Assembly (NCBI GenBank): GCA_004017535.1
Contig: SAJS01000007.1
Location: forward strand, 124,001-188,000
Direction: 5' to 3'
Source of the DNA: Mesorhizobium sp.
GTDB taxonomy: Bacteria > Pseudomonadota > Alphaproteobacteria > Rhizobiales > Rhizobiaceae
DNA: 64,000 nt
The position numbers and the translations under genes are program-made. Below are positions 1-64,000 of the stretch, piece after piece (the first letter of the stretch is position 1; every line of letters starts with the position of its first letter). The notes under the pieces are model-generated. The model made no database searches. It saw only the letters and a list, made by a program, of their open reading frames with translations, and was not told where the DNA came from.

Positions 1-161
1 CGCGGAGTTTTTCAGCACTTGCATCGCACCGACGTGCCGCCAACGCGGTTCAGCCTGGTGTCTCATCGATCGCTGGCAAGGGGGGCCGGATAAACGTGAT
101 TGGTGCGATCGGAGTGCTCGCGGGCATGGATGTCTTGCTTGCCGATTTGGGGGAAGGCCTC

Positions 162-2447
162 ATGATTCGACGATTGGGAGCCAGGAATCTGGCGCGCCCG
201 GCACGACGTCTCGGAGCTCTGACCGCGATGTTTGTCCTGATTGCCGGGCCGCTCGTCTTTGGCATCGCCCTCTTGTTGGCTGGTCCGGTACAGGCGCAGG
301 GGACGGCGACCGTCCAGCCTGAAAAGGTCAAACAGCTATTCGATCTGCTCGACGATCCGTCAGTGAAGGGCTGGATGGCCGAACAACGAAATCAGGACAC
401 CGGTTCAATGGCAGCCCCTGCCGCGGCAGGAGCTTCACCCGCCGCCGCATCGTCCGACGCCGTGGCCGCACCAGGCCGGATGAATACGATGGCATCCTCG
501 ACGCTCGATCGGATCAAGCATCATATCGAAGGAATCGTGCGCACCTTGCCCTCACTGCCAGACCAGTTCGCGCGCGTTCGGGCAGCGATCATGGAGGATA
601 TGTCCAGCAGGGGATCTGCCGGCGTGTTTTTGCTGATCGCGCTCTTCATCGCCGTCGGCCTGGCGCTCACCCGGGCAACCTACAAGCTCACCCGTCCATT
701 TCGCCTTTGGATTATCGCGCAGCCGAAGGACACGCCAATCGGGCGGGCCAAGAAGATTGGCGGCCGCACGCTATATTCCAGCCTGCTGATCGTCTCGTTC
801 GAGCTGGGCAGCGCCGGCGCGTTCATGCTGTTCGACTGGCCAATGCTCATCCGTGAGATCGTGCTGACATTTCTGATGGCGGCAGTCTTCACATGGAGTG
901 TGCGCCTGTACGTTTTGGTTGTGCTCGTCCCTTCCTTCAGGAAGATCGAGTACGCCGATGAGGTTCGCGCCTTGCCGATCACCAACGAAACGGCCGACCA
1001 TTGGTCCTATTGGCTGCCTCGGATCGTCGGCGTCTTTGCCTTCTTCGCCGCGACGTTTATCCTCTTGCCGGGTCTCGGCATCGATCAGGACGGAATGGTG
1101 GTCCTGTCGCTGTGCGCCGATTTCGTGCTGCTGCTGCTCTTTCTGATTGCCGTCTGGCGCCGGCCAAGAACACAGCGAGAGAGTGCGCATCACCACACGG
1201 AAGCGACATGGTTGTTGACTGTCTATTTCGTCGCTCTTTTCCTGGAGCGCATCGCCGGCTTGTATACGTGGTTCTGGTTTACCCTGGCCGCGTTCGTCCT
1301 GCCTTTTGCAATCGTGCTGACGCAGCGCGGGGTCAATTTCGTCCTGCGGCCGGGTTCCGAAGAGGCTGGCCGGCCTACGATCCCGGCGGTCACGATCGCT
1401 GTCATCGATCGCGGGGTCCGGATGATCTTGATCCTGGCGGCGGCTTACCTTCTTGCGCGTGCCTGGGGTCTGGACATGCAGGCCATGCGAGACAGCGATA
1501 CGACGACCACTCTCATATTGCGCGGCTTGATCAATGTCGTTGTCATTGCGCTTGCCGCCGATTTCGGCTGGTCGATCATCAAGGCCTTGATCGAGAGAAA
1601 GCTGGGCATCGAAGCGCAGCACGCGCTGATCGACGCCGAGGAGGCTCCGATCGTCGATCCGCAGCAGGCGCGGCTGCGCACGCTCTTGCCCATCATCCAA
1701 AACATTCTGCTGGCAGTGATCGTCGTCATGGCGGTGCTGATGATGCTCGCCTCGGTCGGTATCCAGATCGGTCCCCTGATCGCCGGCGCCGGCGTCGTTG
1801 GCGTCGCTGTGGGTTTTGGCGCACAAACCCTCGTCAAGGACGTGATCTCAGGCGTGTTCTATCTGCTCGACGATGCATTTCGTGTCGGCGAATACATTTC
1901 GTCGGGCAGCTACAGGGGTACGGTGGAGAGCTTTTCGCTGCGCTCGGTAAAGCTGCGCCACCACCGTGGCCCGCTGTTCACAATACCGTTCGGTGAACTC
2001 GGAGCCGTCCAGAACCAGAGCCGCGACTGGGTTACCGACAAATTCAACATCACAGTCGGCTATGACACCGATATCGAGTTCGCTCGCAAGCTGATCAAGC
2101 GGATAGGCCTGGAGCTGGCGGAAGATCCCGAATTCAAAAACTGGGTGATCGAACCGATCAAGATGCAGGGCGTACAGGAGTTCGGTGAGTATGGTATCGT
2201 ATTGAGGGTCAAGGTCACAACCAGACCGGGAGGCGCCTTCGCTATGAGAGGGAGATTCTTTTTACGCCTCCGCCAGGCCTTCAAGGAGCAGGGCATCGAA
2301 CTGCCATTCCCGACCGTTCACGTCGAGGGGCTGCAGAGCCCACATGGGGCAGACAATGCGCCCGTGGAGATCACACCCGAGTTGAAACTGGCCGTCGCGC
2401 AGTCGCACACCAACCGGCGTAGGAAAAAAGCCGGCACAACGGAGTAG
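162..2447 (+). CDS. MscS-family mechanosensitive ion channel
   Basis: Large inner-membrane channel protein of 761 residues expected to open on membrane tension and release solutes after osmotic downshock. A signal-peptide-like segment ends near VQAQG, followed by a periplasmic Ala-rich stretch and about ten hydrophobic segments. The MscS pore helix and beta domain lie near residues 540-620 (Gly/Ala-rich GAGVVGVAVGFG, then DVISG and DDAFRVGEYI), with a C-terminal cytoplasmic domain after them. The size and long N-terminal extension resemble the YbiO/YbdG/MscK-type large channels rather than the small MscS. ATG 162 was chosen because GGGGGAAGG precedes it at good spacing; the frame is open upstream to a GTG at 96. 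It stands alone on its strand. Confidence 0.88.
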   Translation: MIRRLGARNLARPARRLGALTAMFVLIAGPLVFGIALLLAGPVQAQGTATVQPEKVKQLFDLLDDPSVKGWMAEQRNQDTGSMAAPAAAGASPAAASSDAVAAPGRMNTMASSTLDRIKHHIEGIVRTLPSLPDQFARVRAAIMEDMSSRGSAGVFLLIALFIAVGLALTRATYKLTRPFRLWIIAQPKDTPIGRAKKIGGRTLYSSLLIVSFELGSAGAFMLFDWPMLIREIVLTFLMAAVFTWSVRLYVLVVLVPSFRKIEYADEVRALPITNETADHWSYWLPRIVGVFAFFAATFILLPGLGIDQDGMVVLSLCADFVLLLLFLIAVWRRPRTQRESAHHHTEATWLLTVYFVALFLERIAGLYTWFWFTLAAFVLPFAIVLTQRGVNFVLRPGSEEAGRPTIPAVTIAVIDRGVRMILILAAAYLLARAWGLDMQAMRDSDTTTTLILRGLINVVVIALAADFGWSIIKALIERKLGIEAQHALIDAEEAPIVDPQQARLRTLLPIIQNILLAVIVVMAVLMMLASVGIQIGPLIAGAGVVGVAVGFGAQTLVKDVISGVFYLLDDAFRVGEYISSGSYRGTVESFSLRSVKLRHHRGPLFTIPFGELGAVQNQSRDWVTDKFNITVGYDTDIEFARKLIKRIGLELAEDPEFKNWVIEPIKMQGVQEFGEYGIVLRVKVTTRPGGAFAMRGRFFLRLRQAFKEQGIELPFPTVHVEGLQSPHGADNAPVEITPELKLAVAQSHTNRRRKKAGTTE

Positions 2448-2689
2448 GAAAGCTGTGGTGCCTGCCGACTGTCAACCGGTTCCGCTCGCCCGGAAAATCC
2501 AGGATTTGCGTTTAAGCATCGCAATTAAGAGCGTCGCTCTCGAGTCAAAATCGGACTCGGGCCAGCTAGCAGCCGCTCAAGACGTCTGCTTTGGGAACAG
2601 GCAAAGCCAATCCGCACGACAGAGACTCGGCGCTTCGCGGCCCCACCGAGACGGTAGAGCCGCATCCAGTCAGACCTCCGTCGCCTCGG

Positions 2690-3299
2690 CTAGCTCGGGG
2701 CATCTTCTACGTCGACTCCGAGATACCGAACTGTGTTCTCGATCTTGGTGTGGCCCAGCAAAATCTGGACCGCGCGCAGGTTACCGGTCGCCTTGTAGAT
2801 GATGGACGCTTGGTCCGTCGCAGCGAATGCGTCCCGTATTCCTGAGGTCGAAGTCCGATTGCCACGACCCACTCGTCCACGAGGCGGGCATACTGCCTCG
2901 TGCTCATGTGACGCTTTGGGTCGATTCGGCTCGGGAACGCATAGTCGTCGACGGTGCCATCACGCCGTTCCAGCCATGCGAGAAGGCTGGAACGCGCATC
3001 GCTCATCAACTCGAACTGCACCGGTCGCCCTGTCTTCTGTTGCACGACGATCGCGCGGGTCCGAATTTCCGACCCGACAACCAAGGTGCCGGTCTTGATC
3101 TTGACTAGGTCGCAGCCGCGCAACTTGCTGTCGATTGCGAGATTAAGAGGGCTCGATCGCGCAATCGCCGCTGTCGATCGAGAAAAAACCGGATCGCCCA
3201 TATCTGCCGAGGTTTCAGCGGCCGTTTCGTTCCGACCTTCTTACCCGCGTTCCACGCGCGACGATCGAGAGCGTTGGCGTCATAGTGAGAATGTCCCAT
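2690..3299 (-). pseudogene. tyrosine recombinase/integrase, broken by two frameshifts
   Basis: Reading three frames in succession gives one coherent phage-type integrase of about 200 residues. It begins at ATG 3299 (MGHSHYDANALDRR) after an AAGGAGA ribosome site. A first single-base loss near 3146 moves the frame into LAIDSKLRGCDLVK through EYGTHSLRRTK. A second single-base loss near 2812 moves it again into ASIIYKATGNLRAVQILLGH and VRYLGVD, ending at TAG 2690. The THSLRRTK, LLGH and final Tyr elements are the catalytic box of tyrosine recombinases (Arg, His, Tyr). As written no frame could make an active enzyme, so this is a relic of a mobile element. Assembly error is an alternative, but two independent losses make decay more likely. 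Confidence 0.8.
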
Positions 3300-3690
3300 T
3301 TCGTTTCTCCTTCGGCCGTGATTGGCCACCGGAGGAACGGCAAGGTTTTTGCTCGGTTGGTTGGGGGCCGCAAGCAGACAGTCTGTTCTCAGCATATGCA
3401 ATCAAGAAGCGGCCGTTGCGTCGCGAAACGCGGATGAGCATCTCGATTTTCCAGCGCGTCCGGGCTTCACAATGTAATTTAGTACCGGCCGAGGACGCCT
3501 TTCTTTGCCTAATACCGTGCTCTTGTGCAGAAATCGAAAACCTCGGATCATCTTCAGCGCATTGAAAGACACCGAAAACCCAAGGCCTTGCAGTTCACCT
3601 GATTGCTTGGCGATGGCGACTATGAGAGGCGCAGCTGAGGCTCTGGCCAGTTCGCTCCGTCATTCGCGGCGCGGCTCCTGATCTGATGAT
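3300..3690. other. intergenic, no gene seen
   Basis: About 390 bases between the broken integrase and the 261-residue secreted protein. No frame here resembles a protein family and no strong hairpin, tRNA or repeat was recognised. It may hold residual mobile-element sequence upstream of the integrase relic. Confidence 0.4.
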
Positions 3691-4476
3691 TTATTGCTGT
3701 TTCGTCACAAGTTGATGCACAAAGGCCAACGCTTGGCGTTTGCAACCGCTGCGCACCATCCATCCAAGAACTTCCAGCGGATTTCCGAGAGCGGCGTTCT
3801 GTGGAAACATCTTGATTTCGATCAACGCCGACGTCTTCCTGGTCTCGACGATAAATGATTTTACTCCCGCGGGAATGGGGTTCGGAAGAGAGTAAGTAGG
3901 CTTGCCAGCGCTCCAGACTAAGCCGTTAAACGACTGTCCACTGCCAAGCCGAACCGAGAACACCACGCTCTCACCGATTCCGCGACGCGCCAGAACCACT
4001 TCGCCATTGCGGATGCAGGCCGGAGCGGATTCCTCGATGGAAATCGCCCAAGGATCGTCAAGTCCACTCGGTTTGGACTGGTCGGCGGTGGTGCGTGCGC
4101 TCCCGATGGACTCGGTCCGCCGGCGCTCGTTCGTCAAAAGGCTCGCTATCAGGGCCAGGCTTGAAGGCCCTGCCTGACCGTCCCTGGCCCGCTGCGGACT
4201 GTCGGATTTCAGGGCATCCTCAGTGACCACCAAAGCTGCGGGACCTGAAATGGGATTCACGCTGCCGTCCTCACCAAGCAAGGTGACGACCGCACCAGCT
4301 GGCACGTTGATGACGTCACTTGGCACAAAGATCTTGCCTGGCGGCAGTTCATCCACCACCGGCTCAGTTGACAGGATCACATACTGGCTGCCGGCCACCG
4401 CGGATTGCGCCGTGACAAGAACGGCCGCGGCAAGGGCCAGACAGACGATTTGGGCGATCGGACGCATGAGGCTCAT
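3691..4476 (-). CDS. secreted protein of unknown function, partner of the cyclase
   Basis: A 261-residue protein with an N-terminal signal peptide (hydrophobic stretch to about residue 28, AQSAVAGSQ). The N-terminal third reads VPSDVINVPAGAVVTLLGEDG followed by SGPAALVV, which resembles the sheet-rich FecR-type periplasmic domain that often accompanies CHASE2 cyclases; that resemblance is weak and was made by eye. The C-terminal part contains two Cys (CIRNGEVVLARR and RSGCKRQALAF) in a domain I do not recognise. It starts 12 bp after the cyclase stop, so the two are almost certainly one operon. A role as periplasmic sensor or modulator of the cyclase CHASE2 domain is inference. Confidence 0.7.
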   Translation of the reverse strand: MSLMRPIAQIVCLALAAAVLVTAQSAVAGSQYVILSTEPVVDELPPGKIFVPSDVINVPAGAVVTLLGEDGSVNPISGPAALVVTEDALKSDSPQRARDGQAGPSSLALIASLLTNERRRTESIGSARTTADQSKPSGLDDPWAISIEESAPACIRNGEVVLARRGIGESVVFSVRLGSGQSFNGLVWSAGKPTYSLPNPIPAGVKSFIVETRKTSALIEIKMFPQNAALGNPLEVLGWMVRSGCKRQALAFVHQLVTKQQ

Positions 4477-4488
4477 GTCATGATGGCC

Positions 4489-6486
4489 CTATTTGTCGGC
4501 AAGATGAATGTCTGCCCGGAAGTGTCCGCTTGCAAGGCGGTCATGATGAAAAGCGATCAGGGCGTCTTGCGGATAGTTTGCGACCAGCAGCTCGAATGCT
4601 GCTGTCGCGAGCCTATCGTCGGCGGCAAGCAAGGCGTACGCCTTTGCATATTCCTCGCAAAGTGTAATATTTTCCGACGTACGGCTCATCGCCTCGAAAG
4701 CCTCGATGCCTTGGCTCTTGCCCTTAAGGTGCAAAACTCCTACAGGGCGCAGTAAGAACCGCGCTGTTTGTTTTGCGACTTCAGCGCTTATGCAATTTTC
4801 CGTACCGATGTACTTGTTTGCACCCTCCAGTCTGGCGGCAGTGTTTACCGTGTCTCCAATAGCTGTGTAGTTGAAGAACCGATTTCCCCCGAAGTTGCCG
4901 ACGATTGCCGGCCCGCCATGAATACCTATGCGGGTGGCGCCGAATGAATGGCCTCGTCCCGCCAATCTTTCTCGCAGCCGCTGCGCCAGGTCCTGTACAG
5001 CCAGCGCCAGGGACACCGCCCGCTCCGCCTGATCATTTTGCGCTACCGGGGCCCCGAAGAAGCCGACCACCGCATCGCCGATGACCTTGTCGATGGTTGC
5101 ACCATGCTCAATGAACAACTCGCAGAGCCCGTGCAGATATTCGTTCAATACCTCTGCGAGGATCTCTGGCGCGAGTTGCTCGCTGAGAGACGTAAATCCC
5201 TCGACATCCGTGAATACACAGGTGACCTCTCGCCTCTCGCCGCCGAGATGGAGAGCGTTAGGTTCCTTCACGATCGCTGCAACGACGGCCGGACTGACGT
5301 ATTTCGAGAAGGCGTTCTGTAGGAAGTGGCGAGCGTTCGCGTCCCGTCTCCAAGCCAGGAAGCCAACGAATGCCGACAGACCGAGCACCAGCAAGGCAGG
5401 GGCGATCATCGGCACCAGTATTGCGAACCTCGCGAAGGCCCACGCCTCACCTATCCACACCAGCAGCACCGCACCGGCGACCGCGAAAGGTTTAAAGACC
5501 ACCGGGATCGGCCGCGAAACGATCCACAAGCAGAACAGCCCGACAACAAGCATCGGCGCGTAACCCACCGCGGGCCAAGGAATCGTTATTCTGTTCCCGG
5601 ACAAGAGTCGGGCTAACGAGTGGGCGTGGATTGCGACGCCAGGGAGATCACCGATTTCCGCGCCGCTCAACAATGCGAACGGTGTCGGATGACGGTCTAT
5701 TTGCTGTAGGTCCACGCCGATAAGAACATATTTCCCCTCGAACCAACTGAGCGGTGCCAGCGGAACGGCCTGTGCCGGATAGGTTGAAAAATTGAAGGGC
5801 AGGCTGTTGACCGTTCGGTAGTAGACCATTTCCTCGGGGTTGTGGCCGCTACTAAGGCCGGTTGCTGCTGCCATTGCCGCAGCGAAGCTTGGCGCCCATC
5901 CCCCCTCAACCTCTCGACCGGGAAAAACTCCACGGACCACGCCGTCGAGATTGTCGTGCGACAATGCCGCAAGGCCCCGCTTTGCCGACGGAGCGAACGC
6001 GTTGAGATAGTCGGACTGCCTCTGGGTAAGGCCATCAGCGCGCGACGCCGAGGCGATCACCACGGGCACATTGGCGGCTTCGATAACAGTTTCGAGCCGG
6101 GCGTCCTTTTGCGGCTCTGTTGCCTGGTCGAACAAAAGGTCGATACCGATAACAAGAGGGTGGGCCGACTCGATCCGGGCCACAATGTCGGCCAGGAAGC
6201 CACGGTCCGGAGGCGAGCGGTATCGAAAATTCGCTAGGGTCTGTTCTGTTATCGAGACCACAACAATGTTGCGTGGAGCATGGGTGAACGGCGAGATCGA
6301 GACCATCATCATGTCGCGCAGGATATTCTCCAGCGGCGGTGACACGAGAGCAGTCGCGACCCCCAGCAGAACCAGATAGGCGAGCGATGCGGCGATGCCA
6401 CGTCGCTGCACACTGACGATCCGGCCAACTGTTCGCACGCCGAATTGGACCCCCAAGCCACTGGAAGCTCTACTCGCTGCCAGCAT
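4489..6486 (-). CDS. CHASE2-domain adenylate/guanylate cyclase
   Basis: A 665-residue membrane signalling enzyme making a cyclic nucleotide from ATP or GTP. One N-terminal membrane helix (about residues 32-50) is followed by a periplasmic CHASE2 sensor domain (VVVSITEQTL, IGIDLLFD, RGLAALSHDN). Three membrane helices follow near residues 300-385, then a class III cyclase domain from about 415. Metal-binding Asp residues are visible in FTDVEGFT and in IGDAVVGFF, and the catalytic Asn/Arg in GDTVNTAARLEG. The Lys in IDKVIGDA and the Asp in YTAIGD match the adenine-selecting pair, so cAMP is the likelier product. The first gene of a two-gene operon, divergent from the caspase-like gene 175 bp away. 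Confidence 0.9.
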   Translation of the reverse strand: MLAASRASSGLGVQFGVRTVGRIVSVQRRGIAASLAYLVLLGVATALVSPPLENILRDMMMVSISPFTHAPRNIVVVSITEQTLANFRYRSPPDRGFLADIVARIESAHPLVIGIDLLFDQATEPQKDARLETVIEAANVPVVIASASRADGLTQRQSDYLNAFAPSAKRGLAALSHDNLDGVVRGVFPGREVEGGWAPSFAAAMAAATGLSSGHNPEEMVYYRTVNSLPFNFSTYPAQAVPLAPLSWFEGKYVLIGVDLQQIDRHPTPFALLSGAEIGDLPGVAIHAHSLARLLSGNRITIPWPAVGYAPMLVVGLFCLWIVSRPIPVVFKPFAVAGAVLLVWIGEAWAFARFAILVPMIAPALLVLGLSAFVGFLAWRRDANARHFLQNAFSKYVSPAVVAAIVKEPNALHLGGERREVTCVFTDVEGFTSLSEQLAPEILAEVLNEYLHGLCELFIEHGATIDKVIGDAVVGFFGAPVAQNDQAERAVSLALAVQDLAQRLRERLAGRGHSFGATRIGIHGGPAIVGNFGGNRFFNYTAIGDTVNTAARLEGANKYIGTENCISAEVAKQTARFLLRPVGVLHLKGKSQGIEAFEAMSRTSENITLCEEYAKAYALLAADDRLATAAFELLVANYPQDALIAFHHDRLASGHFRADIHLADK

Positions 6487-6660
6487 ATCCGTTCAGGTGC
6501 ATCAAGCAAATTGCGCCCCTTGCATGCCGATGCATGACGCAGCACCGAATCGGTGTTTGCCAACAAAGAGCCGCAGGCTTCCCGGGACGCAGCCTAGCCT
6601 ATAGCTCTTTTCGGTTGCATTAGCGTCTGCTACAGTTCCTTCCGGGGAGCCGTTTCTGCC

Positions 6661-8310
6661 ATGCGCAGCGCTTTCATTCTTTTAGTTCTATTGTTCGTTG
6701 CCATTTCGGGACAGGCAACCGCCGAGAAACGCGTAGCGTTGGTAATTGGCAATTCGGCCTACCAGCATGCCGTCCAACTCGCCAATCCGAAGAACGATTC
6801 GTCCGACATGAATGCCAAGCTTCAAGGCCTTGGCTTCGAGGTTGTCAGCGGCCAGGATCTCGACCTCGCGGGAATGCGTCGCACGGTGCGCGAGTTCTTG
6901 GAAAAGCTCGACGGCGCCGATATGGCGCTGTTCTTCTATGCCGGGCACGGCCTGCAGGTGAATGGCAACAACTACATGGTGCCGGTCGATGCCGAATTGT
7001 CCGGCTACAATGACCTCGACTTCGAGGCCCTTCCGATGGACCTCGTACTTTCAGCGATGGAGCGCACCGCCAAGGTCAACCTCATATTCCTCGACGCCTG
7101 CCGGGACAATCCGTTCGCGGAGAAGCTTTCCCGCTCGCTGGGGACGCGCTCCGGTTCGGTGAGTCGGGGCCTGGCCAGGCTTGGCAGCGGAGTCGGCACG
7201 CTCATAGCATTCGCAACGCAACCAGGTAATGTCGCCATGGACGGAGCAGGGCGGAATTCTCCATTCACGGCCGCACTGGTCGCTCACCTCGGGACGCCGG
7301 GGCAGGATATTACGCGTGAGCTTATCGATGTGCGTCGCGATGTGCTGGCTGCGACGGAGGGCAAGCAAGTGCCGTGGGAGAACTCTTCTCTCACCGGCGA
7401 GGTTGTGTTGAAGCCTCTCGCGACGCAATCGAAGGTGGCATCTGTCCCCGCTCCCAAGTCCACCTCGCCGGACAGCGCAGTCGAACTTGCATATTGGGCG
7501 ACTATCAAGGACTCCACCGACAAGAGCTTCTTCGAGGCATATTTGCAGCAATTTCCGGACGGCGCCTTTACCCTCCTTGCGAGATTGAAGATCAGCGCGA
7601 TCGACAAGCGCACCGAAACGGAACGGCAGGTGGCGCAACTGCCGGAGGCGGAGCGCGCCACCAAGGCGACCGACGATTCCAAGGGAACGGAAGTCGCAAG
7701 CCTTGAACATCGCGACCCGCCCATCCAATCGTCCGCTCCCACCACGGACCCAAGCGACCTTGTGCGCGCCACCCAAAGGGAACTCTTGCGCATAGGGTGC
7801 CTTTGGGGCTGGGCTAACGGAGAGTGGGGAGCCGGCAGCCGCAAAGCGCTGCAGGCCTACGCGGATCGGCAAGGTGTCAGGCTGGCATCTCTGGAGCCGA
7901 CGGCGGCAATTCTGGAAAAGCTGAGGGCGGTCGGAGGCCGTGTCTGCCCGCTTACTTGCGACAATGGAATGGGCGTGCAGGGCGATCATTGTGTGCCGCA
8001 GGCGAGTGGCCTGAGCGCGTTTAACGGCACATGGAGACTGGTCAGACGGGCTACAACGGACTGCGGAGATTGGCGAGAACTCTCAACGACCGTCGTCATA
8101 AATGACGGCAACGTATCGTCAAGCTCCGGATTTACTGGAAGTATTTCTAGTAGTGGTGCAGTCAATATCAAACACACGTTTGTTTATAAGGGAAAGACAG
8201 GCGGAAACACCCTGACTGGCCTCATAAAAGGTGACAGTGGAACCGGCAAATTTAGAGGCACCGGAGCTGGCAGCGGGTGTTCTGGGAAGATTTTCATGGA
8301 GAGAATGTAG
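6661..8310 (+). CDS. caspase-family (peptidase C14) secreted protein
   Basis: A 549-residue protein with a signal peptide (residues 1-21, ATAEK) and an N-terminal caspase-like domain from RVALVIGNSAY. The catalytic dyad is present: His96 in FYAGHG and Cys147 in DACRDNPF. The domain ends near residue 255. A linker follows, then a region around residues 370-430 (LRIGCLWGWANGEWG, KALQAYADRQG) that looks like a peptidoglycan-binding or helical-repeat domain, and a Ser/Gly-rich C-terminal beta domain (SGFTGSISSSG). Bacterial orthocaspases of this type are usually Arg/Lys-specific. Its divergent pairing with the CHASE2 cyclase suggests a shared signalling context. Substrate unknown. Confidence 0.85.
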   Translation: MRSAFILLVLLFVAISGQATAEKRVALVIGNSAYQHAVQLANPKNDSSDMNAKLQGLGFEVVSGQDLDLAGMRRTVREFLEKLDGADMALFFYAGHGLQVNGNNYMVPVDAELSGYNDLDFEALPMDLVLSAMERTAKVNLIFLDACRDNPFAEKLSRSLGTRSGSVSRGLARLGSGVGTLIAFATQPGNVAMDGAGRNSPFTAALVAHLGTPGQDITRELIDVRRDVLAATEGKQVPWENSSLTGEVVLKPLATQSKVASVPAPKSTSPDSAVELAYWATIKDSTDKSFFEAYLQQFPDGAFTLLARLKISAIDKRTETERQVAQLPEAERATKATDDSKGTEVASLEHRDPPIQSSAPTTDPSDLVRATQRELLRIGCLWGWANGEWGAGSRKALQAYADRQGVRLASLEPTAAILEKLRAVGGRVCPLTCDNGMGVQGDHCVPQASGLSAFNGTWRLVRRATTDCGDWRELSTTVVINDGNVSSSSGFTGSISSSGAVNIKHTFVYKGKTGGNTLTGLIKGDSGTGKFRGTGAGSGCSGKIFMERM

Positions 8311-8602
8311 AACTGCCGAGGCGTCCGTCATCCGCACCTACGTTGAAAGCCCGATGCTATAGGCCAGCAGCTGAAGAGCTACATATTCGCCACGGCGGCC
8401 ACCGCGCCACGCGGCGATGAAATCACGTGGCGTGGAACCGAAAGTGGCAGTGGTACGGGCTCGCCAGAAGGTGCCGCTCCGCGCCGATCTCAACTGGGAT
8501 ATGTATGCATTGTCCGCTCCCGCGAAAAATCAGATAACTGGCTCAGGACTCGGGACGTATACGAATCGCTCGGTCTTCGCCGCATTTTTAGCGAGAGCCA
8601 CC
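8311..8602. other. intergenic between convergent genes
   Basis: About 290 bases between the convergent caspase-like and GH10-like genes. No convincing gene, repeat or strong terminator hairpin was seen. One plus-strand frame from 8417 stays open into the neighbouring gene but shows no family resemblance. Confidence 0.35.
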
Positions 8603-9733
8603 TTAGATTCGCAGCTTCGAATTCTTCATGGTCTTTGTAAGTGCATGGTATACCGGTTTCGGCGTCCAGTCGTAGTTGAATATGCCTGGTCGAGCCATAC
8701 TGTAGGGTTCAATGCCCAGCGAGCCGGATTCCACCATGTTGCGGCCGTCGACGGCGGCAAAGAATGTAATCTCGCGTAGCCGCTTCAAATCGCATAGAAA
8801 CTGGAATGCCCGAGTGTACCGATCCGCAACTATGCGGTCGTTTTCCTTGACGCTCTTTGGCCAGAACCCGTCACTCTTCGGCTCGCCGCGCATGCCGTAG
8901 ATCTGTGTCAGCTCCGTTATATGAATGTCGTATTCGAGTTGCTCGATGTGTTGGAAGAACTGCCTTCTCAACACAAGGTCGGGATGCATAAAGCCGCCGA
9001 GAGCAGCTCCGGTGATCGGCACGTTTCGCTTGCGCAGCCGCTCCAGCAGCGCAATGTAATCCTTAGTTTTGCGCTTGAACCAACCCTCTGGGTGAATTTC
9101 AGGACCAAACTCTTGATAAATCAGCAGGGCATCGGGTGCCGCCTCGTGCGCGGCATGAAACAGGACATCAACGTACTCCTCCCCGAGAGCGTTGCTGAAA
9201 GGGTCTTGCCGCAGGCCACCCTCATGATCGGCTAGGATTTCGTCGATTACCTGGATAATCGCGTTGCGGCCCTTCAGCGGCCGGCAGGCCTGCTGCGCCC
9301 GCTTCACCAGTGTCTGCTCAAGTTCCGTCCGGTTCTTAGGGCTGCCGTCGGCGCGCAGGTGCGCGTTCCATGGCAATGCCTCCTTTGAATAGATCTGCCG
9401 GGCTCGCGAACGCAAACCGAGATCCCGACATCGGTCTAGAAAGGTCGTCAGGCCGCTGAATCCGGGATCGTCGACGTTGAAGCATGGGTTGGCGTCCCAT
9501 TCCATTTCCTCAAGCAAATTTGCCGAAAGCGTGAAATGCTGGGAGATGGTATTGCCGAAATCGTTGTCCTGGATCTGCGATAGCGATGTAAAGGCCCCGA
9601 TCTCTATGCCCCGAGCCTGAGCTGCTTGCTTGAGCGTTGAAAACTCTGTGGCACTGCCGGACGGCGGCCAGCTTCCTGTCAGAGCAACAGATACTGCGCC
9701 AAGCAATACGCTACGGCGGTCGAAGTCGGTCAT
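8603..9733 (-). CDS. GH10-like glycoside hydrolase (xylanase family), Tat-exported
   Basis: A 376-residue protein resembling family 10 endo-beta-1,4-xylanases. It shows a twin-arginine export signal (DRRSVLL, then hydrophobic), the NPCFNVDDPGF start of the barrel, EALPWNAH in place of the usual WHSQ..PPW, a VIDEIL segment carrying the presumed acid/base Glu165 (usual families have Asn before this Glu; here it is Asp), PDALLIYQEFG for the PDAKLYxND strand, ITELT with the presumed nucleophile Glu274, and NYDWTPKPVYHAL at the end. ATG 9733 is chosen because GGAGGG precedes it and the Tat motif follows directly. The divergent active-site context leaves substrate uncertain; plant xylan or the cell's own exopolysaccharide are possible. 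Confidence 0.72.
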   Translation of the reverse strand: MTDFDRRSVLLGAVSVALTGSWPPSGSATEFSTLKQAAQARGIEIGAFTSLSQIQDNDFGNTISQHFTLSANLLEEMEWDANPCFNVDDPGFSGLTTFLDRCRDLGLRSRARQIYSKEALPWNAHLRADGSPKNRTELEQTLVKRAQQACRPLKGRNAIIQVIDEILADHEGGLRQDPFSNALGEEYVDVLFHAAHEAAPDALLIYQEFGPEIHPEGWFKRKTKDYIALLERLRKRNVPITGAALGGFMHPDLVLRRQFFQHIEQLEYDIHITELTQIYGMRGEPKSDGFWPKSVKENDRIVADRYTRAFQFLCDLKRLREITFFAAVDGRNMVESGSLGIEPYSMARPGIFNYDWTPKPVYHALTKTMKNSKLRI

Positions 9734-9971
9734 TTTTGGCCCTCCGACAAAGAGGCTGGAGTTCAAAAGATTGCCTCGTTTCCAGCAACGCGCCCGGGGC
9801 TTCTTGATGTCAAGTCCATTGCCCACATTTTGCGAAACAGAGAGTTGGAACGAGGTTTGCGGCTGCTTTCAGCGTCGCAAACTGTAAGCCTAATGACTGA
9901 TCTGAGGCGCGAAGCCGCCGCTCGCCCGCTACGGCGCCGTTGAATGGCGCGCGAGCGAGCGTCAACTTCCT

Positions 9972-10217
9972 CTATTCGTCAAGCTCAGACTTCGATCTCT
10001 GCGGATCTGAGGGCCGTCTCAGCAATTCCGCGACATCCACGCCCAGCACTTCAGCCAGCCGGTCAACGACATCGATGCTCGCATTGTACACGTTGCGCTC
10101 CAACGCACTGATATAGGTGCGATCGATCCCAGCCTGGTGCGCAAGCTCTTCCTGTGACAGGCCTCTAGCCCGTCGCAAGGCTCTTAGGTTTTGCGCGAAC
10201 GCTTCTCGGATTTCCAT
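9972..10217 (-). CDS. small XRE-family transcriptional regulator
   Basis: An 81-residue protein made almost entirely of one helix-turn-helix domain of the Cro/C1 type. FAQNLRALRRARGLSQEELA, then DRTYISALERNVYNAS forms helices 2-3, followed by LAEVLGVDVAELL. This pattern is typical of short repressors carried on islands or plasmids and of restriction-modification C proteins. It is divergent from the unknown gene at 10350 across about 130 bp, which contains repeated GAGTATT half-sites near 10241-10264 that could be its operator (inference). Whether it controls the recombinase genes downstream is unknown. Confidence 0.8.
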   Translation of the reverse strand: MEIREAFAQNLRALRRARGLSQEELAHQAGIDRTYISALERNVYNASIDVVDRLAEVLGVDVAELLRRPSDPQRSKSELDE

Positions 10218-10349
10218 GAATCCGACACCAGCGCCTTGCAGAGTATTTCACCACGGAGTATTCTCTACAAATCACATCCGGAGAACCGGGTTCCGTGATT
10301 GGCTTTGGGCCCGCTGAGCGGAGACTCGCCCACGGAAGGAGACCATGCT

Positions 10350-10952
10350 GTGGCAGCGAAAAAACCGATTGTTCTCGCCGCAAGCCGCAACGAGCCTGAA
10401 TTGCAGCCGGCAGCCCTACGCGATCCCGCACTTCTGTTGGTGAGCGATTGGCAAATGGCTCGGTACGTATCGATGCTGTTGTGCCGCGTGCAGCAGCGGT
10501 TAGAGAGCCAAATCACGGTCAATCCCGGAATTCAGGGATTGACCGCAGATTCACCGACGCGAGTTCAAGACCAGACAGCGCACACTCTCGGCGGTCCACG
10601 GGACTACGCGGTTGCGCGGGAGGCCGAGGTCTTTGCGATGACCGAAGTCCTGAAACTTCAAGATTCGATCCCCGAAGTCGCGGCTACGTCGCTGATCGGC
10701 GTCATCGCCAAATTAGAAATGATCGTTGGTGCTGATCGAGATATCGGTGACCCCACTGACTTCCCGTGGCCGCACATAACCTCCGCACTGCGTGACCTAA
10801 ATGCGATCGCAGGAGATTTGCCGGTTGGTCGCTGGAGCCGGGAAAGGACACGGAGCGATGTGGCCAAGCATTGGGAGTCCGCAGTCAAGCTGGTCGCTGC
10901 GCTGGAAGAGGAAGGCGCGGCCGAGCACCGTGACGACGTAACAGTCTTCTGA
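10350..10952 (+). CDS. hypothetical protein
   Basis: A 200-residue soluble protein I do not recognise. GTG 10350 is preferred because AAGGAGA lies 8 bases upstream; a TTG at 10299 would add 17 residues but has no ribosome site. The middle is predicted mostly helical (AREAEVFAMTEVLKLQDSIPE, AATSLIGVIAKLEMIVGA) and the C-terminus is acidic. It has no signal peptide or membrane segment. It is divergent from the XRE regulator and lies 169 bp upstream of the recombinase operon, so it may be part of the same mobile element. No function is proposed. Confidence 0.55.
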   Translation: MAAKKPIVLAASRNEPELQPAALRDPALLLVSDWQMARYVSMLLCRVQQRLESQITVNPGIQGLTADSPTRVQDQTAHTLGGPRDYAVAREAEVFAMTEVLKLQDSIPEVAATSLIGVIAKLEMIVGADRDIGDPTDFPWPHITSALRDLNAIAGDLPVGRWSRERTRSDVAKHWESAVKLVAALEEEGAAEHRDDVTVF

Positions 10953-11121
10953 CACGCCCGCCTCACCATTTGTCGCCTGCAGCCCGACCTTGACGAGTGA
11001 GACGAAACCGCACGGCGCAAGTCATTGCACGCTGTGGCCCTACGACGTGAACTTCGTGCTTTCCTTCGCCGTCCGGCGGCCTCCGATAGAGGGTCGATCC
11101 ACCATTGGGAGAGCGACCGCG

Positions 11122-11397
11122 ATGGCTGAGGAAACCAGGACTGGGCTGCAGACGTTGGTTCCGGCGAACGACAACGGCGACCTCACCAGCCCCGAGGGCC
11201 GCCCCGAACACACGGCGGCGGCCAAGCTGGATCGGGTGGTGCTGGATATCGCCCGGCTCATCGGCCGGCAGCTGGCGCGGGAGACGTTCGAGGCGGGGCT
11301 GGCGGCCAACGACAATCGGCCGGGCCGCCGGGAGGGAGAGGGCAGGGAGCCGGATGGCAAACCCTCTCGGAACAGGAAAGAGGATCTGCCGCCATGA
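11122..11397 (+). CDS. small protein translationally coupled to serine recombinase
   Basis: A 91-residue charged protein. Two copies of the short segment PANDNG/AANDNR flank a helical stretch (LDRVVLDIARLIGRQLARETFEAG) that includes the amphipathic core. Its TGA stop overlaps the recombinase ATG in an ATGA arrangement, which is the main support for it being real. ATG 11122 follows GGGAGAG. Small proteins in this position before large serine recombinases are seen in rhizobial elements, and a role as accessory or directionality factor is possible but not shown by the sequence. Confidence 0.6.
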   Translation: MAEETRTGLQTLVPANDNGDLTSPEGRPEHTAAAKLDRVVLDIARLIGRQLARETFEAGLAANDNRPGRREGEGREPDGKPSRNRKEDLPP

Positions 11398-13325
11398 CCG
11401 GTGTCGCACTCTATGCCCGCTATTCCTCCGACAGCCAGCGGGATGCCTCCATCGAGGACCAGTTGAGGCTGTGCCGCGAACACGCGGCGCGCGAGGGCTG
11501 GAGTGTGGCGGGAACCTATCAGGATGCTGCGATCTCCGGCGCCAGCACGGTGCTGCGGCCGGGGATCCAACAACTGGTACGCGATGCCCAGCGCGGCCGC
11601 TTCAAAGTGGTGCTAGCCGAGGCGCTCGACCGTATCAGCCGCGACCAGGCAGACGTCGCCAGCCTCTTTAAGCATCTCAAATTCGCTGGCGTTGCCATCG
11701 TCACCTTAGCCGAGGGCGAGATCAGCGAGTTGCATGTCGGCCTCAAGGGCACAATGAATGCCCTGTTCCTCAAGGACCTTGCCCTCAAGACCCATCGCGG
11801 CCTGCGGGGAAGGGTGGAGAAGGGCAAGGCCGGCGGCGGCCTCTGCTACGGCTACCAGGTGGTGAAAAAGCTGGATGCCGGAGGCGAGCCCATCCGGGGC
11901 GATCGAGAGATCGTGCCGGAGGAAGCGACCATCGTGCGCCGCATCTTCCGCGAGTTCGCCGCTGGCAAGAGCCCGAAGGCGATCGCTGTCGACCTCAACA
12001 AGGAAGGCATTCCCGGTCCGCTCGGCCGACACTGGGGCGATACCAGCGTGCGCGGGCATGTCATCCGGGGCAGCGGTGTCATCAACAACGAACTCTATAC
12101 CGGTGTGCTGGTTTGGAACCGCCTGCACTTCGTCAAGGATCCCGCCACCGGCAAGCGAGTCTCCCGGGCCAATCCGCCAGCCAAATGGATCCGCACCGGG
12201 GTGCCGCATCTCAGGATCGTTGAGGACGAATTGTGGCAGGCCGTGAAGGAGAGACAGAAATCCATCGCCAGCCAGTTTGAGGCGGTAGCCATCGCCACGC
12301 GTAAGGCCCGGGCGAGAAAACTGCACACGATGAGGCGGCCGGTCTCCCTCCTTTCCGGCTTGCTCACCTGCGGCTGCTGCGGCGGGCGCTATGGCCTGTT
12401 CACGCGAGACCGCTATGCCTGCCTCAACCATCAGCGCCGGGGCATATGCGACAATGGCCGCTCCATCACCCGCGAGAAGATCGAACACCGGGTCCTTGCA
12501 GGCCTGAAGGAAAGGCTCGTCTCGGCCGATGCCGTGGCCGAAGCGATCAGAGCCTATGCCCAGGAGACCAACCGCCTCAATCAGGAGCGTCGCGCGCAAG
12601 GTGAACAGGACCGCAAGGCGCTCGACAAAATCGAGCGCGCCATCGCCGGCATGATGGCCGCGATCGAGGATGGCCTGTACCAACCTTCGATGAAAGCGAG
12701 AATGGAAGACCTGGAGAGGCAGAAGGCGGAGATCACCGCGCGACTGGCGCTGGCGCCGACCGACGTGCCCGACCTGCATCCCAACATCGCCACTCTTTAT
12801 AAGAAGCGGGTCGAGCAGTTCACGCAAGCGCTCGCCGACGACAAGGACGGACGTCCGGCCGCCGAGGCGCTGCGCTCGTTGATCGGAGAGATCGTGCTCA
12901 CGCCTGGTGCCAAGCGCGGCGAAGTGCATGCGGAGCTACGTGGCGAGCTGTTCGGCATCCTCGAACTCGCCAGACCCGATCCAAATGACCAGCCCAACGA
13001 TGTTATGACAAAAGGGGTATCGGGTCCCCGCAACCAAAACCAAAACAGCCCGCCTCGTGCGGGCGTTTTTGTATCTGCCTCACAGTGGCCGGCTGATTTG
13101 AACTCTCATCAGGGGCCCGCAAGGAGCCAAAGCCGACGCCGCGGGACAGAAAAGCAAAGTCCTGTCCCCAAAACCAAAACCAAAACAGCCCGCGGAAGCG
13201 GACGCCATTCGGCGGGCTTTTTTGTTTTTTGGTGCCCTTCGCCGGATTGGAACAAGGCAAATCCTGTTCCGCAGTCACTGATACAAGCACCGCGCGAGCC
13301 CAACTCGGAGAGTTCCCTTTTATAG
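11394..13325 (+). CDS. large serine recombinase
   Basis: Site-specific DNA recombinase of the resolvase/invertase superfamily, 643 residues as read. The N-terminal catalytic domain carries YARYSSDSQRDASIEDQL with the nucleophile Ser at residue 11. EALDRISRDQAD follows, then a recombinase domain from about residue 145 and a zinc ribbon around residues 325-355 (LTCGCCGGRYG...YACLNHQRRGICDN). A coiled-coil rich in Glu/Arg comes next. The family normally ends close to EIVLTPGAKRGEVHAELRGEL, about residue 525. The last 90-100 residues (from NDVMTKGVSG onward) look like translated non-coding DNA and run through two terminator hairpins. Such enzymes integrate and excise genomic islands. Confidence 0.88.
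   Translation: MTGVALYARYSSDSQRDASIEDQLRLCREHAAREGWSVAGTYQDAAISGASTVLRPGIQQLVRDAQRGRFKVVLAEALDRISRDQADVASLFKHLKFAGVAIVTLAEGEISELHVGLKGTMNALFLKDLALKTHRGLRGRVEKGKAGGGLCYGYQVVKKLDAGGEPIRGDREIVPEEATIVRRIFREFAAGKSPKAIAVDLNKEGIPGPLGRHWGDTSVRGHVIRGSGVINNELYTGVLVWNRLHFVKDPATGKRVSRANPPAKWIRTGVPHLRIVEDELWQAVKERQKSIASQFEAVAIATRKARARKLHTMRRPVSLLSGLLTCGCCGGRYGLFTRDRYACLNHQRRGICDNGRSITREKIEHRVLAGLKERLVSADAVAEAIRAYAQETNRLNQERRAQGEQDRKALDKIERAIAGMMAAIEDGLYQPSMKARMEDLERQKAEITARLALAPTDVPDLHPNIATLYKKRVEQFTQALADDKDGRPAAEALRSLIGEIVLTPGAKRGEVHAELRGELFGILELARPDPNDQPNDVMTKGVSGPRNQNQNSPPRAGVFVSASQWPADLNSHQGPARSQSRRRGTEKQSPVPKTKTKTARGSGRHSAGFFVFWCPSPDWNKANPVPQSLIQAPREPNSESSLL
13033..13193. repeat. 21-base direct repeat, two copies 140 bp apart
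   Basis: The stretch built from two ACCAAA-type units followed by ACAGCCCGC occurs identically at 13033-13053 and 13173-13193. Each copy ends in the left arm of a terminator hairpin. Between them lies a 7-base inverted repeat, GGGACAG (13143-13149) and CTGTCCC (13162-13168). The arrangement could be a duplicated terminator or the scar of an integration event. Confidence 0.65.
13048..13070 (+). terminator. rho-independent terminator-like hairpin
   Basis: GCCCGC pairs with GCGGGC across a 5-base loop, followed by a run of five T. It lies inside the extended 3' end of the recombinase frame. Confidence 0.7.
13187..13230 (+). terminator. second terminator-like hairpin
   Basis: AGCCCGC (13187-13193) pairs with GCGGGCT (13212-13218) and is followed by a long T-rich tract. 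It shares a 21-base upstream direct repeat with the terminator 140 bp earlier. Confidence 0.65.
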
Positions 13326-13422
13326 CCCTTCCAGCCGTCCGCTGCTTGATCCAACCGAGGATCTTTGCAGTTCCCCATAGGTTACCGGCCGCTCTCCTGC
13401 TCCCACTTCAGCTTCGCCGGCC

Positions 13423-14778
13423 TCAAACGCTCTCGAGATAGGTCTCGATCTCGAAGTCGCTGACATTCAGCGCGAACGTGTTCAGTTCCTGGCGCTTGCA
13501 GGCGACAAAGGCGTCGCGCAGCACGTCTGGGAAGATCTCGGCGACGCGCGGGCCGGCTTCGAAGGCGGCGATCGCCGAGGCCCAGTCCGGCGGCAGCTTG
13601 GCGAGCGTCAGCCCCTGGCCTTCGCCGCCGGTCGGCTCGCCGGGCGAGAGCTGGCGCTCGATGCCGATCAACGCCGCGCCGAGGATCGCCGCCAGCACCA
13701 GATAGGGATTGGCGTCGGCGCCGGAGACGCGATGCTCGATGCGGCGTGCAGCCGAAGGTCCGCCTGGAATGCGGATCGCCACCATGCGGTTCTCGTAGCC
13801 CCAGGCGACCGCGGTCGGCGCGTAGGATCTCGGCCGCAGCCGGCGATAGGAATTGAAATGCGGCGCGAACACCAGCGTGCTTTGCGCCATCGCGGCAAGC
13901 AGGCCGCCGACCGCGTGGCGCATTGTTTCGGAGCCCTGGTCGGAACCGTCGTCGAAGATGTTGCGGCCTTGCCTGTCGAGCACGCTGAAATGGACATGGA
14001 AACCGTTGCCGGCGCGCTCGCCATAGGGCTTGGCCATGAAGCAGGCGGCGAAGCCATGCTTGCGGGCAATGCCCTTCACAGTACGCTTGAAAAGCACCGC
14101 ATCGTCGGCGGCGCGCAAGGCGTCGGGCACATGGTTCAAATTGATCTCGAACTGGCCGACGCCGTTCTCGGCAATCGCGGTGTCGACCGGAATGTCCTGC
14201 ATGCGGCAGGCTTCGTAGATATCGTGGATGAAGGCTTCGAAATCGTCGACCTCGTCGATCGAGAGCGCGGCGTCGGAATCGAGGCGCCTGCCGGTGACCG
14301 GCGAGACGGGGCCGACTGGCCGCTGCGAGGTCGGATCGACAAGATAGAATTCGAGCTCGGTCGCGGCTACGGGCGTTAGGCCGAGCGCGGCGTAGCGGTC
14401 GAGGATGCGGGCCAGCGCGCGGCGCGGATCGCCGAGATAAGGCGCGCCGCTGTCGTCCGCCAGCCAGAGCGGCAGCAGCGCTGTCGGATGGGCTGTCCAG
14501 TTGACCGGCAATATGCCGCGTCCCGTCCAGTGGCAAAGCCCGTCGGCGTCGCCGGTCGAGAAGACCTGGGCATTGCCTTCGATATCCTCGCCCCAGATGT
14601 CGAGGCCGATGGCCGAGTAAGGCATGCGCAGCTTGCCTTCGAGCGCCTTGCGCGCCTGCTCGACCGGAATGCGCTTGCCGCGCATGATGCCGTTCAGGTC
14701 GCACACCGCCGCCCTTAGGCTCTGGATGTCCTTCCTGCTTTCAAGCCAGTTCAAAACGTCCGCAATCGCATCGCTCAA
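13423..14778 (-). CDS. glutamine synthetase-family protein, PuuA-like
   Basis: A 451-residue class I/III glutamine synthetase homologue of the group that gamma-glutamylates polyamines or other amines using ATP. Visible features are the N-terminal beta-grasp entry CDLNGIMRGKRIP, the metal-site segment ATELEFYLVD, NGVGQFEINLNH, the HVHFS nucleotide-site segment, the phosphate-binding FNSYRRLRP and PGADANPYL-type element (SGADANPYLVLA), and the ENRMVAIRIPGG stretch. The length is normal. It lacks the C-terminal adenylylation-site region expected of GlnA. It stands apart from the second homologue at 33698 and next to a GntR regulator, so it may serve a different amine. Confidence 0.82.
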   Translation of the reverse strand: MSDAIADVLNWLESRKDIQSLRAAVCDLNGIMRGKRIPVEQARKALEGKLRMPYSAIGLDIWGEDIEGNAQVFSTGDADGLCHWTGRGILPVNWTAHPTALLPLWLADDSGAPYLGDPRRALARILDRYAALGLTPVAATELEFYLVDPTSQRPVGPVSPVTGRRLDSDAALSIDEVDDFEAFIHDIYEACRMQDIPVDTAIAENGVGQFEINLNHVPDALRAADDAVLFKRTVKGIARKHGFAACFMAKPYGERAGNGFHVHFSVLDRQGRNIFDDGSDQGSETMRHAVGGLLAAMAQSTLVFAPHFNSYRRLRPRSYAPTAVAWGYENRMVAIRIPGGPSAARRIEHRVSGADANPYLVLAAILGAALIGIERQLSPGEPTGGEGQGLTLAKLPPDWASAIAAFEAGPRVAEIFPDVLRDAFVACKRQELNTFALNVSDFEIETYLESV

Positions 14779-15002
14779 TTTCCAGCCCCTTTTTAGGTGC
14801 TGTAGCCCTTGCAGGCTACGATATCCAATTTTCAGCTTTCGAGTTTATGAAGACCATATCGGCTGGCACCGAATGGTTTTTCTTCATTTTTTCAAGTCAC
14901 TAGCTGGGATATCGGGCGGCATTTCAGGTCCATTTTCGCGATCTGCGATCGCAACATAGCGTTACGGTCAGCGAAAGCCAAGTCGGATTCGGCGTGTGTT
15001 GG

Positions 15003-15701
15003 CTAGTGGCGCAACTCGGGGAATTTCACCTGGTCGAGGATATGCGTGGCGCCCTCCTCGATGTCGCGCACGATCGCCCGACGCGCCCGCTCGCCGTCGC
15101 CAGCCTCGATCGCCGCCACGACCTCCTCATGGTAGTCGATACCCAGAATGCCGGCGAGATCATCCTCGAAACCGATATGCAGGTTTCGCAGGAAAGGCCC
15201 AACCTGCATCCACACCGTCTCGATGAGGAAGATCATCTGTTCATTGCCGCAATGGCGATAGACCCCGAATTTGAAATCGTGGTTCTTGCGCAGATAATCG
15301 TCGATGTCGCCGCTGCGCGCGGCCTGGGTCAGCTCGCTGCTATGGCGGCGGATGGCGCGCAGATTGTTGCCGTTGATGCGTCTTGTCGCGAGCTCCGTCG
15401 CCGTGCCCTCCAGGATGGTGCGCACCGCGGTCAGCTGCTGGAAGCGGTCGGCGGAAATCAACGGCACCTCGACGCTGCCGTTCGGCATCGGGCTCAGCGC
15501 CCTCAGCGCCTGCAGCCGGGTGAAGGCGCTGCGCACCGGCATGTCGCTGGTGCCAAGCTCCTTGGCGAGCTTGCGCGAGGTCAGCTTCTGGCCAGGCTGC
15601 AACTGCCCGGACATAAGGGCCCGAACGAGCTCCAGATAGACTTTCTCATGCAGTGGAACGGTATCGACAGCGGTCAGTCCGATTCGCGATTTGTCGGCCA
15701 T
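15003..15701 (-). CDS. GntR-family (FCD/FadR-type) transcriptional regulator
   Basis: A 232-residue repressor-type regulator. The N-terminal winged helix includes VYLELVRALMSGQLQPGQKL, SRKLAKELGTSDMPVRSAFTRLQALRAL, followed by the helical FCD ligand-binding domain (VRTILEGTATELATRR; KNHDFKFGVYRHCGN; YHEEVVAAIEAGDGERA) with the metal-binding Asp and His pattern. ATG 15701 starts at the conserved region; an in-frame ATG at 15776 is possible and neither has a strong ribosome site. It follows the SDR gene in the same direction, and both are divergent from mannonate dehydratase, so a uronate or sugar-acid effector is likely. Confidence 0.82.
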   Translation of the reverse strand: MADKSRIGLTAVDTVPLHEKVYLELVRALMSGQLQPGQKLTSRKLAKELGTSDMPVRSAFTRLQALRALSPMPNGSVEVPLISADRFQQLTAVRTILEGTATELATRRINGNNLRAIRRHSSELTQAARSGDIDDYLRKNHDFKFGVYRHCGNEQMIFLIETVWMQVGPFLRNLHIGFEDDLAGILGIDYHEEVVAAIEAGDGERARRAIVRDIEEGATHILDQVKFPELRH

Positions 15702-15862
15702 TGGCTCTGCGTTACTTCGTCGTCCTGAAAGCTGCCTCTTCGCTCTGTCCGCAGCGGGGACAGGGTCCGATGGCATTGGGGGTGCACGATAGACGGTTAA
15801 CGCGCGCCGCCGCAAGGGAGCGCGCGTCCGCCTCCCAAGCCGCGTCATTTGCGACTGCCGCG

Positions 15863-16645
15863 TTATCGAACTCCGATGCCCGCCAAAAGGCCGCCGTCTA
15901 TCCTGTAGTCCGCGCCGGTGCAGAAGCTTGCCTTGGACGAGCACAGGAACGCGATCAGCTCCGCCACTTCCTCCGGCTCGCCGATGCGCCCGAGCGGATG
16001 CGCCTCGCCGAAGCGTTTGAAAGCAGCCTCGACATCCGCATTGGGATCGTCGGCGCGGGCGGCGCGTTCGAGGATCGGTGTGCGCACGGACCCCGGGCTG
16101 ACGGAGTTCACGCGGATGCCTTTTCGGGCGTAGTCGAGCGCCAGCGAGCGCGTCAGCGTGTGGATGGCGCCCTTGGTGGTCGCGTAGGCGGCGACATTCT
16201 CCTGGCAGGCGGTGCCCTGCACCGAGGCGACGTTGACGATGGCGCCGCCGCCGCGCTTGATCATCTCGGGTATGCCGAAACGGGCGGTGAGGTAGATCGA
16301 CCCGACATTGACCGACATCGCCCGGTTCCAGGTCTCGAAATCCGTCGTCGTGGCCGTGCCGTAAGGATGCACGGCCGCCGAGTTGACGATGACGTCCAGC
16401 CCGCCGAATTTCTCGACGCCCTCGGCGATTGCTTTCTCCACCTGGTCGGGCACAGCAACGTCCGTGGCGAGCACCAGCGCGGCCGCGCCCGCGCGGTTGA
16501 GCTCGGTCTGCAGCATCGCGTTGGCGGCCTGGTCGATGCCCAGCGCGATGATCGCGGCGCCGCCCTCGGCAAGACGGCGCGCGGTTGCCTCGGCGATCCC
16601 CGTCGTTCCCGTCACCAGGGCGACCTTGCCGTCGAAATCGTTCAT
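15863..16645 (-). CDS. short-chain dehydrogenase/reductase
   Basis: A 260-residue classical SDR, NAD(P)-dependent. The cofactor motif is altered: VTGTTGIAEATA in place of TGxxxGIG. The other signatures are regular: NSAA (usual NNAG), catalytic Ser in VNVASVQG, Tyr-x-x-x-Lys in YATTKGA, and the SPGSVRTP segment. ATG 16645 follows GGAG. In front of a GntR regulator and opposite mannonate dehydratase, a role in oxidising a hexonate or uronate (fructuronate reductase-like step) would fit, but the family does not reveal the substrate. Confidence 0.82.
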   Translation of the reverse strand: MNDFDGKVALVTGTTGIAEATARRLAEGGAAIIALGIDQAANAMLQTELNRAGAAALVLATDVAVPDQVEKAIAEGVEKFGGLDVIVNSAAVHPYGTATTTDFETWNRAMSVNVGSIYLTARFGIPEMIKRGGGAIVNVASVQGTACQENVAAYATTKGAIHTLTRSLALDYARKGIRVNSVSPGSVRTPILERAARADDPNADVEAAFKRFGEAHPLGRIGEPEEVAELIAFLCSSKASFCTGADYRIDGGLLAGIGVR

Positions 16646-16718
16646 GGACAAAACTCCTGCAATGATGGACGAAAATCGTCTGTCGGTGGTTCGTCGGAAG
16701 GCGCCGCTATTCCCTGAT

Positions 16719-16743
16719 TTGACGGCCATTGTCATCCGACAAT
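16719..16743. promoter_or_regulatory. promoter/operator candidate between SDR and mannonate dehydratase
   Basis: An inverted repeat ATTGTC-ATCC-GACAAT (16728-16743) sits four bases after a TTGACG -35-like hexamer (16719-16724), in the divergent intergenic region. Its form fits a GntR-family operator; the regulator at 15003 is the natural candidate (inference). Confidence 0.55.
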
Positions 16744-16874
16744 ATGGTCGATCGCAACCACGCTGAAGCGCTCGCGCCGAAACGGGTTCGGTCGAGCGGC
16801 TTTACGTCTTTGTTTTGATGCATGGCGGCCGTTCAGAACCGACATGGATGAAAACGCTGTTTTGGGAGGCAATC

Positions 16875-18059
16875 ATGGAACAATGCTGGCGCTGGTACGG
16901 CCCGAACGACCCTGTCACGCTCGACCACATCAAGCAGGCCGGGGCCACTGGTATCGTCACGGCGTTGCACGACATCTATGACGGCAGCGCCTGGCCGCTC
17001 GAGGCCATTCTCGAACGCAAGCGCATCATCGAGGTGGCGGGGCTGACATGGTCGGTGGTGGAGAGCATTCCCGTCCACAACTCGATCAAGACGGGGACGC
17101 CCGAGCGGGAGCGCTACGCCGGCTGGTACAGGGACACGATCCGGGCGCTGGCGAAGGCCGGCATTTCGACGATCTGCTACAATTTCATGCCGGTCGTCGA
17201 CTGGACCCGCACCGATCTCACGTACCGGCTGCCGACCACCGGCTATGCGCTGCGCTTCGATGCGCTCGACTTCGCCGCCTATGATGTCTTCGTGCTGAAG
17301 CGGCCGAATGCCGAGGCGAGCTACGGTCCGGAGCGCCTCAAGGAGGCGGAAGCACGACTGAAGACTCTGGGCACCGACGACATCGACAGAATAGAGCGCA
17401 ATCTGATCGCCGGCCTGCCGGCCACCGAGCGCACCTACAATCGCGAGACGATGCGTCAGGCGCTTGCCGATTACGCCGCGATCGGCCCGGCCGAACTGCG
17501 CGCCAACCTCGCCTGGTTCCTGAAGGAGATCATCCCGGCGGCCGAGGAAGTCGGCGCGCGCATGTGCATCCACCCCGACGATCCGCCTTTCTCGCTCTAC
17601 GGCCTGCCGCGCGTGGTTTCCACAGCTGATGACGCGCGCTTCATCGTGAGAACGGTCGACAGTCCGTCGAATGGGCTGACCTTCTGCACTGGCTCCTACG
17701 GCGTGCGCGCCGACAACGACCTGGTCGCGATGATCGAGGAGTTCGGACCGAAGATCCATTTCGCGCATCTGCGCAATGTGACGCGCGAGGCGGATGGCTC
17801 GTTCTATGAGGCCGAGCATCTGGAAGGCTCGACCGACATGGCCGAAGTCATCCTGGCGCTGATGAAGGAGGAGGCGCGCCGGCGCAAGGAAGGCAGGTCC
17901 GACTGGCGCATCCCGATGCGGCCGGACCATGGCCATCTGCTCGCCGATGACATTGGCAAGACCAAGATCAATCCCGGCTATTCGCTGATCGGCAGGCTGA
18001 AAGGCCTTGCCGAGCTACGCGGCATCATGCGCGCCGTGGAGCGGTTCGAGCTGGCCTGA
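16875..18059 (+). CDS. uxuA: mannonate dehydratase
   Basis: Converts D-mannonate to 2-keto-3-deoxygluconate in glucuronate catabolism, in the cytoplasm. The 394-residue protein starts at ATG 16875 ([10 protein letters not shown]) after GGGAGG and shows the family's strong signatures: [73 protein letters not shown], and [12 protein letters not shown] with metal-binding His and Asp. The length is normal. The divergent operator and the SDR/GntR pair suggest local control by a uronate-responsive GntR protein. No uronate isomerase or KDG kinase lies in the window. Confidence 0.94.
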
Positions 18060-18086
18060 GAGGGGGATGCCGAAGCGTTTGGCAAG

Positions 18087-18112
18087 GCGGCGTGACCCGG
18101 CGGGGTCGCCGC
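18087..18112. terminator. bidirectional hairpin between convergent genes
   Basis: GCGGC...GACCC pairs with GGGTC...GCCGC with a one-base bulge, in the 68 bp between the convergent uxuA and allophanate hydrolase genes. There is no T tract, so it may act only as an mRNA 3' stabiliser. Confidence 0.45.
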
Positions 18113-18127
18113 TGAACCAGGCGTTGC

Positions 18128-19960
18128 TCAGTTGGAGGGAACACTCTCCAATCTGCGTTGACTCTCGTTCGTCCTGGCGACGTAGCTGCGCCAGCCGCCA
18201 TAGGCCGAGATGTCCGTCGCCGCCAACAGGCCCACGCTCTCGGCCAGGAAACCCTTCGCCGAAGTGCCATCGTCAAGCTCGATGGTGCCGATGCCGAGCG
18301 GCGGCGGGATGGCGGCGACGAAACGGCCGAAGGCATCTGCGCAAAGGCGCCAGACCTCGATCTCGATGGCGGTGCCTCCATTGCCGACCCGGACCAGCCC
18401 GGGCTTGGGCGGGGTCTGGCCGGCGAGCTCATAAAGCTTGTAGGACGGCACCGTCCGCGCCGACCTGCTGAAGCTTGCGCCGGCCTCCTTCAATTGGCCG
18501 TTGAGCGGCATTCCCGAAAGATGCGCGCCGACCACCACCAGTTCGATCGTGCCGTCATCGGCCGGCGCGCCGACAGGCTGCGCGCTCGACTGCCGCCATC
18601 CGGTAGCGCCGAGAGCGAGGCCGCTCGCGACATGGAGATCGCGCGCTACCGCCGCGACGAGGCCGTCGCGTCCTGCGGCGGCAAGCAGGGTCACGCTCAT
18701 CGGCAGGCCGTCGTCGCGCGTGCCGGCCGGCACGGCGATGCCGCACATGTCGAGCAGATTGACGAAATTGGTGTAGGTGCCGAGCCGGCTGTTGGTGACG
18801 ATCGGATCGGTAAGCACGGCATCGACGCTGTAGTGGGTCGGCGCGGTCGGCACGCAGAAGAGGTCGACCGAGGCGATGACGGGGGCCAGGCGGGACTTGT
18901 AGGCCTGCAAGGCATAGAGGCCGCGGAAAGCGTCGGCAGCCGACAGGTTCCTGGCGCCGTCGATGATCTTTCGCGTCACCGGGTGGAGGGCTGCTTCATT
19001 CGCTTCGAAGAAATCGCGGATCGCCGCATAGCGTTCCGCCACCCAGGCGCCTTCGTAGAGAAGGTCTGCGGTGGCGTAGAAGTCGCCGAACGGGATCTCG
19101 ACAAGCCGGGCGCCGAGCGTTTCCAGGGCGGCGAGCGAGGCCTCGAAGCCGGCCTGCATCGATGCGTCGCCAAAGAACTTCAGATCGGCCTTTGCCGGGA
19201 TGCCGACAGTCAGCACCGGCGGTCGGACGGCGAGGGGCTGGATGGCGATGGCGCGCGAATATGGATCGGCGGCGTCGTGTGCGGCAGCGACCGAGAACAC
19301 GGCATAGGCGTCGTCGACCGTCAGCGCGAACACCGAGACGCAGTCGAGGGTCCGGCACGCAGGCACGACGCCGGTGGTGGACAGCGCGCCGACCGTCGGC
19401 TTCAGCCCGACAATGTTGTTGAGGCCGGCTGGGATGCGACCAGAGCCGGCAGTGTCGGTGCCGAGCGCGAAGGAGACTATGCCGCGCGCCGTCGCAACCG
19501 CCGAGCCGGAGGAGGAGCCGCCGGGCACGAGTTTCGGATCGATCGCGTTCCTTGGGATCGGCCAAGGCGTGCGCACGCCGACAAGGCCGGTGGCGAACTG
19601 GTCGAGATTGGTCTTGCCGACGACAAAAGCGCCCGCGGCCTTGAGCCTCGCTACGACCGTCGCATCTTTGTCCGGCGTGTAGGCATATTCGGCGCAGGCC
19701 GCCGTGGTCGGCATGCCGGCGACATCGATATTGTCCTTGACGGCGAAAGGGATGCCCCAGAGCGGCCTGGCCACGGGATCGAAAGGACCGAGCGCATCGG
19801 CCTCGGCCAGCAACTCCGCTTTCGTCGCTAGGTGGATGAAGATGCCGGGGTCGCCGGCCGCACCGATGCGGGCAAGGACCGCATCGATCACCTCGGCGAT
19901 GCCAAGCCCGCTTTGGTAGGCCGCGCGCAGGCTGGCAATGTCGAAGCGGATGTCGTTCAT
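18128..19960 (-). CDS. atzF: allophanate hydrolase
   Basis: Hydrolyses allophanate to two CO2 and two ammonia, the last step of biuret and cyanurate degradation. The 610 residues match the AtzF/TrzF length. The amidase-signature domain has Lys75 (AVKDNID), cis-Ser149 (PGGSSSGS) and nucleophile Ser173 (DTAGSGRIP). The C-terminal domain from about residue 470 carries the family-specific GAHLSGMPLNGQL, PPKPGLVRVGNGG and IPPPLGIGTIELDDG. ATG 19960 follows GGGGGAGA and overlaps the cupin stop by four bases (ATGA). It is the last gene of the biuret-type operon. It lacks the biotin-dependent urea carboxylase partner, so allophanate must come from biuret hydrolysis. Confidence 0.93.
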   Translation of the reverse strand: MNDIRFDIASLRAAYQSGLGIAEVIDAVLARIGAAGDPGIFIHLATKAELLAEADALGPFDPVARPLWGIPFAVKDNIDVAGMPTTAACAEYAYTPDKDATVVARLKAAGAFVVGKTNLDQFATGLVGVRTPWPIPRNAIDPKLVPGGSSSGSAVATARGIVSFALGTDTAGSGRIPAGLNNIVGLKPTVGALSTTGVVPACRTLDCVSVFALTVDDAYAVFSVAAAHDAADPYSRAIAIQPLAVRPPVLTVGIPAKADLKFFGDASMQAGFEASLAALETLGARLVEIPFGDFYATADLLYEGAWVAERYAAIRDFFEANEAALHPVTRKIIDGARNLSAADAFRGLYALQAYKSRLAPVIASVDLFCVPTAPTHYSVDAVLTDPIVTNSRLGTYTNFVNLLDMCGIAVPAGTRDDGLPMSVTLLAAAGRDGLVAAVARDLHVASGLALGATGWRQSSAQPVGAPADDGTIELVVVGAHLSGMPLNGQLKEAGASFSRSARTVPSYKLYELAGQTPPKPGLVRVGNGGTAIEIEVWRLCADAFGRFVAAIPPPLGIGTIELDDGTSAKGFLAESVGLLAATDISAYGGWRSYVARTNESQRRLESVPSN

Positions 19961-20307
19961 TTCGTCTCCCCCAGGATGATCACCGGCAGGTCCCACTGGA
20001 TCAGCACCACGCAGCCGTCCTTCGTCCACACCGAATGCTCGGTGCCGACCGGATTCAGGATGACGCTGCCCGCCGGATAGTCGCCATTCTCGTCGCTCTG
20101 GGTGCCTTCCAGCACGACGATGGTTTCGAGCCCGGCATGACGGTGGCGCGGCACGCCGGCGCCCGGCTGATATTTGAGCAGCGCGACCGACGGTTCGACC
20201 GGACCGCCCTTGAGCAGCCAATGCACGGTGACGCCGTCGCGGAAAGGCTCGAACGCCAGATCGCGCCAGCCGCCGTCAAGGAGGCTGGCAAAGGCAAGAT
20301 TAGGCAT
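19957..20307 (-). CDS. cupin-domain protein
   Basis: A 116-residue single-domain cupin. The metal-binding core is visible as [16 protein letters not shown] followed by the second motif [15 protein letters not shown]. Such proteins can be metal-dependent enzymes or small-ligand binders; the activity is not evident. ATG 20307 overlaps the upstream cysteine hydrolase by eight bases and the gene ends in an ATGA overlap with allophanate hydrolase, so it is translated as part of that pathway. An in-frame TTG at 20313 is an alternative start. Confidence 0.8.
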
Positions 20308-20968
20308 TCGCAATTCCCTCGAGGACCTGATCGGTGGTCGCCGTCCAGCCGACGATGGCGCCCTGCGCCCGGATCATGGCGAGCGCGGCCGCCTTGAATT
20401 CGGGAAAGTAGCTTTCCGTCGCATCCTCCGCGACCAGGCACTCATAGCCGCGGTCGTTGGCCTCGCGCATCGTCGTCTGCACGCAGACTTCGGTCGTCAC
20501 GCCGGCAAACACCAGTTGCCGCGCGCCGAGCCGCTTCAGGTCGTCGCCGAGGCCGGTCGCGTAGAAGGCGCCCTTGCCGGGCTTCTCGATGACGATCTCG
20601 CCGGGCAAAGGCGCGAGCTCGTCGAGGATCGCGGTGCCAGGCTCGCCGGCGATCAGGACGCGGCCCATCGGGCCGACATCGCCGATGCGGATCGAGGGAT
20701 TGCCGCGGTCGCGCTTGGCGGGAGGCAGGTCTGAAAGGTCGGGCCTGTGGCACTCCATGGTATGGATCACCGGCAGACCCGCGGCGCGAAAGCCTTCGAT
20801 CAGCCGCTTCACCGTCGGCACGATCGCCGTGACCCGGCTGACGTCGTTGCCGAGACTCGCTCCGAACCCGCCGGGCTCGGCGAAGTCGCGCTGCATATCG
20901 ATGACGATGAGCGCCGTCGTTTCGGGCCTGAAGGCAAAGGCGAAGGGCTGCGCTGCGATTTCCGCCAT
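20300..20968 (-). CDS. isochorismatase-family cysteine hydrolase, candidate triuret/ureide hydrolase
   Basis: A 222-residue amidohydrolase of the isochorismatase-like fold. The catalytic triad is present: Asp24 (VIDMQRDF), a Lys in EKPGKGAF (residues 129-132) and Cys162 ([10 protein letters not shown]). It is a clear paralogue of the biuret hydrolase encoded 1.5 kb upstream in the same operon, sharing [22 protein letters not shown] and [12 protein letters not shown]. Triuret hydrolase is a known member of this family in rhizobia, so a step feeding biuret hydrolase is plausible; a carbamoylated amine is an alternative. The start overlaps the ABC ATPase stop in ATGA. Confidence 0.78.
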
Positions 20969-22497
20969 CAGTGATGCCCCGCCATGTGCTCGCCGATCGT
21001 TTGCACGCTCGCCTGCGCGATCGGCGTCTCATAGACCAGCGCGCCGTCGGACATGACGAGGATGCGGTCCGAGAGTTCCAGCAGCTCGTCCAGGTCTTCC
21101 GACATCAACAGCACCGCGGCGCCTGCGTTGCGCGCCTTCATGATACGGGCGCGGATTTCCGCGACGGCGGAGAAATCGAGGCCGAAGCACGGGTTGGAGA
21201 CTATCAAAAGGTCGACCTCACCGGTTAGCTCGCGGGCGAGCACGGCGCGCTGCACATTGCCGCCCGACAGCGAAGCGATCGGCGAGGACAGCGATGTGGT
21301 CTTGACCTTGAACTGCTCGACCAGACGGGCGCTGAAGGATTTGATCGCGCCGGCGCTGATCCAACTCACCGGCTTGCCGTTGCCGTCCACGTCGAAGGTG
21401 CGGAAGGCGATGTTCTCGGCGACCGTCATCCTCGGCGCGCAGGCATTCTTCAGCGGCTCCTCCGGGATGAGGCGGACATTGAGCGCGCGCGCCTCGGCGC
21501 GCGTCGCCGCGTAGGCGGCGCCACGCACCATGACCTCGCCGCCATTGCGCGGACGCTGCCCGGCCAGCACTTCCAGGAACTCCTTCTGACCATTGCCGGA
21601 AATGCCGGCGATGCCGACGATCTCACCGGAGCGCACGCCGAGATCGGCGATGTCGATCGACTTGAGGCCAGTTCGGTCCGGCGCCTTCAGCGCCTTCACT
21701 TTGAGCACGATCTCGGCGCCCGGCTTCGGCGCCGCGCGGCTGTCGAGCGCGGCGATCGGCTGGTCGCCGATCATCATCGCCGCCATCTCCCTGTGCGAAA
21801 GATCGGAGACCTTGCCGGTCCCGGTGAGCCTGCCCTTGCGCAGCGCGGTGATGTCGTCGGCGAATGCGGTGACCTCGTGGAATTTGTGCGAGATCATCAG
21901 CACGGTGAGATCGCCGGCCTTGGTCATTCCGCGCACCAGGCCGAGCACTTCCTGCGCCTCGCCCGGGGTGAGCACGGACGTCGGCTCGTCCAGCACCAGG
22001 AAATTGCGGCCGAGATAAAGCTGCTTGATGATCTCCAGCTTCTGCTTCTCGCCGGCGGCGAGTTCGGCCACCTTGACGTCGAGCGGCAGCTTGAAGGGCA
22101 TGCGCTCCATGAATTGGGCAAGCGCTGCGCGCTCCTTGCGCCAGTCGATGACGCCCGGCACTTTTTCGCGCGAGATGACCAGGTTCTCGGCGCCCGTCAG
22201 CGATGGCACCAGCGTGAAATGCTGATAGACCATGCCGAGGCCGAGTGCCGAGGCATCCCTGGGGCTGGCGATCGCGACCTGGCGTCCGTCGACCAGCATG
22301 TCGCCCGATGTCGGGTGGTAGAAACCCATCATGCATTTGACCAGCGTCGACTTGCCGGCGCCGTTCTCGCCGAGCAGGGCATGGAAGGAGCCTGCCGGCA
22401 CCTTGATGGAGACATCGCCCAGCGCCGTGAAGGCGCCGAAGCGCATGGTCATGCCGATGGTCTCGGCGCCGATCGCCTTTCCTTGCGTTCCGCTCAT
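20968..22497 (-). CDS. ABC transporter ATPase with two nucleotide-binding domains (BMP/nucleoside-uptake type)
   Basis: A 509-residue fused ATPase energising the two permeases encoded upstream. The first domain has Walker [21 protein letters not shown] as signature and [11 protein letters not shown] as Walker B. The second has [10 protein letters not shown] in place of a canonical Walker A, signature [16 protein letters not shown] and a degenerate Walker B ([12 protein letters not shown]). Substitution in the second site is usual for this family (YufO/NupA, RbsA-like). The gene sits between two hydrolase genes of the operon, which ties transport directly to degradation. Confidence 0.9.
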
Positions 22498-22507
22498 CGC
22501 CGGCCCC

Positions 22508-23209
22508 TCACGGCAACTGTGCGACGAGCGCGGCCGAATTCGACACCGCGCCGAACACGCCGCCCTGCATCTTGATCATCTTGATCGCCGCCAGGTGATT
22601 GCCGTAGTCGGTGGCCCCGCAGCAATCTTCCAGCATCACGCATTCGAAGCCGCGATCGTTGGCCTCGCGCATGGTGGTATGCACACAAACATCGGTGGTG
22701 ATGCCGGTGAGCACGATGTTGTCGATGCCGCGCTGGTTGAGGATCAGCTCGAGATCGGTGGCGCAGAAGGAGCCCTTGCCGGGCTTGTCGATGATCGGCT
22801 CGCCCTCGGCCGGAAAGAGGTCGGGGATGATGTCCCAGCCCGGCTCGCCGCGCACCAGTATGCGCCCGCACGGGCCGGGATCGCCGATGCCGGCATTGAT
22901 GCGGCGCGAGCGCCAGCGCTTGTTGGCGGGAAGGTCGGCGAGGTCGGGACGATGGCCCTCGCGCGTGTGGATGATGGTGTAGCCCTTGGCCCGCATGGCG
23001 GAAAGCACCGCCTTGATCGGCTCGATCGGCGCCCTCACCAGCGACAGGTCGTAGCCCATATGGTCGACATAGCCGCCAGGCCCGCAGAAATCCGTCTGCA
23101 TGTCGATGATGATCAGCGCCGTGTTGTCGGGCCTTAGATCGCCATTGTAGGGCCAGGGATAGGGATCGGCGTCGATGTAGCGCTGGGTGATCTCGGCTCT
23201 GGCGTTCAT
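22508..23209 (-). CDS. biuH: biuret hydrolase homologue (isochorismatase-family cysteine hydrolase)
   Basis: Expected to hydrolyse biuret to allophanate and ammonia. The 233-residue protein has the triad Asp36 (IIIDMQTDF), Lys142 (DKPGKGSF) and Cys175 ([11 protein letters not shown]). These positions coincide with the triad I recall for the structurally studied BiuH of Rhizobium leguminosarum 3841, and [25 protein letters not shown] and [16 protein letters not shown] also fit that protein from memory. The combination with allophanate hydrolase in one operon strongly supports the call. Ureidoacrylate amidohydrolase is a related family, but no rut genes are present. Confidence 0.82.
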
Positions 23210-23249
23210 GGCGAAAACTCCGGTCTCGCGAGCGGTTTGTGGTGCGCGG

Positions 23250-24176
23250 TCATTTGGTGATCGACAGTTCGCCCGGCGCGCCGGCGAGCGTGCGGCTCGG
23301 TGACGAGGTGGCGATCATGATGATGAGGGTGAGGATGTAGGGCGCGGCGTAGAAGAGGTAGTAGCCCTGCGTGACCCCCACCGACTGCAGCGCCGGGCCG
23401 AGCGCGCCGGCGCCGCCGAACAGGAGTGCTGCGGCAAAGCAGCCGAGCGGATTCCAGCGCGCGAAGATGACCAGCGCCACCGCCATCAGCCCCTGGCCGG
23501 ACGAGATGCGCTCGGTCCAGCTGCCGGGATAGTAGAGCGACAGATAGGCGCCGCCGATGCCCGCGAGCGCGCCGCCGACGCCGGTGGCCAGCAGCCGCAC
23601 CGTATTGGGGTTGAGGCCCATCGCGCGGGCGGCATCGGCGCTGTCGCCGACCACGCGCACGATCAGGCCGATGTGCGTGTTGCGGAAGGCCCACCAGAGG
23701 AAGACGGCAAGTGCGCCACCGATCAGGAACAGCACGTTGACGTTGAGCGCCGCCTGCACCTGCGGGATATCGGACCAGGCGCCGAAGGGGATCGCCGGCA
23801 GGTCGGGCGCCGAGGGCTGGATGAAGGGCTTACCGAAGAAGAAGGCGAGCCCGGTGCCGAACAGCATCAGGGCGATGCCGATGGCGATGTCGTTGACCTT
23901 CGGAAATTTGCAGATCCAGCCATGGAAGAGGCCGAAGCAGAGACCGGCGAGCGCTGCGGCCAGAAGGCCGAGCCATGGCGAGCCGGTCATCACCGCCACC
24001 GCATAGGCGCTCATGGCGCCGAAAACCAGCGTGCCTTCGAGGCCGAGATTGATGCGGCCGGAACGCTCGGTGATGGCCTCGCCGAGCGAGACGAAGATGA
24101 AGGGGGTGGAGACGCGGATAGCCCCGCCCAGCATGGCGAGCGGCACGCCCCACAGGCCGATGTCGGTCGTTTCCAT
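23250..24176 (-). CDS. ABC transporter permease (BMP/nucleoside-type, second subunit)
   Basis: A 308-residue inner-membrane permease of the BPD_transp_2 family (YufQ/NupC-like, related to branched-chain and ribose permeases). It has about eight to ten hydrophobic segments and the family motif [21 protein letters not shown] near the N-terminus. [26 protein letters not shown] forms the conserved loop contacting the ATPase. The start overlaps the preceding permease stop (ATGA). Within this operon it should move biuret or a related ureide. Confidence 0.9.
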
Positions 24177-25318
24177 CAGACATTTCCCCTCAAAAAATCG
24201 GGCCTCTGCCAGAGGTCCGGATTGAAGAGCTTGAAGCGGCCGTAGAAGGTCTCGCTGAACAGGATGACGATGAAGAGCATGCCCTGCAGCACCAGCACGG
24301 TTGCATCAGGCAGGTCCATGCGCCGCTGGATCAGGCCGCCGGACGCGTCGATGCCCCCAAGCAGGATGGCGACAGGGATGATGGCAAGCGGGTTGTGGCG
24401 GGCGAGGAAGGCGACGAGGATGCCGGTATAACCATAGCCCGCGGCAAGCGAGCCGTTGGCGCTGCCCTGCACGGCCGCGATCTCCAGCATGCCGGCAAGG
24501 CCGGCGAAGCCGCCGGCCAGCGCGGTGAAGCCGACGATCAGCGGACCGACAGCAAGTCCCTGGACCTGTGCGGCCCTGACATTGCCACCGGCGATGCGGG
24601 CGGCAAAACCCCAGCGGGTCTTCTCGATCAGCAGCCAGGAGAGCACGCAGGCGATGATGCCAACCACCAGGCCCCAGTGCACCTCCATGCCCGGTATATT
24701 GCCGACGCGGTAGATATCGGCCAGCGGCTGGGTCGAGGGCTTGTTCAGCGAGGCCGGATCGCGCAGCGGCCCTTCGACCAGATGATTCATCAGCGCGATG
24801 GCGATGTAGGCCATCAGCAGGCTGGAGATGGTCTCGTTGACGGCGCGGTAGTGGCGGAGCGCGCCGACGACACCTATCCAGATGCCGCCGGCGGCTGCGC
24901 CCCCCACGCCCATGAGGAGGATGACGAGAAAAGACGGCGCGCCGTTCAGCGCCACGCCGATGGCCGCCGCGGCGACGCCGCCCAGCACGATGGCGCCTTC
25001 GCCGCCGATCACGACCAGGCCAAGGCGCGCCGGCAGCGCCACGCAGAGCGCCGCAAGCAGGAGCGGCGCGCTGCGCGACAGCGAGTTCTGGATCGAGAAC
25101 CAGGAGCCGAAGCCGCCTCGCCACATCGTCTCGTAGAGCTGCACCGGCGACTTGCCGACGGCCAGGACGAACAGACTGAACAGCACCATGCCGACGACCA
25201 GCGCCGCGAGCGGAATGACGAAGGCCTCCGCCCGCCTGGCGGTCCATTCGAGTGCCGTCCGGTATCCTCCGACATCGAGGATGGTCCGCACGTCCGGGCT
25301 GCTCACAGTGTCCGCCAT
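24176..25318 (-). CDS. ABC transporter permease (BMP/nucleoside-type, first subunit)
   Basis: A 380-residue inner-membrane permease of the YufP type with about ten hydrophobic segments. The family motifs are LGLVVIGGEGAIVLGGV, NETISSLLMAYIAIALMNHLVEGP and GFAARIAGGNVRAAQVQGL. ATG 25318 follows GGGAGACGGGAT; the frame is open far upstream, but that part only mirrors the binding-protein gene. It is separated from the binding-protein gene by 104 bp that contains a 20-base perfect palindrome. Confidence 0.9.
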   Translation of the reverse strand: MADTVSSPDVRTILDVGGYRTALEWTARRAEAFVIPLAALVVGMVLFSLFVLAVGKSPVQLYETMWRGGFGSWFSIQNSLSRSAPLLLAALCVALPARLGLVVIGGEGAIVLGGVAAAAIGVALNGAPSFLVILLMGVGGAAAGGIWIGVVGALRHYRAVNETISSLLMAYIAIALMNHLVEGPLRDPASLNKPSTQPLADIYRVGNIPGMEVHWGLVVGIIACVLSWLLIEKTRWGFAARIAGGNVRAAQVQGLAVGPLIVGFTALAGGFAGLAGMLEIAAVQGSANGSLAAGYGYTGILVAFLARHNPLAIIPVAILLGGIDASGGLIQRRMDLPDATVLVLQGMLFIVILFSETFYGRFKLFNPDLWQRPDFLRGNV

Positions 25319-25339
25319 ATCCCGTCTCCCTCGGCTCGC

Positions 25340-25407
25340 GCTTGAAGCGCGCTTCAAGCTCTTGCTCGGATACGCGCCGTCATTCCAAAACCGCTGCGCA
25401 GTTTTGG
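25340..25407. repeat. perfect 20-base palindrome plus second hairpin after the binding-protein gene
   Basis: GCTTGAAGCG followed directly by its reverse complement forms a 20-base palindrome (25340-25359). A second hairpin follows, CCAAAAC (25385-25391) pairing with GTTTTGG (25401-25407). Both lie between the binding-protein gene and the first permease gene, where hairpins commonly lower downstream expression relative to the binding protein. Confidence 0.65.
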
Positions 25408-25422
25408 GCGACACGCAATGCC

Positions 25423-26550
25423 TCAGGCCGTCGAACCGACGACGCCCTCGACGAGATAGTCCATGCTTTCGAGCTCGATGGCGGTCTCGACGAAGGCTTG
25501 GCCTTCGGTCGCGACGACGGCGCCCTTGTTGCTCTTCAACGGTCCCTTGATGACGGAGAAGCCGCCCTTCATCATTTCGGCCAGCGTGGCGTCGAACTGC
25601 TTGCGCGCCGCCTCGCCGACGGCGGGGCCGAGCGGGCTCATCTTGACAAAGCCGTCGGCCAGTCCGCCGCGGGTGAAATTGGGCAGCGGCTTGCCGGCCA
25701 TCAGGTCGTCGACGAACATCTTGTAGACCTTGGCCCAGTTCCACTCCGCGCCGGTCAGGTATTTTTCCGGCGCCAGCGGGCTCTGGTTGGCGTGGTAGCC
25801 GCAGATGAAGGCGCCGCGTCCGGCGGCTGTCTCGACCACCACCTTGGGGCTGTCGACATGGCAGGTGACGACGTCGGCGCCCTGGTCTATCAGCGCATTG
25901 GTGGCCTCGGCCTCCTTCACCGCCAGCGACCACTCGCCGGTGAAGATCACCTGGCAGGTGATCGCCGGATCGACGGCGCGCGCGCCGAGCAGGAAGGAGT
26001 TGATGTTGAGCAGGACCTGCGGGATCGGCTTGGCGGCGACGAAGCCAAGCTTCTTCGACTTGGTGGTATGGCCGGCGACCACGCCGTTCAGGTACTGGCC
26101 CATGCCGATATAGCCGAAATAGGAGCCGGCGTTCATCGGGTGCTTGTCCTTGTTCCACATGCCGCCGCAATGGCGGAACTGCACGTCGGGGAACTTGGCG
26201 CACATGGCCAGCATATGCGGATCGAAATAGCCGAAGGAGGTCGGGAAGATCAGCGAGGCGCCGTCGAGATTGATCATCGATTCCATCGTCTTCTGGACGT
26301 CGACCGTCTCGGGGACGTTCTCTTCCTCGACGATGGAGATGCCTTCGACGCCCTTCAGCGACGCCGCACCCTCGGCATGCGCCTGGTTGTAGCCATAGTC
26401 GTCCTTCGGGCCGACATAGATGAAGCCGACGGTCGCGGCGGCGGCGCGCGCCGCGCGGATCGGAAAGGCTGCCGAGGCCAGACCGAGCGCCGCCCCGGCG
26501 GCGGAGGTCTTGAGCAGGTCGCGGCGGCTAAGCATGAATTTCCCGGTCAT
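25423..26550 (-). CDS. BMP-family ABC substrate-binding protein, Tat-exported
   Basis: A 375-residue periplasmic binding protein of the basic-membrane-protein (PnrA-like) family, which usually binds nucleosides or purine-like and ureide compounds. It has a twin-arginine signal (LSRRDLLKTSAAG ... IRAARA). The fold core is GFIYVGPKDDYGYNQAH, ESMINLDGASLIFPTSFGYFD, GIGMGQYLNGVVAGH-type segments and IDQGADVVTCHVDSPKV. ATG 26550 follows GGGGAG. It is the first gene of the biuret-type operon, so the ligand is inferred to be biuret, triuret or a similar ureide. Confidence 0.88.
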   Translation of the reverse strand: MTGKFMLSRRDLLKTSAAGAALGLASAAFPIRAARAAAATVGFIYVGPKDDYGYNQAHAEGAASLKGVEGISIVEEENVPETVDVQKTMESMINLDGASLIFPTSFGYFDPHMLAMCAKFPDVQFRHCGGMWNKDKHPMNAGSYFGYIGMGQYLNGVVAGHTTKSKKLGFVAAKPIPQVLLNINSFLLGARAVDPAITCQVIFTGEWSLAVKEAEATNALIDQGADVVTCHVDSPKVVVETAAGRGAFICGYHANQSPLAPEKYLTGAEWNWAKVYKMFVDDLMAGKPLPNFTRGGLADGFVKMSPLGPAVGEAARKQFDATLAEMMKGGFSVIKGPLKSNKGAVVATEGQAFVETAIELESMDYLVEGVVGSTA

Positions 26551-26605
26551 ATCGAATGCTCCCCTTTCTTGGACCCTGATGGGGTCGGTTAACTCCTCGT
26601 CAAGA

Positions 26606-26710
26606 AAGTGCATGCAATCGCTGTGCCAATTCCTTTTTCTGATTTTCTGTAATAAAATCAAAAAACGAATTTAGAATCTCTGCATAAACCAAAGGCAAGT
26701 GCATGCACTT
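26606..26710. promoter_or_regulatory. operator candidates AAGTGCATGCA upstream of the biuret-type operon
   Basis: AAGTGCATGCACTT at 26697-26710 is a perfect 14-base palindrome. Eleven of its bases, AAGTGCATGCA, recur at 26606-26616. Both lie between the divergent binding-protein and GntR genes, in an AT-rich stretch suited to promoters. They fit a dimeric GntR-family operator. Confidence 0.6.
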
Positions 26711-26841
26711 TTTGCCCGAAAAACGATCAATTTGACATTGAGGTCAAAATCTAGGCATACAGGGATGCGACCTTGAGTCGAAACAGCCCGTGGGCCGTCC
26801 ATCCAGCGGGCCGTCCGCAATTGAACTGGGCGGGAGGAGAC

Positions 26842-27540
26842 GTGTCGGGAAGGCGCTTGGTCAGGTCGGGCACGACCGTGGATCAGATGGTGAGGGCGAT
26901 CGCGGACCGCATCGTCACCGGCTATCTGCGTCCCGGCGAAAAGCTCGACGAGGGCTCGCTCGCCGCCCGCTTCGACGTTTCGCGCACGCCGGTCCGGGAG
27001 GCGCTCGGCCAGTTGAGCGCCATCGGACTTGTCGAGAGGCGGCCCAACCGGGGCGCCATCGTCGCCGTGGTCACGCAGGAACATCTCGCCTCGATGTTCG
27101 AGAGCATGGCCGAGCTGGAAGCGATCTGCGCGCGCTTCTCGGCCGAGCGCATGACCGGCGCCGAGCGCCGCTCGCTGGAGATGGAGCATCAGGCGTCGGC
27201 GCGCATGGTGCAGCTCGGCGCCGAGGAGGACTACGAGTATTTCAACACCGAATTCCACAGCAGGCTTTATCGCGGCGCCCACAACACGCATATCCATGAT
27301 CTGACCGTAGCGACCCGCAGCCGGCTGGCGCCGTTCCGGCGCGCGCAGTTCATGCTACCGGGCCGGCTGGCCAAGTCCTGGCAGGAGCATGATGTGATCG
27401 TCACCGCGATCATGCGCGGTGACGCGGCGGCGGCGGGCAAGGCGGCCCAGGATCATGTCTCGATCGTCAGCGAGGCGAGCGCGGTGTTCGCGACCGTCGA
27501 TCCGGTGGAGACGAGGCTCAGCCGATCCGCGCGTCAATGA
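26842..27540 (+). CDS. GntR-family (FCD) regulator of the biuret-type operon
   Basis: A 232-residue regulator. The winged-helix part (VDQMVRAIADRIVTGYLRPGEKL, EGSLAARFDVSRTPVREALGQLSAIGLVERRPNRGAIV) precedes an FCD ligand domain (FESMAELEAICARFSAERM; FNTEFHSRLYRGAHN; WQEHDVIVTAIMRGDAAAAGKAAQDHV) with the metal-binding Asp/His arrangement. GTG 26842 follows GGAGG closely; TTG 26773 in the same frame would add 23 residues. It is divergent from the biuret-type operon and likely responds to a pathway intermediate. The 3' end overlaps the LuxR gene by 23 bases on opposite strands. Confidence 0.85.
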   Translation: MSGRRLVRSGTTVDQMVRAIADRIVTGYLRPGEKLDEGSLAARFDVSRTPVREALGQLSAIGLVERRPNRGAIVAVVTQEHLASMFESMAELEAICARFSAERMTGAERRSLEMEHQASARMVQLGAEEDYEYFNTEFHSRLYRGAHNTHIHDLTVATRSRLAPFRRAQFMLPGRLAKSWQEHDVIVTAIMRGDAAAAGKAAQDHVSIVSEASAVFATVDPVETRLSRSARQ

Positions 27541-28330
27541 TCTCGACGAAGCGCGCGAAGAGACCCGCCTGCGATTTGATCTGCAGCTTGCGATAGATGT
27601 TGCGGCGGTGGACCTTGACGGTCCCCGGCACGATGCGGAGCGCCCTGGCGATCGATTCCGTGGAATGGCCCTGGAGCACCAAGTCGACCACCTGCTTTTC
27701 GCGTGAGGTCAGCGACAGGCTTTTCCAGATATGGGAGCGGTCGAGTTCGTTGGCCGTCGCGACGGTTTCGCCGGAGGGTTTGGCCGCAGCCTCTTCAGCA
27801 GGCAAAGCGGGCCAGCGCTGCCTGCAGAAGCCGATCACCGCCGGCGCCATATCGCGCAGCAGCCTGGCATCCGCCGTTCCGAACGGCCCGGTGGCGCGCA
27901 ACCGCATCAGCGACAGCACCAGCGCGTCCTTGCCGGCCAGCGGCACGAAGAAGCCGACTTCCTCGGCAAGCCGGGTCTGGCTGTAATAGGAGCGGTAGTA
28001 TTCGCTGGCATAGAAGCGATCCGGCGCCAGCTCGCGCATGCGCCAGAAGCCTTCCTTGCGCTCGACCGCGGCGTGATGGAATGGGTCGAGCAGATAGGGC
28101 CCTTCCTGATAGAGCGCGACGAAGATGTGGCTCTCAGTCGGCGAGAAGGTCTGGAACAGCAGCGGCGGCCGCGCGGCTCCGCGATAGCCGAAGATCACAC
28201 AGTGATCGAAGCGGACATGCCCGCCAAGCCAGCCTACGATCGCCTTGCCAAAATTGTCACGGCCGGTCTCGCGCGCTGCGGCTATCACCTCCGCCAAGGC
28301 GTTGTAGTCGTCACTGCGGGAGGCAGCCAA
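27518..28330 (-). CDS. LuxR-family transcriptional regulator
   Basis: A regulator of about 270 residues with a C-terminal LuxR-type helix-turn-helix (SLTSREKQVVDLVLQGHSTESIARALRIVPGTVKVHRRNIYRKLQ). The N-terminal ligand-sensing region is not recognisable as a response-regulator receiver, so phosphorylation is not expected. TTG 28330 is suggested because GGGG lies just upstream and because the operator-like palindrome at 28363-28384 would otherwise be inside the gene; ATG 28396 is the main alternative. Divergent from the polyamine-type transport operon, it probably controls that operon. Confidence 0.75.
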   Translation of the reverse strand: MAASRSDDYNALAEVIAAARETGRDNFGKAIVGWLGGHVRFDHCVIFGYRGAARPPLLFQTFSPTESHIFVALYQEGPYLLDPFHHAAVERKEGFWRMRELAPDRFYASEYYRSYYSQTRLAEEVGFFVPLAGKDALVLSLMRLRATGPFGTADARLLRDMAPAVIGFCRQRWPALPAEEAAAKPSGETVATANELDRSHIWKSLSLTSREKQVVDLVLQGHSTESIARALRIVPGTVKVHRRNIYRKLQIKSQAGLFARFVEIIDARIG

Positions 28331-28362
28331 TCCATACCCCTTTAAACGATAAAATCGGCTAA

Positions 28363-28384
28363 ATATACCACCTGCGAGGTATAT
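28363..28384. promoter_or_regulatory. palindromic operator candidate between LuxR gene and polyamine operon
   Basis: ATATACC (28363-28369) and GGTATAT (28378-28384) form a 7-base inverted repeat with an 8-base spacer, overlapping a nested ACCT-GCG-AGGT palindrome (28370-28380). It is placed between the divergent regulator and ABC genes, so it is a good candidate for the LuxR-protein binding site. Confidence 0.55.
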
Positions 28385-28448
28385 ACTAGGTACCATTGGC
28401 TCTGCTAGCGTCACGACATTGCCTCATGCTGTCGCTGGAGCTCGTGGC

Positions 28449-29585
28449 TTGACTGCAGTGCCCGATATCGAATTTCGCGCGGTCACCAAGCGCTATGGCG
28501 CGGTCACCGCGGTGAGCGGCATCGACCTTGCCATCCCGCCCTCCGCCTTCGTCGCGCTGCTCGGCCCTTCCGGCTGCGGCAAGACGACGTGCCTGCGCAT
28601 GATCGGCGGCTTCGAGCAGCCGAGCGAAGGCCAGGTGCTGATCCGCGGCCGCGACATGGCCGGCACTCCGCCCTACCGGCGCCCGGTCAACATGGTATTC
28701 CAGCAATACGCGCTGTTCCCGCATCTCGATGTCGAGGAGAACATCTCGTATGGCCTGCGCCAAGCCAGGCCCAGGCTGTCGTCGCGCCAGATCAGCCAGA
28801 GGGCGGGCGAGGCGCTTTCCATGGTGCAGCTCGCCGGCTACGGACGCCGCAAGATCCACGAGCTTTCCGGCGGCCAGCAGCAGCGCGTGGCGCTGGCGCG
28901 AGCCCTGGTCAACAAGCCGGCGGTGCTGTTGCTCGACGAGCCGCTGGCGGCGCTCGACAAGAAGCTGCGCACGGACATGCAGATCGAGCTGCAGAACCTG
29001 CAGCGCGAGATCGGCATCACCTTCGTGCTGGTCACCCACGACCAGGAAGAAGCGCTGTCGATGAGCGACTTCGTCTGCGTCATGAATGGCGGCCGCGTCG
29101 TCCAGCTCGGGCAGCCGAGCGAGATTTATGACGAGCCGGCCAACCTGTTCGTCGCCGATTTCGTCGGCAAGACAAATCTCTTGAGCGGCAAGGTGGCCGG
29201 GCTCTCCGGCGGTCTCGTCGATGTCGCGCTCGCCGATGGCACGGTGATTGCGGCGCGCAAGCGTGTGCCGCTCAGTCGCGGCGAGGCGGTATCGGTCAGC
29301 CTGCGGCCGGAATCGCTCAGCCTCTCGGCGCCCGGAGGCGGCAGCCTGAAGGGCATCGTTCGCAACCGCATTTTCCTGGGCTCGACGGCGGAATACGCGA
29401 TCGAGGTCCAGGGCATCGGATCACTGCTCGCCAAGGCCGACCACGTGATCGGCCAGGGCAATCTGTTCAAGCCGGGCGAACCCGTCGCCATCGGCTTTGC
29501 CGCCGGAGCGCCGCTGGCGTTTCCGCACACCAAGAATAACGGGACCAACCAGAGGGAAGACCAAAATGCCGAAATCGTATCGTGA
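28449..29585 (+). CDS. ABC transporter ATPase, spermidine/putrescine type (PotA-like)
   Basis: A 378-residue ATPase energising polyamine-type import. It shows Walker A GPSGCGKTT, Q-loop VFQQYALFPH, signature ELSGGQQQRVALARAL, Walker B LLLDEPLAALD and H-loop VTHDQEEAL, then a TOBE domain from about residue 275 (VSLRPESLSL). TTG 28449 is taken as start because GGAG lies at suitable spacing; GTG 28458 is possible. The 3' end overlaps the binding-protein gene by 20 bases. First gene of an operon running through two permeases. Confidence 0.9.
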   Translation: MTAVPDIEFRAVTKRYGAVTAVSGIDLAIPPSAFVALLGPSGCGKTTCLRMIGGFEQPSEGQVLIRGRDMAGTPPYRRPVNMVFQQYALFPHLDVEENISYGLRQARPRLSSRQISQRAGEALSMVQLAGYGRRKIHELSGGQQQRVALARALVNKPAVLLLDEPLAALDKKLRTDMQIELQNLQREIGITFVLVTHDQEEALSMSDFVCVMNGGRVVQLGQPSEIYDEPANLFVADFVGKTNLLSGKVAGLSGGLVDVALADGTVIAARKRVPLSRGEAVSVSLRPESLSLSAPGGGSLKGIVRNRIFLGSTAEYAIEVQGIGSLLAKADHVIGQGNLFKPGEPVAIGFAAGAPLAFPHTKNNGTNQREDQNAEIVS

Positions 29586-30729
29586 CGGGCTGCCGATAAC
29601 CCCCGATAAATTCGTCGACCAGTTGATGCGCCTGAAGCGCGGCTCGATCAGCCGGCGCGACTTCCTCGGCCTCACAGGCCTCGGTGTCGCGACCGCGGTG
29701 ATGGCGCGCGAGCTCGGCATCATGCCCACGCCGGCCTTCGCCGCCGAGAACCTCGGCGACCGCATGTCGATCGCCACCTGGCCGAACTACCACGACCCGC
29801 AGACCTTCGAGAATTTCAAGGCCGAGACCGGTGTGGCCGTCGAGGTCAACGTCTTCGGCTCGAACGAGGAAATGCTGGCCAAGCTGCAGGCCGGCGGGTC
29901 GGGCTGGAGCCTGTTCGTGCCGACCAACTACACGATCTCAACCTACAAGAAGCTCGGCATCATCGAAGCGCTCAATATGGCCAAGCTGCCGAATTTCGAC
30001 GGCAAGTCGGAAGACTCGCGCTTCACCGCCGAGGGCACGATCGACGGCACGATCTACGCCGTGCCGAAGAACTGGGGCACGACCGGCTTTGCCGTCAACA
30101 CCAAGAAGCTTACCAAGCCCATGTCGAGCTGGAAGGAGTTCTGGGACACGGCCATGGCAGAGGGCGATGGCCGCACGATGGTACATGACTATCAGCTCAC
30201 CACCATTGGCAACGCGCTGAAATATTATGGCTATTCGTTCAACTCGCTGAAGCAGGACGAGCTCGCCAAGGCCGAGGAGTTGCTGCTCAAGGTCAAGCCG
30301 CATCTGTTCGCTGTGTCGAGCGACTATCAGCCCGGAATGCGCGCCGGCGATGCCTGGATGACGATGTGCTGGACCAATGACGGGGCGCAGCTCCATCGCG
30401 ACATCCCCGAGATCGCCTATGTGCTCGGCAAGGAAGGCGGCGAGATCTGGACCGACTTCTACGCCATCCCGAAGGACGCGCCGAACAAGCCGGCCGGCTA
30501 TGCGCTGCTCAACTATCTGATGAATCCGAAGGTGGCGGTGAAGGAGCATCTGGCCAATGGCGCGCCCTCGACCGATGCGCGGGTCAACGCGCTGCTGCCG
30601 AAAGAGGTGCTCGACAACCCGATCCTCTATCCGGCGGCCGATTTGTTGAAGCCGCTCGAGTTCGGCGCCGCCGCGACGCTGACGGATCCTGGCCGCGCCG
30701 AGCTGATGGCGCGCTTCAAGTCGGCTTGA
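29566..30729 (+). CDS. polyamine-type ABC substrate-binding protein (PotD-like), Tat-exported
   Basis: A 387-residue periplasmic binding protein of the PotD/PotF group. A cytoplasmic N-terminal tail of about 28 residues precedes the twin-arginine signal (ISRRDFLGL) and cleavage region AFAAENLGD. The mature part has the family pattern SIATWPNYHDPQTFENF, GVAVEVNVFGSNEEMLAKL, YAVPKNWGTTGFAVN and AWMTMCWTNDGA. ATG 29566 follows AGAGGGAAGA. The putrescine or spermidine specificity is inferred from the downstream gamma-glutamylation genes. Confidence 0.88.
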   Translation: MPKSYRDGLPITPDKFVDQLMRLKRGSISRRDFLGLTGLGVATAVMARELGIMPTPAFAAENLGDRMSIATWPNYHDPQTFENFKAETGVAVEVNVFGSNEEMLAKLQAGGSGWSLFVPTNYTISTYKKLGIIEALNMAKLPNFDGKSEDSRFTAEGTIDGTIYAVPKNWGTTGFAVNTKKLTKPMSSWKEFWDTAMAEGDGRTMVHDYQLTTIGNALKYYGYSFNSLKQDELAKAEELLLKVKPHLFAVSSDYQPGMRAGDAWMTMCWTNDGAQLHRDIPEIAYVLGKEGGEIWTDFYAIPKDAPNKPAGYALLNYLMNPKVAVKEHLANGAPSTDARVNALLPKEVLDNPILYPAADLLKPLEFGAAATLTDPGRAELMARFKSA

Positions 30730-30765
30730 GGGAGACCGGCCACAAACCTCATCAAAACAATGCGA

Positions 30766-30787
30766 CCGGCGGACGAAGGTCCGCCGG
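30766..30787 (+). terminator. intercistronic hairpin after binding-protein gene
   Basis: CCGGCGGAC and GTCCGCCGG form a perfect 9-base stem with a GAAG tetraloop, between the binding-protein and first permease genes. There is no T tract, so it is more likely an mRNA-stabilising or attenuating element than a full terminator. Confidence 0.65.
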
Positions 30788-30806
30788 CTCCTAACCGGCT
30801 TTCCCG

Positions 30807-31670
30807 ATGCGCGGCAGTCTCTTTCGCAAAAACCTCGTAACGACGCTGCTGCTCGCTCCGGCGGCGCTATGGCTGGTCATCTTCCTGGTCCTGCCCTTCA
30901 TCGCCATCGCCATCTTCAGCGTCGGCGAGCGGGCGCCGGAGGGCGGCTACCAGGCCGCGCTGACCTTCGCGCAATACGCCAATTTGCCGGCGCGGGCGAC
31001 CGCCTTCTGGAACACGATGGTGCTGGCGCCCATCGGCGCGCTGGCCTGCCTGCTCGTCGCTTATCCGGTCGCCTACTATCTGGCGCTTCGAGCACCGGAT
31101 CGCTGGCGGCTGATCCTGCTCGCGATGATCGTCATCCCGTTCTGGACCAGCCTTCTGATGCGCACCTATGCCTGGATGTACATCCTTGGCGGGCGCGGCA
31201 TTCCAGCCCTGCTCGCCTATGTCGGCATCGAGGACCTCAGGCTGATCAACACGCCGGGCGCGGTGCTGCTCGGCATCGTCTACGGTTATCTGCCATTGAT
31301 GATCCTGCCGATCTACGTCAGCCTGGAACGGCTCGACCGCCGGCTGCTCGAGGCTTCCGCCGATCTCGGCGCGACTCCCTTGTCCACGTTCCTTGGCGTG
31401 ACGCTCAGGCTGTCGCTGCCCGGCGTGATGACCGGCTTCTCGCTGGTGATGATCTTGCTGCTTGGCGAGTATCTGATCCCGACGCTGCTCGGCGGCGGCA
31501 AGGTGTTCTTCATCGGTAACGCGCTGGTCGACCTGTTCCTGCAGTCGCGCAACTGGCCGTTCGGATCGGCCATCGCCATCACGCTGGTGCTGGTCTCGGT
31601 GGTGGTGCTGATCATCGCCAACCGCATCTCGACCAGGCTCTCGGGGGCACGCCGGGTGGACCTGATCTGA
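30807..31670 (+). CDS. ABC transporter permease, PotB-like
   Basis: A 287-residue inner-membrane permease with six hydrophobic segments. The EAA loop contacting the ATPase is present as LLEASADLGATPLSTFLGVTLRLSLPG. The N-terminal segment is LLLAPAALWLVIFLVLPFIAI. It is followed with a one-base TGATG overlap by the second permease, and belongs to the polyamine-type import operon. Confidence 0.9.
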   Translation: MRGSLFRKNLVTTLLLAPAALWLVIFLVLPFIAIAIFSVGERAPEGGYQAALTFAQYANLPARATAFWNTMVLAPIGALACLLVAYPVAYYLALRAPDRWRLILLAMIVIPFWTSLLMRTYAWMYILGGRGIPALLAYVGIEDLRLINTPGAVLLGIVYGYLPLMILPIYVSLERLDRRLLEASADLGATPLSTFLGVTLRLSLPGVMTGFSLVMILLLGEYLIPTLLGGGKVFFIGNALVDLFLQSRNWPFGSAIAITLVLVSVVVLIIANRISTRLSGARRVDLI

Positions 31671-32482
31671 TGCGCGCCTTCGTCGTTGCCGTCTTTGCTT
31701 TCCTCTATCTGCCGATCGCGCTGGTCGTGCTGTTCTCGTTCAACGCCGGTCATCATGCCAGCGAGTTCACCGGCTTTTCGGTGCAATGGTACGGCAAGGC
31801 GTTGTCCAACCCGTTCCTGGTCGAGGCGCTGAAGAACAGCCTCTTCATCGCCACCACCAGCGCGCTGCTTGCGGCTTTCTGCGGCACGGCCGCGGCGCTC
31901 GGGTTGCAGCGCGTCGGCGCGCGGACGCGAGCTCTCTTCGACGCGTTGCTAGGCGCGGCGATCGTCGTTCCGGGCGTCGTCATCGGCATCTCGACGCTGG
32001 TCGCGCTGGTGCAGCTCTTCGCGGTCGTCAATCCGTTCCTCGCCGAGTTGTGGCCGACCGACCAGCCGCCGAAGCTTTCGCTCGGCTATGGCTCGATCAT
32101 CGCCGCGCATGGCCTGTTTTCGATGGCGCTGGTGACGATGATCGTCGGCACGCGGCTCTCGAGCCTCGATCGCAACCTGGTCGAGGCCTCCAGCGATCTC
32201 TACGCCACACCGCTGACGACGTTCCGCTCGATCGTGCTGCCGCAGATCATGCCGGCGGTGATCGCGGGGTTCCTGCTCGCCTTCACCTTCTCCTTCGATG
32301 ATTTCATCGTCGCCTTCTTCGTCGCCGGCGCGCAGACGACGCTGCCGATCTACGTCTTCGCCTCGATCCGCCGCGGCGTGACGCCCGAGATCAACGCCAT
32401 CGCGACGATCGTGCTCTGCGCCTCGGTCGTGCTCGTGCTGCTCGCGCAATGGCAGCTCGGCCGACGCAAACCATCGCCTTGA
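31670..32482 (+). CDS. ABC transporter permease, PotC-like
   Basis: A 270-residue inner-membrane permease with six hydrophobic segments and the EAA loop NLVEASSDLYATPLTTFRSIVLPQIMPA. FTFSFDDFIVAFFVAGA is a typical PotC/PotI segment. The start ATG overlaps the preceding stop. The pair of permeases, PotA-like ATPase and PotD-like binding protein form a complete importer. The SDR gene begins 11 bp after its stop. Confidence 0.9.
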   Translation: MRAFVVAVFAFLYLPIALVVLFSFNAGHHASEFTGFSVQWYGKALSNPFLVEALKNSLFIATTSALLAAFCGTAAALGLQRVGARTRALFDALLGAAIVVPGVVIGISTLVALVQLFAVVNPFLAELWPTDQPPKLSLGYGSIIAAHGLFSMALVTMIVGTRLSSLDRNLVEASSDLYATPLTTFRSIVLPQIMPAVIAGFLLAFTFSFDDFIVAFFVAGAQTTLPIYVFASIRRGVTPEINAIATIVLCASVVLVLLAQWQLGRRKPSP

Positions 32483-32493
32483 AAGACAGATCC

Positions 32494-33255
32494 ATGATTT
32501 TGAAAGACCGTATCGCCGTGGTGACGGGCGCCGGGTCCGGCATAGGACGCGCCGGGGCCATGATCATGGCCAGGGAAGGGGCACACGTCGTCATCGCTGA
32601 CCGTGATCCCGCGGCCGGGGAGGCCACGGCCTCCGCCATCCGCGACGTTGGCGGCCGTGCCGAGGCGGTCGTCACGGATGTGGGCGACGATACGGCCGTC
32701 GAAGAGCTCATCGAGGGAACGCTCGGCAGGCATGGCCGGATCGACATCCTGCACAGCCATGCCGGTATCCAGGTCGGCGGCACGCTGACGGAAGTGGGCA
32801 CCGATGGCATGGATGCTTCGTGGCGGATCAATGTGCGGGCGCAATTCCTGGCGGCGAAGACCGTCATGCCGGCGATGATCGCGCAGGGAGGCGGCGTCAT
32901 CCTCAACACGGCGTCCAATTCCGGTGTCTTCTACGATCGCGAGATGATCGCCTATGCCACCTCCAAGCATGCCGTGGTGGCGATGACCAGGCAGATGTCG
33001 CTCGATTACGCCAAGCACAATGTACGCATCAACGCGCTCTGCCCGGGCTGGGTCGACACGCCCTTCAACGAGCCGTTCATCGCCCAGATGGGCGGGCGCG
33101 ACGCGATCGAGAACTATGTCCGCACCAAGATCCCGATGGGGCGCTGGGCGAGCGCGGAGGAGATCGCGGAGGCCATCCTGTTCCTTGTCTCCGACCGGTC
33201 GTCCTTCATGACCGGACAGGCGCTGGTGGTCGACGGCGGCGAGAGCATCGGCTGA
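32494..33255 (+). CDS. short-chain dehydrogenase/reductase
   Basis: A 253-residue classical SDR: cofactor motif TGAGSGIGRAGA, acidic residue in VIADRDPA that suggests NAD preference, HSHAG in place of NNAG, catalytic Ser in NTASNSG, Tyr and Lys in YATSKHA, and the CPGWVDTPF tail segment. ATG 32494 is chosen because the N-terminal Rossmann strand starts there; the ribosome site is weak. It lies 11 bp after the permease gene, so it is likely cotranscribed with the importer; the substrate is unknown. Confidence 0.84.
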   Translation: MILKDRIAVVTGAGSGIGRAGAMIMAREGAHVVIADRDPAAGEATASAIRDVGGRAEAVVTDVGDDTAVEELIEGTLGRHGRIDILHSHAGIQVGGTLTEVGTDGMDASWRINVRAQFLAAKTVMPAMIAQGGGVILNTASNSGVFYDREMIAYATSKHAVVAMTRQMSLDYAKHNVRINALCPGWVDTPFNEPFIAQMGGRDAIENYVRTKIPMGRWASAEEIAEAILFLVSDRSSFMTGQALVVDGGESIG

Positions 33256-33697
33256 TCTGGTCCAGCAAAGCAGACTTGCGCCAGCGGCGATGATGGTTCA
33301 AATCATGGGCTCCACCACTTTGTTTTTACGCAATTCCGGACGGAAAACCGCTCACAATTTTCCTGGAATTGCTCTAGCGAGACCCGTCATGCAACGTGCA
33401 AAACAGCAATACTGCGAGAGGCATCAGGTTGTCGCCTGCGGTATTTCTTTTGCGCGCGCTGGATATCACTGATCATGCGCTGCTGCCGCCACGAGAACCT
33501 GCAGCGCGCGGAGGAGACGAAGGTCGGCTCGCATGTCGTTCGCGACGGCTGGACCGAAGGGGTGGAAGGCGCGTTGCACCCGGCCCTTCGGCCGGCCATC
33601 AGGCGGGCGTCCGTCCTCGGATAACGCAGCTTAGATAACGCCCTACCGGAACGGACATGCCCGCCGAAGCGATCTCTCCTTCGTACGGACATGACCA
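33256..33697. other. intergenic with one palindromic repeat
   Basis: About 440 bases. It holds a palindromic repeat (33330-33372, listed separately) and a weaker inverted repeat GCGCTGC (33477-33483)/GCAGCGC (33501-33507). No gene was recognised. The promoter for the glutamine-synthetase-like gene must lie in the last 150 bases, but no clear hexamers were identified. Confidence 0.45.
33330..33372. repeat. short palindromic repeat, copy 1
   Basis: GCAATTCC (33330-33337) and GGAATTGC (33365-33372) are perfect inverted arms around a loop containing CGGACGGAAAACCG. A second copy with the same arms and nearly the same loop is at 37259-37302. The shared flank TTGTTTTT precedes both. Confidence 0.8.
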
Positions 33698-35068
33698 ATG
33701 CCTGACAATCTGAACACCTCATTCCCCAGCGCGGACACGCAAAGCTGGCTGAAGACGCACGCGATCAACGAAGTCGAATGCTTCGTGCCGGACGTCAACG
33801 GCGTGCTGCGCGGAAAGACCTTGCCTGTAGCTAAATTCCTGAAGTCGCTCGACGACCGCGCGCTCTATTTGCCGAGCAGCGCCTTCCTGGTCGCCATCGA
33901 CGGCCGCTATTCCGGCTCCATCGACGAGGGCTTTGCCTATTCCGACCCGGACATGCGCATGGTGCCCGACGTTTCGAGCCTGTGCCTTGCGCCCGGCAGC
34001 ACCGGCCGAGCCTATGTTTTTGCCGACGCGTTCCACATGGACGACCGGCCCTGGATGGCCTCGCCGCGCCATGTGCTGAAATCCGTGCTCGACCTCTATC
34101 AGCAGCGCGGCTGGCGCGCGGTGGTGGCGCCGGAGCTCGAATTCTACCTCACGGCACCGAATCCCGACCCGGATCGTCCGGTCACGGCGCCGGTCGGGCG
34201 CAACGGCCGGCCGGAAAACGTGCAGCATCCCTACGACATGCAGGCGATGGAGGAGTTCGAAGCGGTGACGCGGCGGCTCTATGAACACGCCGCCGTCGTG
34301 GGCTTGCCGGTGGAGACGCTGATCCATGAATCCGGCACGGCGCAGCTCGAGATCAATCTGCTGCATGGCGATCCGCTGACGCTCGCCGACCAAGTGCTTC
34401 TGTTCAAGCGCCTGGCGCGGCAGATCGCTCAGGCAAACGGCATGCATGCCACCTTCATGGCCAAGCCGATCGCCGCGCAGGCGGGCAGCGCGATGCATCT
34501 GCACATGTCGATCGTCGACCGGAAGGGCGAGCCCCTGTTTGCCGGCGAGGACGGCGAGGACAGCGCGATGTTCTCGCATTTCATCGGCGGCTTGCAGAAA
34601 TACATCCCCGAAATCATGCCGCTGTTCGCGCCGCATGCGAATTCGTACCGGCGCATCCGCCCCGGCCACAGCGCTCCGGCCAACATCGAGTGGTCGCATG
34701 ACAACCGCTCCTGCGGCCTGCGCGTGCCGCTGGGCGGGCGCGCCGCGCGCCGCATCGAGAACCGTCTGCCTGGCGCCGACGCCAACCCTTATCTAGCGAT
34801 GGCCGGCTCGCTGATCGCCGGCTATCTCGGCATTGAGGAGAAGCTCGCGCGCTCGGAAGAGGCCTTCGGCAATGCCTATAAAAGCAAGAGCACGCTGCCA
34901 AAGACGATGGAGGAAGCGCTCGATCGTTTCGCCGCCTGCGAGCCCGTGCGGCCGTTGCTCGGCGAGGATTTCTTCCAGACCTATCTGCGCGTGAAGAGCG
35001 TCGAGCTCGACCTGTTCCAGAGCGTCGTGACGTCCTGGGAACGCGACCACCTGCTGCTCAAGGTGTGA
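33698..35068 (+). CDS. glutamine synthetase-family protein, gamma-glutamylpolyamine synthetase-like (PuuA)
   Basis: A 456-residue homologue of PuuA, which ligates glutamate to putrescine using ATP. Motifs are CFVPDVNGVLRGK, VVAPELEFYLT, ESGTAQLEINLLHG, SAMHLHMSI, PHANSYRRIRPGHSAP, and PGADANPYLAMAG. It overlaps the FAD oxidase reading frame at its stop (GTGACCATG context) and follows the polyamine-type importer, so the pair reproduces the first two steps of the Puu route. It is only a distant paralogue of the gene at 13423. Confidence 0.86.
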   Translation: MPDNLNTSFPSADTQSWLKTHAINEVECFVPDVNGVLRGKTLPVAKFLKSLDDRALYLPSSAFLVAIDGRYSGSIDEGFAYSDPDMRMVPDVSSLCLAPGSTGRAYVFADAFHMDDRPWMASPRHVLKSVLDLYQQRGWRAVVAPELEFYLTAPNPDPDRPVTAPVGRNGRPENVQHPYDMQAMEEFEAVTRRLYEHAAVVGLPVETLIHESGTAQLEINLLHGDPLTLADQVLLFKRLARQIAQANGMHATFMAKPIAAQAGSAMHLHMSIVDRKGEPLFAGEDGEDSAMFSHFIGGLQKYIPEIMPLFAPHANSYRRIRPGHSAPANIEWSHDNRSCGLRVPLGGRAARRIENRLPGADANPYLAMAGSLIAGYLGIEEKLARSEEAFGNAYKSKSTLPKTMEEALDRFAACEPVRPLLGEDFFQTYLRVKSVELDLFQSVVTSWERDHLLLKV

Positions 35069-35070
35069 CC

Positions 35071-36369
35071 ATGGCTTCGCGTTCGACAGGGTTCAATTCC
35101 GGTCTCGATATCGGCAAATCCTACTATGTCGCCACCGCCAATCCGGCGCCTGACCATCCAGCACTTGCCGGTGACGTCGATGCCGACCTGGTGGTGGTGG
35201 GCGGCGGCTGCACCGGTCTTTCGGCGGCGCTGCATGCGGCCGAGCGCGGCCTGAAGGTGGTGCTGCTCGAAGGCGGCAAGATCGGCTGGGGCGCCTCGGG
35301 CCGCAATGGCGGCCAGATGATCCCCGGCCTGCGCAAGGGCGCCAAGGGCCTGGTCAAGTCCTTCGGGCCGGAACGGGCCAAGGCACTGTTCGACCTGGCC
35401 TTCGAGGCGCGCGGGCTGGTGCTCGACATCATCGAGCGCCACGGCATCGAATGCGACTTGCGCCTGAACGGTCATCTGGTCGGCGCGGTCAGCGCTTCGG
35501 ATGTGCGCGACTTCGAGGAAGAGGCCGAATGCCTGGCCAAGGTGATGAAGTTCACCGATGTCGAGATCCTGTCGGCGGCTGAGGCGCGGCAGATGGTCGA
35601 CACACCCTATCAAGGCGCGGTCTACGAAAGGCAGGGCGGACACATGCATCCGCTCAACTACACGCTGGGGCTTGCGCGCGCCGCGGTTGGCGCCGGCGTG
35701 GTCATCCATGAGAACTCGGTTGCGGTGCGGCTGGAGCGCGAGCCGTCCATCAGGGTCTTCACCGACAAGGGCTCAGTCCGCGCCAGGCATGTGGTGCTGG
35801 CCGGCGATGCGCTGCTCAAAGGGCTGGAGCCGCGCGTCAACAGCCGCATCATGCCGGTCGGCAACTACATCGTTGCCACCGAGCCGTTGGGCGAGCGCAA
35901 TGTCATCCCGGCCAATGTCGCGGTCTCGGACACGCTGTTCGTGGTCAACTACTACCGCATGTCGGCGGACGGCCGCCTGCTGTTTGGGGGCGGCGAGCGC
36001 TACACGCCGTCGCCGCCGGCCGACATCGCCGGCTTCGTGCGGCCGCATATGGAAAGGACCTTTCCGCAACTCAAGGGCTGCCGCATCGACCACGCCTGGG
36101 GCGGGCTGGTGTCGGTGACGACGTCGCGCCTGCCGCATGTCGGGCATTATGGCGAGGTCTATTTCGCGCATGGCTATTCCGGCAAAGGCGTCATCCTGTC
36201 GACGCTGTCGGGCAAGCTCCTGGCGGAAGCGATCACGGGCGATGCCTCGCGGCTCGACCTGTTCTCGACGCTGACGCCGCTGCCGTTTCCCGGAGGCACG
36301 GCGCTGCGCGGCCCGCTCTATGTGCTTGGCATGCTGTGGTATGCGATGCGCGATCGGCTCAGACACTGA
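35071..36369 (+). CDS. FAD-dependent oxidoreductase, gamma-glutamylputrescine oxidase-like (PuuB)
   Basis: A 432-residue flavoprotein of the DAO family. The FAD-binding dinucleotide fold is LVVVGGGCTGLSAALHAAERG with the acidic ribose contact VLLEGG, followed by the family signature GWGASGRNGGQMIPGLRKG. A second nucleotide-contact region lies near the C-terminus (GYSGKGVILSTLSGKLLAEAI). It should oxidise the gamma-glutamylamine made by the preceding enzyme, releasing H2O2 and the aldehyde. ATG 35071 is chosen over GTG 35065. The aldehyde dehydrogenase (PuuC) and hydrolase (PuuD) of the pathway are not in the window. Confidence 0.86.
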   Translation: MASRSTGFNSGLDIGKSYYVATANPAPDHPALAGDVDADLVVVGGGCTGLSAALHAAERGLKVVLLEGGKIGWGASGRNGGQMIPGLRKGAKGLVKSFGPERAKALFDLAFEARGLVLDIIERHGIECDLRLNGHLVGAVSASDVRDFEEEAECLAKVMKFTDVEILSAAEARQMVDTPYQGAVYERQGGHMHPLNYTLGLARAAVGAGVVIHENSVAVRLEREPSIRVFTDKGSVRARHVVLAGDALLKGLEPRVNSRIMPVGNYIVATEPLGERNVIPANVAVSDTLFVVNYYRMSADGRLLFGGGERYTPSPPADIAGFVRPHMERTFPQLKGCRIDHAWGGLVSVTTSRLPHVGHYGEVYFAHGYSGKGVILSTLSGKLLAEAITGDASRLDLFSTLTPLPFPGGTALRGPLYVLGMLWYAMRDRLRH

Positions 36370-36439
36370 CGCTGGTTTCCTTGCCCTGGCGTGGCTAATG
36401 TCTCTGCGCCGGGAGGGAAATCCCGAGAAGGAAAAGCGG

Positions 36440-37228
36440 ATGAACATCGAGCCGGGCCGACTGACGAAGAAGGAGCGCCATGAGCTGATCCTGTCGGAGG
36501 TCCGGCGCTCCGCCTCGATCCGCATCTCGAAGCTTGCGCGCCGCATCGGCGTGGCCGGCGAGACCATCCGCCGCGATCTCATCGAGCTCGGGGAGGCGGG
36601 GCTGCTCAACCGCACCTATGGCGGCGCCACCATTTCGCTGGTGACGTCGGAACCGGTGATTGCCGAGCGCGGCCTCACAATGGTCGAGGAGCGGGCCCGC
36701 ATCGGGCGTGGTGCGGCCGGACTGGTCGAGAAAGGCTCGATCGTGATGATCGACGGTGGATCGACCACCTACGAGGTGGCGCGCAGCCTCTCGCAGCACG
36801 GCCGGGACCTGACGATCATCACCAACTCAATCGGCGTCGCCTCGGTGGCCGGCGCCAATCCCGGCTTCCGCGTCATCCTCTGCCCCGGGACCTATGACAG
36901 CCGCGAGGCCGCGGTGCTCGGCGAGGACACGGTCGAATTTGTGCGCCGCTACAATGCCGACGTCGCCGTCATCGGCGCCTCGGCGCTGAACGCCGAAGGG
37001 CCGAGCGACATGATCTCGGGCGCGGCGGCGGTGAAGCGGGCGATGATGAGGCGGTCGCTGTCGACGATGCTGGTCGTCACCAACGACAAGTTCGGCCGCA
37101 GCGGCCTGGAGCGCGTCTGCGCGCTGAGCGAGATCTCGGACATCGTCACCGACAGCGAGCCGGCAGCGGAGCTGCGCGCCGCGATCGACGAAGCAGGCGG
37201 CGAGCTGCACGTCTTTGCCGAAGGTTAG
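36440..37228 (+). CDS. DeoR/GlpR-family transcriptional regulator
   Basis: A 262-residue regulator with an N-terminal DeoR helix-turn-helix (KKERHELILSEVRRSASIRISKLARRIGVAGETIRRDLIELGEAGLLNRTYGGA). A DeoRC sugar-phosphate-isomerase-like sensor domain follows (IGRGAAGLVEKGSIVMIDGGSTTYEVARSL; ITNSIGVASVAG; VIGASALNAEG). ATG 36440 follows GAAGGA. It is last in the polyamine-type gene line on this strand, 70 bp after the oxidase; its target is not evident and the domain suggests a phosphorylated sugar effector. Confidence 0.86.
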   Translation: MNIEPGRLTKKERHELILSEVRRSASIRISKLARRIGVAGETIRRDLIELGEAGLLNRTYGGATISLVTSEPVIAERGLTMVEERARIGRGAAGLVEKGSIVMIDGGSTTYEVARSLSQHGRDLTIITNSIGVASVAGANPGFRVILCPGTYDSREAAVLGEDTVEFVRRYNADVAVIGASALNAEGPSDMISGAAAVKRAMMRRSLSTMLVVTNDKFGRSGLERVCALSEISDIVTDSEPAAELRAAIDEAGGELHVFAEG

Positions 37229-37258
37229 GGCTGTATCGGCTAGTCTCTTTGTTTTTGC

Positions 37259-37302
37259 GCAATTCCGGACGGAAACCCGCTGCGCACTTTTCCTGGAATT
37301 GC
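37259..37302. repeat. short palindromic repeat, copy 2
   Basis: The same GCAATTCC/GGAATTGC arms as the copy at 33330, with loop CGGACGGAAACCCGCTGCGC. It lies between the convergent DeoR-type and aminothiazoline-hydrolase-type genes; the stop codon of the latter (37304-37306) falls in the repeat's immediate flank. Confidence 0.8.
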
Positions 37303-37303
37303 T

Positions 37304-37807
37304 TTAGGCGTCGCGGTTGGTCAGCGCGATGTGGCAGCAGCCGGAGCCGTGGCCCGGCGTCCAGGTGACATTGTCGAAACGCACGCCGGTCGCCTCGAAC
37401 AGGCCGCGGTCGAAGGCGCCGGCGATGCGGCAGAGCGTGGCGAGTTTCTCCTCGCCGACGCCTGCTTCCACCCACGCATCCTTTAGCGGGCAGCGCTTGA
37501 CCTTGAAGGCGATGTGGTCCGGCCCGCGCTCGACATGGGTCGGATACATCCGCCCGCCGTCCGGACTGACGGCGAGGAAGGCCTCGCCGATCGCCGGCGC
37601 GTCGTTGGGACCGAAGCCGGCGAAGGCCGCCGCGGCGACTTCCCGGCCGCGCTTCTCGATGCTGCGGATCATAGCCGCCTCGGCCTTTTCGGCGCCGAGC
37701 TCGGCGGTCAGTTCTTCGAGGAAGAGGCGGTAGAGGTCGGCGCGGTTGCGGAAGGCGGAATCGAGCTCGCGCGACAGTTTCTCGGCTCTGGCTGCGGGGT
37801 CGGTCAT
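37304..37807 (-). CDS. L-2-amino-thiazoline-4-carboxylic acid hydrolase-family protein
   Basis: A 167-residue protein whose C-terminal half has the family's signature Cys-containing segments: VKRCPLKDAWVE, LCRIAGAFDRGLFEATGVRF and GSGCCHIALTNRD. Members include the enzyme that opens the thiazoline ring of L-ATC on the way to L-cysteine, but many family members are uncharacterised. It lies 64 bp downstream of the last peptide-importer gene in the same direction, with a palindromic element between, so it probably processes an imported compound. Confidence 0.75.
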   Translation of the reverse strand: MTDPAARAEKLSRELDSAFRNRADLYRLFLEELTAELGAEKAEAAMIRSIEKRGREVAAAAFAGFGPNDAPAIGEAFLAVSPDGGRMYPTHVERGPDHIAFKVKRCPLKDAWVEAGVGEEKLATLCRIAGAFDRGLFEATGVRFDNVTWTPGHGSGCCHIALTNRDA

Positions 37808-37830
37808 GGTGCGTCCTGGTTTTGTTGTTT

Positions 37831-37879
37831 GACCATGATCTTGTCCGCAAGCCGGTTGCCACTTTGCGGAATCATGGTC
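37831..37879. repeat. palindromic element overlapping the dppF stop
   Basis: GACCATGAT (37831-37839) pairs with ATCATGGTC (37871-37879), and the inner TCCGCAA/TTGCGGA arms also pair. The right arm contains the TGA stop codon of the upstream ATPase gene. Confidence 0.8.
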
Positions 37880-38648
37880 GGTTTCTGATCAGCTTCGGCA
37901 TGGCTGCCACCAGCGCCTTGCCGACTGCCGACTGCGGATCGGCGATGACAGCGCGGGCATCGCCGCTTTCGGCGATCCGGCCGGCATCGAGGATGACGAC
38001 GCGGTCGGCCACGGCGCGGATGACGCCGAGGTCATGGGAAATGAACAGATAGGCGATCCGTTCCTGCCGTTGCAGGTCGAGCAGCAATTCCAGGATCTGT
38101 CCGCGCACCGATACGTCGAGGGCCGAGACGGCCTCGTCGAGCACGATCAGCGACGGCCGCGTGGCGATGGCGCGAGCGATCGCGACGCGCTGTCGCTGGC
38201 CGCCGGAAATCTCGTGAATGGCGCGGGCAGCGAGGCCGGTATCGAGGCCGACGCGCTCCAAAAGCGCCGCGATTCGGTGCGGGCGCTCGGAGCGCGGGGC
38301 AATGCCATGTATGCGCAAGGGGTCGTCGAGCACGCGCGCGACGGTGGCGCGGGGGTTGAAGGCGGCGAGCGGATCCTGGAACACCATTTGCAGGCGGGCA
38401 CGGCGGGCGCGCAAAGCGGCGCCTGACAGTGCGAGGAAATTCGCGCCTTCGAAGTCGATGCGGCCGGCATCGGGCTCGATCAGCCGCAGCACCAGCCTTG
38501 CGATGGTCGATTTGCCGCTGCCGGATGGGCCGGCGAGCGCCAGCGTCTCCGCCGGGCCGACGTCGAAGGACACCTCGTCGACTGCCGCGAAAGGCTTGCC
38601 GCCGCGATGGTAGCGCTTGGTGAGATTGGTGACGGCAAGCACGCTCAT
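37872..38648 (-). CDS. peptide-type ABC transporter ATPase (DppF/OppF-like)
   Basis: A 258-residue ATPase: Walker A GPSGSGKST, Q-loop VFQDPLAAFNPR, signature EISGGQRQRVAIARAI, Walker B LIVLDEAVSALD and H-loop FISHDLG. The short length lacks the long C-terminal oligopeptide/dipeptide extension seen in DppF, as is common for rhizobial systems. The start overlaps the DppD-like stop in ATGA. It forms a heterodimeric motor with that protein. Confidence 0.9.
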   Translation of the reverse strand: MSVLAVTNLTKRYHRGGKPFAAVDEVSFDVGPAETLALAGPSGSGKSTIARLVLRLIEPDAGRIDFEGANFLALSGAALRARRARLQMVFQDPLAAFNPRATVARVLDDPLRIHGIAPRSERPHRIAALLERVGLDTGLAARAIHEISGGQRQRVAIARAIATRPSLIVLDEAVSALDVSVRGQILELLLDLQRQERIAYLFISHDLGVIRAVADRVVILDAGRIAESGDARAVIADPQSAVGKALVAAMPKLIRNRP

Positions 38649-39655
38649 GCCGAGGTGCCCTGTCGGTCAAGCTGAGGCTCGGCGTCCAGGCCAAGATGAG
38701 CGTCGAGCAAGGCGCGCGTATAGGCTTGCTGCGGCGCGTTGACGATTTGACTGGTCTCGCCGAGTTCGATCAGTTCGCCACGGCGCAGCACCGCGATGCG
38801 ATCGGCAAGCGAGGCGGCAAGCGCGATGTCGTGGCTGATGAAGATGAGCGTCATGCCGTCCTCGCTGACCAGCCTGCGGATCAGGGCGACGATCTCGGCC
38901 TGGACGATGGTGTCGAGCGCGCTGGTCGCTTCGTCGGCGATCAGGATTTTCGGTCCGGCGGCGATTGCCGCGGCGATCGCCACGCGCTGCTTTTGCCCGC
39001 CGGAGAGCTGGTGCGGGTAGGCGTGGAGGGCCGAGTCCGGGTCAGGGAGGCGGACGCGTTGGAGGAGGGTTTTGGCCTTGGCGTAGGCTTCGCGCCAAGT
39101 GAGGTCGAGATGGGTGCGCGCGACCTCGGCGATCTGCTTGCCGATCGGCATGACCGGGTCGAGACTGGAGGAGGGGTCCTGGAAGACGAAGCCGATGTCG
39201 CGGCCTAGGAGGAGAGGTCTATCATGAAGATGGAAAGGCTGGCGCTCTACGGCGCCCCCCTCTGTCCTGCCGGACATCTCCCCCACTTGGGGGGAGATTG
39301 AGCTGTCGCGATCGGTTTCGCCAACCGCGGGCGTTGCAGGAGGAGAGCCGGCAGCGGAACTGCTGATCTCTCCCCTTGTGGGGGAGATGTCCGGCAGGAC
39401 AGAGGGGAGCGCGAAGGAATGAGGCGCTTGCGATTTCGGTATCTTCCAATTGATGGTCCCGTCAATCTCGCTACCCCGCGCCAACAACCCCGCAACCGCC
39501 AGTGCCAGCGTGCTCTTGCCCGAGCCGCTTTCGCCGATGATTGCCAGGCGCTCGCCAGCCTCCATATCCAGGCTGACGCCCTTCAGCGCCGGCACCTCTA
39601 TGCCGTCGCGCCGATAGGCAATTCTCAGATCGCGAATGGAAAGCAACGCCGTCAC
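38645..39655 (-). CDS. peptide-type ABC transporter ATPase (DppD-like) with in-frame palindromic-element insertion
   Basis: A 336-residue ATPase. Walker A GESGSGKST lies near residue 40 and Q-loop FVFQDPSSSLDP near 155, followed by signature QLSGGQKQRVAIAAAI, Walker B ILIADEATSALD and FISHDIA. Between Walker A and the Q-loop, residues 83-133 are encoded by a 150 bp palindromic repeat (39255-39407) and read LPDISPTRGEI ... SISPQVGEMSGR; without them the protein would be a normal 285 residues. The frame is kept. GTG 39655 overlaps the DppC-like stop. Function may persist because the insertion falls in a variable loop. Confidence 0.85.
   Translation of the reverse strand: MTALLSIRDLRIAYRRDGIEVPALKGVSLDMEAGERLAIIGESGSGKSTLALAVAGLLARGSEIDGTINWKIPKSQAPHSFALPSVLPDISPTRGEISSSAAGSPPATPAVGETDRDSSISPQVGEMSGRTEGGAVERQPFHLHDRPLLLGRDIGFVFQDPSSSLDPVMPIGKQIAEVARTHLDLTWREAYAKAKTLLQRVRLPDPDSALHAYPHQLSGGQKQRVAIAAAIAAGPKILIADEATSALDTIVQAEIVALIRRLVSEDGMTLIFISHDIALAASLADRIAVLRRGELIELGETSQIVNAPQQAYTRALLDAHLGLDAEPQLDRQGTSA
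39255..39407. repeat. palindromic repeat element inside the dppD-like gene
   Basis: Perfect 30-base terminal inverted repeats, 39257-39286 and 39378-39407, beginning CCCCTCTGTCCTGCCGG. The centre contains GATCGGTTTCGCC. A sister element in the same orientation is at 41519-41675. The form is that of the small non-autonomous palindromic elements of Rhizobiales. Confidence 0.88.
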
Positions 39656-40482
39656 GACAGGCTCCTGCGCACCGCGGTGCTCTCCACCACACCTTCGCCC
39701 GCGAGGTAGACGCCGAGCACCGTCAACATCAGTGCGACGCCCGGGACGATCGACAGGAGCGGGGCGGTGCGCAGCACTGCACGCCCCTCGGCGATCATGC
39801 CGCCCCAGGTGACGCGGTTGGGGTCGCCGAGGCCGAGGAAGGAGAGCGCCGCTTCTGTGAGGATCGCGGCGGCGACGATCACCGACGACAGGGCCAGCAC
39901 CGGCGGCAAGGCATTGGGCAACACTTCCCGGAAAGCTATTTCAAGCGGGTGCATGCCGATGACGCGGGCGCCGGCGACACAGTCGCGTTCGCGGATCGAC
40001 AGCACTTCCGCGCGGGCGACGCGCGCCGGCCCGGTCCAGGCGCTGAGCGCGATCGCCGCGACGACGACGCCCAGCGAAGGCCCGATGATGCTTACGAAGG
40101 CCAGCGCCAGTAGGAAGCTTGGCACGGTCTGGAAGGCGTCGGTGATGCGCATCAGCGCTTCGTCGACGAGCCCTCCGGCGAAGCCGGCCAAGGTGCCGAC
40201 CACGGCGCCGATCAGGAGCGCCGCAGCAGCCGCCGCCAGGCCGACCGCCAATGAGGTACGGGCGCCATGGAACAGCTCCGCCAGCACGTCGCGGCCGAGC
40301 CGGTCGGTGCCGAGCGGCAGCGACCAGTCCTGGAAGGGCGGCAGCAGCGCCGGGCCGGCGATGGCCTGCGGATCGCCGGGAAAGAACAGCGGCGCCGTCA
40401 AGGCCATGACGAGGAGGAGGGCGAGGATAAACGCGCCGGCGATCGCTTCCGGCGTGTGCAAGAAACGGCGCAGGCGCTTCAT
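39652..40482 (-). CDS. peptide-type ABC transporter permease (DppC-like)
   Basis: A 276-residue inner-membrane permease. The N-terminal OppC-type segment precedes PLGTDRLGRDVLAELFHGARTSL, a DppC/OppC signature. The EAA loop is present as CVAGARVIGMHPLEIAFREVLPNALPP. There are six hydrophobic segments. ATG 40482 overlaps the DppB-like stop (ATGA) and its own stop overlaps the DppD-like GTG, so the operon is translationally linked throughout. Confidence 0.9.
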   Translation of the reverse strand: MKRLRRFLHTPEAIAGAFILALLLVMALTAPLFFPGDPQAIAGPALLPPFQDWSLPLGTDRLGRDVLAELFHGARTSLAVGLAAAAAALLIGAVVGTLAGFAGGLVDEALMRITDAFQTVPSFLLALAFVSIIGPSLGVVVAAIALSAWTGPARVARAEVLSIRERDCVAGARVIGMHPLEIAFREVLPNALPPVLALSSVIVAAAILTEAALSFLGLGDPNRVTWGGMIAEGRAVLRTAPLLSIVPGVALMLTVLGVYLAGEGVVESTAVRRSLS

Positions 40483-41465
40483 GCGCTCGCCTCGCCGGCG
40501 CCGACGCGCGGATCGAGGACAGCGTAGGCGAGATCGACCAGAAGGTTGATCAGGATGACGAGAACGGCGCTGATCAGGATGATGCCGAGCAGCAGCGGCG
40601 TATCGCGCCCGGCGACGGCTTCCTGCGCCAGCCGGCCGAGGCCGGGCACGGCAAAGACGCTTTCGATGACGACGCTGCCGCCCAGCATCTGCGCCGATTG
40701 CAGGCCGAGCATGGTGACCAATGGCAGAAGCGCGTTGCGGGCTACATGGGCAAGCACGACACGGCGGCGCGGCAGGCCCCTGGCGCGGGCGGCGAGGACA
40801 AAATCCTGCCGCCAGGCTTCGGCCATGCCGGCGCGCATCATGCGCAGGTAGAGCGCGAGATAGATGAAGCCGAGCGCCGAGACCGGCAGCACGAGATGGA
40901 TGGCAATGTCGGTGGCGCGGGAAAATCCGGTTTTGCCGGAGGCGATGGTCTCGATGCCGCCGATCGGCAGCCAGCGCAAATCGACGGCGAAGACGACGAT
41001 GAGCACGAGGCCGAGCCAGAAGCCGGGCACGGCATAGAGCGCCAGCGAGCCGATCGACAGGAAGCGGTCGCGGAAGCTGCCGGGCCGCGCGCCGGCATAG
41101 ATGCCAAGTGCCGAGCCAAGGCCGAAGGAGAGCGCGGTGGCGCTGCCCATCAGGATCAGTGTGGTCGGCAGACGCTCGAGAATGACGTCGCGGATCGGCC
41201 GCGAGAACGTGACGGACTGGCCGAGATCGAGATGCAGCAAGGCCCAAAGGTAGTTCGCCAGCCGTGTCAGCTCGGACTGATCCAAGCCCCAGCGGTGGCG
41301 CAGCAATTCGATCATGCCGGCATCGCCGCCGGTCGAGACGATATAGGCGTCGACCGCGTCGCCGGGAGCGGCTTCGAGCAGCAGGAAGCTGCCGATGACG
41401 ACGATGAGCAGCACGAAGACGCTGCCGACGAGGCGACGGCGGAGGATGGTGAGGGCGCGGGTCAT
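40479..41465 (-). CDS. peptide-type ABC transporter permease (DppB-like)
   Basis: A 328-residue inner-membrane permease. The N-terminal RRLVGSVFVLLIVVIGSFLLLEAAPGD and HLDLGQSVTFSRPIRDVILERLPTTL are DppB/OppB signatures, and the EAA loop is VLAARARGLPRRRVVLAHVARNALLPLVT. It has six hydrophobic segments. It follows the binding-protein gene after 273 bp that hold a palindromic element. Confidence 0.9.
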   Translation of the reverse strand: MTRALTILRRRLVGSVFVLLIVVIGSFLLLEAAPGDAVDAYIVSTGGDAGMIELLRHRWGLDQSELTRLANYLWALLHLDLGQSVTFSRPIRDVILERLPTTLILMGSATALSFGLGSALGIYAGARPGSFRDRFLSIGSLALYAVPGFWLGLVLIVVFAVDLRWLPIGGIETIASGKTGFSRATDIAIHLVLPVSALGFIYLALYLRMMRAGMAEAWRQDFVLAARARGLPRRRVVLAHVARNALLPLVTMLGLQSAQMLGGSVVIESVFAVPGLGRLAQEAVAGRDTPLLLGIILISAVLVILINLLVDLAYAVLDPRVGAGEASA

Positions 41466-41518
41466 GCGCGCCCCGAAGGGATGGCGATACGCTGGCTATT
41501 GAAAAAGCCGAGCCCAGG

Positions 41519-41675
41519 CCCCCCTCTCTGTCCTGCCGGACATCTCCCCCTCAAGGGGGGAGATTGGCTATCAGCAACGGTTTCGCCAATTTTCGAGGTT
41601 GCAGAACTGGCGGGACGGAGGAACTGCTGATCTCCCCCCTTGAGGGGGAGATGTCCGGCAGGACAGAGAGGGGGG
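41519..41675. repeat. palindromic repeat element in the operon intergenic gap
   Basis: A 157 bp element with 46-base perfect inverted arms (41519-41564 and 41630-41675) and a centre containing CAACGGTTTCGCC. It is homologous to the element inside the dppD-like gene and lies in the same orientation. Placed between the binding-protein and DppB-like genes, it can fold into a very strong hairpin and so may reduce downstream expression. Confidence 0.88.
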
Positions 41676-41738
41676 TGACGGAACGCGGCCTCCGGCCAAA
41701 TTCCGATTTCTTCACGAACTCTCATCCGCGCGAGTGTG

Positions 41739-43349
41739 TCACGATTCCAAATAAGTGTCCGCCCAGTTCGACACAGCCCAGCGAGGGTTGTTGGCGATGT
41801 TGCCCACCGTATCGCGGGCCACGCTGATGAAACTCCATTCGGCGACGTTGATTAGCGGCAGGTCGGCGGCGACGTTTTTCTGAAACTCCTTGTAGAGCTC
41901 GGTGCGGGCGGCGGTATCGAGCGTCTCGGACGCCTTGACGATTATTGCGTCTAGCTCGGCGTTCTTGTAGCCGCCCTGGTTGGAGAAGGGCACGCCGTCG
42001 GGAATGCCGCTCTGCACCAGGATGGTGGTCGAGATCGCCGGGTCGCCGCGGAATACCGGCGGGCCGACGGCGAGGTCGAAGGCATGGTCGGTGTAGACGG
42101 CCTTGATGTGGGCCGCCGAGTCGTTGTTGACGATCTGGGCGTCGATGCCGATCGCCGCCAGCGCCTGGCGTAGGTAATCGCCGAACTGCTTCGTCTCGTT
42201 GAAATAAGGTGCCGGCAAAAGCTTCAGCGCAAAGCGCTTGCCGTCGTCGGCGCGCTTGTAGCCGGCCTCGTCCAGCAGAGCGTTGGCCTTGGCGACGTCG
42301 AAAGGATAGGTCGGCACGTCGGCAGTGTAGAATTGCGGGTCGTTCTTCGGCACCGGGCCGGTCGCGGTCGCGGCATAGCCGAGGAAGATCGTCTTGACGA
42401 CGAAATCCTTGTCGATGGCATGGGCAATGGCCTGTCGCACTTTCAGATCGGCCAGCTCCTTGCGGCGGTGGTTGATCTCGACGACGAGCTGGTAGGTCAG
42501 CCCCTCATAGCCCTTGGTGATGACCTTCAGGCCCGGCACCTTGGAGATGCGGTCGAGATCGGCGAGCGGAACGGCGGAGAAGGCGGCGAGCTGTATCTCT
42601 TCCGCTTCTAGCGCAGCCGCGGCGGACGTGCGATCGGGGAGCACCTGGTAGACGATCTCGTCGAGATAGGGCTCGTCCTTGCCCCAATAGGCGTCGTTTC
42701 TCGTCAGCCGGTAATATTGCCCGGCCTTGTATTCGGCGAATTTGAACGGACCGGTGCCGACTGGCGCATTGTTGGCCGGGTTGTCCTCGATCTTGCCGTT
42801 TTCATAAACGTGCTTCGGCACGACGCTCGACAGCGCCGGCAGCGCGTTGCGGATGAGCTGGAACGGCGTCGGCTCGGCGAATGTGAAGACGGCCGTCAGC
42901 TCGTCTGGCGTATCGACGGCTTCGAGGTCCTTGAACACGGTGCGGCCGAGATTTTGCAACGGCTTCCAGATCTGCAGCGCGGAGAAGGCGACGTCGGCGG
43001 AGGTGAAGGGCTTGCCGTCATGCCATTTGACGCCATCGCGCAGCTTGAAGGTCACCGACAGGCCGTCGGCCGCACCTTCCCAGGAAAGCGCGAGGCGCGG
43101 CTGAAGCCCGTCCTTGCCGTCGAAAGAGGCCTCGGCCAGCGTCTCGACGATCTTGCTGGAAATGAAGAAGACGCCGTTGGAGGCAACGATCGCCGGGTTG
43201 AGGTTGCGCGGTTCGGAATCGGCGGCCAGCACGAGGCGTCCGCCTTTCTTCGGCGTCTGCGCGAAGCCGATGGCCGGCAGCGCGGTCGAGGCCAGCAGCA
43301 GCGCCGAACCGGCCAGCAGGCCGCGGCGTGAAATCGTCAATTCGGACAT
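41739..43349 (-). CDS. peptide-type ABC substrate-binding protein (family 5)
   Basis: A 536-residue periplasmic binding protein of the DppA/OppA type. A Tat-like signal (ISRRGLLAG ... ALPAIGFA) precedes the mature part, with LVLAADSEPRNLNPAI, VTFKLRDGVKWHDGKPFTSADVAFS as the SBP_bac_5 signature, and LDEAGYKRADDGKRF. Family 5 proteins bind peptides, opines, sugars or nickel; the M24 peptidase opposite suggests peptide-like or amidated substrates. It is divergent from that peptidase gene across 334 bp carrying two TGGT-N3-ACCA-type sites. Confidence 0.9.
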   Translation of the reverse strand: MSELTISRRGLLAGSALLLASTALPAIGFAQTPKKGGRLVLAADSEPRNLNPAIVASNGVFFISSKIVETLAEASFDGKDGLQPRLALSWEGAADGLSVTFKLRDGVKWHDGKPFTSADVAFSALQIWKPLQNLGRTVFKDLEAVDTPDELTAVFTFAEPTPFQLIRNALPALSSVVPKHVYENGKIEDNPANNAPVGTGPFKFAEYKAGQYYRLTRNDAYWGKDEPYLDEIVYQVLPDRTSAAAALEAEEIQLAAFSAVPLADLDRISKVPGLKVITKGYEGLTYQLVVEINHRRKELADLKVRQAIAHAIDKDFVVKTIFLGYAATATGPVPKNDPQFYTADVPTYPFDVAKANALLDEAGYKRADDGKRFALKLLPAPYFNETKQFGDYLRQALAAIGIDAQIVNNDSAAHIKAVYTDHAFDLAVGPPVFRGDPAISTTILVQSGIPDGVPFSNQGGYKNAELDAIIVKASETLDTAARTELYKEFQKNVAADLPLINVAEWSFISVARDTVGNIANNPRWAVSNWADTYLES

Positions 43350-43506
43350 CGTTCAAACTCCCCTCTTCGCGCCGTCGCAGGCGCGCCAATCGCGTGATTA
43401 TGGCCCTTGGCAAAGGTTTCGCCAGAGACGGATTTGGCGCATCATGGCTTGGCTTTGAAATTTCCGTCCGCTGGACCAGCCGGCCCAAAGAACCTCTCAT
43501 ACTTTT

Positions 43507-43523
43507 ATCTGGTAGGACCAGAT
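43507..43523. promoter_or_regulatory. operator ATCTGGT-N3-ACCAGAT
   Basis: A 17-base site with perfect 7-base inverted arms and spacer AGG. The same arms occur at 48328-48344 with spacer TCG, and near-copies at 48504-48520, 63581-63597 and 63761-63777. The form fits the FadR/GntR-type consensus TGGTNNNACCA. Confidence 0.72.
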
Positions 43524-43582
43524 TATAGGGCGGCGGGATAGAGAGTCGGATATACACCGCCTTTGGCACGAAACTGATCAGT

Positions 43583-43597
43583 TCTGGCTGGACCAGA
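43583..43597. promoter_or_regulatory. second, weaker operator-like site
   Basis: TCTGG-CTGGA-CCAGA, a 5-base inverted repeat with TGGC in place of TGGT in the left half, 76 bases right of the first site and closer to the M24 gene. Confidence 0.45.
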
Positions 43598-43683
43598 GTA
43601 GCCAAAATGATGCAGATTTGGCCGACAGCCATAAATCATAACGTTCGGCGCTCCTGCGGCCGATGAAAAACAGGGAGAGGCAG

Positions 43684-44874
43684 ATGAACATCGCTCCGGG
43701 CAAGACCGAGGTCAGCAGCATTCCCTTCGACGAGGCGCGGGTGGACCGGCTGATGGAAGAGGCCGGCATCGACGTGCTGTTCGCCACCTCCAAGCACAAC
43801 ACGCAATATCTGCTCGGCGGCTACAAGTTCATCTTCTTCGCCGCCATGGATGCGATCGGCCACAGCCGTTACCTGCCGATCGTGCTTTACGAGAAGGGCG
43901 GGCCGGAGCATGCGGCCTATATCGGCAACAAGATGGAAGGCGGCGAGCATCAGAACCATCCGTTCTGGACGCCGACCTTGCATACCGCCTGCTGGGGCAC
44001 GCTCGATGCCGCCAATCTGGCGGTGGAGCATCTGCGCCAGACCGGGAAGTCTGCGGCGCGCATCGGCATCGAGCCCGGCTTCCTGCCGTCCGACGCCTAT
44101 ATGCTGATCCGCAAGGCGCTGCCAGATGCCAAGCTGATCGATGCGACCGGCATGCTCGAGACGATGCGCGCCATCAAGACCGAGGCCGAGCTGGAACAGC
44201 TGCGCATCGCCTCCGAGCTGATCACCGATTCCATGCTGGCAACGATCGCCTGGGCGCGCGAGGGCACGAGCAAGACCGACATCATCGAGCGGCTGAGGCG
44301 CGAGGAGACCAATCGCGGCGCGCATTTCGAATATTGCCTGCTGACGCTGGGCTCAAGCCACAACCGCGCGGCGTCCAGCCAGGCATGGAAGAAGGGCGAG
44401 GTGCTGTCGATCGATTCCGGCGGCAATTATCACGGCTATATCGGCGACCTTTGCCGCATGGGCGTGCTCGGCGAGCCCGATGCCGAGCTGGAGGATCTGC
44501 TGGCCGAGGTCGAAACCGTGCAGCAGGCGGCCTTTTCCAGGGTCAAAGCCGGCACGCTCGGCGGCGACATGATTTCGCATGCGGAAAGCGTGCTGAAGGC
44601 GTCCAAGGTTGCGGCCTACACGGATTTCTTCGCCCACGGTATGGGCCTGATCACGCATGAGGCGCCGTTCCTGATGACCAACCATCCGGTCGCCTATGAA
44701 GGCACCTATGCGGCCAAGCCGCTGGAAAAGAACATGGTGCTCTCGGTCGAGACGACCATGCTCCACCCGACACGCGGCTTCATCAAGCTGGAGGACACGG
44801 TCGCGGTGACGGACAGCGGTTATGTGATGTTCGGCGATCGCGGGCGCGGGTGGAACCGGGGTGGGGTTTCTTAA
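43684..44874 (+). CDS. M24-family metallopeptidase (Xaa-Pro peptidase/creatinase-like)
   Basis: A 396-residue protein with an N-terminal creatinase-like domain (DEARVDRLMEEAGIDVLFATSKHNTQYLLGG) and a pita-bread catalytic domain. All five expected metal ligands are visible: Asp in LSIDSGG, Asp in YIGDLCR, His in FFAHGMGLITHE, Glu in SVETTM and Glu in KLEDTV. Xaa-Pro dipeptidases and C-N hydrolases share this fold. ATG 43684 follows GGGAGAGG. It is divergent from the peptide-type importer, which suggests uptake and cleavage of a shared substrate. Confidence 0.88.
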   Translation: MNIAPGKTEVSSIPFDEARVDRLMEEAGIDVLFATSKHNTQYLLGGYKFIFFAAMDAIGHSRYLPIVLYEKGGPEHAAYIGNKMEGGEHQNHPFWTPTLHTACWGTLDAANLAVEHLRQTGKSAARIGIEPGFLPSDAYMLIRKALPDAKLIDATGMLETMRAIKTEAELEQLRIASELITDSMLATIAWAREGTSKTDIIERLRREETNRGAHFEYCLLTLGSSHNRAASSQAWKKGEVLSIDSGGNYHGYIGDLCRMGVLGEPDAELEDLLAEVETVQQAAFSRVKAGTLGGDMISHAESVLKASKVAAYTDFFAHGMGLITHEAPFLMTNHPVAYEGTYAAKPLEKNMVLSVETTMLHPTRGFIKLEDTVAVTDSGYVMFGDRGRGWNRGGVS

Positions 44875-44913
44875 GCAGAAGGTTGGCGCTGCCCCTCATC
44901 TGCCCTTCGGGCA

Positions 44914-44940
44914 CCTTCTCCCTGTAGAACGGGGAGAAGG
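44914..44940. terminator. bidirectional hairpin between convergent genes
   Basis: CCTTCTCCC pairs with GGGAGAAGG across a 9-base loop, next to a small TGCCC-TTC-GGGCA hairpin. The segment resembles a common rhizobial palindromic repeat. It is well placed to end both the M24 and cupin transcripts. Confidence 0.65.
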
Positions 44941-44948
44941 AAAGACCG

Positions 44949-45365
44949 TTACTGACCCGCCGGCAGCAGCCTGAAGTCCGGCAACTCCCGCAGCGCCAGT
45001 TCCGGGCCGGCCGGCGAATAGACGACGAAGAGCTGCATCGGCTGGTCGCCGGTGTTGAGCGTCGAGTGGAAGCGGCTTTCCGGCACGTAGATGGTGCAGC
45101 CGGGGCCGACCTTCGCCACAACCGGATTGCCCTTCTCGTCCTCCACCATCTGCTCGCCATGGCCGGAGATGACGAAGATGATCTCCTCGGCGCCGGGGTG
45201 GTTGTGGCGGGTGTGGCCCTGGCCGGGCGGCAGATCGACCACGCCGCCTGAAAAGCGTTCGGCGCCGTTCACCTCCGGCGCGACGGTCAGTGACAGTCTG
45301 CCCCAGTCGAAACCGAAGGCGCTGACATCCTTCGGGTAGACGAACACCTTGCTTCTGTCGGCCAT
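44949..45365 (-). CDS. cupin-domain protein
   Basis: A 138-residue cupin. The metal site is strong: HTRHNHPGAEEIIFVISGHGE in the first motif and GCTIYVPESRFHSTLNTG in the second, with His, His, Glu and His ligands. ATG 45365 follows AAGGGATGAGG, 4 bp after the TIM-barrel gene, so it belongs to the UPF0261/TIM-barrel operon. Enzymatic activity is not evident; sugar isomerase or dioxygenase-type cupins are options. Confidence 0.82.
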   Translation of the reverse strand: MADRSKVFVYPKDVSAFGFDWGRLSLTVAPEVNGAERFSGGVVDLPPGQGHTRHNHPGAEEIIFVISGHGEQMVEDEKGNPVVAKVGPGCTIYVPESRFHSTLNTGDQPMQLFVVYSPAGPELALRELPDFRLLPAGQ

Positions 45366-45369
45366 TGCC

Positions 45370-46209
45370 TCATCCCTTCGTTTTCGTAATAGCCTTGAAA
45401 TCCGCCGTCTGCCTGGCGATCGCCGCCTCGGCCGGCAGCCGTTCCATCGAGCTCGCGCCATAGAAGCCGTGCAGCCCCTCGCAGCGCTCGAGGATGTAGC
45501 GGGCGTCGGCGGGCATCGAGATCGGCCCGCCATGGCAGAGCAGAATGACATCCTTGCGCACCGAGCGCGCGGCATCGGCGATAGCGTCGATCTCCTTGAC
45601 GCAGGCGTCGAGCGTCTTCGTCGAGGTGGCGCCGATCGAGCCGCCGGTCGTCACACCCATATGGGCGACGATGATGTCGGCGCCGGCCCTGGTCATGGCG
45701 CGCGCCTCGTCGGGATTGAAGACATAAGGGGTGGTGAGCAGGTCGAGCTTGTGCGCTTCGGCGATCATGTCGACCTCGAGGCCAAAACCCATGCCGGTCT
45801 CCTCGAAGCTCTGGCGCATGGTGCCGACGAACAGGCCGACGGTCGGAAAGTTCTGCACGCCGGAAAAGCCCATCGTCTTCAGCTCGGAAAGCAGCAGCGG
45901 CATGATGACGAAGGGATCGGTGCCGTTGACGCCGGCCAGCACCGGCGTCTTCTTCACCACCGGCAGCACCTCATAGGCCATTTCCTTGACGATCTCGTTG
46001 GCGTTGCCATAGGCGAGCAGGCCGGCGGCCGAGCCGCGTCCGGCCATGCGGTAGCGGCCCGAATTGTAAATGATGATCAGGTCGATGCCGCCGGCTTCCT
46101 CGGCCTTGGCCGACAGGCCGGTGCCGGCGCCGCCGCCGACGATCGGCACGCCGTCGGCGATCATCTTGCCGAATTTCTCCAGGATCGTTTTGCGCGGGAT
46201 GGCGACCAT
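45370..46209 (-). CDS. TIM-barrel protein, phosphoenolpyruvate hydrolase-family (Tm-1 C-terminal domain-like)
   Basis: A 279-residue barrel of the PEP-mutase-like family: [49 protein letters not shown] at the start, [38 protein letters not shown] and [11 protein letters not shown]. In plants and fungi it forms the C-terminal half of Tm-1-like proteins, the N-terminal half being the UPF0261 domain encoded by the gene just upstream. Start 11 bp after the UPF0261 stop. The reaction is not established. Confidence 0.85.
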
Positions 46210-46220
46210 GCTTGTCTGTC

Positions 46221-47417
46221 TCACTTCCTGGCGATGTCGAGGAATGCCTCGGCCGCGGCCTTGGCGAAGGCGGGATCGTTGATGTGCAGCGGCAGGCGCG
46301 TCACGATGCGGTCCCTGGTCGGCAGGATCGTGCGCTCGATGGCGTCGAACAGCGCTTGATCGGCCTCCGCGTCGAAAAAGGCGCCGCCTTCTATGTCCAG
46401 CGCCGAGACCCCCTTTTCGGGGATCAGGAAACGGACCGGACCGTCGCAGCGGGCGAGGCGGCCACCGATCCATTCACCGATCCGGCGGCATTCGTCGGCC
46501 GTGGTGCGCATCAGCGTGACATTGGGATTGTGCTCGTAGAACAGTCGCCCACGATGTTTTTCGGGGATGGTCGTCGGCGCCCAGAAGTTCACCATGTCGA
46601 GCGCGCCCACCGAGCCGACATAGGGCAATTTCGTGCGGGCGATGGCGCCGAAGCGATCTTCGGTCGCCGGCAGCACGCCGCCGAGCAACAGGTCGCAGAC
46701 CTCGGTCGTGGTGATGTCGAGGACGCCGGCCAGCAGGCCGCTGTCGGCGAGCTTCTCCATCGAGCGGCCGCCGGTGCCGGTGGCGTGAAAGACCATGCAG
46801 TCATAGTCGGCGCGCAGGCGCTCGACGATCGCGGTCACGCAAGGCGTGGTGACGCCGAACATGGTGAGCCCGAGCGCCGGCTTGCCGGCGGCGGCTGGGG
46901 CCGGCTTTGCGGCCATGCCGGCGATCGCCTGGGCGGCATTGTGCAACACAACGCGGGAGAGCCTGTTCAGTCCCGCCATGTCGGTGACCGACGGCATCAT
47001 GATGATGTCGGACACGTCGACGTAAGGCGCGGTGTCGCCGGAAGCCAGCGTCGAGACCATGATCTTGGGTACGCCGAGCGGCAGCGCGCGCATGCCGGCG
47101 GTGACGATCGAGGTGCCGCCGCCGCCGCCGATGCCGATCACGCCGGCGATGTCGTCGCGCGATCGGATGAAACCGGCGAAAGCGACGCCCATGCCGGCAA
47201 CGGCGGTGCCGCGGTCATCGGTGCCCAGAACCGCCTGGGCTCCCTTGGGATGATACGCGGCGATCTCGCTGGCCGGGATATCGACCGGGACCGTCGCGCC
47301 CCGCGTGCCGATATCGACACGCACGACCGCGCCACCCGCAGCAGCGACGGCATCGGCCAGGAAGGCAAGCTCCTCGCCTTTGGTATCGGCGGTGCCGACC
47401 ACATAGATGCGCTTCAT
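46221..47417 (-). CDS. UPF0261/Tm-1-like ATP-binding domain protein
   Basis: A 398-residue cytoplasmic protein with the family's conserved series: [19 protein letters not shown] at the N-terminus, [80 protein letters not shown] and [15 protein letters not shown]. In tomato this domain is the N-terminal part of the virus-resistance protein Tm-1. ATG 47417 is preferred; ATG 47441 would add eight residues. First gene of the three-gene operon and divergent from a TetR regulator. Native activity unknown. Confidence 0.86.
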
Positions 47418-47466
47418 GCGCGTTTCCCCGTCGTCCGGCATGGTCGGCTTTGCCGCCTGCCTTTCT

Positions 47467-47576
47467 TGCGCCCACCCTTAAGCTCCTCGGCAAAGGCCTC
47501 GTCGCTGGTGGGGACCTAATTTTTTGCCCCACCCGTAAGCTCCTCGGCAAAGCCTCATCGCTGGTGGGGACCCCGT
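47467..47576. repeat. tandem pair of about 50-base units, period 57
   Basis: Two units share TAAGCTCCTCGGCAAAG (47479-47495 and 47536-47552), with CCCACC before and GGTGGGGACC after in both. Each unit can also fold, CCCACC pairing with GGTGGG. The pair lies between the divergent UPF0261 and TetR genes. Confidence 0.75.
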
Positions 47577-47631
47577 CATTTGCCCGGCGTTGCGCCATTG
47601 CAAATTTTTGAGACGCGCGTATCGTATTGAT

Positions 47632-48288
47632 ATGGATGTCTCACGTCAACAAGCCGTCGCCAAGGATGAGGTCGCCCAGGCGCCTGCCGTCGAGAAGGGG
47701 GCGCGCGCCCGCACCAGGCGGCTGATGCTGGAAACGGCGACGCGGCTGATGCAGTCCGGCATGACACCCTCGGTCAGCGAGGTCGCGGAGGCGGCGGAGG
47801 TGTCACGCGCAACCGCCTACCGGTATTTCCCGAGCCAGGCGGCGCTGGTGCAGGCCGTGGTCGATGAAGCGCTCGGCCCGATCCTCACCTGGAAGTCGGC
47901 CTCCGATGATGCCGAACGGCGCGTGGCGGATCTCTTCGCCACCGCGATGCCGCGCATCGAGGCCTTCGAGGCGACGTTCAAGGCGGCGCTGAAGCTGTCC
48001 CTCGACCAATGGGCGCGGCGCCAGGCCGGCACGCTCGGATCCGAGCCCGCTTTCACGCGCGGCCATCGCGTCGACCTGCTGAAGGATGCGATCGCGCCGC
48101 TCAAGGGCCGCTTGAAGCCGCGTCAGTTCAGGCGCCTGGCGCAGGCGCTGTCGCTGGTGTTCGGCGTCGAAGTGGTCACGGTGTTGAAGGACATCTGGGG
48201 GCTGGACAGCGCGGAAATGATGTCAGTGGCGCAATGGGCGGCGGGCGCGCTGGTGCGGGCGGCAATGGCGGAATCAGGGGCGACATGA
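47632..48288 (+). CDS. TetR-family transcriptional regulator
   Basis: A 218-residue regulator. The N-terminal helix-turn-helix is RTRRLMLETATRLMQSGMTPSVSEVAEAAEVSRATAYRYFPSQAALVQAVVDEAL. The rest is a helical ligand domain with no recognised family. ATG 47632 has no clear ribosome site. Divergent from the UPF0261 operon and upstream of the sugar-type ABC operon, it could regulate either; its two neighbouring operator-like sites (48328, 48504) lie just downstream of it. Confidence 0.83.
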   Translation: MDVSRQQAVAKDEVAQAPAVEKGARARTRRLMLETATRLMQSGMTPSVSEVAEAAEVSRATAYRYFPSQAALVQAVVDEALGPILTWKSASDDAERRVADLFATAMPRIEAFEATFKAALKLSLDQWARRQAGTLGSEPAFTRGHRVDLLKDAIAPLKGRLKPRQFRRLAQALSLVFGVEVVTVLKDIWGLDSAEMMSVAQWAAGALVRAAMAESGAT

Positions 48289-48327
48289 GCAGGAATGGCG
48301 GCAGCGTCAAAGGCGACAGCCGCTTAA

Positions 48328-48344
48328 ATCTGGTTCGACCAGAT
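48328..48344. promoter_or_regulatory. operator ATCTGGT-N3-ACCAGAT
   Basis: Perfect 7-base arms with spacer TCG, identical in arms to the site at 43507. It lies about 40 bases after the TetR stop and about 340 bases upstream of the ABC binding-protein gene. Confidence 0.72.
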
Positions 48345-48488
48345 CGTGAAGCGAGTTTCGAATGTTAGTTGCGGTGGATGGCCCGTGACAAGGGCTCCTC
48401 ATATCGCAGAGTAGGAAAAACGAGGGAAAACAGCCAGATATCGTGATGATCCGCTTGTTCAGCTGCTATGGGCCGCTCAAGAAAGCGC

Positions 48489-48520
48489 TTGACGCCAAGC
48501 GAAAATTGGTAATACCAGAT
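48489..48520 (+). promoter_or_regulatory. TTGACG promoter overlapped by TTGGTAATACCAGAT
   Basis: TTGACG (48489-48494) as -35 is followed 15 bases later by TAATAC (48510-48515), which lies inside the operator-like TTGGTAATACCAGAT (48506-48520). Repressor binding there would block the -10. The same pattern recurs at 63745-63777. Confidence 0.6.
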
Positions 48521-48677
48521 TAGGATCGGCAACGCGGAGCGAAAGTCAAGGCTGCGATCCATTTCCGGCAGGGCGAGGAGCCTGAAACCGGGGAGGCGCA
48601 TCACAGGAGGAACTACCAGGGTCGGCCTCACCGCCGGCTCGCATGACACGGTGGAATGCGCACAAGGGAGGAAAACT

Positions 48678-49994
48678 ATGCGCAAGATAGTGACCAGCGT
48701 GATCGCTGGTATCGGGCTGGCACTTGCCTGCGGGACATCCGTCCGCGCGCAGGACAAGGAACTCACCATCTTCTGGGCGGAATGGGATCCGGCGAACTAC
48801 CTGCAGGAGCTCGTCAACGACTACACAGCCGAGACCGGCGTGAAGGTCACGGTTCAGACCACGCCGTGGCCCGACTTCCAGACCAAGGCCTTCACCGAAT
48901 TCAACGCGCATGGCGACGCCTACGATATGGTCGTCGGCGACTCGCAATGGCTCGGCGCCGGTTCGACGCAAGGCCACTATGTCGACCTCACCGACTTCTT
49001 CAACCAGCACAAGCTCAATGACGTGATGGCGCCGGCGACCATCAAATACTATGCCGAATATCCCGGCGGGTCCGGCAAATACTGGGCGATCCCGCTGGAA
49101 GGCGACGCGATCGGCTGGTCCTATCGCAAGGACTGGTTCGAGGACCCGAAGGAGAAGGAGGCCTTCAAGGCGAAGTACGGCTACGACCTCGCCGTGCCGG
49201 CGACCTACGCACAGCTGCGCGACATCGCCGAGTTCTTCCATCGTCCAGACCAGAAGCGCTACGGCGTCGCCATCTATACCGACAATTCCTATGACGCGAT
49301 GGCGATGGGCGTCGAAAGCGCCATCTTCAGCTATGGCGGCGATCTCGGCGACTATGCCACCTACAAGGTCGACGGCATCACCAATTCGAAAGAGGCCGCC
49401 GCCGGCCTCGACATGTATAAGGAACTCTACAAGTTCACGCCTCCCGGCTGGGGCAAGACCTTCTTCGTGGAAGACAATCAGGCGATCACCGGCGGCCTCG
49501 CCGCGATGAGCATGAACTTCTTCGCCTTCTTCCCGCCGCTGGTGAACAAGGCCACCAATCCCTATGCCGACGTCACCGGCTTCTTCGCCAACCCGGCCGG
49601 TCCGGACGGCAAGCGCTTCGCCGCTCTCGGCGGCCAGGGCATCTCCGTCGTCTCGTACTCGAAGAACAAGGACGAGGCGATGAAGTTCCTCGAATGGTTC
49701 ATCAAGGACGAGACCCAGAAGAAGTGGGCCGAGCTCGGCGGCTACACCTGCAGCCAGGCCGTGCTGAAGTCGGACGCCTTCCAGAACGCGACGCCCTACA
49801 ACAAGGCGTTCTACGACACGATGTTCATGGTCAAGGACTTCTGGGCAACGCCTGAATACGCCGAAGTGCTCGATCAGCTGAACCAGAACATCTATCCGTT
49901 CGTGGTCGGCGGCAAGGGCACCGCCCAGGAGGCGCTCGACAAGACCGCCGCCGACTGGAAGGCGACCTTCACCAAGTACAACCGCTACAAGTAG
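48678..49994 (+). CDS. ABC transporter substrate-binding protein, sugar/polyol type (family 1)
   Basis: A 438-residue periplasmic binding protein. The signal peptide ends near SVRAQDK. The core is LTIFWAEWDPANYLQELVNDYTAETGVKV, AYDMVVGDSQWLGAG, YWAIPLEGDAIGWSYRKDWF, and ALGGQGISVVSYSKNKDEAMKFLEWF. ATG 48678 follows GGGAGG. It heads an operon with two permeases, a 73-residue membrane protein and two ATPases. The architecture recalls the rhizobial glycerol importer, but the ligand is not established. Confidence 0.88.
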   Translation: MRKIVTSVIAGIGLALACGTSVRAQDKELTIFWAEWDPANYLQELVNDYTAETGVKVTVQTTPWPDFQTKAFTEFNAHGDAYDMVVGDSQWLGAGSTQGHYVDLTDFFNQHKLNDVMAPATIKYYAEYPGGSGKYWAIPLEGDAIGWSYRKDWFEDPKEKEAFKAKYGYDLAVPATYAQLRDIAEFFHRPDQKRYGVAIYTDNSYDAMAMGVESAIFSYGGDLGDYATYKVDGITNSKEAAAGLDMYKELYKFTPPGWGKTFFVEDNQAITGGLAAMSMNFFAFFPPLVNKATNPYADVTGFFANPAGPDGKRFAALGGQGISVVSYSKNKDEAMKFLEWFIKDETQKKWAELGGYTCSQAVLKSDAFQNATPYNKAFYDTMFMVKDFWATPEYAEVLDQLNQNIYPFVVGGKGTAQEALDKTAADWKATFTKYNRYK

Positions 49995-50006
49995 CATCGC
50001 AGTCAG

Positions 50007-50037
50007 AATGCCGGAGGAGGGTTTCCCCTCCGGCATT
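50007..50037 (+). terminator. intercistronic hairpin after binding-protein gene
   Basis: AATGCCGGAGG and CCTCCGGCATT form a perfect 11-base stem with a 9-base loop, followed by CCTGTTTTC. It separates the highly expressed binding-protein gene from the permeases and may allow partial read-through. Confidence 0.72.
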
Positions 50038-50057
50038 CCTGTTTTCAGGAGACAAAG

Positions 50058-50963
50058 TTGGCTTCGGTAGCCCTTACCAATCTCGATCCCGCGTCCAGGG
50101 CTGCCGCTCGCGGCTGGTCGGATCTCACCATCCGCAACCTGTTCATCATCCCGACGCTGGTCTTTCTGATCGTCTTCAACATTTTTCCGCTGATCTACTC
50201 GCTCGGCTATTCCTTCACGAACTTCGCCGCGAACCGGAGCGAGCCGTGGCAGTTCGTCGGCCTGCAGAATTATCGCGAGTTGCTCAGCGACGACCACATC
50301 TGGTCCAACTTCGTCATCACGGCGAAATACGTCATCGTTTCCGTGGCGGGTCAGATGGTCGTCGGCTTCGGCCTCGCGCTTCTGCTCAACCGCTCCTTTC
50401 CGATGAAGGGCCTGATCACCACGCTGCTTTTGTTGCCGATGATGATGTCGGCGGCGGTCGTCGGCCTGTTCTGGCAACTGCTCTACAGCCCGTCCTGGGG
50501 CCCGATCAACTATGTCTTCGGGCTTGGCGACTTCGCCTGGCTCTCCAATCCCGACAGCGCGCTCTACGCGGTCGCGATCACCGACATATGGATGTGGTCG
50601 CCCTTCGTGATGCTTTTGTCGCTCGCCGGCCTGTCGGCGGTGCCGCAGCATCTCTACGAGGCCGCCGCGATCGACCGCGCCGGATGGTGGTACACCTTCA
50701 CTCGCATCACCTTGCCGCTGGTCTCGCCGATCCTCCTGATCGCGCTGATCTTCCGCACCATGGAGGCCTTCAAGACCTTCGACATCGCCTACACGATGAC
50801 AACCCAGCCGACCGCCGAGCTGATCGCGATCCGGCTCTACAAGCAGGCCTTCCAGCAGTGGGATACGGGCAAGTCCTGCGCGCTGGCCTACATCGTGCTG
50901 ATCATGGTGCTGGCCATCACCAACCTCTACGTGAAGTATCTCAACAAGGTGAAGGAGCGCTGA
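50058..50963 (+). CDS. sugar-type ABC transporter permease (MalF-like)
   Basis: A 301-residue inner-membrane permease starting at TTG 50058 after AGGAGAC. Six hydrophobic segments are visible, with IIPTLVFLIVFNIFPLIYSLGYSF at the start. The EAA loop is LYEAAAIDRAGWWYTFTRITLPLVSP. The second permease starts one base after its stop. Confidence 0.9.
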   Translation: MASVALTNLDPASRAAARGWSDLTIRNLFIIPTLVFLIVFNIFPLIYSLGYSFTNFAANRSEPWQFVGLQNYRELLSDDHIWSNFVITAKYVIVSVAGQMVVGFGLALLLNRSFPMKGLITTLLLLPMMMSAAVVGLFWQLLYSPSWGPINYVFGLGDFAWLSNPDSALYAVAITDIWMWSPFVMLLSLAGLSAVPQHLYEAAAIDRAGWWYTFTRITLPLVSPILLIALIFRTMEAFKTFDIAYTMTTQPTAELIAIRLYKQAFQQWDTGKSCALAYIVLIMVLAITNLYVKYLNKVKER

Positions 50964-50964
50964 G

Positions 50965-51921
50965 ATGGCCGCCGTCCGCACTTCTTCCGAAGTCGCTTTC
51001 AACCGCGCGGCAATCGCCGCCGTGCTGGTCGCGACGCTGATCTTCCTGGCGCCGATCTACTGGATCGCCTCGACGGCGTTCAAGCCGAAGGAACTCGCCG
51101 TCAGCGTGCCGCCGACCGTGCTGTTCGAGCCGGAGGTGACGCCGTTCGTGCGTCTCTTCACCAAGCGTGTGCAGATGCAGAAGCCCGTCGACCCGCAAGT
51201 CTACGAGGCCGCGCCGTGGTGGGAAAAACGCATCTATGACGGCGGCGAGCGGGTGCTGAAGGTCGGCAAGGATGTGCAGCTTTCGCAATATCCCGACCGG
51301 TTCACGAACAGCCTGATCGTGGCGGTTATCAGCACGGTGCTGGCGGTGGGCATGGGAACCTTCACCGCCTACGGCTTCTCCCGCTTCAAGATCGCCGGCG
51401 AGGCGGATCTTTTGTTCTTCATCCTGTCGACGCGCATGCTGCCGCCGGTGGTGGTCGCCATCCCGATGTTCCTGATGTACCGCATGGTCGGCCTCAACGA
51501 CTCGCATATCGGGCTGATCATCCTCTACGTCGCGTTCAACCTGTCCTTCTCGGTCTGGCTGATGAAAGGCTTCATGGACGAGATCCCGAAGGAATATGAG
51601 GAGGCAGCGCTCGTCGACGGCTACACGCGCATGCAGGCCTTCTTCAAGATCGTGCTGCCGGAAGCGGCGACCGGCATCGCCGCCACGGCCGTGTTCTGCT
51701 TCATCACCGCCTGGAACGAATATGCCTTCGCGCTGATCATGACCAACCGGCGCGCCCAGACGGCGCCGCCCTTCATCCCGTCGCAGATCGGCTCCGGTCT
51801 GCCGGATTGGACCACGATCGCAGCCGGCACCTTCCTGTTCCTCTTGCCGGTGGCGATCTTCACCTTCCTGCTGCGCAACCATCTGCTTCGCGGCGTGACG
51901 TTCGGAGCGATCCGCAAATGA
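50965..51921 (+). CDS. sugar-type ABC transporter permease (MalG-like)
   Basis: A 318-residue permease with six hydrophobic segments and an unusually long periplasmic insert between the first two (about residues 45-110). The EAA loop is EYEEAALVDGYTRMQAFFKIVLPEAATG, and ITAWNEYAFALIM is a MalG-type segment. It ends in an ATGA overlap with the small membrane-protein gene. Confidence 0.9.
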   Translation: MAAVRTSSEVAFNRAAIAAVLVATLIFLAPIYWIASTAFKPKELAVSVPPTVLFEPEVTPFVRLFTKRVQMQKPVDPQVYEAAPWWEKRIYDGGERVLKVGKDVQLSQYPDRFTNSLIVAVISTVLAVGMGTFTAYGFSRFKIAGEADLLFFILSTRMLPPVVVAIPMFLMYRMVGLNDSHIGLIILYVAFNLSFSVWLMKGFMDEIPKEYEEAALVDGYTRMQAFFKIVLPEAATGIAATAVFCFITAWNEYAFALIMTNRRAQTAPPFIPSQIGSGLPDWTTIAAGTFLFLLPVAIFTFLLRNHLLRGVTFGAIRK

Positions 51922-52139
51922 GTTTCCGCGCCGTCAACGAGAAGTACCTTTTGCCGGCCTCGCAGATCATGATGGTGCTCGGCATCATCGCGCTCTGCCA
52001 GCCATGGAGCCTCAACCTGCATTCCTACGGCGTGACGATCATCCTGATCGGGCTGATCGGCTTCAACATCACGTCCAAGATCGCGCCGGAGCAGAGCGAG
52101 GAAACCGGCGCCGCGACGCATGAGGGAGCCCGGCAGTGA
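51918..52139 (+). CDS. small two-helix membrane protein in the ABC operon
   Basis: A 73-residue protein with two hydrophobic segments (LLPASQIMMVLGIIALCQPW and YGVTIILIGLIGFNITS) and a short charged C-terminus. It overlaps the permease stop by four bases and the ATPase GTG by four bases, so its translation is coupled on both sides. Similar small membrane proteins occur in rhizobial glycerol-type importers with two ATPases, and a role as accessory transporter subunit is likely. I cannot assign a family with certainty. Confidence 0.75.
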   Translation: MSFRAVNEKYLLPASQIMMVLGIIALCQPWSLNLHSYGVTIILIGLIGFNITSKIAPEQSEETGAATHEGARQ

Positions 52140-53239
52140 CGCAGATCGAACTTCGCGGCATCGAGAAATTCTTCGGTGCCGTCCAGGTCATCCACAATTT
52201 GAACCTTGCCATCGCCGACAACGAGTTCATCGTGCTGCTTGGCCAGTCCGGCTGCGGCAAGACCACGACGCTGCGTGCGGTCGCGGGGCTGGAGACGATC
52301 GACAAGGGCGACATCCTGATCGACGGCAAGCCGGTGCAGCACCTCAAGGCCGCCGACCGCGACATCGCCATGGTGTTCCAGTCCTTCTCGCTCTACCCGC
52401 ATATGACGGTGTTCGAGAACGTCGCCTTTCCGCTGCGCGCCACGCGCATGAGCAGCGGCGAGGTCGACAAGTCCGTGCGCGAGGTCGCCCGGGTCCTGCG
52501 CATCACCGACCTGCTCGACAAGCGGCCGTCGGCGCTTTCGGGCGGCGACATGCAGCGCGTGGCGATTGGCCGTGCGCTGGTGCGGCGGCCGAAGGCCATG
52601 CTGATGGACGAGCCCATCGGCGCGCTCGACGCCAAGCTGCGCGAGGAGATGCGGGCCGAGATCAAGCGCCTGCACGTCAAGCAGGGATCGACCACGATCT
52701 ACGTCACCCACGACCAGATCGAGGCGATGAGCCTCGCCGACCGCATCGTCATCATGCATGAGGGCTTCATTCAGCAGGTCGGCACGCCGGACGAGGTCTA
52801 TTCGCACCCGGCGAACTTGTTCGTGGCGCAATTCGTCGGCAGCCCGGTGATGAACATCGCCGAGGCCCGCGTCGCGGATAGGCCCGGCGCCGCTTCCGTG
52901 ACGGTCGGCGGCGCGCCGGCGGGCTTCGAGTTCCCCCACCGGCTCCTGTCCAAGCTCAACGGGCATTCCAACGGTGGCCTGACGCTCGGCATCCGGCCGG
53001 AGGGCGTGCTCGTCCGGCACGATGCGGCGTCCGGCTACATGCCGGTCGAGGCGAGCATCATCGAGCCGCTGGGATCCTTCGACATCGTCGACCTCAAGGT
53101 CGGCTCCACGATGCTGCGCGCGCGCACCAAAGCCGGTTACGTTTCGGGGCCGGGCGAGAAGGTCCATGTCCGCATCGATCCGGAGCAGGCGCATTTCTTC
53201 GACACGGCAAGCGGCAAGTCGCTGGGGGTGAGATTGTGA
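52136..53239 (+). CDS. sugar-type ABC transporter ATPase, first (UgpC/MalK-like)
   Basis: A 367-residue ATPase starting at GTG 52136. Walker A GQSGCGKTT, Q-loop VFQSFSLYPH, signature ALSGGDMQRVAIGRAL, Walker B LMDEPIGALD and H-loop VTHDQIEAM are all intact. The C-terminal OB-fold regulatory domain has LTLGIRPEGVLV. It probably pairs with the second ATPase as a heterodimer. Confidence 0.9.
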   Translation: MTQIELRGIEKFFGAVQVIHNLNLAIADNEFIVLLGQSGCGKTTTLRAVAGLETIDKGDILIDGKPVQHLKAADRDIAMVFQSFSLYPHMTVFENVAFPLRATRMSSGEVDKSVREVARVLRITDLLDKRPSALSGGDMQRVAIGRALVRRPKAMLMDEPIGALDAKLREEMRAEIKRLHVKQGSTTIYVTHDQIEAMSLADRIVIMHEGFIQQVGTPDEVYSHPANLFVAQFVGSPVMNIAEARVADRPGAASVTVGGAPAGFEFPHRLLSKLNGHSNGGLTLGIRPEGVLVRHDAASGYMPVEASIIEPLGSFDIVDLKVGSTMLRARTKAGYVSGPGEKVHVRIDPEQAHFFDTASGKSLGVRL

Positions 53240-53345
53240 TGGCCGAAGAACACGAAAGGCCAACGATTTCGCCTTTCGAACCATCGAACGCCCGGAGCCA
53301 TAGCAGAGGGCTGATAACCCTCGAAATGGAAATGAGACAGTAGAC

Positions 53346-54449
53346 ATGGCCCATATCGAGCTCAAGAACATCACCAAGAAATTCGGCGGCCATACCGCGC
53401 TGACCGGGCTCAATCTCGACATTGCCGACGGCGAGTTCTTCGTGCTGCTCGGCGAAACCGGCGCCGGCAAGACGACGACGCTGCGCCTGATCGCCGGGCT
53501 CGATAAGCCGACTGAGGGCCAGGTCTTCATCGACGGCGTCGACGTTGCCGACTGGGGCGCGGCCGAACGCGACGTCGCGCTGGTGCTGCAGCAATATTCG
53601 CTTTATCCGCGCTATACGGTGCGACAGAACCTCGAATTTCCGCTGAAACCGAAGATCCGCCGGCTGCCGGATGCCGAGATCAAGGACCGCGTCGCGCGCG
53701 CCGCCCGCACGCTCAGGATCGAGCATCTGCTCGACCGCAAGACCGACCGACTTTCCGGCGGCGAGATGCAGCGCGTCTCGATCGGCCGCGCCATCGTGCG
53801 CAAGCCGCGCGTGTTCCTGATGGACGAGCCGCTGTCTGCGCTCGACGCCAAGCTGCGCGAGGCGCTGCGCACGGAATTGAAGAACCTGCAGATGCAGCTT
53901 GGCGCCACGTTCCTGTTCGTCACGCATGACCAGATCGAGGCCATGTCGATGGGCGACAAGGTCGGCGTGCTCAACCATGGCCGCATCGTCCAGACCGGCA
54001 CGCCGCATGAGATCTACAACAATCCGCGCGACACCTATGTCGCGAGCTTCGTCGGCTCGCCGCCGATGAACCTCATCGACGGCAAGCTGGTCAACGACCG
54101 CGCGGTGATGGCGCCGGTGAATTTCGAGCTGCCGCTTTCAACTGAGGCAAAGAGTTTCGGCGGGGGCAGGACGAGCGGCGCGACCGACGGTCGGCCGCTC
54201 GTCTTCGGTATCCGCCCGGAGGATGTCCATCTGGAGAGCGGCGCGCCGGTGGAAGCGCGTGTCCACGATGTCGAGAACCATGGCGTGGAGAAGATCCTGA
54301 CGCTCAGGGTCGGCGACACGATGCTGCGCGCCACCGTCCCAGCCAGGACCGATGTCTCGATCGAACAGGCCGTGCGCTTTGCCTGGAATCCCGACAAGGT
54401 GGTGCTGTTCGACAAGGGCAGCGGCGTCAGCCTGCGGCATGCGGGCTGA
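53346..54449 (+). CDS. sugar-type ABC transporter ATPase, second
   Basis: A 367-residue ATPase. Walker A is GETGAGKTT in place of GxSGCGKS, Q-loop VLQQYSLYPRYTV, signature RLSGGEMQRVSIGRAI, Walker B LMDEPLSALD and H-loop VTHDQIEAM. The OB-fold domain has LVFGIRPEDVHLE. It lies 106 bp after the first ATPase gene, a gap with two small hairpins (CGAAAGGC/GCCTTTCG and GAGGG/CCCTC). Two distinct ATPases in one importer are unusual outside the glycerol-type systems. Confidence 0.9.
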   Translation: MAHIELKNITKKFGGHTALTGLNLDIADGEFFVLLGETGAGKTTTLRLIAGLDKPTEGQVFIDGVDVADWGAAERDVALVLQQYSLYPRYTVRQNLEFPLKPKIRRLPDAEIKDRVARAARTLRIEHLLDRKTDRLSGGEMQRVSIGRAIVRKPRVFLMDEPLSALDAKLREALRTELKNLQMQLGATFLFVTHDQIEAMSMGDKVGVLNHGRIVQTGTPHEIYNNPRDTYVASFVGSPPMNLIDGKLVNDRAVMAPVNFELPLSTEAKSFGGGRTSGATDGRPLVFGIRPEDVHLESGAPVEARVHDVENHGVEKILTLRVGDTMLRATVPARTDVSIEQAVRFAWNPDKVVLFDKGSGVSLRHAG

Positions 54450-54495
54450 CGAGGCTGCTGCTTCGCCCGAAAGATTTCGCCGGCCGACGCTTGCG

Positions 54496-54927
54496 CTACT
54501 TCGGCAGATAGGTCTCGTAAGGCGTGTCATTGATCAGAAGGATGACGCATTCGGTGTCCGACAGGCAGGCGTCGTCATGCATCTCGTTGGCCTTCTGGGT
54601 CCAGTAGGAGCCGGGCGACAACTCGACCTTGGTCGCTTCGCCGCCTTGCATCTGCCAGTGCGCCCAGAGCCCCTTGATCACCACGGCGCGATAATCGGCC
54701 GTGTGGGCGTGGACGGGCGCGCGCCAGTTGCCGGGGACTTTCAGCAGCGTGCCGGCCGGTCCTTTCGCGCGCTCGCCCCATAGCGGACCGAGCCGCTGCG
54801 GCTGGCCCGGCGCCTCGACGGCATAAGGAATCTTGTCGGCAGGCAGGTAGCTGTCCTCGAGCGCGAAAGCCCGGCTCGGCAGGATGGCGGCGACGGCAAG
54901 CGCAAGCGATGCGAGATGATTGGGCAT
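54496..54927 (-). CDS. secreted cupin-like protein (DUF4437-type)
   Basis: A 143-residue protein with a signal peptide (to about AFALED) and a cupin-like beta domain: GPAGTLLKVPGNWRAPVHAHTADYRAVVIKG and SPGSYWTQKANEMHDDACLSDTECVILL. ATG 54927 follows GGAGG. The two Cys in DACLSDTEC may form a disulfide. It is convergent with the sugar-type ABC operon and not obviously linked to it. Function unknown. Confidence 0.72.
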   Translation of the reverse strand: MPNHLASLALAVAAILPSRAFALEDSYLPADKIPYAVEAPGQPQRLGPLWGERAKGPAGTLLKVPGNWRAPVHAHTADYRAVVIKGLWAHWQMQGGEATKVELSPGSYWTQKANEMHDDACLSDTECVILLINDTPYETYLPK

Positions 54928-55035
54928 GGCGGTTTCCTCCACCAGCCAGCTTAGGCGACCTCAGTCGGCGAGGAATGACGCGTCGTCCAAAAGATTTGGC
55001 AATTCCTCCAGTGTGCGGCAGTCGCCTGCCTGGTG

Positions 55036-55993
55036 TCAGTCAGATTGCTCGCCGCCGGTGCGACGGAAATGGCTCGGCGCCACGCCCATCACCCGCTTGA
55101 AGGCGGGGCTGAATGAGGCCTCCGAGTCGTAGCCCAATCTCGACGCCGCGACCGAAACCCGCATGCCGTCGCGGCCAAGCCATTGCCGCGCCTGATGCAT
55201 GCGCACGCGCAGGACATATTTAGCCGGCGTCTCGCCGACCACGGTGGCAAAGCGCTGCGCGAAGGCGGAGCGCGAGGCGCCCATCATCCTGGCCAGCGCC
55301 TCGACCGTCCAGTCGCCCTCCGGCCACAGATGGATGGCGGCAAGCACCTTGCCGACATCCGGGTTGCGCACGGCGGCGATCCATCCGGAGGCGTCGCCGC
55401 AGCCATTCTCTACCCAGGAGCGGATGATGGTGGCGGCAAGCACGTCGGCCAGGCGGGCAAGAATGCCGCCTGAGCCGACGCGGTCCATCGTCACCTCGCC
55501 GGCCATGGCATCGAGCAGATGCTGGATGCCGGGCGCGTTCGCCATCAGCTCATGCGCCTGCATCAGGTCGGGCATCATCTCCAGCAGCGGATGCGAGCCG
55601 TCGAGGTTGAAATGCATGCTGCCGCAAAACAGCAAGGTCTTGCGGCTGTCGCAGCCATTTGAGACGTCGTAGATATTCTCGCATACCGGCTCGATCGTGT
55701 AGCGGCCGATCGGCACCGGCGGCACGCCTGGCGCGCTCGCCAGCACATGCTCGTCGCTGCGCGGGATCAGCAGCGCGTCGCCGACCGAGAGCTCTATCCA
55801 TTCCTTGGCCGGCGAAAACAGCCAGCAGCCCTGCTGGCCGATGAAATGGAAGCGCGCGGCCTTTTGCGCGGGAAAGGAAATGGCCCAGCACGCAGCGGCC
55901 ATAGTCGACGCCGTCGAGGCGCAAACCGCGCAACATGTCGGTGAGCGGGTCGCCCGACGTCGCCAGAACGGATTTGGACGAATTGTAATTCAT
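55036..55993 (-). pseudogene. AraC-family regulator with frameshift
   Basis: The C-terminal two-thirds has an intact AraC double helix-turn-helix (WTVEALARMMGASRSAFAQRFATVVGETPAKYVLRVRMHQARQWL; VSVAASRLGYDSEASFSPAFKRVMGVAPSHFRR), preceded by a cupin-type sensor. The expected N-terminus, MNYNSSKSVLATSG through GLRLDGVDYGRCVLGHF, is in another frame from ATG 55993 and joins the rest at a one-base shift near 55872-55880. An extra base there would explain it. A short form from an internal start could still be made, without the first cupin strands. Confidence 0.7.
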
Positions 55994-56083
55994 TTTGGTG
56001 TTTATAGCATTGAAACTCCAGGTAGTCACTCCCTGTGTTGCGCTGCAGTCCCGATGTGCGCCGCAACTCCACGGAGATTTGTC

Positions 56084-56471
56084 ATGACCGAGCCCGCCAC
56101 AGGCGCCATCCATGCCGAGGACAACGTGAAGCTGGCGGTCGGGCTGGCGCCGCTGCTCATCGCCTTGTCGGCTGCGGCACTGCTTGTGCTCGGCGCCTCA
56201 CCTATCGCGGCGGCTGTCGCCGTCACCGCCTGGGGCTTTGCCTTCGGCGGCGTGCCGGTCGGCCTGCAGACCTGGCTGGTGCGCGCCGCGCCCGACCAGG
56301 CCGAGAGCGCCGGGGGCCTGATGGTCGCCACCTTCCAGGTGGTGATCGCGCTTCGCGCCATCGTCGGCGGCCTCCTTGTCGATCATGCGGCTATTGCGAG
56401 CGCCTTCGCCTATGGCGACCTTGCTCGCGGCGCTGGTGGCTTTCGCAAGGGGCCCGAAGCAGGCCGAGTAG
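56084..56471 (+). pseudogene. MFS transporter remnant
   Basis: A truncated piece of a drug/sugar-efflux MFS transporter. PLLIALSAAALLVLGASPIAAAVAVTAWGFAFGGVPVGLQTWLVRAAPDQAESAGGLM is the C-terminal half of such a protein, preceded directly by a short N-terminus from ATG 56084, so the middle is missing. A one-base shift near 56410 is needed to reach the tail ALVAFARGPKQAE and TAG 56469. It is divergent from the broken AraC gene, as if regulator and exporter decayed together. Confidence 0.7.
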
Positions 56472-56604
56472 TCCGGTCGGAACAATTTCTGTCGCATCGA
56501 TCCGGGCCTTCAGGCTCCGGCCGACGCGCCGTGCCGGCCTGGTATGAGGTGTCTGCAGTCTGGCTGACGGGTCAACCGCCTCTGACCATCTCAACCACCC
56601 ACCA

Positions 56605-57687
56605 TCATACGATGACCGAAGCCACCGGCCTCCTTGGCGAAAACGGCAAGGCCGGCCCATAACCGAAGCGCATCACGATATCCGGCCTGCGGGTCTCGCC
56701 GACAATCGCCGCCAGGTCGGCACGCAGGCGAGCGACCTCGACAGGCTGATTGATGAAGGCGAGCTTAAGTCCCAGGCTCGTCGCCGCCAAGGCGAAGCGC
56801 TGGCACGCCTGGCCGATCCTGATCCAGTGGTCGTGGTCCGGCCGCTCGGCAAAGAAGATCGCCACCCCTGCCGATGAGTCAATCTGACGGGCGTATTTCT
56901 CATTCTCCTGGGCGACGCTGAACAGCCGGTCCAGGGCGATCCGGCCCAGGCTGGTCGGCAGTACCGGGTTGCCGCTCGCGGCTGAGAAGAGTCCATCGCC
57001 GCTTGCCGTCGCGCTGCGCGGGTTGAAGCGTATCCACTCCTTCAGCTCACGCATGAATGCGGGGTCGTTCATCTGGTCTTCATTGCCGGCAAGGACGAGA
57101 TCCCGCACCTGCTTCATCCGCGTCCGATCGGTGACAAGCGCCAGGCTCACGCCCGGTATCGCGGCTGCGCGCTCAAGTTCGTCGAGATCCGCGGCAGGGG
57201 AGGCGCGGCCATCATACTCGGCGCGCGTCGATTGGCGTTTCGGAATGGCGTCGGCCAACGGGTCCGCTTTCGCCTCGCCCACGAGGTAATCGTAACGGAT
57301 TCCCTTGCCGTCGGCCGTAAGCGAAGCCTCGCCGGTTCGGCCAGTCGCCGCCGCGGCGAGCATGAGATTGGCCGAGGCGCATCCCAGGCTGACATAGAGA
57401 TGATGATCGTCAGGGTCGACCACCGGGGTCCGCCTCTGAAGGTCAGGCCGGATCTCGATTGCTTGCCCTTCAAGCTGGAACCGCCAGGGCTGCGTATTAT
57501 GGCTATTGGCCGCCAAGGTTGCGTAACGGACGACGGCCTCAAGATCGGGCGTCAGGCGGTCGCGCAATCCGGCGGCGAAGGCCTCATACTGGGCCATCGA
57601 CCCGACGGCCGATCGCCAGGCAGCGGCGCCGGAGCCGGCCGCGAGAAGCGCGGCGCCTGCACCCACGAGCATAGTTCGCCTGTTCAT
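56605..57687 (-). CDS. nitroreductase-family (Acg-like) flavoprotein, Tat-exported
   Basis: A 360-residue protein. An N-terminal twin-arginine-type signal (MNRRTMLVGAGAALLAAGSG) precedes two tandem nitroreductase-like halves typical of Acg: YATLAANSHNTQPWRF for FMN contact, LGCASANLMLAAAATG, and HDHWIRIGQACQRFALAATSLGLKLAFINQP in the second half. The end is FGYGPALPFSPRRP. Acg-type proteins may store or bind FMN rather than reduce nitro compounds. Stands alone. Confidence 0.84.
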   Translation of the reverse strand: MNRRTMLVGAGAALLAAGSGAAAWRSAVGSMAQYEAFAAGLRDRLTPDLEAVVRYATLAANSHNTQPWRFQLEGQAIEIRPDLQRRTPVVDPDDHHLYVSLGCASANLMLAAAATGRTGEASLTADGKGIRYDYLVGEAKADPLADAIPKRQSTRAEYDGRASPAADLDELERAAAIPGVSLALVTDRTRMKQVRDLVLAGNEDQMNDPAFMRELKEWIRFNPRSATASGDGLFSAASGNPVLPTSLGRIALDRLFSVAQENEKYARQIDSSAGVAIFFAERPDHDHWIRIGQACQRFALAATSLGLKLAFINQPVEVARLRADLAAIVGETRRPDIVMRFGYGPALPFSPRRPVASVIV

Positions 57688-57776
57688 CGTGCCCTCTCGA
57701 ATAAACTCACAGGCAAGATAGCGGCGGCTCGGGAACAGCCCTTGATCTCAGTCAAGCCCTGTAATCGACCCGCCGC

Positions 57777-58124
57777 CTAGGCGGCGCGACCGTCGAACTC
57801 GAACACCTCGATGCTGGCGACGTCGACGTCGTCGAGGCAGTTGATGTTGATATAGGCCGTGCGCTCGCCGCTTTCGCCGACATCCTCGGCGAAGGGGTGG
57901 ATTCCGCAGGTCCGGCAGAAGCGATGCGCGATTTGAGCCTTGCCGAAGGTGTAGCGGCCGAGGTCGTCGCCCCAGGCGACCAGACTGAGCTTCTCATGCG
58001 GCACCGCCCACAGCAGCGCGCCCTTGCGCGCGCAGATCGAGCAGTTGCAGCGCACCGCGCCGCCGATCTCCCCCTTGACCTCGAATGCCACCTTGCCGCA
58101 GTGGCAGCTGCCTTTGTACAGCAT
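57777..58124 (-). CDS. GFA-family protein (glutathione-dependent formaldehyde-activating fold)
   Basis: A 115-residue zinc-binding protein. The Cys clusters are SCHCGKV, CNCSICARKG and FCRTCGIHPF, all standard for the family. ATG 58124 has GGGAAG at a 6-base spacing. Members include Gfa, which may help condense formaldehyde with glutathione, and many of unknown function. It is divergent from the amidase gene. Confidence 0.85.
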   Translation of the reverse strand: MLYKGSCHCGKVAFEVKGEIGGAVRCNCSICARKGALLWAVPHEKLSLVAWGDDLGRYTFGKAQIAHRFCRTCGIHPFAEDVGESGERTAYININCLDDVDVASIEVFEFDGRAA

Positions 58125-58244
58125 CAGCATCTTCCCATCGCTGGCAGGGTGCAAAAGCACGCTTGCCGGGCTATCCCTTTGCCGGCCCAACATCAGGCCG
58201 CGCGTCTAAAAGACGTTGCAAATTTGCAAGGTCCGACATCGAAA

Positions 58245-59540
58245 ATGCAATCCGTCCGCGATCGTCTCGAAATCATCCTGTCACGTCTTGCCAATCGCGC
58301 AGCCGAGGAGCGGGTCTACACCAAGCTCTATGCCGTGGCCGCGCGGGCAGCCGCCGACGCGTCCGATGCTCGCCGCAAGGCCGGCGTCAGCCTTGGCCCG
58401 CTCGACGGGCGCATCGTTTCGATCAAGGATCTGTTCGACGTCGCCGGTGAGCCGACCACGGCGGGGTCGCTGATCCGCGCCGAAGCGGCACCTGCCGCGC
58501 GAGATGCGGTGATCGTGCGGAGGCTGCGCCAGGCGGGCGCGGTCATTCTCGGCAAGACCAACATGACCGAGTTCGCCTTCACCGCGATCGGCGACAACCT
58601 GCACTATGGCACGCCGGGCAATGCCACCGACGCCAGCCTGATTCCAGGCGGCTCGTCATCGGGGGCCGGCGTTGCGGTCGGCGAGGGCACAAGCGAAATC
58701 TCGATCGGTTCGGACACCGGCGGCTCGGTGCGCATCCCGGCCTCGCTCAACGGCATCGTCGGCTTCAAGCCGACGGCGAGGCGAGTGCCTTTGGCCGGCG
58801 CCTTTCCGCTGTCGATGACGCTGGATTCGATCGGACCGCTTGCCCGCAGCGTCGCCGATTGTGCGATCACCGATGCGATCATGGCCGCAGATGAGCCGGC
58901 GGCGCTACAGCCGGTCCCGCTTGCAACCTTGCGCATCGGCATTCCACGCGGCGTCTTGTTCGAGGAGACGCAAGCCGAGGTCGCGGAAGCTTTCGAGACC
59001 TGCGTCGACAGGATTGCGCAGGCCGGCGCCGGCGCCGCCAATTTGCCGATCCACGATCTCATCGCCGAGATGCGGGCGGCGACCAGACGCGGCACGATCG
59101 CCTCCATGGAAGGCGCCGAAGTGCATGCCGACTGGCTGGCGGACGGCGCTTCCATGCCGGTCGATCCGCATGTCACCGGGCCATTGTCGTGCGCGCTAAC
59201 GGTTCCCGCCTCGGCCTATATCCGCACGATCCGCCGTCGCGGCGAGCTTGCGGCGGCGATGGCGGAACGGCTGGACGTTGTAGATGTCCTGGCATTGCCG
59301 ACCGTGCCGATGGTCGCGCCTTCCATTGCCGCCATGGCCGGCGACGACGCGTTGCGCGACAGGACGGAAGGGCTGCTCTTGCGCAACACGCAGGTCGCCA
59401 ACCAGTTCGACCTCTGCGCCATCTCGCTGCCGATGCCGGGCACCAAGCTGCCGGCCGGGTTGATGCTGGTGGGCAAGCATGGGCATGATCGCCGGCTGCT
59501 CGCCATCGCAGCGGCCGTTGAGGCTTTGCTCGGCCGTTGA
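58245..59540 (+). CDS. amidase (amidase-signature family)
   Basis: A 431-residue cytoplasmic amidohydrolase. The Ser-cisSer-Lys triad is visible: Lys61 (SIKDLFD), Ser137 (GGSSSGAG) and Ser161 (DTGGSVRIP). The N-terminal helix is shorter than in GatA. It is not part of the AtzF type, which has a C-terminal extension that is absent here. ATG 58245 is chosen at the start of the aligned region; there is no strong ribosome site. Substrate unknown; the neighbours give no hint. Confidence 0.86.
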   Translation: MQSVRDRLEIILSRLANRAAEERVYTKLYAVAARAAADASDARRKAGVSLGPLDGRIVSIKDLFDVAGEPTTAGSLIRAEAAPAARDAVIVRRLRQAGAVILGKTNMTEFAFTAIGDNLHYGTPGNATDASLIPGGSSSGAGVAVGEGTSEISIGSDTGGSVRIPASLNGIVGFKPTARRVPLAGAFPLSMTLDSIGPLARSVADCAITDAIMAADEPAALQPVPLATLRIGIPRGVLFEETQAEVAEAFETCVDRIAQAGAGAANLPIHDLIAEMRAATRRGTIASMEGAEVHADWLADGASMPVDPHVTGPLSCALTVPASAYIRTIRRRGELAAAMAERLDVVDVLALPTVPMVAPSIAAMAGDDALRDRTEGLLLRNTQVANQFDLCAISLPMPGTKLPAGLMLVGKHGHDRRLLAIAAAVEALLGR

Positions 59541-59658
59541 TAGGGACGCGGCGAACCATGGCAAATTTGGCGTCAGCGAAATTTGCCGCTGCGTTCCTCC
59601 GCGCCCCTCTGGTCTGCGGGGCATCTTAGGTCTGCATCGTCGCAATGGTCTCGGCGAA

Positions 59659-60639
59659 TTAACCGCCGGCTGGAAACCGCCGCCGGTAGTGCTCGACGAC
59701 TTCCGGATTGCGCAGGTTGACGGGCAGCTTGCCGGCGAGCACCAGCAGCGCCTCGCCGGCGGCGCCGACGCCCATGCGCATCATCGATTCCTCGGTGATC
59801 CCGGCCATATGCGGGGTGACGATGACATTGTCGAAGCCGAAATAGGGATGGTTGTGCGGCAGCGGCTGCACGGAAAAGACGTCGAGCGCGGCGCCGCCGA
59901 TGCGGCCTTTTCGCAAGGCTTCGATCAGCGCCTCGTCGTCCACGACCGGGCCGCGCGAGACGTTGATCAGCAGCGCATTGGGCTTCATGCGGGCGATGCG
60001 CTCGCGGCTGATCAGGCCGCGCGTCTCGTCCGTCAGCGGGCAGCAGAGCACGATGATGTCGCTCTGCTCGACCAGCGCGTCGATCGACAGGAAACCGACG
60101 CGCTCGGGCGCCGGGCGCAGGCTGCGCGTCGTCGCCACGACATTGAGGTCGAAACCGTGCGCGGCGATGTGGCCGACGGCCTGGCCGACCGCCCCGAGGC
60201 CGACAATGCCGATCGTCTTGCCGGCAAGCTCGCTGGTCGAATTGGCGTGCTCGCGCCCGGCAAGCCAGCCCTTGGCGCGCAGGTCGCGGTCCATCACGCG
60301 GAAGCGCCGCAATAGGGCAAGCGCTGCGAACATCACATGCTCGGCGACCGAGCGAGCGTTGACGGCGGGTACGTTCGCGACAAGCACGCCGGCGGCGGTC
60401 GCCGCCTCGACCGGGATCATGTCCAGCCCGGCGCCGTGGCGGATAGCGGCTCGCAAATTCGCCACGCCTTGAAACAGTTCCGGCGGCAGCGGCGCGCGCA
60501 CGATGACGATGTCGGCGTCGCGGGCCTCAGTGGTCAATGTCTTTGGATCGAGCGCGGAAGCGACGACCAGCCGCCCGGCGCCGGCCAGCATGGCCGTGGC
60601 GCGGGGGTGCAGCGGATGCGTCGACAGGATCTTGCGCAT
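59659..60639 (-). CDS. D-isomer 2-hydroxyacid dehydrogenase
   Basis: A 326-residue NAD-dependent dehydrogenase. The Rossmann motif is GIVGLGAVGQAVG and the catalytic Arg lies in NVSRGPVVDD. TPHMAG carries the catalytic His. The usual active-site Glu before Pro (as in VFxxEP) is Gln here (DVFSVQPLP), a feature of one sub-group. ATG 60639 follows GAGAAGG; GTG 60648 overlaps the GntR stop. It is downstream of the GntR regulator and enolase-superfamily gene, and may reduce or oxidise a keto-acid from that pathway. Confidence 0.85.
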   Translation of the reverse strand: MRKILSTHPLHPRATAMLAGAGRLVVASALDPKTLTTEARDADIVIVRAPLPPELFQGVANLRAAIRHGAGLDMIPVEAATAAGVLVANVPAVNARSVAEHVMFAALALLRRFRVMDRDLRAKGWLAGREHANSTSELAGKTIGIVGLGAVGQAVGHIAAHGFDLNVVATTRSLRPAPERVGFLSIDALVEQSDIIVLCCPLTDETRGLISRERIARMKPNALLINVSRGPVVDDEALIEALRKGRIGGAALDVFSVQPLPHNHPYFGFDNVIVTPHMAGITEESMMRMGVGAAGEALLVLAGKLPVNLRNPEVVEHYRRRFPAGG

Positions 60640-60644
60640 TGCAC

Positions 60645-61361
60645 TCACACCTTCTCGAGCGCCGCGCTTTTCGGTTCTGTCCCGTGGCCTTCGATGATCC
60701 CTTTCCAGTAGCTCTCGGCGCCCTGCAAATGGGCGCTCATCAGAGCCTGGGCGAGATTGCCGTCGCGGCGCAGCAGCGCCTCGTAGATCTGGATGTGCTC
60801 GGCATGCGAGCGCACTGAGCGTTCGGGATCGTTGAAATAGATCGGCAGGCGCTGCTCGCCCATCAGGTAATAGACGCTGCAGATGTTATGGAAAACGCTG
60901 TTCTTGGTCGCGCGCACGATCTCGAGATGGAACTCGCGGTCCTCCTTGGCGAGGCCTTCGCCGGCGGCGATGCGCTCTTCGGAGGCTTTCAGGATCTCGC
61001 GCAGGCGCTCGAAGTTCTCCTCGGTGGCGCGCGAGCAGGCAAGCTCGGCTGCCTTGATCTCATGGATCTTGCGCAGCTCGACGGTCTCGTAGATCTGCAC
61101 CGGATCGAGCGGCAGGCCGGCGCGAGCGAAAAGCGCCAGCGCTTCCACGCTCGCCTGCTTGGTGTCGATATAGATGCCGGACTTGGCGCGGCGCTCGACG
61201 ATGCGCATGGCTTCGAGGATGGCGAGCGCCTCGCGGATCTGGCCGCGGCTGACGCCGAAATGTTCCGCCAGCTCGCGTTCCGACGGCGTACGGCCGGACT
61301 CCTTGTCCGAGTTGGCGAAGAGATAGGCGGCAAGTTCCGCGAGAAGGTTCTTTTCTTTCAT
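60645..61361 (-). CDS. GntR-family (FadR-type) transcriptional regulator
   Basis: A 238-residue regulator with winged helix (KNLLAELAAYLFAN, GRTPSERELAEHFGVSRGQIREALAILEAMRIVERRAKSGIYI) and FCD ligand domain (HEIKAAELACSRATEENFERL; DREFHLEIVRATKN; HAEHIQIYEALLRRDGNLAQALMSAHL). ATG 61361 overlaps the enolase-superfamily stop region. FadR-type regulators bind TGGTNNNACCA, and such sites lie at 63584 and 63764 in front of this gene cluster, so it is the best local candidate for that motif. Confidence 0.87.
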   Translation of the reverse strand: MKEKNLLAELAAYLFANSDKESGRTPSERELAEHFGVSRGQIREALAILEAMRIVERRAKSGIYIDTKQASVEALALFARAGLPLDPVQIYETVELRKIHEIKAAELACSRATEENFERLREILKASEERIAAGEGLAKEDREFHLEIVRATKNSVFHNICSVYYLMGEQRLPIYFNDPERSVRSHAEHIQIYEALLRRDGNLAQALMSAHLQGAESYWKGIIEGHGTEPKSAALEKV

Positions 61362-61363
61362 CG

Positions 61364-62533
61364 TCAATTACGTTGCGCGTGCGCCTCCAGGAATCGCTCG
61401 GAGATGGTGAATCCCAATCCAGGCTTTTCAGGGATCGCTATCATACCGTCCTTAGCTTCGACAGTCTCCTCGACCAGGTCGTGGATCATCGGATTGGCGC
61501 CGAGCGAATATTCGATGATGAAGCTTGCGGGCGAGGCGGCGCATACATGCAGCCCGGCGAAGAAGCAGGGCGCGCCGGCCCACAGATGCGGCGCGAAGCG
61601 CAGGTTGAAGGCGCTGGCGATGGTGCCGATCTTCATCGCCTCGCTGATGCCGCCGCAGAACGCCGGATCCGGCTGGAAGATGTCGGCCGATTTCAGCACC
61701 GCCAGGTCGCGGAAAGCGTAGCGCGTCGCCTCGCTTTCGCCTGTCGCGATCGGCGTCGAGCCCGAGGCGCGCACCTCGGCCATGCCCGGCTTGTCGTCGG
61801 CGATCACCGGCTCCTCGAACCAGGCGAGGTCGAGATCGGCGGTGAGCTGGATGAAGCGTTTGGCCTCGGCGACGGTGTAGGTGCCGTGCGCGTCGACCAT
61901 CAGATCGACCTCCGGACCGATCGCCTGCCTTGCGGCGCGCACGCGCGCGGCCGAAATATGGGGCGCGCCGTCCATGGCGCCCACGCGCATCTTCAGCGCC
62001 TTGAAGCCGCCCTTGGCGATGTAGGATTGCAACTGCTCGCCGATGGCGTCGGGGGAGGCCCAGCCGCCCGAAGCGTAGGCCTGCATGCGCTCAACCTTGC
62101 GGCCGCCGAGCAGCCGCCACACCGGCTGCCCGAGCGACTTGCCGAGGATGTCCCACAGCGCGATGTCGACGGCGCTGATCGCCGCCACGCTCATGCCGCG
62201 GCGCGCCAGCTGCGGCATGGCATGGCCGGCATGCGCCGCCGTCTCGTGCCGCACGCCGTTATAGAGCATTTCCCAGATGATGCCGATGTCAGCCGGATCG
62301 CGGCCGATGAGTTGCGGAGCGACCTCATGGTTGAGCATATGGACGAGCGCGCCATAGCTGCCGGCGCTGCCGGCGGCGTTCTTGCCTTCGCCCCAGCCGA
62401 CCAGGCCGTCATCGGTCTCGATGCGCAGAATGGCGGCGTCGAACGTCGTCACCTGCCCGAAGTCGCTGCGATGCTGCTTCGCGACTTCGATCGGAACACG
62501 GACCCACCAGGCCTGAACGCTTTTGATGCGCAT
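61364..62533 (-). CDS. mandelate racemase/muconate lactonizing enzyme-family protein
   Basis: A 389-residue enolase-superfamily enzyme that probably dehydrates or cycloisomerises a sugar acid. The catalytic Lys motif is Lys181-Met-Arg183 (ALKMRVG); metal ligands are Asp214 (MVDAHG), Glu240 (WFEEP) and Glu266 (ATGESEA); His316 (FAPHLW) is the second acid/base. GWGEGKNAAGSAGSYG is the substrate-capping loop. ATG 62533 begins MRIKSVQAWWV. Its neighbours, a dehydrogenase and two isomerase-type barrels, fit a sugar-acid pathway. Confidence 0.88.
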   Translation of the reverse strand: MRIKSVQAWWVRVPIEVAKQHRSDFGQVTTFDAAILRIETDDGLVGWGEGKNAAGSAGSYGALVHMLNHEVAPQLIGRDPADIGIIWEMLYNGVRHETAAHAGHAMPQLARRGMSVAAISAVDIALWDILGKSLGQPVWRLLGGRKVERMQAYASGGWASPDAIGEQLQSYIAKGGFKALKMRVGAMDGAPHISAARVRAARQAIGPEVDLMVDAHGTYTVAEAKRFIQLTADLDLAWFEEPVIADDKPGMAEVRASGSTPIATGESEATRYAFRDLAVLKSADIFQPDPAFCGGISEAMKIGTIASAFNLRFAPHLWAGAPCFFAGLHVCAASPASFIIEYSLGANPMIHDLVEETVEAKDGMIAIPEKPGLGFTISERFLEAHAQRN

Positions 62534-62589
62534 GTTTTCCCTTCGGCCCCTCCGCCCGCCAGGCGGAAGGACAAGCTTTGATCGGAGGT

Positions 62590-63477
62590 CTACTTGATCA
62601 GCGGCAGCAGCGTTTCGGCGGTGATGCGCATCTGGTCGGTGTAGAATTTCTCCGTAAGCACGCTGGAGCCGTGGTCCTGGATGAATTTGAGCTGCTCGGG
62701 CGAGATGTCGACTGGATTGCGCTCGACCATGTCCGGATAGGGCGCGGCCGGCGTGCGGTCGACGGGCGCGACGAATTCATTGGTCAGCGCGCCGTCATAG
62801 CCGACTTCCTTCAGAGTGCGCACGATCTTCGGCCAGTCGATCTGGCCAAGGCCGGCGGCGAAGCGGTTGTTATCGGCGACATGGAAGTCGAACAGGCGCT
62901 TGCCGACCTGGCGGATCGCGTCATAGACGTTAAATTCCTCCATGTGGATGTGGTAGGCGTCGAGGCAGACGCCGCATTCGGGGCTCACCGCGTCGGCGAG
63001 CGCCAACGCCTGGGCGCCGCGGTTGAAGAGATAGGTCTCGAAGCGGTTCAGCGGCTCGATGGCGATCCGGACGCCGACCTTCTTGGCATGGGTGAAGCAC
63101 TCGCGCGTGGCGTCGACCACCCAGCCCCATTCCTCCGCCTCGGTGCCGTCCGGCACCACCTTGCCGACGGTTGCGGGCACCAGCGTGATGATCTCGCCGT
63201 CGAGCTCGCTCACCATGGTGAGCACGTCCTTGACATATTGGACGGAGCGCTCGCGCTGGCCCTGGTTCTTGGCGGCGAGGTTGCGTTCGCCGAGCATCAG
63301 CGTCACCGAACCCCAGCAGCGGATGCCATACTCGTTCAGGAGCGCGCGCGTCTCCTTGGTCTTGTACTGCTCGGGCTCGCCGGAAATCTCGATGGATTCG
63401 TAGCCGAACTTCTTGATGCGCTTCAGCGTCACCTCGAGCGGCTCCGCCCGCATCCAATTGTGCGTCGAAAGATGCAT
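62590..63477 (-). CDS. sugar phosphate isomerase/epimerase-family TIM barrel
   Basis: A 295-residue protein of the AP-endonuclease-2-like barrel family, which includes tagatose/psicose 3-epimerase. It shows FGYESIEISGEPEQY, WGSVTLMLGERN, RIAIEPLNRFETYLFNRG with the metal-binding Glu, CLDAYHIHMEE with Asp and His, and FHVADNNR, then ALTNEFVAPVD. ATG 63477 begins MHLSTHNWM. First gene of the line running through the enolase-type, GntR and dehydrogenase genes, with operators in its upstream region. Confidence 0.85.
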   Translation of the reverse strand: MHLSTHNWMRAEPLEVTLKRIKKFGYESIEISGEPEQYKTKETRALLNEYGIRCWGSVTLMLGERNLAAKNQGQRERSVQYVKDVLTMVSELDGEIITLVPATVGKVVPDGTEAEEWGWVVDATRECFTHAKKVGVRIAIEPLNRFETYLFNRGAQALALADAVSPECGVCLDAYHIHMEEFNVYDAIRQVGKRLFDFHVADNNRFAAGLGQIDWPKIVRTLKEVGYDGALTNEFVAPVDRTPAAPYPDMVERNPVDISPEQLKFIQDHGSSVLTEKFYTDQMRITAETLLPLIK

Positions 63478-63583
63478 GGTCTATCCTTCCCAGAATTCGC
63501 CTGTCACATTTTACCCCGCGACGCCTCGAACAGAGGCGGCCGCACGTTTCCTCCCCAAGGCGTTGCCAGGTTTTCCTCGAAAC

Positions 63584-63594
63584 TGGTTCGACCA
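63584..63594. promoter_or_regulatory. operator TGGT-TCG-ACCA
   Basis: TGGTTCGACCA, spacer TCG as in the site at 48328. It lies about 110 bases upstream of the barrel-protein gene on the minus strand. Confidence 0.65.
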
Positions 63595-63744
63595 ATTGGG
63601 CCTATCATGACGTCTACAGCAAATTTTCATGCCCGGCAAGAAGTGGGCAGGGGAAGCTGAATGCGCCTGACAATGCTATGATTTAATAAGGCAATTTCAC
63701 ATTTCTAATTGCTGGTCCGCGGCTTCTTCCAGCTTTTCAGGCGC

Positions 63745-63777
63745 TTGACCGAACTACGGGATTTGGTAATACCAGAA
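63745..63777 (+). promoter_or_regulatory. TTGACC promoter overlapped by TTGGTAATACCAGA
   Basis: TTGACC (63745-63750) and TAATAC (63767-63772, 16-base spacer) lie around TTGGTAATACCAGA (63763-63776), the same promoter-operator layout as at 48489-48520. Distance to the downstream start is about 100 bases. Confidence 0.6.
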
Positions 63778-63876
63778 TGACATGGCGCTCAGATGCCGCC
63801 AGGACTGATCAAACAGGCTGGCCCTCGCTTCAATCGGCGCTATGCTTGGTTCGCGAAAACAATAGGGAGGATGCCG

Positions 63877-64000
63877 ATGCCGACGACGATGAAGGGACCC
63901 GGCCTGTTTCTGGCGCAGTTCGCGGGCGATGCCGCCCCGTTCAATTCGCTGTCTTCGATCACCAAATGGGCGGCCGGGCTCGGCTACAAGGGCGTGCAGA
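63877..64000 (+). CDS. sugar isomerase/epimerase-like protein, 5' part only
   Basis: The first 41 residues are present before the window ends: MPTTMKGPGLFLAQF, then SSITKWAAGLGYKGVQ, the usual start of an AP-endonuclease-2-like barrel protein (first strand and first helix). ATG 63877 follows AGGGAGG at a 7-base spacing. It is divergent from the other barrel protein and likely regulated by the same operators. Confidence 0.65.
   Translation, partial: MPTTMKGPGLFLAQFAGDAAPFNSLSSITKWAAGLGYKGVQ

What the first reader, a model, noticed from the sequence alone, without database searches (positions are those of the whole stretch)
39255..39407. Palindromic repeat element inserted in frame inside an ABC ATPase gene
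Seen: a 150 bp element with 30-base perfect inverted ends adds about 51 residues between Walker A and the Q-loop while keeping the frame; a homologous element lies 2.2 kb away in the same operon. Known: Rickettsia palindromic elements behave likewise. Inference: the ATPase either tolerates a new surface loop or is impaired.
Basis: partly seen in the sequence, partly recalled or inferred. Interest (0 to 1): 0.75.

Follow-up and report, generated by a model that had tools for sequence, protein, structure and literature searches.

The report
Invertible palindromic insert in ATPase gene
A repeated, hairpin-forming DNA element sits inside the gene of a peptide-transporter motor protein without breaking its reading frame, and the same gene in many related soil bacteria carries it too, often with its middle turned around, so the protein seems to tolerate a foreign loop.

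Summary
The window is Mesorhizobium-like. A palindromic repeat (core 153 nt, 39255-39407) lies in frame in a DppD/OppD-type ATPase gene between Walker A and the Q-loop. 23 of 23 named orthologues outside the genus have 2-5 residues there; the window has 75. Of 128 genus orthologues, 69 carry the full element (66 in frame), 33 a remnant (30 of 30 without Ns in frame), 26 have 12 nt or less. Backbone dN/dS is the same with and without it (0.198, 0.197), so it looks tolerated. The same family sits in cobN and cobG; 22 of 22 and 23 of 23 same-genus gaps there are in frame. Flanks, spacer and gene have largely separate histories. The arm motif occurs in 90 of 199 sampled genomes of the family, 0 of 192 elsewhere in the order. 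It works like Rickettsia palindromic elements but is not shown to be one. Structure, activity and mobility untested.

The parts
38645..39655 (-). DppD/OppD-type ABC transporter ATPase gene carrying the insert (336 aa)
   Evidence: ORF; Pfam ABC_tran E 4.9e-27; best NCBIfam hits are peptide-transporter ATPases, below their cut-offs
39221..39445 (-). whole block between W70 and RPLLLG (225 nt, residues 71-145), 2-5 residues in out-of-genus orthologues
39255..39407 (.). core of the palindromic element (153 nt = 51 codons)
39252..39298 (.). left inverted arm (encodes the ISPQVGEMSGRTEGG end)
   Evidence: I4
39366..39412 (.). right inverted arm (encodes the PSVLPDISPTRGEI start)
   Evidence: I4
39299..39365 (.). 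67-nt spacer, found in two orientations among orthologues
41519..41675 (.). second, intergenic copy of the element in the same operon
   Evidence: RNA hairpin -126.6 kcal/mol
37872..38648 (-). second ABC ATPase gene of the operon
   Evidence: Pfam ABC_tran
39652..40482 (-). permease gene (OppC_N, BPD_transp_1)
40479..41465 (-). permease gene (BPD_transp_1)
41739..43349 (-). solute-binding protein gene (SBP_bac_5)

Best explanation
A copy (or, in different lineages, more than one copy) of a family-specific palindromic repeat entered a length-variable loop of a DppD/OppD-type ATPase gene in Mesorhizobium or an ancestor. In one phase the repeat can be read through in either orientation: flipping it leaves the peptides of the two arms unchanged (PSVLPDISPxRGEI at the start, ISPLxGEMSGRTEGG at the end), and about half to three fifths of the family's spacers have no stop in that phase. 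The protein so gains a loop of about 70 residues that its fold tolerates. Afterwards selection keeps the frame but hardly the loop's sequence: the insert drifts nearly neutrally, is trimmed by in-frame deletions or lost, has its spacer inverted (probably by recombination or template switching between the arms), and is exchanged between alleles of different species. Shown here: presence, derived state, frame keeping, near-neutral spacer, both orientations, mosaic histories, the same pattern in cobN and cobG. Inferred: the insertion event, the inversion mechanism, allele exchange as the cause of the mosaic, that the protein works, and that the loop is on the surface.
For: Derived state: 23 of 23 named out-of-genus orthologues have gaps of 6-15 nt. 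Frame: 66 of 69 full copies and 30 of 30 N-free remnants, the latter with 21 distinct lengths, are multiples of 3. Same-operon intergenic copy: 0 of 24 multiples of 3. 36 full copies of the own genome: 12/9/15 for remainders 0/1/2. cobN 22 of 22 and cobG 23 of 23 same-genus gaps in frame, 13 full cobG cores being 153, 168, 171 or 180 nt. Function kept: motifs and dN/dS. Spacer near neutral: pN/pS 0.82 (A) and 0.91 (B). Inversion: two clear score classes, 45 A / 24 B; 22 changes on the gene tree, B no more clustered than shuffled labels; all 7 populated pairings of the classified end types hold both orientations; both orientations also at intergenic loci (L250 14/14, L245 27/7, L251 20/2). Exchange: the 25 closest gene pairs keep 0.88 of the average spacer distance, against 0.18-0.72 in 31 backbone windows; one allele's best 6 matches in other genomes (99-92%) all lie in the ATPase locus, the best elsewhere being 91% (which scored only 5 candidates per genome).
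Against: Three of 69 full copies are out of frame (L110, L129, L149). The outer 24 nt of the two main N-flank types are not detectably homologous (456 of 2000 shuffles as high), so a single insertion is not proven. Core length can be constant without coding (152 nt in 28 of 28 at the L250 locus and 33 of 34 at the L245 locus), so constant length alone shows nothing; the case rests on remnants, flanks and cobG. The spacer-gene correlation (0.146) lies inside the range of control windows (0.026-0.731), and spacers at the intergenic L251 locus are just as uncoupled from their flank (rho 0.029, 22 copies), so turnover is not special to the gene. Empty alleles do cluster on the tree (12 changes, 0 of 500 shuffles as low). 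Covariation: the number of pairs with a change on both sides (3) is not above shuffles (291 of 500); it rests on one pair. The H-loop pattern is missing in 2 of 64 insert-bearing ORFs. No protein, structure or transport evidence.
Confidence: 0.76

Rival explanations
1. Insertion hotspot: the element entered the same loop several times independently, in either orientation and with different end types, and losses restored the short state; no in-place inversion is needed.
For: Empty, remnant and full alleles are interspersed on the gene tree (empty 12 changes, full/not full 33); the two N-flank types are not detectably homologous; spacers barely follow the gene tree.
Against: Each event would have to hit the same place and frame. 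The commonest distance to the arm is the same for both N-flank types (43 nt; 18 and 21 alleles). The closest matches of the one allele tested are allelic. Orientation varies within fixed pairs of end types.
Confidence: 0.2
2. The insert impairs the ATPase and the gene is on its way to being a pseudogene.
For: Three of 69 full copies are frameshifted; the block is long and sits between Walker A and the Q-loop.
Against: Equal dN/dS (0.198 with, 0.197 without), four motif patterns in 64 of 64 insert-bearing ORFs, frame kept in 66 full and 30 remnant alleles.
Confidence: 0.05
3. The insert is kept for a function of its own: the hairpin in DNA or mRNA, or the peptide, is selected for within these genes.
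For: Arms pair in 96.8% of cells, with three complementary states at pair 30/131 (UA 23, AU 20, GC 16); RNA hairpin -120.5 kcal/mol, z -11.7; arms far more conserved than the spacer.
Against: 59 of 128 alleles are not full; spacer near neutral; intergenic copies keep similar arms, so conservation can come from the repeat family or arm-to-arm correction.
Confidence: 0.12

Closest known systems
Rickettsia palindromic elements (RPE; passages of PMC10969869 and PMC3733652 seen, originals not held)
   Same: About 150 bp, palindromic, repeated, inserted in frame in unrelated genes, with a recurrent peptide
   Different: Large free-living genomes; insert at the same place in 69 of 128 species examined; spacer in both orientations. 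The 54-residue insert matches no NCBIfam (E up to 1) or Pfam (E up to 10) family; DNA similarity to RPE families was not tested
RIME, Rhizobium-specific intergenic mosaic elements (recalled; paper not held)
   Same: Palindromic, mosaic, mostly intergenic repeat of rhizobia
   Different: Sequence identity to RIME1/2 could not be tested; RIMEs are recalled as intergenic
Intragenic REPs with GTAG or CGTC tags (PMC3733652, passages seen)
   Same: Small palindromic repeats inside ORFs of several bacteria
   Different: Here 43-47-nt arms around a spacer; no Y1 (RAYT) transposase match in the own genome; the tags themselves were not tested
MITEs (PMC10969869, passages seen)
   Same: Short inverted-repeat elements without a transposase gene that can make in-frame fusions
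   Different: No target-site duplication or matching transposase established here

Membership tests
Rickettsia palindromic elements | Palindromic repeat of about 150 bp present in many copies | tested here: met
   36 full copies by regex in stretches fetched around arm hits; 108 arm hits in the own genome
Rickettsia palindromic elements | In-frame insertion in unrelated protein genes, one preferred frame | tested here: met
   ATPase, cobN, cobG, all read in the same phase
Rickettsia palindromic elements | Sequence kinship with RPE families | tested here: inconclusive
   No NCBIfam or Pfam family for the 54-aa insert; whether an RPE model is in the library was not checked
Rickettsia palindromic elements | Occurs in Rickettsia | not tested
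   Rickettsia was not searched; within the order the arm pattern was found only in the window's family (5 of 7 sampled family genomes, 0 of 192 others)
RIME | Restricted to rhizobial bacteria | tested here: inconclusive
   Fits within the order and in plasmids (167 records, all ten genus names listed rhizobial or kin); outside the order no chromosome was searched
RIME | Sequence of RIME1 or RIME2 | not testable with these tools
   Original paper not held; no sequence at hand
RIME | Intergenic location | tested here: not met
   Not met for this copy and those in cobN and cobG. Of 36 own copies, 12 spanning ORFs with 60 aa or more left and 45 or more right were checked: three are these genes, nine have no Pfam or NCBIfam match
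REP moved by RAYT | Y1 (RAYT) transposase in the genome | tested here: not met
   PF01797: 0 matches in the own genome; control positive in 5 of 14 genomes
MITE | Target-site duplication and a transposase with matching ends | not tested
   Filled and empty sites differed too much by eye to read a duplication
DppD/OppD-type ABC ATPase | Walker A, Q-loop, signature, Walker B | tested here: met
   64 of 64 insert-bearing ORFs; Pfam ABC_tran

The most novel reading that the evidence does not exclude
A self-inverting coding cassette: a palindromic element resident in conserved enzyme genes (a transporter ATPase, cobN, cobG) whose arms recombine often enough that the enclosed peptide flips orientation again and again while staying in frame, so that orthologous proteins, perhaps even cells of one strain, carry two alternative loops.
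Probability: 0.3. Interest if true: 0.8.

Novelty: new variant of a known kind. Interest (0 to 1): 0.62.

Why it matters
[quoted passage not shown] Here the behaviour appears in large free-living genomes, at one site of one gene, with full, inverted, trimmed and empty alleles side by side in 128 species. That makes an old question testable in harmless laboratory rhizobia: how selfish DNA becomes part of a working protein, and whether inverted repeats inside genes flip in nature. It also warns that rhizobial assemblies can break at such inserts.

Tried and rejected
Considered and dropped: (1) that inversion is special to intragenic copies: two intergenic loci looked nearly fixed (copy 2: 23/1; L251: 20/2, whose copy-2 total of 25/1 includes two ATPase copies, L012 and L023, removed here), but two more showed 27/7 and 14/14. 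(2) Ectopic gene conversion as the main source of spacer turnover: best matches were allelic, but only one allele was tested and one search scored 5 candidates per genome. (3) RAYT-driven mobility. (4) Rfam: 4 matches, all microRNA families below their gathering scores, taken as hairpin artefacts. (5) Sense-strand preference of orientation in own intergenic copies: 10 to 6 by eye. (6) Proof of a single insertion from flank homology: not significant. One search flagged L236 as coding on both sides in one frame with a stop in the element; not followed.

Sampling and dropped rows: one search found matches in 146 of 146 genomes; I fetched 130 (30 loci, 100 regions); 128 gave a gap (L109 and L173 lack the N part); 16 genomes were not fetched. 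'Remnant' means only a gap of more than 12 nt without both arms; the shortest (18-36 nt) may not derive from the element. One search used 120 of 128 (complete in-frame ORF by my start and stop rule); its Q-loop pattern also fails in 7 of 26 empty and 1 of 30 remnant ORFs, so it is imperfect. One search used 62 of 69 full copies (L097, L123, L138, L147 of other length; L124, L129, L149 left out). Loci are best-scoring ones and favour the query's orientation; 20 genomes with broken matches were added for L251 (0 full elements) and 20 for L245 (6 full), none for L250. Two MAGs titled Mesorhizobium (L065, L073) lack the block, and a record titled Rhizobiales bacterium (L039) has it; they are not in the count of 23. 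One search missed copies because of a regex mode and was redone. One of 13 cobG orientations is weakly scored (L265). My first notebook entries hold rough counts (for example 25/25 and 22/22 for cobN and cobG) that the report replaces.

Full report
Where it is. The window lies in an unnamed 6.86-Mb genome; its closest named orthologues are Mesorhizobium, so I call it Mesorhizobium-like. The gene 38645-39655(-) encodes an ABC ATPase of the dipeptide/oligopeptide type, next to a second ATPase, two permeases and an SBP_bac_5 binding protein. The best NCBIfam models are peptide-transporter ATPases, but below their cut-offs.

The element. Two 47-nt arms, 91% complementary, enclose a 67-nt spacer. 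The sense RNA of the copy folds to -120.5 kcal/mol, z -11.7. The intergenic copy 2.2 kb away has perfect 46-nt arms and folds to -126.6 kcal/mol. The own genome holds 53+55 arm hits with up to 3 mismatches, against 0 for the reversed control. In stretches fetched around listed hits a regex finds 36 full copies. Twelve ORFs, open through an element with at least 60 residues before and 45 after it, were found: three are this ATPase, CobN and CobG, the last two by NCBIfam equivalogs above cut-off and all three read in the same phase; the other nine match no Pfam or NCBIfam family and are probably spurious in this GC-rich DNA.

Is it an insertion? Of the 80 named loci, 23 outside the genus (Aminobacter, Tianweitania, Rhizobium, Neorhizobium, Brucella/Ochrobactrum, Falsochrobactrum, Aquamicrobium, Rhodobacter, Fuscovulum and an uncultured Rhizobiaceae) have 6-15 nt at the site; four Clavibacter loci have an unrelated 54 nt. 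In the genus, one search found matches in 146 of 146 genomes; 130 were fetched and 128 read: 69 full elements, 33 remnants of 18-181 nt, 26 with 12 nt or less. So the block is derived, widespread and differs between species.

Does the frame hold? 66 of 69 full copies have a gap divisible by 3 and no stop; L110, L129 and L149 do not. 30 of 30 remnants without Ns are in frame, with 21 distinct lengths; the three out-of-frame remnants contain N runs. Controls: the intergenic copy of the same operon is a multiple of 3 in 0 of 24 loci where it was found, out of 52 named loci looked at; the 36 own copies give 12/9/15 for remainders 0/1/2. Openness alone is cheap: of 66 strands of 33 copies outside those three genes, 40 are open in the relevant phase through first arm and spacer and 33 through the core. 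A caution: core length can be constant without coding (152 nt in 28 of 28 and 33 of 34 at two intergenic loci), so the weight is on remnants, variable flanks and cobG, whose 13 full cores are 153, 168, 171 or 180 nt. In cobN 22 of 22 and in cobG 23 of 23 same-genus gaps are in frame, with or without the element; 12 and 13 of them hold a full element by regex.

Is the protein harmed? Walker A, Q-loop, signature and Walker B patterns are present in 64 of 64 complete insert-bearing ORFs, the H-loop pattern in 62 of 64. Median backbone dN/dS is 0.198 with the full insert, 0.197 in empty and 0.202 in remnant alleles. The spacer has pN/pS 0.82 (38 A alleles) and 0.91 (22 B alleles), so its amino acids are nearly unconstrained. 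In the two profile matches to solved DppD-type chains that were printed, the insert falls in an unaligned stretch between the region after Walker A and the Q-loop.

Two orientations. Scored against one consensus, spacers fall into two classes, 45 A and 24 B. On a tree of 128 rows built without the insert, orientation needs 22 changes among the 69 full alleles, and B is no more clustered than shuffled labels (23 changes, shuffled mean 22.4); empty alleles do cluster (12 changes, shuffled mean 24.0). Both orientations occur in all 7 populated pairings of the classified end types (4 alleles have an unclassified N-flank), and in cobN (5 A, 7 B) and cobG (7 A, 6 B). It is not special to genes: four intergenic loci gave 23/1 (two ATPase rows removed), 20/2, 27/7 and 14/14. 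Inversion between the arms is the simplest reading; re-insertion is the rival.

Mosaic history. Spacer distance hardly follows gene distance (rho 0.146; 31 backbone windows of the same size average 0.392, range 0.026-0.731). The 25 closest gene pairs still show 88% of the average spacer distance, against 18-72% in those windows. Some pairs have nearly identical spacers (98.5%) although the genes differ by 11-15%. N-flank, spacer, C-flank and gene correlate at |rho| 0.23 or less. For one allele the six best matches in other genomes are all at the ATPase locus (99-92%), the best elsewhere 91% (5 candidates scored per genome). Spacers at the intergenic L251 locus are equally uncoupled from their flank (rho 0.029). 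I read this as exchange between alleles plus inversion and drift; homology of the two N-flank types could not be shown.

Arms. 96.8% of 2666 cells pair. One position (30/131) shows three complementary states; of the 43 pairs 12 never vary, 13 vary on one side only and 15 depart only by unpaired cells, and the count of pairs changed on both sides (3) is not above shuffles. This is modest evidence for structure or arm-to-arm correction.

Distribution. Arm pattern with up to 2 mismatches: 90 of 199 sampled genomes of the family, none in the reversed control, and 0 of 192 genomes of other families of the order. Similar DNA occurs in 167 plasmid records, 52 of them over at least 80% of the query, of Rhizobium, Sinorhizobium, Shinella, Phyllobacterium and kin.

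Literature. Nine searches listed no title or abstract start on protein-coding palindromes of rhizobia; only the listed rows were looked at, and one search found no paper holding the arm DNA or the peptide strings. Passages were seen of PMC10969869, PMC2873474, PMC3733652 and PMC2635572; PMC5082802 on Bradyrhizobium repeats was listed but not read. Intragenic palindromes outside Rickettsia are known (PMC3733652), so the kind is not new; I found no report of this genus-wide, invertible case.

Noticed in passing
41466-41738: The second copy lies between the binding-protein gene and the first permease gene, a place where palindromic repeats are recalled to stabilise upstream mRNA.
   Followed up: partly
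33318-33352 and 37247-37281: Another intergenic repeat, 94% identical over 35 nt (D12).
   Followed up: no
G000 C11:228367-228508, C33:40577-40711, C55:39676-39831, C55:75489-75637: Pairs of arms in the opposite arrangement (pointing outward), starts 113-134 nt apart, a different mosaic of the same unit.
   Followed up: no
L185, L198, L209, L109, L173: Assemblies have N runs in the insert (first three) or a contig end near the element (last two); such inserts may be undercounted.
   Followed up: partly
L294 1801-1956: In a Shinella plasmid the element overlaps the annotated start of an ABC ATPase gene by 28 nt.
   Followed up: no
47493-47585: Two direct copies of 37 nt, 81% identical, 56 nt apart (D19).
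   Followed up: no
L236 2546-2697: Flanks of this own copy score as coding in one frame while the element has a stop in it: two genes in phase, or an interrupted one.
   Followed up: no
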